Assembly: GCA_018715125.1 (NCBI GenBank)
Contig: DVMF01000069.1
Span: 1 to 40,853, forward strand
Source of the DNA: Candidatus Coprousia avicola
GTDB lineage: Bacteria > Actinomycetota > Coriobacteriia > Coriobacteriales > Coriobacteriaceae
Length of the DNA: 40,853 bases
Reading direction: 5' to 3'
Below, piece by piece: positions 1-40,853 of this stretch. The position numbers were made by a program, and so were the translations under genes. The notes below the pieces were generated by a model that was not told the DNA's origin, did not search any database, and was given only the letters and a program-made list of their open reading frames with translations. How positions within the stretch are numbered: position 1 is the stretch's first letter; every line of letters begins with the position of its first letter.

Positions 1-1
1 A

Positions 2-904
2 GCCAACGAGGAAGAGCTTAACCACATCTTCGCTGAGATCTACCACATGGAAGACGAGGTTCCCATCGAGGTGCCGCTCGACAAAGTGAGCGTGCATATC
101 GTCTTCGACAGTGACGATAATGTGCCTGAAGAACTGAAAGGCAGCAATTACGTCCGCACGAAGGCGGACGAGGTGAAGAGCCTCATCAGCTATGCAGTGG
201 GCTGTATCATGGGTCGTTACTCACTTGACAAGCCGGGACTCGTGCTGGCGAACCAGGGCGACGGTCTTTCCGAGTATCTGCAGCAGGTGCCCGAGCCTAG
301 CTTCACACCCGATGCAGACGGCATCATCCCTCTCACCGACATCGAATATTTTCATGATGACGCGACGGGCCTGTTCGTCGACTTCATGGCGGCCGCATTC
401 GGCGAGGAGCACCTGGAAGAGAACCTTCAGTTTGTCGCCGATTCTCTCGGCGGTGCCGGTACGCCGCGCCAGGCTATCCGCACGTACTTCCGGGATGGGT
501 TCTTCGCGGACCACTGCAAGACCTACAGCGTGCAGAGCGCGGGTAAGCGTCCCATCTACTGGCTTTTCGACAGCGGCAAGAAGGGCGGCTTCCGTGCGCT
601 CTTCTACATGCACCGCTACACGCCGGACCTTCTAGCACGCCTGCGCACCGAGTACGTGCTTCCGCAGCAGGACCGCTATCGCACGCAGATCGACGTCATC
701 GACGACGCGATGGCGACGGCGGACAGGCGGGAGGCCGCCGACCTGCGCAAACGTCGGAAGAAGCTCGACGACCAGCTCGCCGAGACGGTTGCTTACGAGG
801 AAAAGGTGCACCATCTTGCCGATCAGATGATAGAGATCGACCTCGACGACGGAGTGAAGCACAACTACGCGCTGTTCCAGGACGTCCTGGCGAAGATCAA
901 ATAG
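2..904 (+). CDS. pglX: BREX-1 adenine-specific DNA methyltransferase PglX, C-terminal 300 residues (5' end outside window)
   Basis: The frame is open from base 2 with no start, so this is the end of a longer gene. The residues ANEEELNHIF just inside the window, and the later stretch KRPIYWLFDSGKKGGF followed by MHRY, are typical of the C-terminal part of BREX type 1 PglX. PglX is the methylase that marks host DNA at a non-palindromic site so that the BREX system spares it. The SAM-binding and NPPY catalytic motifs would lie upstream and cannot be checked. The last 90 residues are charged and probably helical (RRKKLDDQLAETVAYEEK). The stop is followed 9 bp later by pglZ, so the genes are one operon. 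The gene assignment is strong because pglZ and brxL follow in the standard BREX-1 order. Confidence 0.9.
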   Translation, partial: ANEEELNHIFAEIYHMEDEVPIEVPLDKVSVHIVFDSDDNVPEELKGSNYVRTKADEVKSLISYAVGCIMGRYSLDKPGLVLANQGDGLSEYLQQVPEPSFTPDADGIIPLTDIEYFHDDATGLFVDFMAAAFGEEHLEENLQFVADSLGGAGTPRQAIRTYFRDGFFADHCKTYSVQSAGKRPIYWLFDSGKKGGFRALFYMHRYTPDLLARLRTEYVLPQQDRYRTQIDVIDDAMATADRREAADLRKRRKKLDDQLAETVAYEEKVHHLADQMIEIDLDDGVKHNYALFQDVLAKIK

Positions 905-913
905 GAGTACGCG

Positions 914-3547
914 ATGGTATATAGCGCGATTGAACAGCTAAGGCAGATATTTTCATCGCCTCTTTTTGATGAGGAAGATAGGCGCATCGTGTTCTGGCAC
1001 GATGTGGAGGGCTCCTTTACCCAGGAGTTCGAGCAGATGCGTCAAGAGGGAATTGATGGGGTGGACAGAAGAAAGGTTCTCTTTGCCGATGCTTCCAGTG
1101 AATCGCTCTTCAACCTGAAACGTCGCATCTTGCGCGAGAACCGCGAAGACGACTTCCTCGTCTACACGCGCACCTCTCGGGACTTCTCGGAAGGCGGGTT
1201 GGAGGGAAACTGGCTTGCCGATATAGAGCTTATATCCGAGCACTTCCAGGCCGACAAGACATCGATGCTCTTGGGAGAGGTGAATGCTGGTCCCGATGCG
1301 CGCGACGCGGTGGCGAGGTTTGCGAGGTTCTTCGGGGCGGCGGAACGGCGTGCGGCGTACCTCAAGCGCATGCCTGAGACCTCAACTCCTGGCGATGTTG
1401 CGGTTGGCGTTGTCTCCACGATACTGAAGGCGCAGACATCCCGAATGGAGGATATCGTTGAAAGTCTGCTGTGCTCTCTGCACGAAGGTAGCGGCGAGCA
1501 GCTCCTCTCCGATTTTGAGAAATACGATGCCCTCTCGGCACTTGCCGCCCTGTTGGAGAAGCGCCTGGGCTATACCGGGGACCCTATGTCCGAGGCTGCT
1601 CTTTCGGAGCACCTGCTGCTCTCGGCTGCGTTCTGCACGCTGCCAGAGGACGTGATGTCCGGCTACTCCAATAGGATCTCCAGGGCGAATGCGCGCTTCT
1701 GCCTCAACATCGTACGCGATTGGCTTGACAGGCAGGATACCCGCAGCATCCTCTACGAGATATGCCGCAGGGTCGAACAGGAGACGAACCTTTCCGACGT
1801 GCTTTCTGGTGCGGAAGTCTCTCGACTTTCGGATACGGACATTTTCCCATGCGTAAACGAGGTTATCCTGACCTCCTTGCTGGGCAGCCTGGCGCAGGGA
1901 TCCGACCGCAGCGCAGAGGCCCTTACCATCTGCCAGAGGCGCAAGAACCTCAAATGGTACAAGCGCGTTGCGTGCTTCTTTGACCTGCTTGCCAACGCAG
2001 CGCAGGCCGAGAGCTTCTACCGAGAGCATCCACAGGGCTTCCACGCGTCCAATCCCGTTGATGCATGGAAGGGCTATGTGAGCGGCTGGAATTCCATGGA
2101 TGCCATCTACCGCAGCTTCTGCACTTCCTTCGACGAGTGCCAGTTGAGTGCCGAGGAGGTTCCCGATGTGTTACGCGATGCTGTGGAGAAGATGGCGGAG
2201 CGCGTCGAAAATTTGTATGTGAACTGGTTCCTTCCTGGAGTAAACGGCTGCTGGATCGGATGTTGCGAGCCCGATTGGGCCGAGAAAGGCCACATTGCGG
2301 GAATACCACTGCAGAGAGAGTTCTACAACCGCTACCCCTCGAGAAACTCGAGGGACTTCAAGCGAACCGTGGTGATCGTATCCGATGGCATGCGCTACGA
2401 GGTCGGGGCAGAGCTCGCTCGCAGGCTCGAGCAGGAGACGAAGGGTTCCGTCACGCTGGAGGCGTGCCAGAGCGTGTTTCCCTCGGTCACGGAGTTCGGC
2501 ATGGCGGCACTGCTCCCGCAATCTGAGATCTCGTACTCATGGGACTCCGGCGATGTGTTCGCCGATGGCATGCCCACGAGGACCACGAAAGAGCGCGAGG
2601 CCGTGCTCCAGAAGGCGGTTCCCGGTGCACGGGCGCTGACGGCGCAGGATCTGCGTGCGGGCAACCGCGCTGCGCGCAGGGAGCTTGTGGGCAGTGCGCC
2701 GCTCGTGTACATCTACCAGGACAAGATCGATTCGACCGGCGAGAAACCCAAACTCGAACATGACGTCTTCGCGGCCTGCGAGAGCGCTGTCGACGAGCTC
2801 GTCGCGTTGTGCAAGATCGTCGTGAACGACCTCGGCATCAACCGCGTCTTCGTGACGGCGGACCACGGTTTCCTCTACACGCGTAGGCCCCTCAAGGAGC
2901 ACGACAAGATCGCCAAGGCCGACATCGGGTCGGGCGATGTCCAGCTGCACCGCAGGCATGTCCTCTCCAGAGAGGCTATTGATAGCAACATTCTCGTGAA
3001 GATGAACATGGAAGACATCCACGGCGGAGAATATTATGGACTGGCGTTGCGCGAGTGCATCAGGTTGAAAAGCGTCGCGGGTAACAAGAACTACGCCCAT
3101 GGGGGCGTGAGCCTACAGGAGATGTGCGTCCCGGTCATCGAGTTCAGAAACCACAGGTCCAATTCGAAGGCGCGGGTCGACCAGGAGAAGGCGACGCTTT
3201 CCCTAGTCTCCACCAGCAGGCGCATCACGAGTTCCATGTTCCACGTGGACCTGTACCAGCGCGAACCCGTCTCCGGCAAGGTGCTCCCATGCGAGTATGA
3301 GCTGTGTCTTACCGACGGCTCGGGCAACCCGGTCACCGACATCCAGAAGGCGCATGCGGACATGGCGACACCCGACGAACGCGCCAGGGTCTCCAGGCCC
3401 ATGTTCACCCTCAAGGCAGGTATCGACTATCCGCCTGACGAGCGCTACTTCCTGGTGTGCAGGGACAAGGAGACTGACGAGATCGCCTGGAAGGAAGAGT
3501 TCACCATCGACATGGCCTTCGCGCCTTCGGTCGATTTCGGTTTCTAG
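914..3547 (+). CDS. pglZ: BREX-1 system phosphatase-like protein PglZ (type A)
   Basis: This 877-residue protein has the length and layout of BREX-1 PglZ. The C-terminal half holds an alkaline-phosphatase-superfamily domain: VIVSDGMRYE, with the metal-binding Asp near residue 491, and FVTADHGFLY, with Asp650 and His651. Both pairs expected to hold divalent metal are present. The N-terminal half is helical and without a recognisable catalytic motif. PglZ is essential for BREX phage restriction and methylation, but its exact reaction is not settled. The ATG at 914 has an AGGAG about 8 bp upstream and lies 9 bp after pglX. The brxL start lies 10 bp after the pglZ stop, so translation is probably coupled along the operon. 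No truncation is seen. Confidence 0.93.
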   Translation: MVYSAIEQLRQIFSSPLFDEEDRRIVFWHDVEGSFTQEFEQMRQEGIDGVDRRKVLFADASSESLFNLKRRILRENREDDFLVYTRTSRDFSEGGLEGNWLADIELISEHFQADKTSMLLGEVNAGPDARDAVARFARFFGAAERRAAYLKRMPETSTPGDVAVGVVSTILKAQTSRMEDIVESLLCSLHEGSGEQLLSDFEKYDALSALAALLEKRLGYTGDPMSEAALSEHLLLSAAFCTLPEDVMSGYSNRISRANARFCLNIVRDWLDRQDTRSILYEICRRVEQETNLSDVLSGAEVSRLSDTDIFPCVNEVILTSLLGSLAQGSDRSAEALTICQRRKNLKWYKRVACFFDLLANAAQAESFYREHPQGFHASNPVDAWKGYVSGWNSMDAIYRSFCTSFDECQLSAEEVPDVLRDAVEKMAERVENLYVNWFLPGVNGCWIGCCEPDWAEKGHIAGIPLQREFYNRYPSRNSRDFKRTVVIVSDGMRYEVGAELARRLEQETKGSVTLEACQSVFPSVTEFGMAALLPQSEISYSWDSGDVFADGMPTRTTKEREAVLQKAVPGARALTAQDLRAGNRAARRELVGSAPLVYIYQDKIDSTGEKPKLEHDVFAACESAVDELVALCKIVVNDLGINRVFVTADHGFLYTRRPLKEHDKIAKADIGSGDVQLHRRHVLSREAIDSNILVKMNMEDIHGGEYYGLALRECIRLKSVAGNKNYAHGGVSLQEMCVPVIEFRNHRSNSKARVDQEKATLSLVSTSRRITSSMFHVDLYQREPVSGKVLPCEYELCLTDGSGNPVTDIQKAHADMATPDERARVSRPMFTLKAGIDYPPDERYFLVCRDKETDEIAWKEEFTIDMAFAPSVDFGF

Positions 3548-3557
3548 GAGAGATGAG

Positions 3558-5729
3558 ATGTCAGAACATCAGACAGATGCAGTTCCCGCACTCGAGCTCG
3601 ATCCGCTCGACAGAAAGATCATGGAGGCCTTTCCCGGTAAAACCGTGAGGAAAGGTCTCACCTCGCTCATGAAGCGCGGCGTGAACGTGCCCACGTTCGT
3701 ACTGGAGTACCTATTGGGCATGTACTGCTCGACTGACGATGAGGAGTCGATCGAACGGGGGCTCGACCGCATCAGGAGAATCCTGACCCAGAACTACGTG
3801 CGACCTGACGAATCGGAACGCATCAAGTCTAAGATACGCGACCTGCGCACCTACACCATTATCGACAAGGTGACCGCGAAGGTTGACGAGTACCGCGACA
3901 TCCACGTGGCGACGTTCTCCAATCTCGCCATCGACCCCGTGGTGATGCCCGACGAGTTCGTCCGCGAGTATCCCAAGATGCTCTCCGGCGGCATGTGGTG
4001 CATCATGCAGATGGAATACTTCCGTCTCGAGGACGAGCTGGAAGACGAGCTCGCCGACATCTTCGACGAGCCGCGCAAGCCCCGCTCGGTGCCGAAGAGG
4101 AACGCGGGTCCTGAGGACAACCCGTTCAAGATCGCGAACCTCACCCCCATTCAGATGCCCAGACTCGACCTCGACTCGATTATCGGGCAGAGGGAGAGGT
4201 TCACCACCGAGGAGTGGATCGACCTGCTCTTGCGTAGTGCGGGCTATGAACCCGCTGGCATGGAGCTGCGCACGAAGCTTCATTTCATCGAGCGCATGGT
4301 ACCCTTGATTGAGCGTAACTACAATCTCTGCGAGCTCGGGCCGCGCGGAACGGGCAAGAGCCATATATACAACGAAGTGAGCCCGTATGCCATCCTGCTC
4401 TCCGGTGGTCAGACCACCACGGCGAACCTTTTCGGCAGGCTCAACGCGAGTCCCAGGCACGCGACGAGCATGGAGCGCACCGGGCTCGTCGGCAACTGGG
4501 ACTGCGTCACCTTCGACGAGGTGGCGGGCATGCACTTCAAAGACACGAACGCCATCCAGATCCTCAAGGGCTACATGGCGGGCGGTACGTACGCCAGGGG
4601 CAGGGAGTCTTTCAGTGCTGATGCGTCCCTCGTCTTCGAGGGAAACATCAACGACAGCGTGCACAACGTGCTCAAGACCACGCACCTGTTCGATCCGTTC
4701 CCGCCTGAGTTCAACGAGGACTCGGCGTTCTTCGACCGCATCCACTGCTACCTTCCCGGTTGGGAGATACCCAAGATGCGCAGCGATTTGCTCACGAACC
4801 ACTACGGTCTCATCACCGACTGTTTGAGCGAGTTCTGCAAGGAGATGCGCAGGAGGGACTACACCCATCATATCGATGGCTTTTTCAGGTTGAACAGCGA
4901 CTTCAACACTCGCGACGAGATAGGCGTTCGCAGAACCTTCAGCGGACTCATGAAGCTTATCTTTCCTGACGAGAACATCGACAAGGAAGATGCACGTATG
5001 ATCCTCGAGTACGCCATCGAGGGAAGGCGGCGTGTGAAGGAGCAGCTCAAGATCATGGCCGGCGTCGAGTTCATGGATGTGAACCTAGGCTACGTCGATG
5101 CCGAGAACCCCGCCGACGCGCGCATCGTGTTTGTTGCCGAGCAGGCGGACGAGACCCTGATACCCGAGGCTCCGCTGCAACCAGGGCACGTATTCGCGAT
5201 AGGGCGAAGCATCGGGGACGAGTACGCCGTATACAAGCTGGAGAACAAGGCGGTTGCGGGGTCGTTCCGCTTCGAGAACGAGGGCGTAGGTTCGAACCGT
5301 GCCGCTCGCGAGTGCATCGAGGCTGCATGGAGCTGCTTCGAGAACAACGGCGATCGCGTTGCGGCTGGTATGCACATGAGGAAGAAGGATTACCTCCTCT
5401 TTGTGAACGATCTGCAGGCGAAGGGACCGAGCGACGAGGTCAGCCTAGCGGAGTTTATCGGGCTTTGCTCTGCAGCATGCAACCGTCCCGTTGTGGCCTC
5501 TTTGGCGATTCCCGGCATCGTTAGGCTCTCGGGATCTATGGATGACTTGAAAGGTCTCGAGGATATCCTGAGGGTGGCCAAGAACGCCGGTGCAAAGCGA
5601 ATTCTTCTGCCGTTCAGCGCAATTCGCGACATGCAGGATATTCCCATGGAACTCGCCAGCAGTGTCAGCCCTGATTTCTACCAGGACGGCGACATCGTGG
5701 GCGCAGCTCGCAAGGCGTTGGAGATTTAA
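3558..5729 (+). CDS. brxL: BREX system AAA+ / Lon-like protein BrxL
   Basis: The protein has 723 residues from the ATG at 3558, which follows a GGAGA ribosome site. An open frame reaches further upstream inside pglZ but has no matching start signal. It contains a Walker A motif (GPRGTGKS, residues 261-268), a Walker B motif (VTFDE, Asp320 and Glu321) and a C-terminal Lon-like domain ending AGAKRILLPFSAIRDMQDIP. BrxL is a DNA-binding AAA+ protein required for phage restriction in BREX-1. In my hand alignment with E. coli Lon, Ser629 matches the catalytic Ser, but the catalytic Lys position is Ile670, so peptidase activity is unlikely. It is the last standard BREX gene; a damaged Abi gene follows after 15 bp. 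Confidence 0.93.
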   Translation: MSEHQTDAVPALELDPLDRKIMEAFPGKTVRKGLTSLMKRGVNVPTFVLEYLLGMYCSTDDEESIERGLDRIRRILTQNYVRPDESERIKSKIRDLRTYTIIDKVTAKVDEYRDIHVATFSNLAIDPVVMPDEFVREYPKMLSGGMWCIMQMEYFRLEDELEDELADIFDEPRKPRSVPKRNAGPEDNPFKIANLTPIQMPRLDLDSIIGQRERFTTEEWIDLLLRSAGYEPAGMELRTKLHFIERMVPLIERNYNLCELGPRGTGKSHIYNEVSPYAILLSGGQTTTANLFGRLNASPRHATSMERTGLVGNWDCVTFDEVAGMHFKDTNAIQILKGYMAGGTYARGRESFSADASLVFEGNINDSVHNVLKTTHLFDPFPPEFNEDSAFFDRIHCYLPGWEIPKMRSDLLTNHYGLITDCLSEFCKEMRRRDYTHHIDGFFRLNSDFNTRDEIGVRRTFSGLMKLIFPDENIDKEDARMILEYAIEGRRRVKEQLKIMAGVEFMDVNLGYVDAENPADARIVFVAEQADETLIPEAPLQPGHVFAIGRSIGDEYAVYKLENKAVAGSFRFENEGVGSNRAARECIEAAWSCFENNGDRVAAGMHMRKKDYLLFVNDLQAKGPSDEVSLAEFIGLCSAACNRPVVASLAIPGIVRLSGSMDDLKGLEDILRVAKNAGAKRILLPFSAIRDMQDIPMELASSVSPDFYQDGDIVGAARKALEI

Positions 5730-5744
5730 CGTAGAGGCGACTAT

Positions 5745-6583
5745 ATGATAAGTGATATGGAAAAGGCTTTTTCGAGAAGCTCTTTAACCGCAATGGCTAT
5801 GTTCTTGATTTTTCGACAGCTAATTTTGATATCTTCACTATTCAAAGTGTCGGAGTGGCTCTTTGTAGTAAATATCATCTTTCAAAAGGCAAGTCTCTAC
5901 ATGAGTTTCTTTGGGAAGCGAATGCCTCTGATGTGAGTAAGCTCTTGTCTGACCTGCTTAGCTATTATGAGGCGCATTTTGGTCCCGAATACGACGATTC
6001 GCAATCGTCCGATTTCAAATCGTATAGACACGAGAAAGGGATGAAATCAGTATATAAAAAGTGCCGTGAAATTATCGACAGAGAACAAGCATCTAATTCT
6101 CCTTTTCTCGCATCGGCGGAATATATCAAACAGGAATTCTCAAGCGAACATATGGACAAGCAAATCGAGTTGTTATTACGCATGAGAACCGAAAGCCCCT
6201 ATGACGCAATCGGCAAGGCTAAAGAGCTCATTGAAAGTTGCTGTAAAACAATTCTTGAAAGGCAAGGTGTCGTTCCGGAAAAAAGCTGGAGTGTTTCCCA
6301 GCTAACAAAAAAGACTGCAGAAGTTCTCGACATAGACGGTAAAGGATTAACTGATAATGACCCCTCCGGTCCAATTGTTAAAAAAATCCTAGGAAGTCTT
6401 CGGGGACTAGCGTCAGGAGTTGCGGAATTCAGAAACATGTATGGAAGTGGTCATGGGAAGAGTGCGACATTTCAAGAATTGCCAGCACGGCATGCAAAAC
6501 TTGCCGTCGGGAGCTCTCTGACGCTAGTTGAATACTTTTGGGAAACCTATGAATGGAGAAAATCTCAGCATCGTCTTAAATAG
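5745..6583 (+). pseudogene. Abortive infection family protein (Abi_C domain) with a one-base frameshift near its start
   Basis: From about 5774 onward the frame encodes FEKLFNRNGYVLDFSTANFD, then the region around 5855-6583, giving a typical Abi_C protein. The second half holds the conserved IGKAKELIESCCKTILER, and RNMYGSGHG followed by a helix, near the C-terminus. No good start exists in this frame, because a TGA lies at 5753 just upstream. The plausible starts (ATG 5745 or 5757, with AGAGG upstream) are in another frame and read MEKAF before diverging. Adding one T to the T5 run at 5768-5772 would join them as MEKAFFEKLFNRNG. So this is a -1 change in a homopolymer: a real mutation, phase variation or a sequencing error. 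A truncated product could start at the GTG at 5855. The gene is strikingly AT-rich compared with its neighbours. It follows brxL by 15 bp and probably shared its transcript. Confidence 0.75.
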
Positions 6584-6667
6584 GATCAGAGCATCAGGGC
6601 AGTTTGGTAAATATCAATGACAGCACAAATACCGATTCTGTTTAAGATAAACCAGGGTCTTATCTCT

Positions 6668-7036
6668 TTAACGACGCTCCATCTCGGAAATGAAATCGTC
6701 TGCCTCTTTAAGTGGGCTCTTCTGGTCGATATCTCCAAGACCAGCGAACAAGTCTGCAAGAAGTTCAATTTTAGCCTCGAGTCGCTTGCTGATGCCAGAG
6801 TTCTCCCGGATGCGACAGAGCTCCTGGTACACCGCCCGCATTTCGTCGCGGAGCATCTTGTAGGTGCGGACATCCGGGACAATCGTGAATTCCTTGTTTT
6901 CAAGCTTGGTCATGATGTATTCCTGCTGGGTCACCCCTGCGGCTTTTGAAAGAAGCTCGATTCTCTCGTTTTCCTCGGGGCTTACGCGGAACGCTTTCGA
7001 TATGGTGCGTTTTCGTCGGTAGTTGGGGCAGGGCAT
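6668..7036 (-). CDS. MobC-like ribbon-helix-helix mobilisation accessory protein
   Basis: The 122-residue protein starts with a basic stretch (YRRKRTISKAFRVSPEENERI) typical of ribbon-helix-helix DNA-binding proteins. It continues with a long charged helical part, RTYKMLRDEMRAVYQELCRIRENSG, as in MobC relaxosome accessory proteins. Such proteins help a relaxase nick oriT during conjugal mobilisation. No relaxase gene is visible in the window. Its ATG overlaps the stop codon of the integrase gene (TGATG), which points to translational coupling downstream of int. The assignment to MobC rather than another ribbon-helix-helix regulator rests on length, motif order and context only. Confidence 0.6.
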   Translation of the reverse strand: MPCPNYRRKRTISKAFRVSPEENERIELLSKAAGVTQQEYIMTKLENKEFTIVPDVRTYKMLRDEMRAVYQELCRIRENSGISKRLEAKIELLADLFAGLGDIDQKSPLKEADDFISEMERR

Positions 7037-8109
7037 CAGAAACCACCTCTTTCGTTGTCAAGCTCGTTTGCCATGTCGTCCTGGATGTTGGGAAACAGGT
7101 GTGCATACCTGAAGGTGATGTCCGATGATTCATGGCCCATCCGGTCCGCGATAGCCACGGCGGAAAACCCCATGTCGATGAGCAGACTTACGTGGCTGTG
7201 CCTTAGGTCGTGGATGCGGATGCGCTTAACGCCGGCTTTCTCACTTCCGCGTTTCATAACGCGTGAAAGTTGGCTCTTTGACACGGGGAACATCCTGTCG
7301 CCAGGTCCGATTTTGGGATGTTTGGAGAGGTAGTCCCTGATTGTTTCTGCGAGGAAGTTGGGAAGCTTTACGGTTCGTATCGACTTGGGCGTTTTGGGAT
7401 CTGTGATAACGTCGCGTCCTCCCAGGCGCTGGTAGGATTTGTCTATACGCATGGTGTTGCGACTCCAGTCAAACGAGTCTGGCGTGAGAGCCAGCAGCTC
7501 TCCTTCCCGAATCCCAGTCCAGTAGAGAATCTCGAAAATAACGAAGAACATCGGGCTTTCCATCATTACATCGGCGAACTTGAGGTATTCCTCTTTCGTC
7601 CAGAAGTTCATTTCCTTGGTGTCCTTCGAGCCCATCTTCATGGTGCGTACGGCGGGGTTCGGATTAAGTCCGTAGAAGCGCGCCGCGTGGTTTAGTATTG
7701 CGGTTAGCTGATTGTTGACGGTTCTTAGGTAGGTGGGGCTGTATCCTTTGCCATCGTTGGCATCGGGGCTCATGAGCTCGTTCTGCCACCGCACGATATC
7801 GAGGCTCGATATCTCGGCCATCCGCTTCTTCTCGAAGAAGGGCAGAATCTTCGATTTGATAGTGTATTCCTTCTGCCGCCAGGTGTGCTCTCTTAGCCTT
7901 GGCCTGACGTCGGCGGCATAGACCTGGAAGAACTCGCCGAATGTCATTGCCATAGTGCAGCCCGCCGAGGCAATGAAGTCTTCCTCCCATGCCTGTGCTT
8001 CTTCAGGGGTGGAAAAGCCCCTCTTGCACTTATGCACCTCGTTGCCGAACTTGTCCTTGCATCTGAACTGAGTGAACCAGGTGCCGTTGTCGGATTGCTT
8101 AACGACCAT
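7036..8109 (-). CDS. int: Tyrosine recombinase, phage-type site-specific integrase
   Basis: The 357-residue protein has the three-part layout of integrases: an N-terminal arm-binding domain (GTWFTQFRCKDKFGNEVHKCKRGF), a core-binding SAM-like domain at about 55-145, and a catalytic domain. The catalytic set is complete: Arg201 (TGIREGELLAL), His300 and Arg303 (HDLRHSHVSLL), His326 (MGHES) and Tyr335 (FRYAHLFP). The enzyme should integrate and excise the island. The start at 8109 overlaps the end of the upstream excisionase-like gene by 11 bp, and the stop overlaps the MobC-like gene, so xis, int and mob form one unit. That unit appears to be driven by the promoter at 8352-8380, under control of the neighbouring repressor. 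Confidence 0.95.
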   Translation of the reverse strand: MVVKQSDNGTWFTQFRCKDKFGNEVHKCKRGFSTPEEAQAWEEDFIASAGCTMAMTFGEFFQVYAADVRPRLREHTWRQKEYTIKSKILPFFEKKRMAEISSLDIVRWQNELMSPDANDGKGYSPTYLRTVNNQLTAILNHAARFYGLNPNPAVRTMKMGSKDTKEMNFWTKEEYLKFADVMMESPMFFVIFEILYWTGIREGELLALTPDSFDWSRNTMRIDKSYQRLGGRDVITDPKTPKSIRTVKLPNFLAETIRDYLSKHPKIGPGDRMFPVSKSQLSRVMKRGSEKAGVKRIRIHDLRHSHVSLLIDMGFSAVAIADRMGHESSDITFRYAHLFPNIQDDMANELDNERGGF

Positions 8110-8308
8110 CGTCTCTCACCCCGCGCTCGTCTCCGAAGTACTTCTCTTCGATTATCTGGCTGCTGACCCTACCTGGTATGGTCGCGCACCCGCGCTGCTC
8201 CATTTCGCGGTTGAGCTCCCTGATGATCTCGTACGCCTTGCTCCTGCATACTCCGAGTTTCATCGAGACCTCAGAAGCACTTAGCAAGCGCCTCTCTTTT
8301 CCATCCAT
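8099..8308 (-). CDS. Small helix-turn-helix protein, probable excisionase
   Basis: I start the gene at the ATG at 8308, because a strong GGAGG lies 6 bp upstream of it. A longer frame reaches 8380 but has no ribosome site and would run through the operators. The 69-residue product has a DNA-binding helix-turn-helix (LLSASEVSMKLGVCRSKAYEIIRELN), as in MerR-like excisionases encoded beside integrases. An excisionase bends attachment-site DNA so that the integrase favours excision. It is the first gene of the leftward xis-int-mob unit and overlaps int by 11 bp. The function is inferred from size, fold and position; a small transcriptional regulator is the alternative. Confidence 0.65.
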   Translation of the reverse strand: MDGKERRLLSASEVSMKLGVCRSKAYEIIRELNREMEQRGCATIPGRVSSQIIEEKYFGDERGVRDDGR

Positions 8309-8322
8309 GTATCCTCCTAATA

Positions 8323-8402
8323 GTTCGAAATCGAACGGTATATCATCGACTATAGTAATAGTTCGAAATTGAACGGTCAATATATACCGTTCAATTTCGT
8401 GC
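8323..8402. promoter_or_regulatory. Three copies of a 14-bp palindromic operator between repressor and integrase genes
   Basis: Copy 1 (8323-8336) is a perfect palindrome, GTTCGA-AA-TCGAAC. Copy 2 (8361-8374) differs by one base in the right half. Copy 3 (8389-8402) is in inverted orientation (GTTCAATTTCGTGC) with a changed half-site. Copies 2 and 3 also form a perfect 14-bp inverted repeat with an 8-bp spacer (8364-8377 and 8386-8399). Copy 2 sits in the spacer of the leftward promoter. Copy 3 lies directly upstream of a TATATT -10 box (8403-8408) that faces the repressor gene. This is the layout of a phage-like genetic switch. Confidence 0.75.
8352..8380 (-). promoter_or_regulatory. Promoter of the xis-int-mob unit with an operator in the spacer
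   Basis: On the minus strand TTGACC (8375-8380) and TACTAT (8352-8357) are separated by exactly 17 bp. Operator 2 (8361-8374) fills the spacer. Bound repressor would therefore block RNA polymerase directly. The predicted start is about 40 bp upstream of the excisionase ATG. Confidence 0.65.
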
Positions 8403-8457
8403 TATATTGTCTATGCGATGCTATATGAGACTATCTAGACACTGACAGGAGAGTTGT

Positions 8458-8880
8458 ATGAGGTCCGGAGAGCTCATCAGGAAATACCGCAAGGCGAAGG
8501 GACTGACGCAGGCCGAGCTCGCAGATGCTTGTGGGTTAACGGATTCCGCCATCAGGAACTATGAGCTCTGCAACAGGACGCCTGGCGTCGAGCAGATAGA
8601 GTCCATCGCTTCTGCTTTGGGAATCTCCCCCGAATCTCTCCGCGAGGTGCCCCTCGAGTCAAGCCGGCAGGCTCTAGAGCTCTTGTTCAGACTAGAAGGG
8701 GAGTTTGGGCTCGTTCCCGATGAGATTGACGGTGAATTGGTTCTGAAGATCGACAAGAAGGCAGAAAAATCCCAGAAGCTCGCCCAGGCGGTTAAAACCT
8801 GGAAGCGCATGATTGATTCGGAAAAAGCTGGCGAGATCAGCTCTGGGGAGCTGTCCGAATGGAAGCTCTCATTGCACTGA
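8458..8880 (+). CDS. XRE/cI-family transcriptional repressor of the mobile element
   Basis: The 140-residue protein has an N-terminal XRE helix-turn-helix (IRKYRKAKGLTQAELADACGLTDSAIRNYE) and a second half of unknown fold rich in Lys and Glu. No RecA-cleavage or metallopeptidase motif is visible, so it is not an obvious LexA-like self-cleaving repressor. It is divergent from the excisionase and integrase genes. The three palindromic operators in the shared spacer are its most likely binding sites, which would give autoregulation and repression of excision. The ATG follows an AGGAGAG ribosome site. A terminator lies 40 bp after the stop. Confidence 0.8.
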   Translation: MRSGELIRKYRKAKGLTQAELADACGLTDSAIRNYELCNRTPGVEQIESIASALGISPESLREVPLESSRQALELLFRLEGEFGLVPDEIDGELVLKIDKKAEKSQKLAQAVKTWKRMIDSEKAGEISSGELSEWKLSLH

Positions 8881-8920
8881 AATCAAGCCACTTCAGGAAT
8901 AATTGCGAATCAAAAATCAG

Positions 8921-8939
8921 CGGCCTTCGGGCCGTTTTT
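8921..8939 (+). terminator. Rho-independent terminator after the repressor gene
   Basis: The stem CGGCC with a TTCG loop and matching GGCCG is followed at once by five T residues. It lies 40 bp downstream of the repressor stop on the same strand. Confidence 0.85.
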
Positions 8940-9123
8940 CTTAACCTGGATGCATGAAATCAGATCCCGTAACACCGCTAAAGACGATTTGTCATTCCCC
9001 TATGTTGAACTGGCCTTTTATCAAAAACAAGTATGAAAATGACGTTTGATTCATGTTTGATTCGAATCAACCTGTTTTGCGTCGTAACTGCCAAAAGGAG
9101 TCGTGACGGATGGCTTTGCGTAA

Positions 9124-9158
9124 TTGCACAATGTTGCATGTCGTTGCAGGTTCGTGCA
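9124..9158. repeat. TTGCA repeats at exact 10-bp pitch (left cluster)
   Basis: TTGCA starts at 9124, 9134 and 9144, and the variant GTGCA at 9154. The spacing is exactly one helical turn, so a protein could bind all four on one face of the DNA. A short open frame (9110-9346) passes through here but has no convincing coding character. Arm-type integrase sites or iteron-like sites are the best guesses. Confidence 0.5.
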
Positions 9159-9230
9159 TGTTCCGAATAATCGTTCAGGTTGCGTCACCTTTTGGGAATG
9201 ATTCCGAATCAAAGACGCAGGTTAATGGGC

Positions 9231-9267
9231 AAAAAAATACCCCGAAACTTCTTGAATTTCGGGGTAT
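9231..9267 (-). terminator. Rho-independent terminator downstream of guaA
   Basis: A perfect 11-bp stem (ATACCCCGAAA at 9237-9247 and its complement at 9257-9267) has a 9-base loop. On the minus strand it is followed by a run of T residues (A7 on the plus strand, 9231-9237). It lies about 115 bp after the guaA stop in the right orientation to end guaA transcripts. Confidence 0.85.
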
Positions 9268-9302
9268 TGGTCAGTTTGTCATTCCGCTTTGTTTTCAGTG
9301 GC

Positions 9303-9356
9303 TTGCAACGTTGTGCAACTCACTGACATCTTGTGCATCGCGGTGAATCGTTGCAA
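9303..9356. repeat. TTGCA/GTGCA repeats (right cluster) just outside the guaA stop
   Basis: TTGCAA starts at 9303, GTGCAA at 9313, GTGCA at 9333 and TTGCAA at 9351. The first three keep the 10-bp phase seen in the left cluster. The last copy lies 26 bp from the guaA stop. The position suits integrase arm-binding sites at an island end integrated in guaA; this is inference. Confidence 0.45.
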
Positions 9357-9381
9357 GTGATTTTACAATGATGACCTGGGG

Positions 9382-10989
9382 CTATTCCCACTCGATTGTC
9401 GAGGGAGGCTTCGACGTGATGTCGTACGCCACGCGGTTCACGCCCGGCACCTCGGCCACAATGCGTCCGCTGATGCGCGCAAGCACCTCGTAGGGCAGCT
9501 TCGCCCAGTCGGCGGTCATGGCGTCGCTCGACTCCACCGCGCGCAGGATCACGGGGCGCGCATAGGTGCGCTCGTCGCCCATCACGCCCACGCTCTTGAT
9601 GTCCGGAAGCACGGCGAAATACTGCCAGCAGCTGTGCTCGGAGTTGCGCTCCCCCGTCGCCTCGAACAGGCGCTGGTTGTACGCATCGAGCTCCTCACGC
9701 ACGATGGCGTCGGCGTTCTTCAGGATCTCGAGCTTCTCGGGGCTCACCGCGCCGATGATGCGGATGGCGAGGCCCGGACCCGGGAAGGGCTGGCGGTACA
9801 CGATGTGCTCGGGCAGCCCCAGCGCCAGGCCGAGCTCGCGCACCTCGTCCTTAAAGAAATGGTCGAGCGGCTCGATAAGGTCGAAATGCACGCCCTCGGG
9901 GAACGGGATCAGGTTGTGATGGCTCTTGATCGTAGCCGTCTTGCCGCCCGTCTTGCGCGCGCCGCTCTCGATGATATCGGGGTAGATGGTGCCCTGTGCG
10001 AGGTACGTTACCGGGCGACCGTCCTGCTCGAGCTGCTGCGCGACCGCGAAGAACTCGTTCCAGAACTGCGTGCCGATGATGCGGCGCTTCTCCTCGGGCT
10101 CCGTAACGCCGTCGAGCAGAGCGGCATAACGGTCCTCGGCGTGCACGTGAATGAAGTCGACGTCGAACTGCTTGGTGAAGACCTCCTCTACCTGCTCGGG
10201 CTCACCCTTGCGCAGCAGGCCGTGGTTGATGAACACGCAGGTCATCTGACGGCCGATAGCGCGCGCACCCAGCGCTGCGACCACGCTCGAGTCCACGCCG
10301 CCGGAAAGCGCGAGGATAACGCGGTCCCCGCCCACCTGGGCGCGAATGGCCTCGGTCATGCTCTCGACGAGGTTGTCCATCGTCCACGTGGGCTCGAGCC
10401 CGCAGATGTCAAACAGGAAGTTCGAGAGGAGCTGCTGGCCGTACTCGGTGTGGCGCACCTCGGGATGGAACTGGGTGCTATAGAGCTTCCGCTCCGGGCA
10501 CTCCATGGAGGCCACCGGGCACACGCTCGTCTCGCTCGTCACCACAAAGCCCTCGGGCACGCGGCTCACGGCGTCGCGATGGCTCATCCACACCGTCTGC
10601 TCGAGCGGCGTGGCGTTGAAGAGCGCGGAGTCCGCCTCGCGCGTGATGGTCGCCGGGCCGTACTCGCCCACCTCGGAGTGACCCACCTCGCCACCGAGCG
10701 TGACGGCCATGATCTGGTGCCCGTAGCAGAAGCCGAGAACCGGTAGCCCCAGATCGAAGATGGCGGGGTCGATGGAGGGAGCATCCTCGGCGTACACGCT
10801 TGCGGGACCACCCGAAAGGATGAGCGCCGAGGGGTTCAGGGCGCGCACCTCGTCGGCGGTGATATCGCACGGTACGATCTCTGAGTACACATGTAGATCG
10901 CGCACGCGGCGGGCGATGAGCTGGCCGTACTGTGCGCCAAAGTCGAATACGAGCACCTTCTGGTCCGTGGCAGATGCGTTCTGGGGCAT
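9382..10989 (-). CDS. guaA: GMP synthase (glutamine-hydrolysing)
   Basis: The 535-residue enzyme converts XMP to GMP using ATP and glutamine. Its N-terminal class I amidotransferase domain shows the nucleophile motif (GFCYGHQIM) and the His-Glu pair (QFHPEVRHTE). The ATP-pyrophosphatase domain has the P-loop LSGGVDSSV. The C-terminal dimerisation domain ends in the invariant SKPPSTIEWE. I chose the ATG at 10989 because GAGAGGAG lies just upstream; a longer frame to 11046 has no ribosome site. The gene ends beside the mobile island, which fits its role as an integration target, and the coding end is intact. A candidate -10 (TATGAT) lies at 11042-11047 on the minus strand. Confidence 0.97.
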   Translation of the reverse strand: MPQNASATDQKVLVFDFGAQYGQLIARRVRDLHVYSEIVPCDITADEVRALNPSALILSGGPASVYAEDAPSIDPAIFDLGLPVLGFCYGHQIMAVTLGGEVGHSEVGEYGPATITREADSALFNATPLEQTVWMSHRDAVSRVPEGFVVTSETSVCPVASMECPERKLYSTQFHPEVRHTEYGQQLLSNFLFDICGLEPTWTMDNLVESMTEAIRAQVGGDRVILALSGGVDSSVVAALGARAIGRQMTCVFINHGLLRKGEPEQVEEVFTKQFDVDFIHVHAEDRYAALLDGVTEPEEKRRIIGTQFWNEFFAVAQQLEQDGRPVTYLAQGTIYPDIIESGARKTGGKTATIKSHHNLIPFPEGVHFDLIEPLDHFFKDEVRELGLALGLPEHIVYRQPFPGPGLAIRIIGAVSPEKLEILKNADAIVREELDAYNQRLFEATGERNSEHSCWQYFAVLPDIKSVGVMGDERTYARPVILRAVESSDAMTADWAKLPYEVLARISGRIVAEVPGVNRVAYDITSKPPSTIEWE

Positions 10990-11041
10990 GGATCTCCTCT
11001 CCCTCGCGCCGGGTGTACCAGCGCGCATTTCGAACTTACCT

Positions 11042-11047
11042 ATCATA
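11042..11047 (-). promoter_or_regulatory. Candidate -10 box for guaA
   Basis: TATGAT on the minus strand lies about 53 bp upstream of the guaA ATG. No good -35 is seen at 16-18 bp. No riboswitch-like fold was recognised in the leader. Only the -10 element supports this call. Confidence 0.35.
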
Positions 11048-11208
11048 CACGCTCGCCTTTTTTACACAGCCACGGGCGCCCTATCTGCACGTCTTCGCCA
11101 ACTCGGCGCACCTTCGCACGCGGATGTCTGCCCGGCATCTGCCAAAGGACCGCCGACGGCTGCGCACCGAGGAGGACTCCGCGGTGCGCGCCAGACGGAT
11201 GCATCGCC

Positions 11209-11214
11209 TACAAT
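11209..11214 (+). promoter_or_regulatory. Candidate -10 box for the asparaginase gene
   Basis: TACAAT lies 60 bp before the asparaginase ATG in the 285-bp gap shared with guaA. The -35 region is GC-rich and not convincing. The rest of the gap holds nothing I can name. Confidence 0.35.
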
Positions 11215-11274
11215 ACGGTACATCGAACACATCCGCGTCGGTCCCCTCTCGACCATCGGCAGAAAGCGACACGT

Positions 11275-12429
11275 ATGAAGAAGATCCTCCTCATCGCAAC
11301 CGGCGGCACCATCGCCTCAACCGAAGACGGCAACGGGCTCTCCCCCGCCCTCTCCGGCGCCGAGCTCGCCGCCTGCGTGCCCGAGATCGAGGGTCTTTGC
11401 GAACTCGACGTCGTCCAGCCGATGAACATCGACAGCACCAACATGCGCCCCGCCGACTGGCTGCGCATCCGCGACGTGGTGATGGACGGCTACGATGCCT
11501 ACGACGGGTTCCTCATCCTCCACGGCACCGACACCATGGCCTACACCGCCGCGGCGCTCTCCTATCTGATTCAGGCGAGCCCCAAACCCATCGTGCTCAC
11601 CGGGTCGCAGCGTCCCATGATGAGCCCGTTTACCGATGCCAAGCTCAACCTCTACCAGAGCCTGCTCTGGGCGGTGGACGATGCCGCCCGCGACGTCGCC
11701 ATCGTTTTTGGCGGCCTGGTAATCGCCGGCACGCGCGCCCGCAAGCAGCGCACCCTGAGCGCCAATGCGTTCTCGAGCGTCAACTTTCCGCCGCTCGCCT
11801 ACATCCGCCACGACCGCATCGTGCGGGGCGGGGCGGCCCTCCCGGGTTGGACCATCGACGACCGCGCCCTCGAGGCCATGGTAAGCGCCACCGAGACCGA
11901 CGCCGGCATGGCGGCGCTCGCCCACGCCTTCCGCACCGCCCGCGATGCGCGCGACAGCGCCCCCACCACGTTTGAGACGCTCGATGAGCGCGTCGGTGTG
12001 CTCAAGCTCACCCCCGGCATGAGCCCGCGCGTCTTTGAGGTGATGCGGCCCGCGTATGACGCCCTGATTTTGGAGACGTTCGGACTGGGCGGCATTCCCG
12101 AGTACGGCCCCGATACGTCCGCGACGGGCGACGCCGCGAGCGACCATGCCTGCGTCGAGCCCTCGTTTAGGCAGGCCATTTTTGACTGGGTTGATTCGGG
12201 GCGCATCGTCGTCATGACGACGCAGGTGCCCGAAGAGGGACTCGACCTCGGCGTGTATGAAGTCGGGCGCGCCTACGCCGACCATCCGGGTATCCTGCAC
12301 GGCGACGACATGACCACCGAGGCGCTCGTCGCCAAGACGATGTGGGCGCTGGGGCAGACGCACGACCCCCGCGAGGTCGCCCGCCTGTTCTATCAGGTCG
12401 TAAACCACGATCGCACGGCGGCACGGTAG
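11275..12429 (+). CDS. ansA: L-asparaginase, type I (AnsA-like)
   Basis: The enzyme hydrolyses asparagine to aspartate and ammonia. The catalytic threonine motif ATGGTIAS begins at residue 8, and the second active-site motif HGTDTMAY lies at residues 83-90. TGSQRPM follows, as in the asparaginase/glutaminase family. There is no signal peptide, so it is cytoplasmic as expected for type I. At 384 residues it is longer than the usual 330-340; the extra length is spread between about residues 185 and 300 and at the C-terminus. The start ATG begins the conserved KKILLIATGGTI strand directly; the ribosome site (AGAAAG) is weak. It stands alone, with guaA divergent and a small regulator convergent. 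Confidence 0.93.
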   Translation: MKKILLIATGGTIASTEDGNGLSPALSGAELAACVPEIEGLCELDVVQPMNIDSTNMRPADWLRIRDVVMDGYDAYDGFLILHGTDTMAYTAAALSYLIQASPKPIVLTGSQRPMMSPFTDAKLNLYQSLLWAVDDAARDVAIVFGGLVIAGTRARKQRTLSANAFSSVNFPPLAYIRHDRIVRGGAALPGWTIDDRALEAMVSATETDAGMAALAHAFRTARDARDSAPTTFETLDERVGVLKLTPGMSPRVFEVMRPAYDALILETFGLGGIPEYGPDTSATGDAASDHACVEPSFRQAIFDWVDSGRIVVMTTQVPEEGLDLGVYEVGRAYADHPGILHGDDMTTEALVAKTMWALGQTHDPREVARLFYQVVNHDRTAAR

Positions 12430-12501
12430 CCGTGCCCGCCCGGGGCCTCCCCCGGTCGGTTCTCTCCGCACCGGACACCGGGTACCAGGCGTCCTATGAA
12501 T

Positions 12502-12711
12502 CTACTTGAGCAACTCGACCATCGGAACGTCGAGGCCTCTCGCCACCCGCTCCAGCATCTTGATCGTCACATTGGCGCTTCCGTTCTCGATTTTTGAGAG
12601 ATAGGGACGGCTGATACCGACCATCAGGGCGAAGTCGGTCTTGCTCAGACCTTGCCGCTTACGCAGCTCCTGCACGCGCACGCCAATTTTCTGTAACGTC
12701 GATTCACTCAT
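12502..12711 (-). CDS. Small XRE-family DNA-binding protein
   Basis: The product from the ATG at 12711 has 69 residues and is almost entirely one XRE helix-turn-helix domain (KRQGLSKTDFALMVGISRPYLSKIENG). A longer frame to 12771 would run through a palindrome and adds residues that do not look conserved, so I prefer 12711. No clear ribosome site precedes this ATG. Proteins of this size and type act as autoregulators or as antitoxins of HipB type, but no toxin gene is adjacent. The nearby palindrome AAACTATAGTTT overlaps its likely -10 box. The role is unknown beyond DNA binding. Confidence 0.75.
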   Translation of the reverse strand: MSESTLQKIGVRVQELRKRQGLSKTDFALMVGISRPYLSKIENGSANVTIKMLERVARGLDVPMVELLK

Positions 12712-12746
12712 GCTATGAGTGTGCAGAACCGAGCGTGTCCAAACGT

Positions 12747-12758
12747 AAACTATAGTTT
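12747..12758. promoter_or_regulatory. Perfect palindrome over the promoter of the small XRE gene
   Basis: AAACTATAGTTT is a perfect 12-bp palindrome 36 bp upstream of the XRE gene start. On the minus strand it contains TATAGT, a plausible -10. It is probably the autoregulatory operator, but this is inference. Confidence 0.5.
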
Positions 12759-12849
12759 CCCTTATGGCCAAAGAGCACGGAAGCCGCGCGCAACGGCGCC
12801 GGCATCGCGGACGGTCGAGTCAACATGCCGAGAACATATGCTCATACGG

Positions 12850-12878
12850 AAAAAGCCCCCGGCGCAGCGCCGGGGGCT
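12850..12878 (-). terminator. Terminator after the DUF1648 protein gene
   Basis: AGCCCCCGGCGC (12854-12865) pairs with its complement at 12867-12878 and is followed on the minus strand by a T run. It lies 33 bp downstream of the leftward gene that ends at 12911. Confidence 0.8.
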
Positions 12879-12910
12879 CGCAAGCTTCGAGGTTGGAGAT
12901 GAGGGCGGCC

Positions 12911-13294
12911 TCAGCCCAGCCAGGGCGCGCTCTGGCCGGTGAGCGCCATGGCCATAAGGTAGATATTTGCCACGTTGAAGATGACCGCGGCAACCAGCCC
13001 GCTCCGCACGTAGCGCCTAAAGGTGAGCTGCGCGATAGCGGGCGATGCGCCGTCAGCCCCCGAGCGGCGGTAGGCGCTCAGAAGCGACGCCGCGCCGAGC
13101 GCGAGGCAGATAAGGGGAAGCAGCACCAAATGCCACCGCGTGCCCGTGCGCGCCGTATCGGCTGCCGCATTGAACCCGATCACGACCGTCTCGGGTATCT
13201 GGGGCAACAGCACCACCAGCTCGATAAGGGGGATGAACGAGAGCACCGTGAGCGCGATCGCCATAATCCCGTTGGTTCGTCCGTACTTGAACAT
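12911..13294 (-). CDS. DUF1648-like integral membrane protein
   Basis: The start is the ATG at 13294, preceded by AAAGGG at good distance. The frame is open further upstream but only as an antisense shadow of ychF. The 127-residue product has three hydrophobic segments: about 10-31, 55-74 and 98-118. The stretch LLPQIPETVVIGFNAAADTARTG between the first two resembles the DUF1648 signature found in SdpI-type and related membrane proteins. Some of these act in bacteriocin immunity or signalling, but this one is too short and isolated to assign a role. It lies 64 bp downstream of ychF on the same strand and has its own terminator. Confidence 0.7.
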   Translation of the reverse strand: MFKYGRTNGIMAIALTVLSFIPLIELVVLLPQIPETVVIGFNAAADTARTGTRWHLVLLPLICLALGAASLLSAYRRSGADGASPAIAQLTFRRYVRSGLVAAVIFNVANIYLMAMALTGQSAPWLG

Positions 13295-13358
13295 CTGTAT
13301 CCCTTTCGCAGGCGGCGTCCGCATTCCACCGGCGCCGCCTTCCACCTTCGGTGCCGCG

Positions 13359-14435
13359 TTACACGTTGAAGCGGAAATGCACCACGTCGCCGTCGGCCAT
13401 AACGTAGTCCTTGCCCTCCATGCGGAGCTTGCCCGCTGCACGGGCACCGGCCTCGCCACCCAGTTCGATGTAATCATCGTAGCTGATGACCTCGGCCTTG
13501 ATGAACCCGCGTTCGAAGTCGGAGTGGATGACACCCGCCGCCTGCGGCGCCGTAGCGCCCTGACGCACCGTCCATGCCTTGACCTCCATCTCGCCCGCCG
13601 TGAAGAACGACTGCAGGCCGAGCAGCCTGTAGGCCGCCTGAGCGAGCACCTCCAGGCCGGGGCGCTCGAGGCCCAGGCTCTCCAGGTACTCCGCCGCCTC
13701 CTCAGGCTCGAGCTCAGAGAGCTCCGCCTCGACCTTGGCGCAGATGGGGATGGGCGCCACGCCGTCGATGGGCTCGAGCTCGCGGCCGAGCATGTCCTCG
13801 TCCACGTTGGCGACATAGAGGATCGGCTTCATCGTGAGGAGGAAGAGCCCCTTGGCGGCAGCGCGCTCCTCGGGCGTCATCTCGAGCGTGGCGGCGCGGT
13901 TGCCATCATTTAGCCACTCCGTCAGGCGACGGGCGATCTCCAGCTTGGGGGCGAGCTCGCGGTCGCGCTTGGCCTCCTTCTCGAGCTTGGGGAGCTGCTT
14001 CTCGAGCGTCTGCAAATCCGCCAGGATGAGCTCGGTCATAATGGTGTCGGCATCTGCCGCCGGGTCGACAAACGCACCCGTGCGCCCCACCTCGCGCATC
14101 ACGTTGGGGTCGCTGAAGTAGCGCACGACCTCGCAGATGGCATCCGTCTCGCGGATGTTGGCGAGAAACTGGTTGCCGAGCCCCTCGCCCTCGTTAGCGC
14201 CCTTGACAAGGCCCGCGATGTCGACGAACTCGACGGTGGCGGGCACGATGCGCCCCGGGTGCACGATATCGGCGAGCTTTTGCAGACGGTCATCCGGCAC
14301 GTTGACGATACCGACGTTAGGGTCGATCGTCGCAAAGGGGTAGTTGGCGGCAAGCCCGCCCTTCTTGGTGAGCGCGGTAAAGAGCGTCGACTTGCCCACA
14401 TTGGGCAGGCCCACGATACCGATGGAAAGCGACAC
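13359..14435 (-). CDS. ychF: Redox-regulated ATPase YchF (Obg family)
   Basis: The 358-residue protein starts at a GTG and has the P-loop GLPNVGKST at residues 8-16, then [19 protein letters not shown] and [22 protein letters not shown], all hallmarks of YchF. The C-terminal TGS-like domain ends with [17 protein letters not shown]. YchF binds ribosomes and, unlike most Obg relatives, prefers ATP. Length is close to the usual 363. The start is supported by a GAGAGGA about 10 bp upstream. A candidate -10 (TACCAT on the minus strand, 14494-14499) lies between it and the gene upstream. Confidence 0.95.
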
Positions 14436-14519
14436 GGTCTCAGATCCTCTCTGACAGCGGGGCGGCGGTGCAGCGCCCCCTCCATTCCTAGCTATGGTAC
14501 ACGATAGTCGCGCGACGAG

Positions 14520-15791
14520 TTAGCGGTCGAGCTTCTCCACCTGGTCGAGTACGCGCGTGAGCTTCTGCTTGGCCTCAGCCTTGAGCTTCTCGGCGTCCTT
14601 CTTCGCCTGCGCGGCCGCAAGGGCCTTCTTCTCAGCCTCGGGATCGGGCACCACGAGCTCGGCGCCATCGTGCACCGCCAGCGTGAGGGCGTGCTCGGGA
14701 CAGACCTCGGTGCAGAGGCCGCAGCCCACGCAGTACGCCGTCTCGACGGCAAAGCGCCCCGCGCCCACCAGATCGCACGCGTGCAGCGGGCACACGCGCA
14801 CGCACTCGCCGCACATCGTGCAGGCGGAAAAGTCGCATTCAGGGACTTGGACCTGGATGTTGTCCGCAAGATTGGGATGCGCCTGCAGGGTCGAGAGCAT
14901 GAGCTGGCGAGACTGGGTGAGGATGCGCCGGCGTTTCTGCGTGGTGGTACCCGTCGCCTGCGAGAGCGTGCGCTCGAGCGCCGTGATCTTCTTGTTGTGC
15001 TCCCTGAGCCGCTGCGTGACGCTCGCGACGGCCGCGGCTGCGGGGTTGAGCTTCGACACGGTGAGGCCGGTCGTGCGCATGATGTTGTCCATGAACTCCT
15101 TGCGCTCGTACTCGCGGCGCTTCTCGCACACGAGCGCGCGGCTCTCCACCTCGAGCCCCATGCCGGCGCCGGCCCACTCCTCCGCCGTGGCGATGGCGTC
15201 GCCCAGCAGCTCCTCGCCGCGCGCGTTCTTGCACTTATCGCAGATGCCGAGGGGCAGGTACACGCTCACCTGCGGAAAATCCGTCATGATGGCGAACCAG
15301 GTCTCGGGCGTGATGTCGCCCACGCAGGCGATGACGACCTCGTTCTCGCGCGGGACGCGACGGAGCGCGCGCGTGCAGGTCACATACGCCGTGGTATGCG
15401 CCGCCGCAGCGGCCGCAACAGCGTCGTACAGCTTTTTGGGCTGCACTTTGGGCGAGAGCATCGCCTCGGTGGGGCACACGGGCACGCAGAGACCACACTT
15501 ACGGCACGCATCGGAGATATCGACCTCACCGTCATCGATATCGATGGCGTTGACAGGACAGACCTCGGCGCACTTGCGGCACGTGCTCTTCTCGGACTTG
15601 CATGCGAGGCACGGGATGGCGTTGAAGCGCGGGCGCTCCTTATAGTCGGCCGGGTTCCACTCCTGCTGCGGCTCACCGACGCCCGCCGTACCCAGAAGCG
15701 CGTCGGTCACGCCGCCGAGCGGGTCCTTGAGCACGTCGATGCCCTTGCTGATATCGATGATGTCATCGAAGAGGTCATGCTGCTGCGCCAT
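14520..15791 (-). CDS. Multi-cluster 4Fe-4S ferredoxin-type protein
   Basis: The 423-residue cytoplasmic protein has two pairs of Cys motifs. Near the N-terminus are CLACKSEKSTCRKCAEVCP (Cys61, 64, 71, 74, 78; an unusual spacing) and CRKCGLCVPVCP (96, 99, 102, 106). Near 325-370 are CTMCGECVRVCP and CVGCGLCTEVCP. Between them is a region of about 200 residues with a further LPLGICDKCKN motif and a long helical, probably coiled-coil part. The C-terminal 40 residues are Lys/Ala/Glu-rich and helical. It could hold four 4Fe-4S clusters and act in electron transfer, but no partner enzyme is adjacent. A GGGAGGA ribosome site supports the ATG at 15791. I do not recognise a named gene. Confidence 0.75.
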   Translation of the reverse strand: MAQQHDLFDDIIDISKGIDVLKDPLGGVTDALLGTAGVGEPQQEWNPADYKERPRFNAIPCLACKSEKSTCRKCAEVCPVNAIDIDDGEVDISDACRKCGLCVPVCPTEAMLSPKVQPKKLYDAVAAAAAAHTTAYVTCTRALRRVPRENEVVIACVGDITPETWFAIMTDFPQVSVYLPLGICDKCKNARGEELLGDAIATAEEWAGAGMGLEVESRALVCEKRREYERKEFMDNIMRTTGLTVSKLNPAAAAVASVTQRLREHNKKITALERTLSQATGTTTQKRRRILTQSRQLMLSTLQAHPNLADNIQVQVPECDFSACTMCGECVRVCPLHACDLVGAGRFAVETAYCVGCGLCTEVCPEHALTLAVHDGAELVVPDPEAEKKALAAAQAKKDAEKLKAEAKQKLTRVLDQVEKLDR

Positions 15792-15922
15792 GAAACCGTC
15801 CTCCCTAGCGTCTCATAAGCGGTAACTTCGATATGGTACCGCAAGTGTGCGCGCGCACCCGCGCCGGAGGTACCCTGCGCGCAACGACCACGACGGCCAG
15901 ACGACCTCGAGCCCCTAACACA

Positions 15923-15957
15923 GGGAGGCCCCGGACGAACCTCGTCCGGGGCCTCCC
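15923..15957 (-). terminator. GC-rich hairpin terminator after groEL
   Basis: A perfect 16-bp stem (15923-15938 with 15942-15957) encloses a 3-base loop. No T-run follows on either strand. It lies 26 bp after the groEL stop and also faces the end of the intergenic gap, so it may act in both directions. Confidence 0.65.
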
Positions 15958-15983
15958 GTAACGGTTACGCTTTCGCGCAGCCC

Positions 15984-17621
<1,638 letters not shown>

Positions 17622-17671
17622 CGTATCTGTCCTCCAACTAGAGTATTAGTACCTACTGTGTAGAGCGCGCT

Positions 17672-17959
17672 CTACTCGACGATCGCGTAGATGTCGTCGA
17701 CGCGCATGAGGAGGTAATCCTCACCGTCGACCTTGACCTCGTTGCCACCGTACTTGCCGTAGATGACGACGTCGCCCTCATGGACGTCCATGGGCATGCG
17801 CTCGCCCTTGTCGTTCAGCTTGCCGGCGCCCACGGCGACGATGGTGCCGCGCTGCGGCTTCTCCTGGGCGTTGCTGGCGATGTAGAGACCCGAAGCGGTC
17901 TTCTGCTCGGCGGCATCGGGCTTGACGAGAACGCGATCTCCAAGCGGCTTGAGACTCAT
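17672..17959 (-). CDS. groES: Co-chaperonin GroES (10 kDa)
   Basis: The product has 95 residues starting at MSLKPLGDRVLVKPD, the usual GroES N-terminus. The ATG at 17959 has GAAGGAGG 10 bp upstream, so the longer frame to 18037 is not used. The mobile loop (EQKTASGLYIASNAQEKP) and the VYGKYGG-like roof region (VVIYGKYGGNEVKVDGEDY) are present. GroES caps the GroEL ring during folding. It is the first gene of the groES-groEL operon, with a good promoter at 18027-18055. Confidence 0.98.
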   Translation of the reverse strand: MSLKPLGDRVLVKPDAAEQKTASGLYIASNAQEKPQRGTIVAVGAGKLNDKGERMPMDVHEGDVVIYGKYGGNEVKVDGEDYLLMRVDDIYAIVE

Positions 17960-18026
17960 GTGAGATTCCTCCTTCGCTGGTGCTGCGGCGGTGCGCCGCG
18001 CATCCATGCTTTTACGTACGCAGTGA

Positions 18027-18055
18027 ATAGTACCCACGTTTCAAGACTTATACAA
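18027..18055 (-). promoter_or_regulatory. Promoter of groES-groEL
   Basis: On the minus strand TTGTAT (18050-18055) and TACTAT (18027-18032) are 17 bp apart. The start would be about 60 bp before the groES ATG. It is the best housekeeping-type promoter near this operon. No CIRCE or HAIR repeat is visible around it. Confidence 0.6.
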
Positions 18056-18086
18056 CTGAGAAGCAAAAAATCTTATGAATCGGCAC

Positions 18087-18974
18087 TTAGATTTCTTCAG
18101 TGCGTTTAGCAGGGCTCTTTGATGGAAAGATGGCTTGCGCCGCGCTCGCCTGCCGCTCGATGCGGCGCAGGAGCTGGACGCGCATCGTCTCATAACGGGG
18201 GACCAGTCGCTCCTCGCCGAGCGCACGCAAATCGCGCAGCGCCTCCTCGGTACGGCCGTGCGCCGCCTCATAGGCATCCAAGCGCAGGCGCGCGCCGGCA
18301 CGATTCACCCGCTTGTCCGCAAGAACCATCTGCTCGCGAAAAAACCGCGCATCCCCTTCAGTCCATTGCGCGGGAGGCGTGAAGCCGAGCTCGAGGCTGC
18401 GCACGATATCGCGCGCCGCCACGGCGACCTTGGTGCCGGGTCGATACTGCGCCGCCATCTCGCGGATGCGGCCGAGCGCCTCATCGCGCCGCGCAACGTC
18501 TCCGCGTGCGTCGAAAAGAAGCGCCTCGAGGTCGAGGCACCGCAGGCGCTGGGTGCTTTTGCGTCCCCGAAACGTCAGGCCCTGGATGCGCTCGAGCGCA
18601 GCACCATCGAGCCCGTCGAAGTAATCGCAGAAGGCGAGCTCGAGCTCGAGTGCGGCGCGCGCCTGGCGCCGGCGCGTGCGGGCTAGACCCATCTCGAGCA
18701 CCGCACGGTATGTGGCGACGTCCGCATCCTGCCAGAGGATGCCCTGCAGCTGCTCCACCTCTCGCGCCACGCGGCGCAGGAAGAGAAAAACCGTCACGAG
18801 GATGCCCGCGAGCCCGGCGACGTACAGCCACATCCATCCGCACTCGATACCCCAGATCCCCGCGGCGCCGAGCGCGACCGTTGCGATGATGCCCCGTATC
18901 CTGAGGCCGCGCAGGGTCGTCCGATGGCTGTTGAACGTTTCCTCTGCGGTCATACCCTCGAATGGCGAATGCAT
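18087..18974 (-). CDS. Uncharacterised two-TM protein with helical cytoplasmic domain
   Basis: The 295-residue product begins at an ATG with AAGGAG upstream. Two hydrophobic segments follow each other at about residues 26-43 and 47-66, separated by only a few residues, so both ends are probably cytoplasmic. The remaining 225 residues are rich in Ala, Arg, Glu and Leu and look like repeated helix pairs, such as ATYRAVLEMGLARTRRRQARAALELELAF. This suggests a TPR-like solenoid, although no repeat fits the consensus well. The gene is upstream of groES on the same strand with a 127-bp gap that contains the groES promoter. I do not recognise a family. Confidence 0.65.
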   Translation of the reverse strand: MHSPFEGMTAEETFNSHRTTLRGLRIRGIIATVALGAAGIWGIECGWMWLYVAGLAGILVTVFLFLRRVAREVEQLQGILWQDADVATYRAVLEMGLARTRRRQARAALELELAFCDYFDGLDGAALERIQGLTFRGRKSTQRLRCLDLEALLFDARGDVARRDEALGRIREMAAQYRPGTKVAVAARDIVRSLELGFTPPAQWTEGDARFFREQMVLADKRVNRAGARLRLDAYEAAHGRTEEALRDLRALGEERLVPRYETMRVQLLRRIERQASAAQAIFPSKSPAKRTEEI

Positions 18975-19042
18975 CGCAACTCCTTGTCGCCGTCGATCTT
19001 TCGCCCATCTTAACCCATGGCGCGCCCCTTTGTTGGCACCGT

Positions 19043-19097
19043 GTTTCCGACGTGTTCAAAACACGTTTCCGCGTCGTTTCCCCCACGTTTCGAAACC
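19043..19097. promoter_or_regulatory. Array of five 11-bp direct repeats upstream of gltB
   Basis: Units starting at 19043, 19054, 19065, 19076 and 19087 open with GTTTC, GTTCA, GTTTC, GTTTC and GTTTC. The pitch is exactly 11 bp, as in binding arrays of OmpR-family regulators such as PhoP and actinobacterial GlnR. The fifth unit overlaps GAAAC-N6-GTAAC (19092-19107), which equals two alternating half-sites of the published GlnR box. The array lies 117 bp before gltB. It sits upstream of a possible -10 TACCAT (19129-19134), which lacks a good -35, so activation is plausible. Confidence 0.6.
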
Positions 19098-19213
19098 AGC
19101 GGGTAACATGCCCCGCTCAGCCCCCCGCTACCATGCCGGCCAGACACATCTCGGCGCGCCGTCTCGTGCGCGCAGCCGCACCCATCCGATCACCCCACTA
19201 GAGAGGGGACACC

Positions 19214-22200
19214 ATGCCCTACCTCGCATCGAGCGCATCCACGCACGATTCCTGCGGGAAGCGCAGCCTCTACCGCCCCGAATTCGAACACGACGCCTGC
19301 GGCATCGGCGCGCTCGCCAACATCAACGGCGAGAAGTCCCATCAGATACTCGACGACGCGCTCTCGGTCCTCGTCAACCTCGAGCATCGCGGCGGAACGG
19401 GTCTCGAAAAGAATACCGGGGACGGCGCGGGCGTGCTCTTTCAGATACCGCATCACTTCTTCCGCAAGGAAGCGCAGAAGTGCGGGCAGATCCTTCCCGC
19501 GGAAGGCGACTACGGCACAGCCATGGTGTTTTTCCCCCAAAGCGAGCAGGGCGTCGCGTGCGCCCGCAGCGTATTTGAAGAGGGTTGCGCCGAGGCCGGC
19601 GTGCCCGTGCTCTTCTGGCGCGAGGTCCCCGTCGACCCCCACGATATCGGCGAGACGGCGCGCGCCTGCATGCCCACCATCCTGCAGGCGTTTCTGGGGC
19701 GGCCCGAGGGGGTGTCTCGGGGAGACGCCTTCGAGCGCAAGCTTTACGTGTGCCGCCGCATCATAGAGAAGCGTGCCGAGGGCGCGCACGCGCTCAAGGG
19801 GCAGATCTTCTACATCTGCAGCATGTCGAGCCGCACCATCGTCTACAAGGGCATGCTCGTGGCAACCCAGATGCGGCGCTTCTTCTCCGACCTCAACGAC
19901 GCCGCCGTCAAAACCGCCGTGGCGCTCGTGCACTCGCGCTACTCCACCAACACGACCCCCAGCTGGGAGCGCGCCCACCCCAACCGCCTCATCATCCATA
20001 ACGGCGAGATCAACACGCTCAAGGGCAACGTCAACTGGATTCGCGCCCGCGAACCGAACCTCTACTCGCCGGTGCTCGGCCACGACCTCTCCTGTGTGCT
20101 CCCCATCATCAACCGCGAGGGATCGGACTCCGCCGTCCTCGACAACGTGCTCGAGTTCCTCGTCATGAACGGCCGACCGCTCTCGCGCGCGGTCACGATG
20201 CTTCTGCCCGAGCCGTGGGACAACAACGGGACCCTGAGCCCGGAGCGCCGCGCCTACGACGCCTACCAGTCCATGCTGATGGAGCCCTGGGACGGTCCCG
20301 CCGCCATCGCCTTTACCGATGGGCGCACGCTCGGCGCCGCCCTCGACCGCAACGGCCTGCGCCCCGCCCGCTACTACGTGACGCGCGACGACCGCTTCCT
20401 GCTCTCGAGCGAGGTGGGCACCATCGACGTCGACCCCGAGGACATTCTCGCCACCGGCTGCCTCGGCCCCGGCGAGATGCTCGAGGTGGACTTCGCCCGC
20501 GGGCGCATCATCTATAGCGACGAGCTTCGCCGCCGCTACGCCAAGGAGAAGCCCTACCGCGACTGGATCGCCGAGGAGACGCTCGAGCTTGCCGACCTTG
20601 CCGACGGCAGCCCGCTGCCCCATGAGGACGCCGAGGTTCCCGCCGCGCTCGCCGCAGCGAAACTCGGCCACCATTTTGACGACGTCGAGGAGATCGTGCG
20701 CCCCATGGCGACAACGGGCAAGACTCCGCTTGCCTCCATGGGCGTCGACGCGCCGCTCGCCTGCCTCTCCACCAAGACGCGCTCGTTTTTCGATTACTTC
20801 TACGAGCTCTTCGCCCAGGTCACCAACCCGCCTATCGACGCCCTGCGCGAGAGCTTCGTCACCTCCACCATCCTCTACCTCGGCAACCACGGCAACCTGC
20901 TCGAGGACGCACGCGCGGCGTGCCGTCTCGTCCGGCTGCCCCAACCGCTCCTGACCGAAGACGATCTCTCCCGCATCGCCGCCATCGACAGCGAGAGCTT
21001 CCACGTGGCGCGCCTTCGCGCCGTGTTTGAGCGCCAGGCAGGCCCGGGCGCCCTCGCGCGGGCGCTGGACGCCCTGACCGGCGCAGCAGAGGAGGCGGTC
21101 CGCGCGGGGGCCAACATCATCATCCTCTCCGACCGCGCCGCCGCGCACGAGGTCCCCATCCCCTCGCTTCTCGCGGTGGGAGCGGTGCACCATCATCTGA
21201 TGCGGGCCGGCATGCGCACCTTTGCCGACATCGTCGTTGAAAGCGGCGACGCCCTCTCGGCGCACGACCTCGCCGCGCTTATCGGCTACTCGGCGAGCGG
21301 TATCTTGCCGTACGGGGCGCACGCCCAGATCGAGCGGCTCGCCGCGCAGGGGGACTTGACCGATGCCGCCGGCCGTACGCTCACCGCGGCGGAGGCCATC
21401 GAGAACTACAACCGCGCCGCGTGCGCGGGCATCGTGGCCATCATGTCCAAGATGGGCATCTCCACCGCACAAAGCTACCATTCCGCGCAGATATTCGAGG
21501 CGGTGGGGCTTGCCGACGAGCTCGTGGAGCGCTACTTCACCGGCACGGTGAGCCGCGTGGGCGGCCTCACCCTCGCCGACCTGCAGTGCGAGCTCGAGCA
21601 GCGCTTCGATGCGGCGCAGGCCCTGCTCGAGAGCCCGGCGCCCGAACAGCTCCCCACCCTCGGCCTCACCACGTGGCGGCCCCAGGGCGGAGAGGACCAC
21701 CTCATCGACCCCGCGGTCATCTACACGCTGCAGCGCGCCTGCCGCGAGGGGGACTTTGAGCTCTTCCTCGCCTACAGCGACCTCGTGCACCGTCCCGGTC
21801 GCGCCGTGAGGCTGCGCGACCTCATCGATTTCGATGCGAGCGACCGGACGCCCGTCCCCCTCGAGGAGGTCGAGAGCGCCCGGAGCATCGTCAGGCGCTT
21901 CAACACGGGCGCCATGTCGTTTGGCTCGATCAGCCCCGAGGCCCACGAATGCATGGCGATCGCCATGAACCGCCTGCACGGCCGCTCTAACTCGGGTGAG
22001 GGCGGCGAGGATCCCCGGCGCGAGACGCCGCTCGCCAACGGCGACTCAAAGAACTCCGCCATCAAGCAGGTCGCCTCGGGGCGCTTTGGCGTGACGAGCC
22101 GTTACCTCGTCTCCGCAACCGAGATCCAGATCAAGATGGCTCAGGGCGCCAAACCGGGTGAGGGCGGCCACCTCCCCGGCAAAAAGGTGTATCCCTGGGT

Positions 22201-23848
22201 TGCCGAGGTGCGCCGCTCGACACCGGGCATCGGCCTCATCTCTCCCCCGCCGCACCACGATATCTACTCCATCGAGGACTTGGCCGAGCTCATCTTCGAC
22301 CTCAAATGCGCCAACCCGCGGGCGCGCGTCAGCGTGAAGCTCGTCTCCGAGGCGGGCGTGGGCACGATTGCCACCGGCGTCGCCAAGGGCGGGGCGAACA
22401 AGATCCTCATCTCGGGACATAACGGCGGCTCTGGCGCCGCGCCGCGCGACTCCATCTGGCATGCGGGGCTCCCCCTCGAGCTCGGTCTGGCCGAGACGCA
22501 GCAGACGCTGGTCATGAACGGTCTGCGGTCGCGCGTGGTGCTCGAGGCCGACGGCAAGCTCATGGACGGCACCGACGTCGCCGTCGCCTGCCTGCTGGGC
22601 GCCGAGGAGTTCGGCTTCGCCACCATGCCGCTTATCGCGCTCGGCTGCCTCATGCAGCGCGACTGCCATCAGGACACCTGCCCGGCGGGCATCGCCACGC
22701 AGAACTGCCGCCTGCGCCGAGGCTTTGCCGGCAAGCCCGAGCACGTGGAGCACTTCATGCTCTTTGTGGCCGAGCAGCTGCGCGGCATCATGGCGCGGCT
22801 CGGGTTCCGCACCGTCGAGGACATGGTCGGCCACACCGAGTGCCTGCGCCAGGTGAGCGTCCCCAAGAACCGCAAGGCCAACCTCGTGGACCTGTCCTGC
22901 GTGCTCGCACCCGCCCGCTGCGCGTTCGGGGCGCACATCCCCGGGGCCGATGGCGCCCACTACCTGCCCGAGATGGCCGCCGACGCCGGGCTTGACACCA
23001 CACTCGACAGCACGCTTCTCATCCCCCTGACGGCAAGCGCGCGCGAGCACCTGCGCCCCGTGCGCTTTGCGGTCGATATCGACAACGTCAACCGCTGCGT
23101 GGGCACCATGCTCGGCAGCATCGTGACGCGGGCGCATCCCGAGGGGCTCCCCGAGGGATCGGTGACCGTGGATGCCACGGGATCTGCCGGACAGAGCTTT
23201 GGCGCCTTCCTGCCCGCGGGCATCACCCTAAACGTCACGGGTGATGCCAACGACTACGTGGGAAAGGGTCTTTCCGGCGGCATCGTCACGGTGCGCCCGC
23301 ACGAAGCGGCCACCTATAAGTTTGACGAGAACGTCATCGTGGGCAACGTCGCCTTCTTTGGCGCCACGGGCGGCAGGGGATTTGTGAACGGCCTCGCCGG
23401 CCAGCGCTTCGCCGTGCGCAACTCCGGTGCGACGCTGGTGGTCGAGGGCACGGGCGCCCATGGCTGCGAGTACATGACCGGCGGACGCGTGCTGGTGCTC
23501 GGCGAGGTGGGTCAGAACTTTGCCGCCGGCATGACGGGCGGCATCGCCTATGTGTACGACGAGCGCGGGACCTTGGCCGAGCGCCTGAACGCCGAGCTCG
23601 TGCGCCTGCGCCCGCCCACCGATGCGGAACTCGACGAGATCCACTCCCTCATAGAGGAGCATGTCGAGCGGACGGCGAGCCCTCGCGGCATCAAGCTCCT
23701 GTATCGCTTTGCCGCGGAGGCGAAGCGCTTCCGCGTGGTCGCCCCCGTGGAATACGAGCGCGTGCACGAGATCGTCACCGCCGCCGAGCGCGCCGGCGCC
23801 ACGCGCGAGCAAGCGCTCGAGAAGGCCTTTGCCGCCGTCACCGCCTAG
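19214..23848 (+). CDS. gltB: Glutamate synthase, large subunit
   Basis: The 1544-residue enzyme makes two glutamates from glutamine and 2-oxoglutarate. A propeptide precedes the glutaminase nucleophile Cys29 in EHDACGIGAL; cleavage before it is usual in this family. The central FMN domain includes the PGEGGHLPGKKV and GHNGGSGAAP motifs. The 3Fe-4S cysteines Cys1145, 1151 and 1156 have the classic spacing. A C-terminal beta-helix (GLSGGIVTV, and ATGGRGFVNGLAGQRFAVRNSG) closes the protein. Length is typical. The ATG at 19214 has a GAGAGGGG ribosome site. gltD follows after 66 bp. An 11-bp-phased regulator array upstream suggests nitrogen control. Confidence 0.97.
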   Translation: MPYLASSASTHDSCGKRSLYRPEFEHDACGIGALANINGEKSHQILDDALSVLVNLEHRGGTGLEKNTGDGAGVLFQIPHHFFRKEAQKCGQILPAEGDYGTAMVFFPQSEQGVACARSVFEEGCAEAGVPVLFWREVPVDPHDIGETARACMPTILQAFLGRPEGVSRGDAFERKLYVCRRIIEKRAEGAHALKGQIFYICSMSSRTIVYKGMLVATQMRRFFSDLNDAAVKTAVALVHSRYSTNTTPSWERAHPNRLIIHNGEINTLKGNVNWIRAREPNLYSPVLGHDLSCVLPIINREGSDSAVLDNVLEFLVMNGRPLSRAVTMLLPEPWDNNGTLSPERRAYDAYQSMLMEPWDGPAAIAFTDGRTLGAALDRNGLRPARYYVTRDDRFLLSSEVGTIDVDPEDILATGCLGPGEMLEVDFARGRIIYSDELRRRYAKEKPYRDWIAEETLELADLADGSPLPHEDAEVPAALAAAKLGHHFDDVEEIVRPMATTGKTPLASMGVDAPLACLSTKTRSFFDYFYELFAQVTNPPIDALRESFVTSTILYLGNHGNLLEDARAACRLVRLPQPLLTEDDLSRIAAIDSESFHVARLRAVFERQAGPGALARALDALTGAAEEAVRAGANIIILSDRAAAHEVPIPSLLAVGAVHHHLMRAGMRTFADIVVESGDALSAHDLAALIGYSASGILPYGAHAQIERLAAQGDLTDAAGRTLTAAEAIENYNRAACAGIVAIMSKMGISTAQSYHSAQIFEAVGLADELVERYFTGTVSRVGGLTLADLQCELEQRFDAAQALLESPAPEQLPTLGLTTWRPQGGEDHLIDPAVIYTLQRACREGDFELFLAYSDLVHRPGRAVRLRDLIDFDASDRTPVPLEEVESARSIVRRFNTGAMSFGSISPEAHECMAIAMNRLHGRSNSGEGGEDPRRETPLANGDSKNSAIKQVASGRFGVTSRYLVSATEIQIKMAQGAKPGEGGHLPGKKVYPWVAEVRRSTPGIGLISPPPHHDIYSIEDLAELIFDLKCANPRARVSVKLVSEAGVGTIATGVAKGGANKILISGHNGGSGAAPRDSIWHAGLPLELGLAETQQTLVMNGLRSRVVLEADGKLMDGTDVAVACLLGAEEFGFATMPLIALGCLMQRDCHQDTCPAGIATQNCRLRRGFAGKPEHVEHFMLFVAEQLRGIMARLGFRTVEDMVGHTECLRQVSVPKNRKANLVDLSCVLAPARCAFGAHIPGADGAHYLPEMAADAGLDTTLDSTLLIPLTASAREHLRPVRFAVDIDNVNRCVGTMLGSIVTRAHPEGLPEGSVTVDATGSAGQSFGAFLPAGITLNVTGDANDYVGKGLSGGIVTVRPHEAATYKFDENVIVGNVAFFGATGGRGFVNGLAGQRFAVRNSGATLVVEGTGAHGCEYMTGGRVLVLGEVGQNFAAGMTGGIAYVYDERGTLAERLNAELVRLRPPTDAELDEIHSLIEEHVERTASPRGIKLLYRFAAEAKRFRVVAPVEYERVHEIVTAAERAGATREQALEKAFAAVTA

Positions 23849-23914
23849 ACCGTCCGGCAAGCGCGAGGCCCGGCCGCACCGGCTCGTGCCGCCCTCCCCC
23901 GAAAGGAACCTACC

Positions 23915-25438
23915 ATGGGAAAACCGGGAGCATTCCTCACCATCGACCGGGTCGCGCACCGTGCGCGCCCCGTCAGCGAACGAACGCAAGACTACCGCGA
24001 GCTCTATGTGGAGCCGGACGAGGCCGTGCGCCGCGCTCAGGCGAGCCGCTGCATGATGTGTGGCGTCGCCTTCTGCCAGACGGGGGCGCCCTTTGGGCAT
24101 GCGCGCCCGAGCGGCTGCCCGCTCCACAACCTCATTCCCGAGTGGAACGACCTCATCTGGCGCGGACGCTGGAGCGACGCCGCCCAGCGCCTGGCGCTCA
24201 CCAACCCCCTGCCCGAGTTCACCAGCCGCGTGTGCCCGGCGCTCTGCGAGGCCGCCTGCAATCTGGGCAGCGTTAACGACGAGCCCACCACGATCCATGA
24301 CAACGAGCGAGCCATCTCCGATTGGGAGTGGGCGCACGGCGGGCCGCGTCGCTTCGCGCCACCCGCCGAGGACGCCCCGCGCGTCGCCGTCGTGGGGTCG
24401 GGCCCGGCAGGCCTCGCCTGCGCCTGGGAGCTCGCGCGGCGGGGATTCAGGGTGACCGTGGTGGAGCGCGCGGATCGCGCCGGCGGCCTGCTCATGTACG
24501 GCATTCCCGCCATGAAGCTCGAGAAGGACGTCGTCGCGCGGCGCACGGCGCTGATGGAGGAGCTCGGCATCCGCTTCATGCTCGGCGTCGATGCCGCCGA
24601 GCACGAGGTCGCGCAACAGCTTCTCGCCGACAACGACGCCGTCATCCTCACCGTGGGCGCCAGACGCGCACGCCCCCTCAACGCGCCCGGCGCCGACGGC
24701 CCGGGGGTCGTCTTCGCGCTGGACTACCTCACCGCCGCCACCCGGGCGGTGCTCGGAGGAGATACCGCTCCCGCCGCCCTCTCCGCCCGCGACCGCAATG
24801 TGGTGGTCATTGGCGGCGGCGACACCGGCAACGACTGCATCGCCACTGCGGTGCGCCAGGGCGCGCGTAGCGTACGCCAGCTCGAGCTCACGCCCCGGCC
24901 CGCCGACCGGCGCGCGCCCGATAACCCTTGGCCCGAATGGCCCCAGGTGCTTAAGACCGATTACGGTCAAGAGGAGGCCATCGCCCTCAGCGGAGACGAG
25001 ATACGCGCCTGGTCGGTCGACACCCGCGAGGTCGTGCGCGGCGCCGACGGGTCGGTGCAGGCGCTGCGCGTCGTGGATCTTGATTGGACGACGGGCTCGC
25101 CCGAGGCGGTTCCCGGCACCGCGCGTACCATCCCCTGTGACCTCGTGCTCATCGCCTGCGGCTTCACCGGAGCGGAGCCGGATGTCTTCGACGCCTTCGG
25201 CGTTACCTTCGCCGAGGCGGGCCGACCGCTACCCCTCACGACGGCACCAACGAGCCATCGCTGCGCCCTCACCGATGCGGTATCGCCCTCAAACGACAGC
25301 GAGCCCGAAGGGGCCAGGACGGCTCCCCTGTTTGTCGCAGGCGACGCCCGCAACGGCTCTACGCTCGTCGTTTCCGCTATCGCCGACGCCCTCGCCTGTG
25401 TCGATGAGGTCGTCGAGACCCTTCGCGGACGCGTCTGA
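23915..25438 (+). CDS. gltD: Glutamate synthase, small subunit
   Basis: The 507-residue flavoprotein passes electrons from NAD(P)H to the large subunit. The N-terminal cysteines that bind two low-potential 4Fe-4S clusters are visible (RCMMCGVAFCQTG, and CPALCEAACNLG). The FAD fold follows (VAVVGSGPAGLACAWELARRG) and then the pyridine nucleotide fold (VVVIGGGDTGNDCIATAVRQGA). The C-terminal GDARNGSTLVVSAIADALAC is the second FAD contact. It is slightly longer than most homologues. GAAAGGAACC precedes the ATG. It forms an operon with gltB. Confidence 0.96.
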   Translation: MGKPGAFLTIDRVAHRARPVSERTQDYRELYVEPDEAVRRAQASRCMMCGVAFCQTGAPFGHARPSGCPLHNLIPEWNDLIWRGRWSDAAQRLALTNPLPEFTSRVCPALCEAACNLGSVNDEPTTIHDNERAISDWEWAHGGPRRFAPPAEDAPRVAVVGSGPAGLACAWELARRGFRVTVVERADRAGGLLMYGIPAMKLEKDVVARRTALMEELGIRFMLGVDAAEHEVAQQLLADNDAVILTVGARRARPLNAPGADGPGVVFALDYLTAATRAVLGGDTAPAALSARDRNVVVIGGGDTGNDCIATAVRQGARSVRQLELTPRPADRRAPDNPWPEWPQVLKTDYGQEEAIALSGDEIRAWSVDTREVVRGADGSVQALRVVDLDWTTGSPEAVPGTARTIPCDLVLIACGFTGAEPDVFDAFGVTFAEAGRPLPLTTAPTSHRCALTDAVSPSNDSEPEGARTAPLFVAGDARNGSTLVVSAIADALACVDEVVETLRGRV

Positions 25439-25460
25439 CGCTAGCAATCGGGCGACCTCC

Positions 25461-25610
25461 CTACATCACGCCCGGTTTACCACCGGATTCACCAGCGGGC
25501 GCCTTACCGGGCACATCGGCCGGTCCACCGGCGGGCGCCTTGCCGGGTGCTCCAGCTGGCACCTTGTCCGAGCGCGTTCCCGTGTGCGAGATTGCCACTC
25601 TAGCCCCTTC
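25461..25610 (-). pseudogene. Remnant of a Gly/Pro/Ala/Lys-rich coding tail
   Basis: Between a TGA at 25611-25613 and a TAG at 25461-25463 the minus strand is open for 49 codons. It reads as low-complexity protein with the unit PGKAPAG repeated (VPAGAPGKAPAGGPADVPGKAPAG). No start codon with a ribosome site is present. The left arm of the nearby 23-bp inverted repeat lies inside this frame, so a hairpin element may have cut off the 5' part of a former gene. It could also be chance GC-rich repeat DNA. Confidence 0.3.
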
Positions 25611-25646
25611 TCAAGGGCCTGAAAGTGGCAATCTCGCACACGGGAA
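25577..25646. repeat. Perfect 23-bp inverted repeat hairpin
   Basis: The arm at 25577-25599 (TTCCCGTGTGCGAGATTGCC...) is repeated inverted without mismatch at 25624-25646. The 24-bp spacer holds a smaller CCCTT-CTC-AAGGG hairpin. There is no T-run, and the position, 139 bp past gltD, is unusual for a simple terminator. It resembles a repetitive extragenic palindrome or a very small MITE, but copy number cannot be judged from one window. Confidence 0.7.
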
Positions 25647-25761
25647 TGTGGAGGCGCGGCAAAAGATGCCTTCGCCTGAGTTGAAAGTTCCCCAAGCGGC
25701 AGAAAACCGCTCCCCGGAAGACCCCGGAAGCCCCTCCCCCAGAAGCCCCGGGCAATAACAA

Positions 25762-25797
25762 GAAACGGCGTGCGGCCTCATTGCCGCACGCCGTTTC
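25762..25797. terminator. Terminator between gltD and the glutamine synthetase gene
   Basis: A perfect 15-bp stem (25762-25776 with 25783-25797) has a CTCATT loop. It lies 37 bp downstream of the leftward glutamine synthetase gene, so it most likely ends that transcript. It could also stop rightward gltBD transcripts. T-runs are short on both sides. Confidence 0.75.
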
Positions 25798-25833
25798 GCT
25801 CACGCTCACAAAACGTAGGGGAGCCCAGGCACC

Positions 25834-27924
25834 TTATACGTAGAACAGCATGTCGTCGTAGGTCGGCACCGGCCAGTAGTCATGCGCGACCACGTCCTCC
25901 ATGGCGTCCACCGCAGCCCGCAGCGCCTCCATGGCGGGAGCGACCTCGTGGGCGTAGACGTTCGCCTTCTCCTGCCAGCCCTCGGTCTCGAGCGCACGCG
26001 CATGGACGTCGCGCAGGGCGAGGATGGCCTCGTTGATGGCGGTGACGCCCTCGAGCAGCTTCTCCAGGAGGTCGCGCTCGAAGTTCAGCGTGCTCACCCC
26101 GCCTGCGCCCATAACCGTATCGATGCCCTTGGCGATCTTGGTCGCATAGGCGCTGATGCGCGGCAGATAGGTCCGGCGCGCCATGCGCTCCATGGTGCGC
26201 GCCTCGATGTTCATGCGCTTGGCGTACTTCTCGAGTTTGACCTCGTAGCGGCTCTCCACCTCGGCCTTATCGAGCACACCCATCTCCGCAAAGAGAGAGC
26301 GCGCCTTCTCGCTCACCAGCGCGGGCAGCGCATCGGCCGTCGTCGGCAGGTTAGCGAGGCCGCGGCGCGCCGCCTCCTCGTGCCACTCTTCCGCATAGCC
26401 GTTGCCGCCAAAGAGGATGCGCTGATGCTCGGTGAGCGTCGTGCGCACGAAGGCAAGTGCGCGCTCGGCGAAGTCCGATGCGGCGACACCCTCCATCGCA
26501 TCGGCAAAGCGCTTGAGCTCATGGGCGACGGCGGCGTCGAGCACCATGTTGGCGTCCGATACGTTGACCGCGGAGCCCGGCATGCGGAACTCGAACTTGT
26601 TGCCGGTAAAGGCGAACGGGCTCGTGCGGTTGCGGTCGGAGTTGTCCTGCTGGAGCTTGGGCAGCACATCCGTGCCCAGGTCGAGCACGCCGTGCGCGGC
26701 ATGCACGCTCGCCTTGCCGTCGACGATCTTCTGCACGCACTCGGTAAGCAGGTCGCCCAAGAAGATGGAGATGATGGCGGGCGGCGCCTCGTTGGCACCC
26801 AAGCGATGGTCGTTGCCGCACGTGGCGACGCTCGCGCGCAAGAGGTCCTGATACTCGTCCACCGCCGCGATCACCGAGGCGAGAAAGACGAGGAACTGCA
26901 GGTTCTCCTCGGGCGTCTCGCCCGGGTCGAGCAGATTGGCATCCTCTGTGGCAATCGACCAGTTGTTGTGCTTGCCCGAGCCGTTGATGCCCTCGAAGGG
27001 TTTCTCGTGCTGCAGGCACACGAGCCCGTGCCGGCTCGCGATGATGCGCATCTCCTCCATGGTGATGAGGTTCTCGTCCACGGCGCGATTCGCGTTGGTA
27101 AAGACGGGGGCGAGCTCGTGCTGGCAGGGAGCGACCTCGTTGTGCTTGGTCTTGGCGGCGATGCCGAGCGCCCAGAGCTCGTCATCGAGCTCCTTCATGA
27201 AGTTGTTGACGGTGGGGCGAATGGCGCCGAAGTAATGCTCCTCGAGCTCCTGGCCCTTGCAGGGCGCCGCGCCAAACAGCGTGCGCCCCGTGATGATAAG
27301 ATCCGGGCGGCGCGCGTAGTCCTCCTCTTTGATGAGGAAGTACTCCTGCTCGTTACCGACGGACGGCACCACGCGCTTGGGGTGCTTGCCAAAGAGGGCG
27401 AGCACGCGCTTGGCCTCGCGGTCGATTGCCGCCATGGAGCGCAACAGCGGCGTCTTCTTATCGAGCGCCTCACCGGTATAGGAGCAAAACGCCGTGGGGA
27501 TGCAGAGCACCTCGTCCTTGATGAAGGCGGGCGACGTGGGATCCCAGGCGGTGTAGCCGCGCGCCTCGAACGTGGCGCGCAGCCCGCCGTTGGGGAAGCT
27601 CGACGCATCCGGCTCGCCCTGGACGAGCTCCTTGCCCTTGAACTGGGAGATGGCGGTACCGTCTCCCATGGGCTCCAAGAACGCCTCGTGCTTCTCTGAG
27701 GTGATGCAGCTGAGCGGCTGGAACCAGTGCGCGTAATGCGTCGCACCGCGCTCGATGGCCCAGGCCTTCATGGCGTGGGCGACCGCGTTCGCCAGATCAA
27801 GGTCGAGCGGCTTTCCCTCGTTTACGGTCGCATGCAGCTTCTTATACACATCTTTGGGCAGATAGCGCTTCTGCGCCGCATCGCCAAACACCATCGTGCC
27901 AAACCGTTCCTCCAACGCAGGCAT
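25834..27924 (-). CDS. glnN: Glutamine synthetase, type III
   Basis: The 696-residue protein matches the large GSIII class, not the 440-470-residue GSI. Visible are VFGDAAQKRYLPKDVYKKL near the start, YFLIKEEDYARRPDLIITGRTLFG, NEVAPCQHELAPVF (metal and substrate ligands), GKHNNWSIAT and the Arg-containing NRTSPFAFTGNKFEFRMPGS. It makes glutamine from glutamate, ammonia and ATP, giving the substrate for gltBD next door. The ATG at 27924 has GGAGGAGG upstream, so the longer frame to 27981 is rejected. An array of 11-bp-spaced half-sites and a -10 box lie 90-155 bp upstream. Confidence 0.95.
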   Translation of the reverse strand: MPALEERFGTMVFGDAAQKRYLPKDVYKKLHATVNEGKPLDLDLANAVAHAMKAWAIERGATHYAHWFQPLSCITSEKHEAFLEPMGDGTAISQFKGKELVQGEPDASSFPNGGLRATFEARGYTAWDPTSPAFIKDEVLCIPTAFCSYTGEALDKKTPLLRSMAAIDREAKRVLALFGKHPKRVVPSVGNEQEYFLIKEEDYARRPDLIITGRTLFGAAPCKGQELEEHYFGAIRPTVNNFMKELDDELWALGIAAKTKHNEVAPCQHELAPVFTNANRAVDENLITMEEMRIIASRHGLVCLQHEKPFEGINGSGKHNNWSIATEDANLLDPGETPEENLQFLVFLASVIAAVDEYQDLLRASVATCGNDHRLGANEAPPAIISIFLGDLLTECVQKIVDGKASVHAAHGVLDLGTDVLPKLQQDNSDRNRTSPFAFTGNKFEFRMPGSAVNVSDANMVLDAAVAHELKRFADAMEGVAASDFAERALAFVRTTLTEHQRILFGGNGYAEEWHEEAARRGLANLPTTADALPALVSEKARSLFAEMGVLDKAEVESRYEVKLEKYAKRMNIEARTMERMARRTYLPRISAYATKIAKGIDTVMGAGGVSTLNFERDLLEKLLEGVTAINEAILALRDVHARALETEGWQEKANVYAHEVAPAMEALRAAVDAMEDVVAHDYWPVPTYDDMLFYV

Positions 27925-28010
27925 AGGCGGTTCCTCCTCCCACGGCATTCGCCGTGCCATCGGGACTGCGATGGCGGCCACGTCCTCTGGCCTCCATCCG
28001 GACGCGATTT

Positions 28011-28081
28011 AAGATAAGAGGACGGTGTTACAGGGCGGTTGCCCCTTCGTAACCGGCGCGCTTCCAGGTGGTGAACACTTA
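28011..28081 (-). promoter_or_regulatory. GlnR/OmpR-type site array and -10 box upstream of glnN
   Basis: Read on the minus strand, half-sites GAAGC (28060-28064), GTTAC (28049-28053), GCAAC (28038-28042) and GTAAC (28027-28031) are separated by exactly 6 bp each. This matches the alternating GTNAC-N6-GAAAC pattern of actinobacterial GlnR boxes with one mismatch in each GAAAC-type site. A -10-like TATCTT (28011-28016) follows without a good -35. A further palindrome GAAACGGTTTC lies at 28087-28097. The array is upstream of the -10, as for an activator. Confidence 0.6.
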
Positions 28082-28232
28082 CGGTCGAAACGGTTTCCTG
28101 CCGATGGCGACCTCGTTGCCATTCCGTAGCAGGCCTGTTTCCACGAGATGACGCGACAACGGGGCACCGCCGCGGGTGCGGTGCCGGCGCCTGGCGTACT
28201 ATAGAGCCGATACGCAACGGAGAGGAGACGCT

Positions 28233-29450
28233 ATGGCGGACACGCACGAGACGGCGCGCATCCAACGCGCGGTACACGACATCGAGCCCCACATCATCGA
28301 GCTGCGCCGCCACTTCCACGCGCGCCCCGAGCTCAGTCTCGAGGAGGTCGAGACCACGCGGGTCATCGCCGCCGAGCTCGACCGCATGGGCATCCCCTAT
28401 GAGCGCCCCACCGCGACGGGGCTCATCGCCACACTCCGCGGGACGGCCCCCGACGCCTACGTCGCGTCCGGGGCTCCCCGGCGGCGCCTCCTCATGCGGG
28501 CCGACATAGACGCCCTGCCCGTCACCGAGAAGACAGGCGAGCCTTTTGCCAGCCAGAACCCCGGCGTCATGCACGCCTGCGGGCACGACTGCCACACCGC
28601 GATGCTTCTGGGCGCCCTCCGCGTGCTCGCACAGATGACCGACGCGCTCCACGGCGAGATCCGCGCCGTCTTCCAACCCTCGGAGGAAAACGGCCGGGGC
28701 GCGGCGTCGATGATCGACGCCGGCGCAGCAGACGGCGTCGACGGCGCCTTTTCCATGCACGTATGGAGCGAGATCGACGCCGGCCTCATCTCCTGCGAGC
28801 CGGGCCCGCGCATGGCCAACGTCGATTGGTTCCGCGTCGACGTGCACGGCACCTCCTGCCACGGCGCCATGCCACAGCGCGGTGCCGACGCCGTGGTGGT
28901 CGCCGCCGAGATAGCCAACGCGCTCCAGACCATCGTGAGCCGCGACGTCTCGCCCTTCGAGCCCGCCGTCGTCACCATCGGGGAGCTCCACGCGGGAACC
29001 GCGCGCAACGTCATCGCCGGCGAGGCCTATCTCGCGGGCACGGTGCGCACCTACGGCAAGCGCACGCACGACGCCATGCCCGAGCTCATCAAGCGCATCT
29101 GCGTGCACACGGCCGCGGCGCTCGGCGCCGAGGCGGAGCTTACCGAGTACACCGTCGCCCACCCCGCCGTGGTAAACGACGAGCACGCCGCCGCCCGCTG
29201 CCGCCGCGCCGTCAAGCGCGTGCTCGGCCCCGAGGCCGTTGGCAGCTACCGGGGCACGCTCTCCGGCGAGGATTTCTCCCTCTTTCTCGAGCGCGTGCCC
29301 GGCGTGCTCGCGTTTGTGGGCGTGCGCAACCCCGCCGTCGGCGCCACGTTTGCCCAGCACTCGTGCTTCTATCGCGTCGACGAGTCGGTGCTCGCCCGAG
29401 GCACGGCGCTCGCCTGCCAATATGCCGTGGACTTCCTTACCGTGAGATGA
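28233..29450 (+). CDS. M20 family metallo-amidohydrolase
   Basis: The 405-residue protein belongs to the M20D group (hippurate hydrolase, N-acyl-amino-acid amidohydrolase, carboxypeptidase Ss1-like). It shows RRHFHARPELSLEE, the metal motif RADIDALPVTE, and MHACGHDCHTAMLLGA with Cys and His ligands. VFQPSEENGRGA supplies the catalytic Glu, and a late SGEDFSLFLERVPG. The substrate cannot be told from sequence; N-acyl or indole-acetyl amino acids are typical. There is no signal peptide. The start at 28233 follows GGAGAGGAG; a longer frame to 28176 lacks one. A -10-like TACTAT lies at 28197-28202. It stands alone beside the nitrogen genes, and release of an amino acid would fit the neighbourhood. 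Confidence 0.9.
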   Translation: MADTHETARIQRAVHDIEPHIIELRRHFHARPELSLEEVETTRVIAAELDRMGIPYERPTATGLIATLRGTAPDAYVASGAPRRRLLMRADIDALPVTEKTGEPFASQNPGVMHACGHDCHTAMLLGALRVLAQMTDALHGEIRAVFQPSEENGRGAASMIDAGAADGVDGAFSMHVWSEIDAGLISCEPGPRMANVDWFRVDVHGTSCHGAMPQRGADAVVVAAEIANALQTIVSRDVSPFEPAVVTIGELHAGTARNVIAGEAYLAGTVRTYGKRTHDAMPELIKRICVHTAAALGAEAELTEYTVAHPAVVNDEHAAARCRRAVKRVLGPEAVGSYRGTLSGEDFSLFLERVPGVLAFVGVRNPAVGATFAQHSCFYRVDESVLARGTALACQYAVDFLTVR

Positions 29451-29605
29451 CGGCCGCTGACCGAACGATAACGCATGCCGCAAAACCCTTAACAAGCCTC
29501 ATCCATCGTTGACCAAACGATGGCACGCGCGCGCCCGCCCCTTGACGTGCGTCTCGCACAATCTGGATGGCCGTGTAAACGGATCAACCAGACAAGGAGT
29601 GGTAT

Positions 29606-32600
29606 ATGGAACAGCACCTCGCGCATGAAGGCGTCTCGCGGCGCGGTCTCCTCAAACTCGTGATGACGGCAGGGCTCGGGCTCGCGGCGGCGGGCACCGT
29701 CGACCCCGCCTTTGCCTACGCGGACGGGCTGGGCCTGTCGCGCGACGGCGTGAAGGCGCGCTTCTTCATCGGCAGCGACCTGCATGTTAACAACAACACG
29801 GGCGCCGAGCCGCGCGATGCGGACAAGAAGCTGCAGTTCGCCTTCGATACGGCTTACGCGCTCGACCCCGAGCTCGACGCGTTCTGCCTGGTGGGCGACC
29901 TTACCGACAACGGCAACGAGGGCCAGTACACGCGCCTCATGTCGCTCATCAACGACGGCGGCGCGCACAACGCAGGCTATGCCGACGGAGCGGGCCACAC
30001 CCAGATGATCCTTTGCCAGGGCAACCATGAGACGTATAGCCCCGGCGTGTCGAGCGCGCCGGCGCGCTTCAAGGAGTACACCGGGCAGGATGCGACCAAG
30101 GTGGTCGACGTCAACGGCGTCACCGTGATCACCATGGGGCCTGCGGCAAGCGGCTCCGGCGACGGCGACTACCGCCCGCACTACGATTGGTTTGCCGAGC
30201 AGCTCGAAACGCAGGTCGGCAACACCACCGAGCCCTTCCTCGTCCTCACGCATCACCAGATGCGCGGCTCCAGCTACACCTCGCCCGAATGGCACGGCGC
30301 CTTTGGCCAAGGTGAGGAGCGCGACTTCCAGAAGCTCATGGCCCAGTACCCCAACCTCATCCAAGTCTCGGGCCACAGCCATGCCACGCTTGAGGACGAG
30401 CGCTCCATCAGCCAGGACCTCGGCTTTACCGCCATCCAGGACGCCACCATCGGCGCGTATTACGAGAACGAGACGGGCAAGATCGACCCCGAGAGCGGCA
30501 ACGGAGCCTCGGTTCCGCCGCAGTCGGCGGACATCTACACGCCGGGCAGCTTCCGTCAGGAGGCCTCGCAGGCCGTGATCCTCGACTTCATGGAGAACAA
30601 CACCGTCAAGGCCTACCGCATCTCGCTCGTGCGCGCCAAGGCCGAGGGCGAGGGCGTCGTCTACCTGTACGAGCCGTGGATCATCGATCCCGCCGACATG
30701 CAGGCGTACACCTCCGCCCGCACCTCGACCGCCGCTCCCGTATGGCCCGCCGACGCGGCCGTGACGGTGGACGGGGTCGCCCATACCTCCGTCACGGTTC
30801 ACTTCCCCACCGCCGAGCCCGGCTCCGACCGGGGCGACGACATGGTGCATGAGTACAAACTCGTCGCCACCGCCGACGACGGCTCGAGCGTGACGAAGCG
30901 CGTCTTTAACGACTACTACCGTCCGGCCGCCTACATCCGCAACACGTGGGACGTGCTCGTGAACGGCCTCTCCGCCGAGACGACCTACACGCTCTCCGTG
31001 TACGCGCAGACCTCCTGGAACAAGGAGGCGGGCTCCGAGGGCGCCGGCACCTGGGCCGACAGCGCGGGCCCCGCCGCGAACTCCACCTCGGTCGCGCTCG
31101 TTTCCGCGCCCTTTACCACCGCCGCCCAGCCTGCGAGCCCGCGCGCGATCCTCGATATCGACTACCGCACCGGCTCGAATGAGGACGCTATGGGCCATAC
31201 CGCAACCTTTGAGGCCGGCCCCGCCGTCGTCTCGGATGAGGAGCTCGGCTATACGGTGCTGGAGGCAGACGGGCATGCCGGCTGGGGCTACCAGCTTGAG
31301 GACACCGATTACGAGGCGTTTGTGGGCGCCTCGACGCACGAGTGCCTCTTCAAGCTCGTCGACAACCAGACCGACCAGTGCCTCTTCTCAAACCAGCAGT
31401 ACGCCGGGGCGGGCTTTGAGGTGGAGAACGGCCGGATCGAGTTCTGGTACAACAACGACCAGACGCGCCGCATCATCGGCACCCCCGTCGAGACCGGCAC
31501 GTGGGTGCACGCCATCGCCACCTACGACGGCGCCAACGTCACGCTCTACGTCAACGGCGAGCAGGTCGCCCAAGAGAGCGCCGGCACCATGACCGTCCCG
31601 AGCACCAACCGCTATTTCGTCTGCTCTGACGTGAACACGTCCAACACGTCCGAGATCTGCGCCGCAGCGGGCACGCGCGTCGCTTTTGCCCGCCTCTTCC
31701 CCTATGCCATGACGGCGGGGCAGGTATCAACCGCCTTCGCCGCGAGCAAGCTCGCCCCGGCACCGGCGAAACTCCTCGACGTCGATTTTGCCGCATTCGA
31801 GGCCGGCGCCGATGTGGAGGACGCCGCCGGCCACGCTACCGTGCACCCCGAGCTCGCCGCCACCGCGTCCCTCGTTTTTGACGAGAAGCTCGGCCAGAAC
31901 GTCTTTGCCTGCGACGGCGCGAGCGCCTTTGGCTTTGCGTTTACCGAGGACGACTACACCTACCTGGGCAACGAGCACGCCCTCGAGTGCGTCTTTTTGG
32001 CCCACGACCTCGATACCGACCAGTGCTTCATCTCCAATCAGCAGAGCTCGGGCGAGGGTCTGGAGATCGCCGGAAACGGCGACACTCACGGCAAGATGGC
32101 CTTCTGGTTCAATTCCAACGGCTCGGGCACACCCAAGCCCGCCGGTGCCGTGAGCGCCGACGTCTGGCACCACGCCATCGGCGTCTATGCCTGCGGCAAG
32201 GTGCGCCTGTATATCGACGGCAAGCTGTGCGAGGAGCTTGAGGCCGAGGGCGGTCTTGAGGTGCCGCCCGCGAACTGCCGCAACTACTACGTGGGCGCAG
32301 ACGTCTACACCGGCGGCGGGGCGCAGATCTTCACCCAGACCGGCTCCAAGATCGCCCGCGCGGCCATTCTCGCCAAAGCTCCCTCGCGCGAGGAGATCGC
32401 CCAGCTGGCAGCGGGCTTCCCGCTCGACCCCAACGCACCCGAGCCCGTCGACAAGACGGCGCTTGCCGAGGCCGTGGACGCGTCCGCCCAACTTGTCGGG
32501 AGCGATTGGACGGCCGCCTCGTGGCAGGTGTTTGCAACCGCGCTCGCTGAGGCCAAGGCGGTGCTCGACGATGCGGCCTCCTCGCAGGAGGAGGTCGACG

Positions 32601-32965
32601 CCGCACTGGACGCACTCGAGAGCGCTAAGGCAAACCTCGTGAAGGCCTCCAGCGGCGGCACGGGCGCGGGTGACGGCGGCAACACGGGCACGGGCGACGG
32701 CGGCAACACCGGCGGCGGCAACACCGGTGCGGGCACCGGCGGCAACGGCGGCAGCGCCAATGGCGGCAACACCGGCTCGAAGAAGCCCTCGTCCAAGCTC
32801 CCCTCCACCGGTGACGCCCCGCTTCTGGCCGGCGGCATCGCGAGCCTTCTGGGCGCAACGACCCTCAGCGCCGGCCTGCTCGCCCTACGGCACCGCGCCC
32901 CGCAAACAACCGCGGGAGACGACCTCGCTCAAGCCCTGGCTGAGGACGATGACATCGACGCATAG
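29606..32965 (+). CDS. Tat-exported, LPXTG-anchored metallophosphoesterase with two LamG-like domains
   Basis: The 1119-residue surface protein opens with a twin-arginine signal (SRRGLLKLVM, Arg12-Arg13; likely cleavage after AFA at 37). A calcineurin-type phosphoesterase follows with all metal motifs: GSDLH (Asp58, His60), GDLTDNG, GNHE, THHQ and GHSH. After a fibronectin-like linker (about 370-510) come two LamG/concanavalin-like domains (about 510-715 and 718-940) that share DQCLFSNQQ/DQCFISNQQ. A FIVAR domain spans 949-1014 and a Gly/Asn/Thr-rich stretch 1015-1060. LPSTG at 1065-1069 is followed by a hydrophobic segment and an unusually long acidic tail. Sortase anchoring and action on a host or wall glycan are inferred. 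AAGGAG precedes the ATG. Confidence 0.9.
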   Translation: MEQHLAHEGVSRRGLLKLVMTAGLGLAAAGTVDPAFAYADGLGLSRDGVKARFFIGSDLHVNNNTGAEPRDADKKLQFAFDTAYALDPELDAFCLVGDLTDNGNEGQYTRLMSLINDGGAHNAGYADGAGHTQMILCQGNHETYSPGVSSAPARFKEYTGQDATKVVDVNGVTVITMGPAASGSGDGDYRPHYDWFAEQLETQVGNTTEPFLVLTHHQMRGSSYTSPEWHGAFGQGEERDFQKLMAQYPNLIQVSGHSHATLEDERSISQDLGFTAIQDATIGAYYENETGKIDPESGNGASVPPQSADIYTPGSFRQEASQAVILDFMENNTVKAYRISLVRAKAEGEGVVYLYEPWIIDPADMQAYTSARTSTAAPVWPADAAVTVDGVAHTSVTVHFPTAEPGSDRGDDMVHEYKLVATADDGSSVTKRVFNDYYRPAAYIRNTWDVLVNGLSAETTYTLSVYAQTSWNKEAGSEGAGTWADSAGPAANSTSVALVSAPFTTAAQPASPRAILDIDYRTGSNEDAMGHTATFEAGPAVVSDEELGYTVLEADGHAGWGYQLEDTDYEAFVGASTHECLFKLVDNQTDQCLFSNQQYAGAGFEVENGRIEFWYNNDQTRRIIGTPVETGTWVHAIATYDGANVTLYVNGEQVAQESAGTMTVPSTNRYFVCSDVNTSNTSEICAAAGTRVAFARLFPYAMTAGQVSTAFAASKLAPAPAKLLDVDFAAFEAGADVEDAAGHATVHPELAATASLVFDEKLGQNVFACDGASAFGFAFTEDDYTYLGNEHALECVFLAHDLDTDQCFISNQQSSGEGLEIAGNGDTHGKMAFWFNSNGSGTPKPAGAVSADVWHHAIGVYACGKVRLYIDGKLCEELEAEGGLEVPPANCRNYYVGADVYTGGGAQIFTQTGSKIARAAILAKAPSREEIAQLAAGFPLDPNAPEPVDKTALAEAVDASAQLVGSDWTAASWQVFATALAEAKAVLDDAASSQEEVDAALDALESAKANLVKASSGGTGAGDGGNTGTGDGGNTGGGNTGAGTGGNGGSANGGNTGSKKPSSKLPSTGDAPLLAGGIASLLGATTLSAGLLALRHRAPQTTAGDDLAQALAEDDDIDA

Positions 32966-33009
32966 CGTCCGTTTGACATCCGGCTGCGCAGGGCACCGGC
33001 GCGCATAGC

Positions 33010-33051
33010 AACGGGGCGGCGACGGGAATGTGAACCCGTCGCCGCCCCGTT
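33010..33051. terminator. Bidirectional terminator between the surface protein gene and metQ
   Basis: A 17-bp perfect stem (33010-33026 with 33035-33051) encloses an 8-base loop. It sits between two convergent genes, 45 bp after one stop and 57 bp after the other. A short T stretch follows on the plus side. Confidence 0.8.
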
Positions 33052-33107
33052 TGACAGACTAAGCGTCCGTGACGATGCGGCTGGTGTCCAGCCGGTCGCG
33101 CGCTACC

Positions 33108-33941
33108 TTAGAACGCCGCCTGCACGGAGTCGCCAAACGTCTCCTCGAGGTAGGCCTTGAAGTCTTCGGTCTGGAGCACCTGGACGAGAGCCACGATGCA
33201 CTCGTCATCCTCGAGCTCGGGGCGGGTGCAGATGACGTTCGCGTACTCCTCGGCGATGACCGCGGAATCAGCGCTCTCCTGCGCCACGGCATCGACAAGC
33301 GAGAGGCCCGCATCGATGGCGTAGTTGCCGTTGATGACGGCAAAGTCGACGTCGGCGAGCGTGGAGGGGAGCATGGCCGCCTCCTGCTCGGAGAACTGGA
33401 TGTTGTGCGGGTTGTCCACGATGTCGTTGGGGGTCGCCTCGAGCCCGGCGTCATCGGAGAGCGTGATCACACCCTGCTCCTGCAGAAGCAGCAGGGCACG
33501 GCCCTCATTGGTGGGGTCGTTGGGGATGGAGATGGTGGCGCCGTCGGCAATCGCGGCGAGATCCGTCGAGCGCCCTGCGAACACGCCCATCGGCTCGAAG
33601 TGGATCTTGCCGGCGTTGACGAGGTCGGTGCCGTTCTCGGCGTTGTAGTTGTTGAGGTAGTTGATGTGCTGGAAGTAGTTGGCATCCAGGTCGCCGGAGG
33701 TAACGTCCTGGTTGGGCTTGATGTAGTCGGTGTACTCCGTCACCTCGAGCGTGATGCCCTGCTCCTCAAGACGCGGCGCGACGAAGTCGTTCAGGATCTC
33801 GGCGTGCGGGCTCGGCGAGGCGCCGATCTTGAGGGTGCCGTGCTCGTGCGAGGCCTGGCCGCCGCAACCGGCGAGCGTCGAGGCGGCGAGCACCGCCGCG
33901 GAGGCGAAGAGGGAGCGGCGGGAAAGCGAGAAGTTCTGCAT
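33108..33941 (-). CDS. metQ: Methionine ABC transporter, substrate-binding lipoprotein
   Basis: The 277-residue NlpA-family lipoprotein has a signal peptide with a lipobox (STLAGC, Cys26), so it is anchored to the outer face of the membrane. The binding fold shows the family features KIGASPSPHAEIL, TEYTDYIKPNQDV, DANYFQHINYL and ISIPNDPTNEGRALLLLQ. It delivers methionine to MetI. A longer frame begins at a TTG at 33956, but the ATG at 33941 sits at the correct distance from AAAGGA. It is the last gene of metN-metI-metQ, 71 bp after metI. The specificity call rests on the operon layout and family. Confidence 0.92.
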   Translation of the reverse strand: MQNFSLSRRSLFASAAVLAASTLAGCGGQASHEHGTLKIGASPSPHAEILNDFVAPRLEEQGITLEVTEYTDYIKPNQDVTSGDLDANYFQHINYLNNYNAENGTDLVNAGKIHFEPMGVFAGRSTDLAAIADGATISIPNDPTNEGRALLLLQEQGVITLSDDAGLEATPNDIVDNPHNIQFSEQEAAMLPSTLADVDFAVINGNYAIDAGLSLVDAVAQESADSAVIAEEYANVICTRPELEDDECIVALVQVLQTEDFKAYLEETFGDSVQAAF

Positions 33942-34012
33942 GATGATTCCTTTCAAGAAAAGCGATGGCTATACGTTGTGGCAGACCGGACGGCACGACC
34001 GGTCTGAGATGC

Positions 34013-34699
34013 TCAGGAGCGCGCGGAGCGATGGTCCACCTTGCGCGCGAGGATATCGCACGCGCTCTGGATGATCTGGACGAGCACCACCAGGATGATG
34101 ACGGCGGCGAGCATGACATCGGACTGGTAGCGATAGTAACCGTAGCGGATGGCGATGTCGCCCAGACCGCCCGCGCCGACGGCACCGGCGATGGCCGTGT
34201 AGCCGAGGACGGAGATGAGGACGACGGCCACGCCGCGGACGATGGAGGGCAGCGCCTCGGGCAACAGCGCCGAGAAGACGATGCGCGGCACGGAGGCACC
34301 GCAGGCCTCGACGGCCTCGACGCTCTCGCGCGGGACCTCTGCGAGCGACTGCTCGATCATGCGGGCGATGAAGGGCGAGGCCGAGAGCACGAGCGGCGGG
34401 ATGGTGCCGAGGATGCCCGAACCCGTCCCCATGATGAGGCGCGTGAACGGGATGATGAACACCATGAGCACGATGAACGGGAACGAGCGGAGGATGTTGA
34501 CCACCCAGCCGAGCACCGCGTTAAGCACCGGTAGGGGGCGCAGCGACCCCGGGGCGGTGAGGTAGAGCACCACGCCCAAGGCAAGGCCGATGATATAGGA
34601 GAGCGCCGTCGGGACGAGCACCATGATGATGGTCGAGCCCGTGCCCTCGAGCAGAAGCTCGCCGTACTCGGCGATAAAGGCACCTACGGTATCAAGCAT
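34013..34699 (-). CDS. metI: Methionine ABC transporter, permease
   Basis: The 228-residue membrane protein has five or so hydrophobic segments and the ABC-interaction loop ESVEAVEACGASVPRIVFSALLPEALPSI. LRSFPFIVLMVFIIPFTR and GGLGDIAIRYGYYRYQSDVM are typical of MetI. The ATG at 34699 overlaps the end of metN by 8 bp, pointing to coupled translation; the longer frame to 34801 is a shadow of metN. It forms the membrane channel for methionine uptake with two MetN subunits. Confidence 0.95.
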   Translation of the reverse strand: MLDTVGAFIAEYGELLLEGTGSTIIMVLVPTALSYIIGLALGVVLYLTAPGSLRPLPVLNAVLGWVVNILRSFPFIVLMVFIIPFTRLIMGTGSGILGTIPPLVLSASPFIARMIEQSLAEVPRESVEAVEACGASVPRIVFSALLPEALPSIVRGVAVVLISVLGYTAIAGAVGAGGLGDIAIRYGYYRYQSDVMLAAVIILVVLVQIIQSACDILARKVDHRSARS

Positions 34700-35441
34700 C
34701 CCAATCAACCCTTTCGAGCAGCACCTGCGCCGCATGCGAACGGGGGTTGGCGAAGACATCCGCCACGCTCCCCTGCTCGACCACGCGACCGTGCTCGACA
34801 ACAGCGACGTTGCGGCAGATCTTCTCGACCACGCCCATGGAGTGGGTGATGACGATGATCGTGACGCCCGTCTGACGGTTGATGTCGCGCAGGAGCTTTA
34901 AGATCGTGTTCGTGCTCGCCGGGTCGAGGGCGCTCGTCGCCTCGTCGCAGAGGATGTACTCGGGATCGCATGCAAGCGCGCGGGCGATGGCGACGCGTTG
35001 CTGCTGCCCGCCGGAGAGCTGAGACGGATAGGACGATGCCTTGTCTTTGAGACCGACCATGTCGAGCAGCTCGAGGGCGCGCTCACGGTTGGCGGCCGTC
35101 ACCTTGCCCGTCGCCGCCTTATACGGGAAGCACACGTTGGCAAGCACGGTCTTTTGCGAGAGCAGGCCGAAGTTCTGGAAGATCATGGCCACGCGGCGGC
35201 GATACGTGCGCAGAGCCGCCCCGGTAAGACCGGTGACATCCTGCCCATCGACGACGATGCTGCCCGACGTGGGCTGCTCGAGCAGGTTGATGCAGCGCAC
35301 GAGCGTCGACTTGCCGGCACCGCTCATACCGATGATGCCCATGATGTCACGGTCGGCGATGGTAAGCGAGACGTCATCGAGCGCATGGGCCGTACCAGCA
35401 GCGCTCTCATACGTCTTGGTCAGATGTTTGATTTCAATCAC
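34692..35441 (-). CDS. metN: Methionine ABC transporter, ATP-binding protein (short form)
   Basis: The 249-residue ATPase has Walker A (GMSGAGKST), the Q-loop (MIFQNFGLLSQKTV), signature LSGGQQQRVAIARAL, Walker B (YILCDEATSALD) and H-loop (ITHSMGVV). The MIEIKHLTKTY start and the NFGLLSQKTVLANV loop are typical of MetN. It ends at about 250 residues and lacks the C-terminal NIL domain (about 90 residues) that senses methionine in E. coli MetN. Transport is therefore probably not trans-inhibited. The start is a GTG at 35441 with a weak GCGGAG site. A Met-rich leader frame lies upstream. Confidence 0.94.
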   Translation of the reverse strand: MIEIKHLTKTYESAAGTAHALDDVSLTIADRDIMGIIGMSGAGKSTLVRCINLLEQPTSGSIVVDGQDVTGLTGAALRTYRRRVAMIFQNFGLLSQKTVLANVCFPYKAATGKVTAANRERALELLDMVGLKDKASSYPSQLSGGQQQRVAIARALACDPEYILCDEATSALDPASTNTILKLLRDINRQTGVTIIVITHSMGVVEKICRNVAVVEHGRVVEQGSVADVFANPRSHAAQVLLERVDWDA

Positions 35442-35479
35442 GGGGAAACTCCGCTCGATGAGGTGGTCTCAAACAGGCG

Positions 35480-35503
35480 AACAGCCTCCCGCCGGAGACT
35501 GTT
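35480..35503 (-). promoter_or_regulatory. Leader hairpin between the Met-rich frame and metN
   Basis: In the RNA, a 10-bp stem (35494-35503 with 35480-35489, one G-U pair) has a GGCG loop. Its 5' arm starts on the last base of the leader stop codon, so a ribosome reaching the stop would melt it. No U-run follows, so it is not a standard terminator. CUCCG in the 5' arm can instead pair with CGGAG in the metN ribosome site, giving a possible translational switch. Confidence 0.45.
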
Positions 35504-35619
35504 TAACGAAGGCGCCCGGTCTTTCCCTGCACGCGGCAATCGCGCGGCATGACAAAGTGCCCGGGCGAGGGCATCTGCATGACCATCATCATCGTGATAT
35601 GTGCGGAAGTCGTAATCAT
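35503..35619 (-). CDS. Candidate methionine-rich leader peptide of metNIQ
   Basis: The frame encodes 38 residues with Met at positions 1, 10, 11, 12, 14, 16 and 24; the core is MMMVMQM. It ends 61 bp before metN. The promoter at 35627-35655 would start transcription at or one base before the ATG, so the message would be leaderless. No ribosome site is present, which agrees with this. Leaderless leader peptides are known in other actinobacterial amino-acid operons. A ribosome slowed at the Met codons would change the fold around the following hairpin and metN start. This is inference from sequence; the CAT-rich DNA could give Met codons by chance, but its position before a methionine transporter argues against that. 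Confidence 0.6.
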   Translation of the reverse strand: MITTSAHITMMMVMQMPSPGHFVMPRDCRVQGKTGRLR

Positions 35620-35626
35620 GGTGTTT

Positions 35627-35655
35627 AGGGTAACAGTGAGGGAAGCCGAGTGCAA
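35627..35655 (-). promoter_or_regulatory. Promoter of the met leader and metNIQ
   Basis: On the minus strand TTGCAC (35650-35655) and TACCCT (35627-35632) are exactly 17 bp apart. The expected start is at 35619-35620, the first base of the leader ATG. The terminator of the upstream asp23 gene ends about 60 bp before this promoter, so the unit is transcribed on its own. Confidence 0.55.
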
Positions 35656-35713
35656 GCCGCAAATGTTATCGGTTGGTTACGCCGGAGCGCACCGCAGCGC
35701 CCCTCCCGCCACG

Positions 35714-35750
35714 CAAAACGGGCGCCCCCCGCATCTAGGTGGGCGCCCGT
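35714..35750 (-). terminator. Rho-independent terminator after asp23
   Basis: ACGGGCGCCC (35718-35727) pairs perfectly with 35741-35750 across a 13-base loop. On the minus strand four T residues follow at once. It lies 35 bp past the asp23 stop and separates that unit from metNIQ. Confidence 0.85.
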
Positions 35751-35784
35751 CGCATGCCTTCGGCAAACGTGCCGTCAGAATAGG

Positions 35785-36360
35785 TTAGGCCGCGTTCTCG
35801 CGCGCCGCCTCTGCCTGCTTCTTGCTCGCGTTGTAGGCCTCGAGCGTCACGACGTCCTCGATGCGCAGGTTGATGCCCGCGACCTCGAGGCCCGTCATGG
35901 CGGCCAGGCGCTCGGTCACGCGCTCCTTCACGTCCTCGAAAATCGCCGGCGCGTAGCAGCCGTACTCGATGATGACGGAGATGTTGACGATAACGCGGTT
36001 GTCATCGGTCACCTCGACGGTGACGCCCTTGGTAAGGTCCTTGGCGCCGAGCGTCTCCTGCACAAAGTGAATGAGATTCCCCTTCATGCCGAGTACGTGC
36101 GGCACCTCGCGCGTCGCCATGGCGACGATCTTCTCGATCACACCGTTTGAGTAGGTGAGGGAGTCCTCGGTGTCCTCGTACTCCTCATCCTCGGCGTCGT
36201 CCTCGGCCTCATCTGCGGCAACGTCCTCTGGAGCCGCATCGTCGCCCGCCGGCTCCTCGCCGGCTACATCCGGCGCCGCCTCCGCGAGGACGTCCTTATC
36301 CTCTGCCGCGGCCTCGCCCGTCGTCTCAACGCTTGTCTGAAGCTCTTTCTCCTGCGCCAT
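35785..36360 (-). CDS. Asp23/Gls24 family envelope stress protein
   Basis: The 191-residue protein has an acidic, low-complexity first third (residues 1-65, rich in Asp, Glu and Ala). An Asp23 domain follows: YSNGVIEKIVAMATREVPHVLGM, VTVEVTDDNRVIVNISVIIEYG and VKERVTERLAAMTGLEVAGINLRIEDV. Asp23 proteins coat the inner face of the membrane and are tethered by AmaP, which is encoded two genes upstream here. The acidic N-terminal extension is unusual for the family. GAGAGGGG precedes the ATG. The gene is last in the amaP-DUF2273-asp23 unit, 72 bp after the middle gene. Confidence 0.9.
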   Translation of the reverse strand: MAQEKELQTSVETTGEAAAEDKDVLAEAAPDVAGEEPAGDDAAPEDVAADEAEDDAEDEEYEDTEDSLTYSNGVIEKIVAMATREVPHVLGMKGNLIHFVQETLGAKDLTKGVTVEVTDDNRVIVNISVIIEYGCYAPAIFEDVKERVTERLAAMTGLEVAGINLRIEDVVTLEAYNASKKQAEAARENAA

Positions 36361-36432
36361 GAGGTACCCCTCTCGCGTTACCGGCCACAGGGCCGCATGA
36401 ACCTACCTTACCGCCGCACCGTGCGGCGCGCG

Positions 36433-36834
36433 CTACCTCCCCCGGCCAAACAGGCGCGAAAAGAAGTTGACGATGCCATTATCCCCATCACGAATCTGGC
36501 CAATCACCGCACCGACAATCATAAAGACCGCGATGACGATGGTGTCCCACAAACCGATGGTCAGGATGAGGATAGCGAGCACAAGGCCCGCGAAGCCATA
36601 TGCCACGGTGAAGGGATGCCGCTTGGCATACACCCAGGCAGCCTCGCCAAACCCCTTCACAAAGCCGACGGCATCGCGGAAATCCTCGGAGGCCACCGCA
36701 TCGCGCACCGCGTCGCCAGCTGCCTCCCAGCGGGATGCCGCCGCAGCCTCATCGGTATGTTCGTCGCCGGGAGCGTCGGTCTCGATAGAGAGCCGGGGTA
36801 TGCGCGCCTGGCGCGCGTCATCCTTATCGCTCAC
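36433..36834 (-). CDS. DUF2273-like small membrane protein of the Asp23 cluster
   Basis: The 133-residue protein starts at a GTG that overlaps the end of amaP by 11 bp. The first 70 residues are soluble and acidic. Two hydrophobic segments follow (about 74-92 and 95-113), and the end is basic (NFFSRLFGRGR). Short two-TM proteins of the DUF2273 family usually lie between amaP and asp23, as here. The soluble N-terminal part makes it roughly twice the usual length. It probably belongs to the same membrane-bound Asp23 complex; its exact role is unknown. Confidence 0.75.
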   Translation of the reverse strand: MSDKDDARQARIPRLSIETDAPGDEHTDEAAAASRWEAAGDAVRDAVASEDFRDAVGFVKGFGEAAWVYAKRHPFTVAYGFAGLVLAILILTIGLWDTIVIAVFMIVGAVIGQIRDGDNGIVNFFSRLFGRGR

Positions 36835-37369
36835 GAGAAACCTCCTTGGTCACAACCGTGGTTTTAGCGGGAAGAAAACGCACGAGCGCCGTCACCCCCG
36901 GGGTGCCGAGCGTCTCCTCGCACGCCCGCTCGATAGCGTCCTGCACGCGCTTGGCAAGAGGGGCGAGCTCCTCGTCCGTCAACGCGATGGTCTCAACGGT
37001 GAAGCGCACCTGATCGTGGTCGCGCCCGAAGATGCGGCCGGTCACCGACTCGACCAGCACGCCCTCGCGCTCCGCCGCCGTCGTCGCCGTCGCCTTGAGG
37101 GCGGCGATGCTCACCTCGATATCGGGGTTACCGCCGGGGTGGAGACAGACGGGCTCGCGCCGCGCCAAGAAGATGGCAAGCACCGTGATGAGGGCACCGA
37201 GGGCGAGGGCGACCAAGCAGACGGCCAGCACGACCTGCACGGCCGCATTGTCGAGAAGCCGCTCGAAGCGCGCGGTGAACGGCCCGTAGGTGAGCCCCGT
37301 CACCAGACCCAGCACCACGATGGCGGCGAGCAGATACAGCAAGGCGCCTATCTTTTTGATGACGCGCAC
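36824..37369 (-). CDS. amaP: Alkaline shock response membrane anchor protein AmaP
   Basis: The product has 181 residues from the GTG at 37369. A second GTG at 37375 is only 1 bp from the AGGAGG ribosome site, while 37369 is 7 bp away and so preferred. Two TM helices (about 8-30 and 45-67) are followed by a cytoplasmic domain, with IEVSIAALKATATTAAEREGVLVESVTGRI matching AmaP. AmaP ties Asp23 to the membrane. It is the first gene of the unit, with TATAAT at 37429-37434 on the minus strand. Confidence 0.85.
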   Translation of the reverse strand: MRVIKKIGALLYLLAAIVVLGLVTGLTYGPFTARFERLLDNAAVQVVLAVCLVALALGALITVLAIFLARREPVCLHPGGNPDIEVSIAALKATATTAAEREGVLVESVTGRIFGRDHDQVRFTVETIALTDEELAPLAKRVQDAIERACEETLGTPGVTALVRFLPAKTTVVTKEVSRER

Positions 37370-37428
37370 GGGCACACCTCCTCATCTGTTGCAGGTCCTG
37401 TGCTCGCCCAGCCGGGCGATACGGTCTG

Positions 37429-37434
37429 ATTATA
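37429..37434 (-). promoter_or_regulatory. -10 box for the amaP-DUF2273-asp23 unit
   Basis: A consensus TATAAT on the minus strand lies 60 bp before the amaP start. The -35 region at 17 bp is poor (CACTGC). The position, after the yebC stop and before amaP, supports a promoter. Confidence 0.5.
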
Positions 37435-37438
37435 CGCG

Positions 37439-37473
37439 AGCCGGGCCCGCGGCAGTGCGCCACAGGCCCGGTT
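37439..37473 (-). terminator. Possible GC-rich terminator after yebC
   Basis: AGCCGGGCC (37439-37447) pairs with GGCCCGGTT (37465-37473), with one G-T pair and a 17-base loop. No T-run follows. It lies 36 bp after the yebC stop, just before the amaP promoter. Confidence 0.35.
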
Positions 37474-37508
37474 CCATGCAGTTTGCCCTATACGGTGCGC
37501 GGGAGCGC

Positions 37509-38315
37509 CTACTCCTCCTCGAGGGCGGCGATAACCTCGTCGGTCATATCCATCGTGCTGTAGACGTCCTGGACGTCGTCGAGCTCCTCGAGACGGTCGA
37601 TCAGGCGCTGCACCTTCTTGGCGTCGGCGGCGGAAACGGCGGTCGGAGTCGTCGGCACCATGGTGAGCTCGGAGCCCTTGACCTCGACGCCCTGCTCCTC
37701 AAGGCCCTTGGAGACGGCCATGAGGTCGCCGGGGTTGGTCCAGACGATCCACTCCTCGCCGGCGTCCTCGTAATCCTCGCCGCCCGCCTCGGCGACCGCC
37801 ATCATGAACTCCTCCTCATCGCCGGCAGCGCCGTTGGCCATGAGGTTCTCCTTCTTGTCGTTGGGGTCGACGATCTCTTTGGCGACGACGACCTGGCCCT
37901 TGCGCTCGAACTGGAACGCCACAGAGCCGGTGGTGCCGAGGTTGCCGCCCGAGTGGCTGAAGGCGGAGCGCACGTCAGCCGCGGTACGGTTGCGGTTGTC
38001 GGTCAGGCACTCGACGTAGACCGCCACGCCCGCGGGGCCGTAGCCCTCGTAGACGATGTTCTCGTACACGGCCGCGTCGGCACCGGCGCCAAACGCCTTG
38101 TCGATGGCGGACTTGATCTTGTCCTTGGGCATCGACTGGGCCTTCGCCTTGGCGACGGCGGCGGCGAGCGACGCGTTGTTATCGGGATTGGGGTCGTTGC
38201 CCAGGCGGGCCGCAACGGTGATGTTACGGGAGAGCTTGGAGAAGAGGGCCGAGCGCTTGGCGTCCTGAGCGCCCTTGCGATGCTTGGTGGTTGCCCATTT
38301 AGAATGTCCGGACAT
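37509..38315 (-). CDS. YebC/PmpR/TACO1 family regulatory protein
   Basis: The 268-residue protein begins MSGHSKWATTKHRKGAQDAKR, the family hallmark, and contains NIVYEGYGPAGVAVYVECLTDNRNRT and FSHSGGNLGTTGSVAFQFERKG. YebC proteins have been described as DNA-binding regulators, and more recently members of the family were linked to translation through difficult stretches such as prolines. The protein is about 20-25 residues longer than most, with an acidic insertion (VDPNDKKENLMANGAAGDEEEF) in the middle. AGAAGGAG precedes the ATG. A TATCAT -10-like box is at 38392-38397 on the minus strand. Confidence 0.93.
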   Translation of the reverse strand: MSGHSKWATTKHRKGAQDAKRSALFSKLSRNITVAARLGNDPNPDNNASLAAAVAKAKAQSMPKDKIKSAIDKAFGAGADAAVYENIVYEGYGPAGVAVYVECLTDNRNRTAADVRSAFSHSGGNLGTTGSVAFQFERKGQVVVAKEIVDPNDKKENLMANGAAGDEEEFMMAVAEAGGEDYEDAGEEWIVWTNPGDLMAVSKGLEEQGVEVKGSELTMVPTTPTAVSAADAKKVQRLIDRLEELDDVQDVYSTMDMTDEVIAALEEE

Positions 38316-38772
38316 GCAAGACTCCTTCTATGTATTTGCGGCCACGGGGCGCTGAGGTGCCGAGCTGGCCCATTTGAGCATGAACTTTAGCATGATATAC
38401 CGTTTGCGCGCACCGGTACAGTCCCGGCGCGCGCTGCCACGCAATATGCAAAGAGACCCGAGACGGACGTGTGAGGCCGCCCGCCGTCGGCGGGGCCGCG
38501 TTGCCACCCGCTTCGCGCGGAGCGCGAGATCGCGCCGTTCACCGAAAAAAATTTGGGTGCCATCTCCCGTTATATATATTAGTGCTTTTTGTCAAAACCG
38601 CAGCTATATAGCATCAAACATCATTGTGATTGACGCTTGCATACGGGTTGACCATCGCCTAGGATACCGCGTCATCGCGACCCAACGCATCCGGAGGCGC
38701 GGTCGCGGCCGTGTAGTTTCTTTTTTTCTCGCCGTGCGGAGAGACCGCCGGCATGGGGAGAGGAGAGGTTTC
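38316..38772. other. Intergenic region before the P-type ATPase gene
   Basis: This 457-bp gap has no convincing gene. The first half is GC-rich with small hairpins (for example CCCGCC-GTC-GGCGGG near 38480-38500). Bases 38545-38640 are sharply AT-rich for this genome and include TTATATATATTAG and the palindrome GCTATATAGC (38603-38612). A hairpin CGCGACC/GGTCGCG (38676-38682 with 38701-38707) is followed about 9 bp later by TTTCTTTTTTT (38717-38727), which may be a leader terminator. I recognise no known metal riboswitch. Confidence 0.45.
38637..38665 (+). promoter_or_regulatory. Candidate promoter of the P-type ATPase gene
   Basis: TTGCAT (38637-38642) and TAGGAT (38660-38665) are 17 bp apart. 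The start would lie about 100 bp before the ATG, leaving a leader that contains the hairpin and T-run at 38676-38727. Confidence 0.45.
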
Positions 38773-40853
38773 ATGGGAAGCCGCTTCGGCGCATCGCACC
38801 CCGAACATCGCGATGCGTCCACCGCGCCAAGGGAGAGCGCGGCAGGGCGGGACGACCGGCGCGAGGACGCCGACCCGCTCGACACCATCCGCAAACAGAC
38901 AATCGACCAGGTACTATCGGAACTCGGTTCAAGCCGTGGAGGCCTCGCATCCGAAGAGGCCTGCTCGCGCCAGCAAACGGCGGGCAAGAACCTCATCGAG
39001 AGCGCGAAGAAGCGATCACCTCTTTTAGCGTTCCTCTCGAACTTCACGCACCTTATGGCCGTCCTGCTTTGGGTCGCCGGCTCCATCGCCTTTTTGGCCG
39101 GCATGCCCGAGCTCGGCGTCGCCGTATGGCTCGTAAACATCATTAACGGCGTCTTCAGCTTCTGGCAGGAGCACCGCGCAAGCCAGGCGACCGAGGCTTT
39201 GAAGAAAATGCTTCCCGCCTGGGTGACCGTCATCCGTGACGGGCAGGAGCAGAAGATCCTCGCCGAGGACCTCGTCCCCGGCGACGTGATGCTGCTCGCC
39301 GAGGGAGACAAGATTTCTGCCGATGCGCGCGTCATCCAGAGCTCTGACCTGCAGGTCAACCAGTCGACGCTAAACGGCGAGTCCACCCCGTCGCGCAAGA
39401 CGGCCGACGCCGTGCTCGAAGAGGGGCTCTCCGCAGCCGAGATCCCCAACCTCGTCTTCGCCGGCACGAGCGTGTCGGAGGGCAACGGGCGCGCCGTGGT
39501 CTTTCGCATCGGCATGGCGACCGAGTTTGGCAAGATCGCCAGCCTGACGCAGAACATGGAGGCCGCCGAGAGCCCGCTCACGCGCGAGCTGAATCGCCTG
39601 ACCAAACAGGTCACCGTCTTCGCCATGTGCATGGGCATCGCGTTTTTCCTGCTGAGCATGCTGGTGGTGAAGGAGCCGTTTGCGAACTCGTTCATCTTTG
39701 CGCTCGGCATGGTCGTCGCCTTCATCCCCGAGGGGCTCCTGCCCACGGTGACGCTATCGCTCGCCATGGCAGTGCAACGCATGAGCACGAGAAACGCCCT
39801 CGTCAAGAAGCTTGACTCCGTCGAGGCGCTCGGCTCCACAAGCGTCATCTGCACCGACAAGACGGGCACGCTCACGCAAAACGAGATGACCGTTAACCAC
39901 CTGTGGACCTCGACGCGCGAATACGAGGTCGGCGGCGTGGGGTACGCGCCGCAGGGCACCATCGAGGCAGAGGGGCGCAGCTGGCGCGCTGTCGATGACG
40001 CCGACCTCGAGCTTCTGCTGGAGGGAGGACTCCTCTGCGGCAACGCGCGCCTCGCCGCGCCTGAGACCGAGGGCGGCCGCTGGGAGGTCTACGGCGACCC
40101 GACGGAGGCGTGCCTCATCGTCTCCGCAGCGAAAGGCGGTATCGACCGCGCCGAGCTCGAGGAGCGCATGCCGCGCATCAAGGAGCTCCCCTTTGAGAGC
40201 CGTCGCAAGCGCATGACGACGGTGCATGCCCTCGAGCAGCCCATCGATGGAGCGCGCCGCCTGGCGTTTGTGAAGGGTGCCCCCAACGAGGTCGTCCGGC
40301 TTTCCACCAAGGTGCGCCGAGACGGCCGAACCGTCGAGCTCGACGAGGCCACGCGTGCGCGCATCATGGCGGCAAACGACGCCTATGCGGCCGACGGCCT
40401 GCGCGTGCTCGCCGTGGCGTACCGCCCGCTCGACGGCGCCTGCGCCGACGCCGATATCCCCGCGAGCCTGAGCGACTACGACCCGGACACCATCGAGCGC
40501 AACCTCACCTTTGTGGGACTCGAGGTCATGATGGATCCGCCGCGCCCCGAGGTGGCGGCCGCCGTGGCGGAGTGCCGCCGCGCGGGCATCCGCATCGTCA
40601 TGATCACGGGCGACTACGGCCTCACCGCCGCGAGCATCGCGCGGCGACTCAAGATCGTAGAGGGAGACGGCGTCTCGGTCATCTCCGGCTTTGAGCTCGC
40701 GCACATGGACGACGAGGAGCTCAAGCGTCGCCTGGCCGGGCAGGTGGTATTCGCCCGCATGGCGCCCGAGCAAAAGCTCCGCGTGGTGACGGCCCTTCAG
40801 GAGATGGGCGAAATCGTGGCCGTGACCGGCGACGGCGTGAACGACGCGCCGGC
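38773..40853 (+). CDS. P2-type cation-transporting ATPase (3' end outside window)
   Basis: The frame runs from the ATG at 38773, behind GAGGAGAGG, to the window end: 693 residues without a stop. It has the N-terminal cation-ATPase domain (about 36-100), TM pairs from about 87, the actuator motif as LNGES (residues 200-204, where TGES is usual), PEGLLPT in TM4 (from 319), the phosphorylation site CTDKTGTLT (Asp362) and the hinge TGDGVNDAP at the cut end. PEGLLPT is closest to Na+/K+-ATPase-like and related P2 pumps, not to heavy-metal CPx or MgtA pumps. The ion is uncertain. The first 35 residues are charged and variable. Confidence 0.9.
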   Translation, partial: MGSRFGASHPEHRDASTAPRESAAGRDDRREDADPLDTIRKQTIDQVLSELGSSRGGLASEEACSRQQTAGKNLIESAKKRSPLLAFLSNFTHLMAVLLWVAGSIAFLAGMPELGVAVWLVNIINGVFSFWQEHRASQATEALKKMLPAWVTVIRDGQEQKILAEDLVPGDVMLLAEGDKISADARVIQSSDLQVNQSTLNGESTPSRKTADAVLEEGLSAAEIPNLVFAGTSVSEGNGRAVVFRIGMATEFGKIASLTQNMEAAESPLTRELNRLTKQVTVFAMCMGIAFFLLSMLVVKEPFANSFIFALGMVVAFIPEGLLPTVTLSLAMAVQRMSTRNALVKKLDSVEALGSTSVICTDKTGTLTQNEMTVNHLWTSTREYEVGGVGYAPQGTIEAEGRSWRAVDDADLELLLEGGLLCGNARLAAPETEGGRWEVYGDPTEACLIVSAAKGGIDRAELEERMPRIKELPFESRRKRMTTVHALEQPIDGARRLAFVKGAPNEVVRLSTKVRRDGRTVELDEATRARIMAANDAYAADGLRVLAVAYRPLDGACADADIPASLSDYDPDTIERNLTFVGLEVMMDPPRPEVAAAVAECRRAGIRIVMITGDYGLTAASIARRLKIVEGDGVSVISGFELAHMDDEELKRRLAGQVVFARMAPEQKLRVVTALQEMGEIVAVTGDGVNDAP

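Follow-up and report, generated by a model that had tools for sequence, protein, structure and literature searches.

A phased array upstream of gltB in Candidatus Coprousia avicola is a probable operator of a GlnR-type regulator

The region upstream of gltB in a 40,853-nucleotide contig of Candidatus Coprousia avicola (here called the window) carries short repeats at an 11-bp pitch, raising the question of which regulator, if any, reads them. The sequence comparisons below make it highly probable that an orphan OmpR-family regulator of the GlnR type, whose gene follows glnA, uses the array as its operator; we infer binding at gltB, the direction of regulation and the signal.

The first-pass annotation had described five GTTTC-like units with a weaker one ahead of them. 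All are in 11-bp register, and four match GTTTC exactly on the plus strand (19043, 19065, 19076 and 19087); the unit at 19054 is degenerate (GTTCA) and, like the weak GTTGG at 19032, agrees with GTTTC at three of five positions. Read on the minus strand, these distal half-sites are GAAAC-type and point away from gltB. The GAAAC-N6-GTAAC described after the last unit is also present, and because the 19087 unit and the GAAAC at 19092 together read as the palindrome GTTTCGAAAC, the array consists of two back-to-back blocks, with six half-sites facing outwards on the minus strand and two facing gltB (Table 1). A pair of 5-bp sites set 6 nt apart at a nitrogen promoter, the arrangement of a GlnR box, is present before gltB.

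Table 1 Features of the window around the gltB array and the second putative target
Feature	Position	Strand	Basis
Divergent 295-aa ORF sharing the array-bearing intergenic region with gltB	18087-18974	-	no Pfam match
gltB array, distal block of six 11-bp-phased half-sites	19032..19091	-	sequence reading; in phase also in An307
Palindrome GTTTCGAAAC linking both blocks	19087..19096	.	sequence; alignment of Collinsella loci
Promoter-proximal GlnR-type box GAAAC-N6-GTAAC (GAAAC 19092, GTAAC 19103)	19092..19107	+	sequence, spacer and geometry counts
Putative -10-like TACCAT, 21 nt after the box, conserved	19129..19134	+	alignment and pattern counts
gltB, glutamate synthase large subunit, putative target	19214..23848	+	Pfam
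gltD-type small subunit, putative target, direction as gltB	23915..25438	+	Pfam
Type III glutamine synthetase, second putative target	25834..27981	-	Pfam PF12437
Phased half-sites before type III glutamine synthetase; proximal GTTAC-N6-GCAAC-N6-GTAAC, 10 nt, TATCTT	28011..28141	-	pattern scans

Scored as five GTTTC units, the gltB array reaches 23 of 25. Of 200 versions of the window simulated with an order-2 Markov model, none reached this value (best score 19, in one copy), and the reversed window held no five-unit score of at least 18; at that threshold, the whole window yielded the gltB array and one further hit, at 28093 in front of the type III glutamine synthetase. When any 5-mer and pitches from 8 to 14 were allowed, 1 of 168 other window pieces also scored 23. 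The pitch by itself therefore carries less weight than the first-pass annotation had implied; conservation decides.

Close relatives retain the array. The N-terminus of the window's GltB is 99% identical to that of Collinsella sp. An268, which marks the window as Collinsella DNA, and An268 has the array unchanged; An307 has every unit in register, two of them reading GTTAC instead of GTTTC. Neither loss of the array nor loss of its phase, the outcomes that would have spoken against it, was seen in these genomes. C. aerofaciens and its close relatives retain a four-half-site core, GTTAC-N6-GTTTC GAAAC-N6-GAAAC, and the palindrome is kept across seven aligned Collinsella loci, bar one base in An307. 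In up to 300 bp before gltB at 51 Coriobacteriia loci, paired GWAAC sites occurred 38 times at a spacer of 6, four times at a spacer of 17 (6+11) and never at any other spacer from 0 to 19, counts that, like those of phase, include close relatives and so do not represent independent events. Spacer-6 pairs occurred twice in 98.8 kb of control DNA farther upstream in Coriobacteriia gltB loci. Counted by locus, 27/51 Coriobacteriia gltB upstreams hold such a pair versus 0/29 outside the class, the strict GWAAC-N6-GWAAC being absent from 24/51. Same-orientation half-site pairs lay at multiples of 11 in 35 of 50 cases (11 Collinsella-like loci), against 4/92 in gltB coding DNA. The gltB array is not a product of chance, and GWAAC spacing in Coriobacteriia is specific. 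A chance origin, or a repeat with no regulatory role, could draw on the one equal-scoring piece in the free-motif scan; contradicted by conservation and by the spacer-6 and 11-bp phase tests, it deserves almost no credence.

Two further patterns were noted in these upstream regions. Olsenella/Thermophilibacter-type loci (L033, L035, L038, L040, L041, L044, L045 and L046) share a conserved run, in which eight G-N-N-N-C-like units at an 11-bp pitch can be read by eye in L038 (GTTTC, GTTTC, GCGTC, ATGGC, GAAAC, GTGGC, GTAGC, GTCTC); this may be an extended and more degenerate version of the gltB operator. C. aerofaciens-type loci (L016-L022 and L061) carry an inverted repeat, TCTGTAACA...TGTTACAGA, ~200 bp before gltB, and several of them have a second copy ~280-300 bp before the gene.

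The promoter beside the array is conserved in its geometry. That it lacks a good -35, as first proposed, agrees with the prediction of no sigma-70-like promoter in 18600-19600, where a conserved -10-like TACCAT is present. Where a -10 could be counted (TANNNT 6-26 nt downstream of the box), the distance from the end of the proximal half-site to TANNNT was 21 nt in 14/14 gltB promoters; in promoters of the window-type type III glutamine synthetase it was 10 nt (7/7), a difference of exactly one 11-bp unit. GWAAC-N6-GWAAC-N21-TANNNT has one exact match genome-wide, the gltB site from which the pattern was partly derived. Among glnA promoters, one (L161) has TANNNT at 10 nt, and most others have TGN plus a (G/C)ANA-type element at that distance, which by eye reads as an extended -10. 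In our model, regulator dimers would line up head-to-tail on the DNA, each 11-bp unit consisting of GNAAC plus 6 nt; with its end 21 nt ahead of the -10, GAAAC-N6-GTAAC would stand in for the missing -35 and recruit RNA polymerase to gltBD; and the inverted distal units may add occupancy through cooperativity. Binding could instead repress gltBD, since GlnR reportedly exerts negative control of ald, to go by the title of a study; a box upstream of the -10, at fixed distance and with no -35, is nevertheless the usual layout of an activator, and we regard repression as very unlikely.

The orientation of the distal block raises the main alternative: it may serve the divergent ORF of Table 1, leaving only GAAAC-N6-GTAAC to serve gltB, as two operators of the same GlnR-type protein. 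The minus-strand distal units are indeed GAAAC-type and aimed at this ORF, a TAAGAT lies at 19012-19007, and the phased distal block recurs in An307. The last unit, however, is by hand count 19 nt from TAAGAT here and ~15 nt in An307, compared with gaps of 10 or 21 nt elsewhere; C. aerofaciens, with unrelated upstream DNA, still keeps the inverted pair beside the core; and amtB has a like-oriented block, yet the next upstream gene in L105 runs the same way as amtB. We therefore judge two separate operators rather unlikely, though the divergent ORF could be co-regulated with gltB, and prefer a single GlnR-type operator for gltB.

Phased units also lie upstream of all three other nitrogen operons that were examined in the genome, namely those of glnA-glnR, of amtB-PII and of the window's type III glutamine synthetase. 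glnA, on contig C54, is preceded by GAAAC-N6-GTAAC, and phased units lie upstream of amtB and the PII gene that follows it on contig C20. Among family glnA upstream regions, 17/19 hold the relaxed pair and 14/19 the strict pair; amtB, found in 5/9 genus genomes, has the relaxed pair upstream in 5/5, and the amtB and window-type type III glutamine synthetase arrays match the relaxed pattern only (strict 0/5 and 0/7). Half-site pairs fall at multiples of 11 in 25/43 cases for amtB (5 loci), 45/52 for the window-type type III glutamine synthetase (7 loci) and 14/28 for glnA (19 loci). No phased array was found upstream of a second type III glutamine synthetase (G000:C11:64999, L167), and upstream regions of this C11 type lack the relaxed pair in 6/8 cases and hold it in 2/8; because only the window paralogue bears an array, different roles for the two are suggested. 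The same regulator would govern all these operons, so that ammonium uptake and assimilation would rise together at nitrogen shortage.

A first pattern search of the genome gave 11 matches, three at gltB, two at amtB and six elsewhere. In the genome-wide scan with the 10-nt pattern, a control pattern gave four matches. One 10-nt match (C73:108574), flanked by argS and an HD-domain-like gene (both named by reading), falls at an apparent terminator hairpin and was dropped; apart from glnA, the other one-mismatch matches, on C17, C60 and C73 (C73:33304), were likewise set aside, since the ORFs that contain or adjoin them show no obvious link to nitrogen.

A search for an OmpR-type regulator gene, suggested as a check by the first-pass annotation, found one directly downstream of glnA (L005; G000:C54:12403-13062). 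The genome has 12 Trans_reg_C matches, comprising 11 OmpR-type regulators and one weak match in a 1071-aa frame (L012). L005 has a C-terminal winged-helix DNA-binding domain (PF00486, E 2.5e-23) and no match to the receiver domain PF00072 even at E 10, being alone in this respect, as PF00072 is present in 10/10 of the other OmpR-type regulators. It is flanked by glnA and by an ORF judged HtrA-like by reading, and no kinase motif was flagged among ORFs of >180 aa within 1.5 kb, on which basis we call it an orphan. Against NCBIfam it had sub-cut-off matches only, and against the GlnR N-terminal domain PF21695 it scored 15.0 bits, under the cut-off of 27; we therefore use ‘GlnR-type’ and do not assign it as a curated GlnR.

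A phmmer search of the PDB with L005 placed 8hig and 8hih first (E 1.4e-28 and 8.4e-28), structures listed there as OmpR-family regulators only, which we take to be GlnR; a control regulator, L001, retrieved RegX3 first. The recognition helix reads GGTRTVDVHIRRIRSK in L005 and GGTRTVDVHVRRLRAK in 8hig. In a midpoint-rooted tree of 37 rows, L005 fell in a 28-row group with 8hig and 8hih, apart from nine of its own paralogues (100/99 support), the other rows being chosen best matches, with four (L117, L119, L120 and L142) used from the family copies L114-L143, the genome's own L003 left out and L187, L189, L191, L193, L194, L205 and L208 lost by the ORF filter. An L005-type regulator occurs in 59/59 family genomes, and glnA is directly upstream of the regulator gene in 20/20 regions (19 and L152). 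In the phylum sample, the best match in each of the eight same-order genomes had an E value no higher than 3.7e-51, and no match from outside the order was better than 3.1e-41. In 3/51 gltB loci a GlnR-like gene lies immediately before gltB (L048:1666-2355, L051:1803-2483 and L053:1779-2447); PF21695 scores of L048, L051 and L053 were 15.8, 20.1 and 18.6 bits. A structure predicted from three GlnR-like sequences was of low quality, with a mean pLDDT of 56.6.

The first-pass annotation had attributed the array to an OmpR-family regulator, naming PhoP and GlnR as candidates. We favour a GlnR-type protein because the half-sites and their 6-nt spacer equal GlnR boxes, the putative targets are nitrogen genes and one orphan GlnR-like regulator is encoded beside glnA. 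Described GlnR boxes comprise a and b sites separated by n6, with consensus gTnAc-n6-GaAAc (PMC10704036), and reported Streptomyces venezuelae sites include GAAAC-n6-GTAAC and GAAAC-n6-GAAAC (PMC3087709). The array could belong to another OmpR-family regulator, for example, a PhoP/PhoB-type phosphate regulator whose control of gltBD would amount to nutrient cross-talk: PHO boxes are described as tandem 11-nt direct repeats arranged head-to-tail (PMC4415409), and ten further OmpR-type regulators are encoded in the genome. The Streptomyces coelicolor PHO motif, GTTCACC (PMC4415409), nevertheless does not match the array units, the putative targets are nitrogen genes and L005 alone matches the recognition helix of 8hig and 8hih, so we hold such a regulator to be highly improbable and retain the GlnR-type assignment.

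GlnR-type nitrogen activators are well known in soil actinobacteria, and a literature search found no description of GlnR in Coriobacteriia or Collinsella. The Coriobacteriia system is very probably of the known GlnR kind, in a class for which no description was found; it varies from that kind in the divergence of its receiver and in arrays that are longer and inverted. The GlnR system would thereby extend to Coriobacteriia, and Collinsella and related gut bacteria would gain a candidate regulator for their nitrogen regulon, together with a motif and a promoter geometry, whose 10/21-nt rule lends itself to reporters in which half-site number and phase are easily varied. A more speculative reading, which we hold to be rather unlikely as a whole, is that Coriobacteriia have a divergent, probably phosphorylation-independent GlnR lineage, expressed from a glnA-glnR operon or, in some, from glnR-gltB. 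It would act cooperatively on long operators whose blocks stand back to back and keep an 11-bp phase with the -10 through gaps of 10 or 21 nt; half-site number would set promoter strength, and synthesis beside glutamine synthetase may couple sensing to the enzyme.

Sites of Bacillus GlnR and TnrA are short palindromes, not 11-bp arrays. The Bacillus proteins are alike in name and pathway but belong to another family, MerR (PMC10704036). PhoB/PhoP systems resemble the present one in their tandem 11-nt direct repeats and differ in motif, in targets and in a regulator described as phosphorylated by a sensor kinase (PMC4415409). The closest likeness is to GlnR of Streptomyces, Amycolatopsis and Mycobacterium, in 11-bp half-sites with a 6-nt spacer, glnA and amtB as targets, a near-identical recognition helix and an orphan OmpR-type protein with an atypical receiver (PMC10704036). 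For that GlnR, phosphorylation of the receiver aspartate is reported as not required and receivers as tetramerising in the activation complex (PMC10704036), and a third box at S. coelicolor amtB gave faster and larger activation (PMC5826061). In contrast to actinobacterial GlnR, glnR here lies beside glnA (or gltB), the receiver is too diverged for the PF21695 cut-off, putative targets include gltBD and a type III glutamine synthetase, and eight half-sites precede gltB in two back-to-back blocks, against a maximum of six for a single promoter according to a 2018 paper (PMC5826061).

Follow-up and report, generated by a model that had tools for sequence, protein, structure and literature searches.

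A short open reading frame with a run of methionine codons lies directly 5′ of metNIQ in a 40,853-nucleotide contig of Candidatus Coprousia avicola (the window, i.e., the whole stretch of DNA analysed), and it probably works as a ribosome-mediated methionine attenuator that acts on the initiation of metN translation. The 5′ half of this leader, Met codons included, is complementary to the Shine-Dalgarno (SD) region of the target gene, and computation over relatives showed the complementarity to be lineage-specific. As in attenuators, the cognate codons stand in a short frame immediately 5′ of the cognate genes, and the conservation of this frame suggests that it is translated. Such a design, kept throughout a class with both gut and environmental members, would probably switch methionine import on when methionine is short. 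The coordinates of the features are collected in Table 1.

Table 1. Features of the metN leader, its promoter and the genes that follow, in window coordinates.
Feature	Position	Strand	Basis or remark
-35 element TTGCAC	35650..35655	-	Sequence; TTGN 17-18 nt from the -10 box in 55/63 relatives
-10 element TACCCT	35627..35632	-	Sequence; 7 nt 5′ of the leader ATG
Leader ORF MITTSAHITMMMVMQMPSPGHFVMPRDCRVQGKTGRLR, then stop; 38 codons	35503..35619	-	In frame with the Met/PG core in 63/63 relatives
Long-range helix, 5′ strand (predicted)	35573..35612	-	Leader codons ~3-16, Met run included
Met-codon run MMMVMQM, codons 10-16	35572..35592	-	Sequence; Met codons kept in frame in relatives
Hairpin arm A, GCCCGG	35561..35566	-	5 nt past the last Met codon of the run
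Hairpin arm B, CCGGGC	35514..35519	-	Pairs with arm A
Hairpin C, AACAGTCTCC-GGCG-GGAGGCTGTT, 10 bp	35480..35503	-	Begins on the last base of the stop codon
Long-range helix, 3′ strand (predicted), TTTGAGACCACCTCATCGAGCGGAGTTT	35446..35473	-	Overlaps the metN SD
metN SD region GCGGAG	35449..35454	-	Sequence
metN, methionine ABC transporter ATP-binding protein, GTG start	34692..35441	-	TIGR02314 best match
metI, permease, first-start ORF	34013..34801	-	NF008049 MetI best match, PF00528
metQ, substrate-binding lipoprotein	33108..33956	-	PF03180; MetQ models best (NF008285)

The two promoter elements are separated by a 17-nt spacer, and the leader ATG is at 35619 on the minus strand. Transcription would start on this ATG of the Met-codon frame, as it does in leaderless upstream ORFs of the polycysteine type. 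A strict sigma-70 consensus scan of the window did not call the promoter, yet it was accepted because the -10/-35 layout is conserved among relatives: of 63 loci, 49 place the end of TANNNT 7 nt from the ATG, 12 place it at 8-9 nt and one at 6 nt. Counting the start Met, the frame has seven Met codons, and the run sits within its first half. The stop codon occupies 35505-35503, and the metN GTG at 35441 is 61 nt past it. A preliminary description of this DNA had proposed the 17-bp-spaced promoter with its start on the ATG of a 38-codon frame, which was read directly here and whose layout is kept in relatives; its Met-rich frame, with the stop adjoining a 10-bp hairpin and metN 61 bp further on, was likewise confirmed from the sequence. 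The alignment of related genomes that it had suggested was carried out, and the frame, the Met codons and the promoter on the ATG were found to be kept while other codons vary.

This conservation could be quantified. The ATG and the core ATGCCCNNGCCCGGG share one frame in all 63 loci, at an interval of 13-27 codons that is always a multiple of three nucleotides. Internal ATGs fall in frames 0/+1/+2 as 202/2/0 in 43 non-redundant metN leaders and as 131/1/0 in 23 leaders that precede metY (see below). The metN set, in which a few genomes are counted twice, holds 245 Met codons in frame where shuffled sequences predict 16, with 131 against 7 and 34 against 2 in two further groups, i.e., some 15 to 20 times the counts of shuffled sequence across the groups. 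These computed counts indicate that a frame selected for Met codons is translated. Except at the Met run and the paired codons, the peptide differs in sequence and length, and its stop ranges among relatives from 52 nt before the end of arm B to 8 nt after it. A small functional protein encoded 5′ of metN, or the chance conservation of an untranslated region, would agree with the persistence of a short ORF, but is extremely improbable given this variation of peptide, length and stop outside the Met run and paired codons, and given that no protein family was matched; neither a protein family nor an Rfam family describes the leader. The core codons CCC, CCC and GGG show zero synonymous variation among the 63 loci, as would be expected if the RNA, and not the peptide alone, sets the constraint. 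The same codons bear on the idea that methionine or SAM, and not uncharged tRNA, makes the nascent peptide M-x-M-P-x-P-G arrest the ribosome. Sequences of the PxPG kind can be translated slowly, and the M, P and G residues around the core are kept; the P-G is, however, accounted for by the CCC GGG codons of the A:B helix, the residues between and after the core ones vary class-wide, and the first P is replaced by T in the metY leaders, which makes such an arrest very improbable.

The Met run is not equally long everywhere. In some lineages it is reduced to two Met (LMRQQM), which counts against an attenuator. Two loci depart further from the common form. In Parafannyhessea umbonata (L068, about 2899-2958), a leaderless-looking ORF 5′ of metN has no internal Met (MFLLVLPIGEPSGDYLLVA), and it may be a natural exception, either unregulated or differently regulated. 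In the low-GC relative Atopobium deltae (L075, about 2710-2830), a degenerate leader, MKNLPTYSSVIVQTQWML, ends at the hairpin A arm.

The pairing between the leader and the SD region was followed in the window and among relatives. The window RNA folds with a z of -2.6 against dinucleotide shuffles, and its own fold is a closed three-way structure in which a helix between codons ~3-16 and the metN SD region encloses hairpins A:B and C. In a 99%-identical relative (L010), the duplex of CGACTTCCGC...CAGAT with the SD region reaches a z of -4.8 against shuffles. In a permutation test, the 5′ halves of the leaders were paired with 30-nt windows along their own transcripts and with permuted partners, a procedure that ignores shared ancestry. 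The native leader/SD duplexes were the more stable both for metN (-22.5 against -19.7 kcal/mol, z -6.5, n=43, kinship ignored) and for metY (-22.4 against -18.0 kcal/mol, z -6.9, n=23, kinship ignored). The signal is sharp at -30..-1 relative to the target gene (p at most 0.0005, 2000 permutations), with the overlapping -45..-16 window behaving likewise, and it was not seen in most coding windows beyond +15 nor, for metN, deeper in the coding region. For metY it extends to about +29, which seems to reflect a pairing of the leader's own SD with the start of the gene as well, and one later window reaches a z of only -2.2. The partners change together: in L163, GUGUUUGUGAUGAUGA pairs with CAUCGACACAAACA, and in L143, where CAGUUCGUGAUGAUGA pairs with CAUCGACACGAACA, a synonymous change of a Phe codon is met by the opposite base. 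This Phe codon of the metY leaders, TTC or TTT, stands opposite G or A. The signal is weak in an Eggerthellaceae-like group (z about -1 to -2.5, n=9), in which some helices lie 5′ of the SD. The preliminary description had assigned the CUCCG of the downstream hairpin as the partner of the metN SD (CGGAG), which did not hold up, the conserved and covarying partner being the leader's own 5′ half. As the main means of SD sequestration the CUCCG:CGGAG pairing was rejected, since the CUCCG arm is replaced in several lineages while hairpin C is kept.

The proposed mechanism follows from this arrangement. With transcription starting at the ATG, every mRNA would begin with the leader frame. When charged Met-tRNA is ample, the ribosome would pass the Met codons quickly, and the three-way fold could then form, in which codons ~3-16 pair over and just 5′ of the metN SD and enclose A:B and C, resulting in poor translation of metN. 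When Met-tRNA is short, the ribosome would halt on the Met codons and mask the 5′ strand of the helix; with this strand covered, the SD would be freed and the importer made. That uncharged Met-tRNA would stall the ribosome, and that the response would run in this direction, are both drawn by analogy from the established logic of attenuators. In the folding model, a ribosome masking the first Met codon lowers the energy needed to open the SD and start from 10.7 to 9.0 kcal/mol for metN and from 16.6 to 11.9 kcal/mol for metY, with a drop in 32 of 43 metN and 19 of 23 metY sequences; a ribosome at the leader stop brings no average change, and one on the last Met codon opens the site less. Both the leader/SD helix and A:B change with the position of the ribosome in these computations, and the model, which is purely thermodynamic, yields a modest gain in SD accessibility.

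The same stall could instead act on transcription, if a ribosome halted on the Met codons favored hairpins that prevent intrinsic or Rho-dependent termination before metN. Two conserved hairpins do lie between the Met run and metN, as in classical attenuators, a hairpin trailed by T-rich sequence occurs in seven of the 43 metN leaders, and an involvement of Rho would be compatible. Against this, no terminator-like site was found between the leader stop and metN in the window, nor in 36 of 43 metN and 22 of 23 metY leaders (one metY leader has such a site), and the covarying partner of the leader is the SD region, so that control of transcription is unlikely. Attenuation of the classical, terminator-based trp/his type was rejected on the same 7/43 count, with which the preference for translational control over intrinsic termination expressed in the preliminary description also agrees. 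The drop in opening energy, together with the rarity of terminator-like sites, favors a translational derepression under methionine shortage, and the control is accordingly placed, tentatively, at translation rather than transcription. In some Collinsella and Enorma (L020, L022, L042, L058 and L063), a second pairing, such as GGCGGG...CCCGCC, with a T-rich stretch behind it resembles an intrinsic terminator that overlaps hairpin C.

The most conserved hairpin is A:B, within the leader frame, ahead of the downstream hairpin C. A:B is formed, with 100% of its pairs, in 49 of 49 sequences drawn from different groups, and none of 500 shuffles equalled this percentage; two of its pairs show two-sided compensatory changes (C-G to U-A in five, G-C to A-U in one). 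An alternative pairing, UGCCC:GGGCA, which uses arm A twice, is possible against GCCCGG:CCGGGC, and it is invariant and so yields no covariation signal. Hairpin C (full sequence AACAGTCTCCGGCGGGAGGCTGTT) overlaps the leader stop codon by one base, and two-sided changes occur at each of its nine pairs that were counted in 43 relatives; no U-run follows it in the window. Another candidate pairing, between GGAGAC of arm B and GUCUCC of the 5′ arm of hairpin C, was judged by eye and set aside as not conserved. The motif ACATA (window 35593-35604), about 17-18 nt past the leader ATG, keeps its sequence in L061 and L065 although the frame shifts there. In Coriobacteriaceae it falls within an internal loop of the long-range helix; in the Eggerthellaceae-like group it is part of that helix, and the metY leaders have no such motif.

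The near-invariance of A:B, of a GCA/A internal loop and of ACATA is not accounted for by attenuation and counts against it. Constraint at the level of the RNA would be explained by a methionine or SAM riboswitch that happens to hold an open frame, with the ribosome sensing nothing: ACATA and GCA are near-invariant and unpaired, the CCC and GGG codons do not vary, and ACATA is constant where the reading frame changes. Such a riboswitch is nevertheless quite improbable, as the Met codons and the frame survive indels of 3n (internal ATGs in frame, 202/2/0), the metY version, which has no ACATA, combines a strong SD with, as a rule, six Met among seven codons, and Rfam returned no match. At the gathering threshold Rfam gave 0 matches anywhere in the window, and relaxing the cut-off to E 10 added only chance-level ones. 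A SAM-I riboswitch is present in some further families of the order, whereas 25 Coriobacteriaceae genomes yielded none; the earlier suggestion that the leader substitutes for a SAM riboswitch is compatible with this distribution but not proven by it.

The leader, read as a translational attenuator, extends well beyond the window. Starting from MetN relatives in named genomes, the same leader was found 5′ of metN in 63 Coriobacteriaceae and Atopobiaceae loci, in genera that include Collinsella, Enorma, Olsenella, Thermophilibacter and Tractidigestivibacter. A sequence-only model (R1) run on 398 genomes of the class matched 76 of them at E below 1e-9, with weaker but consistent matches in other families, the family names beyond the named loci being presumptive. 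Among these are 23 loci in other orders of the class with a homologous leader (MMMDMMMTQPG; peptide, e.g., MVRFAAFVMMMDMMMTQPGSSRACEGSGRLGHPAVA) that has its own invariant SD, GGAGGTG, and is placed 40-61 nt 5′ of metY. The identity of metY was supported by three tested proteins, which match TIGR01326 (O-acetylhomoserine aminocarboxypropyltransferase) above its cut-off. A third, Eggerthellaceae-like family has a leaderless version 5′ of metN, e.g., MSFEFVHTMLNMMMHMPKPGSVGVCVDAQA in L171. Taken together, these computations associate the leader with metN or metY throughout the class, as far as sequence can tell. Somewhat better than an even chance is given to the broader reading, namely a class-wide family for both import (metNIQ) and synthesis (metY), whose Met codons would be the sensor as well as part of the strand that hides the SD, and the waiting ribosome would itself remove the repressor strand.

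In twelve genomes of one Collinsella clade, the leader is missing or only falsely matched, and a close metN is missing too, the best metN matches there being ABC ATPases of 41-42% identity. The weak R1 matches L167-L170 (Collinsella), L178 and L181-L186 were rejected as unrelated to Met genes, mostly lying in apparent coding sequence. No second copy of the element rose above noise in the window's own genome, and in a search (R2) of 396 sampled genomes of the phylum, the ten best matches inspected outside the class fall inside long coding frames.

Ribosome-mediated attenuators are textbook examples for Trp, His, Leu, Ile/Val, Thr, Phe and Cys, while the control of methionine genes is usually credited to SAM riboswitches, T-boxes or repressors. 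A methionine attenuator with strong comparative support, spread over a class that includes the gut genera Collinsella, Olsenella and Enorma, would fill this gap, and, if the reading is right, a single run of codons would be both the sensor and the anti-SD strand. The nearest tested system is that of the mycobacterial polycysteine leaderless uORFs, which Canestrari and colleagues (Mol Microbiol, 2020) reportedly tested as an attenuator of sulfur amino-acid genes. Compared by description, both are leaderless short ORFs with a run of the sensed codon, but the mycobacterial ones sense cysteine and differ in the genes and in the RNA. The erm and cat translational attenuators, in which a stalled leader ribosome frees the SD of the next gene, share that release with the proposed metN switch; there, however, an antibiotic stalls the ribosome and a separate hairpin hides the SD, whereas here the sensing codons would be part of the hiding strand.

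Among Actinobacteria, attenuators for Trp, Cys and Leu/Ilv were described by Seliverstov et al. in 2005, in a survey that found no conserved structures 5′ of genes of other amino-acid pathways (PMC1262725). The actinobacterial Cys leaders follow the same general logic as the present one and have no terminators (PMC1262725). The 2021 re-annotation of Streptomyces lividans TK24 lists a leaderless metL peptide 5′ of metNIQ as a proposed attenuator (PMC8079986). By its entry there, metL resembles the present leader in being leaderless, actinobacterial and 5′ of metNIQ, with no clear Rho-independent terminator, but the two internal Met of its peptide (MSTTSDRTPATEATTTPGARCMCRRMCAF) are scattered, a PG hairpin core preceded by a Met run is missing, and the entry, compared here by description only, offers no comparative, covariation or SD-pairing evidence (PMC8079986). 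Among open-licence papers this was the only Met leader peptide found, and none was found on Coriobacteriia leader peptides or on a metY leader. The preliminary description had regarded a Met-codon attenuator of metNIQ as undescribed in Coriobacteriia; the idea of a metNIQ leader peptide is not entirely new, one having been listed for S. lividans. The metY version, the class-wide conservation and the pairing of Met codons with the SD appear to be new. The leader is also a new RNA family for annotation, and Collinsella stercoris DSM 13279, C. intestinalis DSM 13280 and Enorma massiliensis are at hand as strains for testing.

The genes behind the leader are in the order expected of the transporter, MetN being followed by MetI and then MetQ. 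The methionine-transporter models are the best for all three, and the NCBIfam bit scores are all below the curated cut-offs (316 bits for MetN against TIGR02314, with a cut-off of 499.7). The true start of metI probably lies downstream of that of the first-start ORF. In several Collinsella and Atopobiaceae loci (L048, L050, L052 and L056-L059), MetN has its usual start while the tblastn match to the window's MetN begins about 140-190 nt later, which suggests that some tens of residues are inserted near the N-terminus. Elsewhere in the window, a large ORF on the plus strand (29606-32965) apparently encodes a metallophosphoesterase-like surface protein, with an LPSTGD cell-wall sorting motif seen by eye near its C-terminus.
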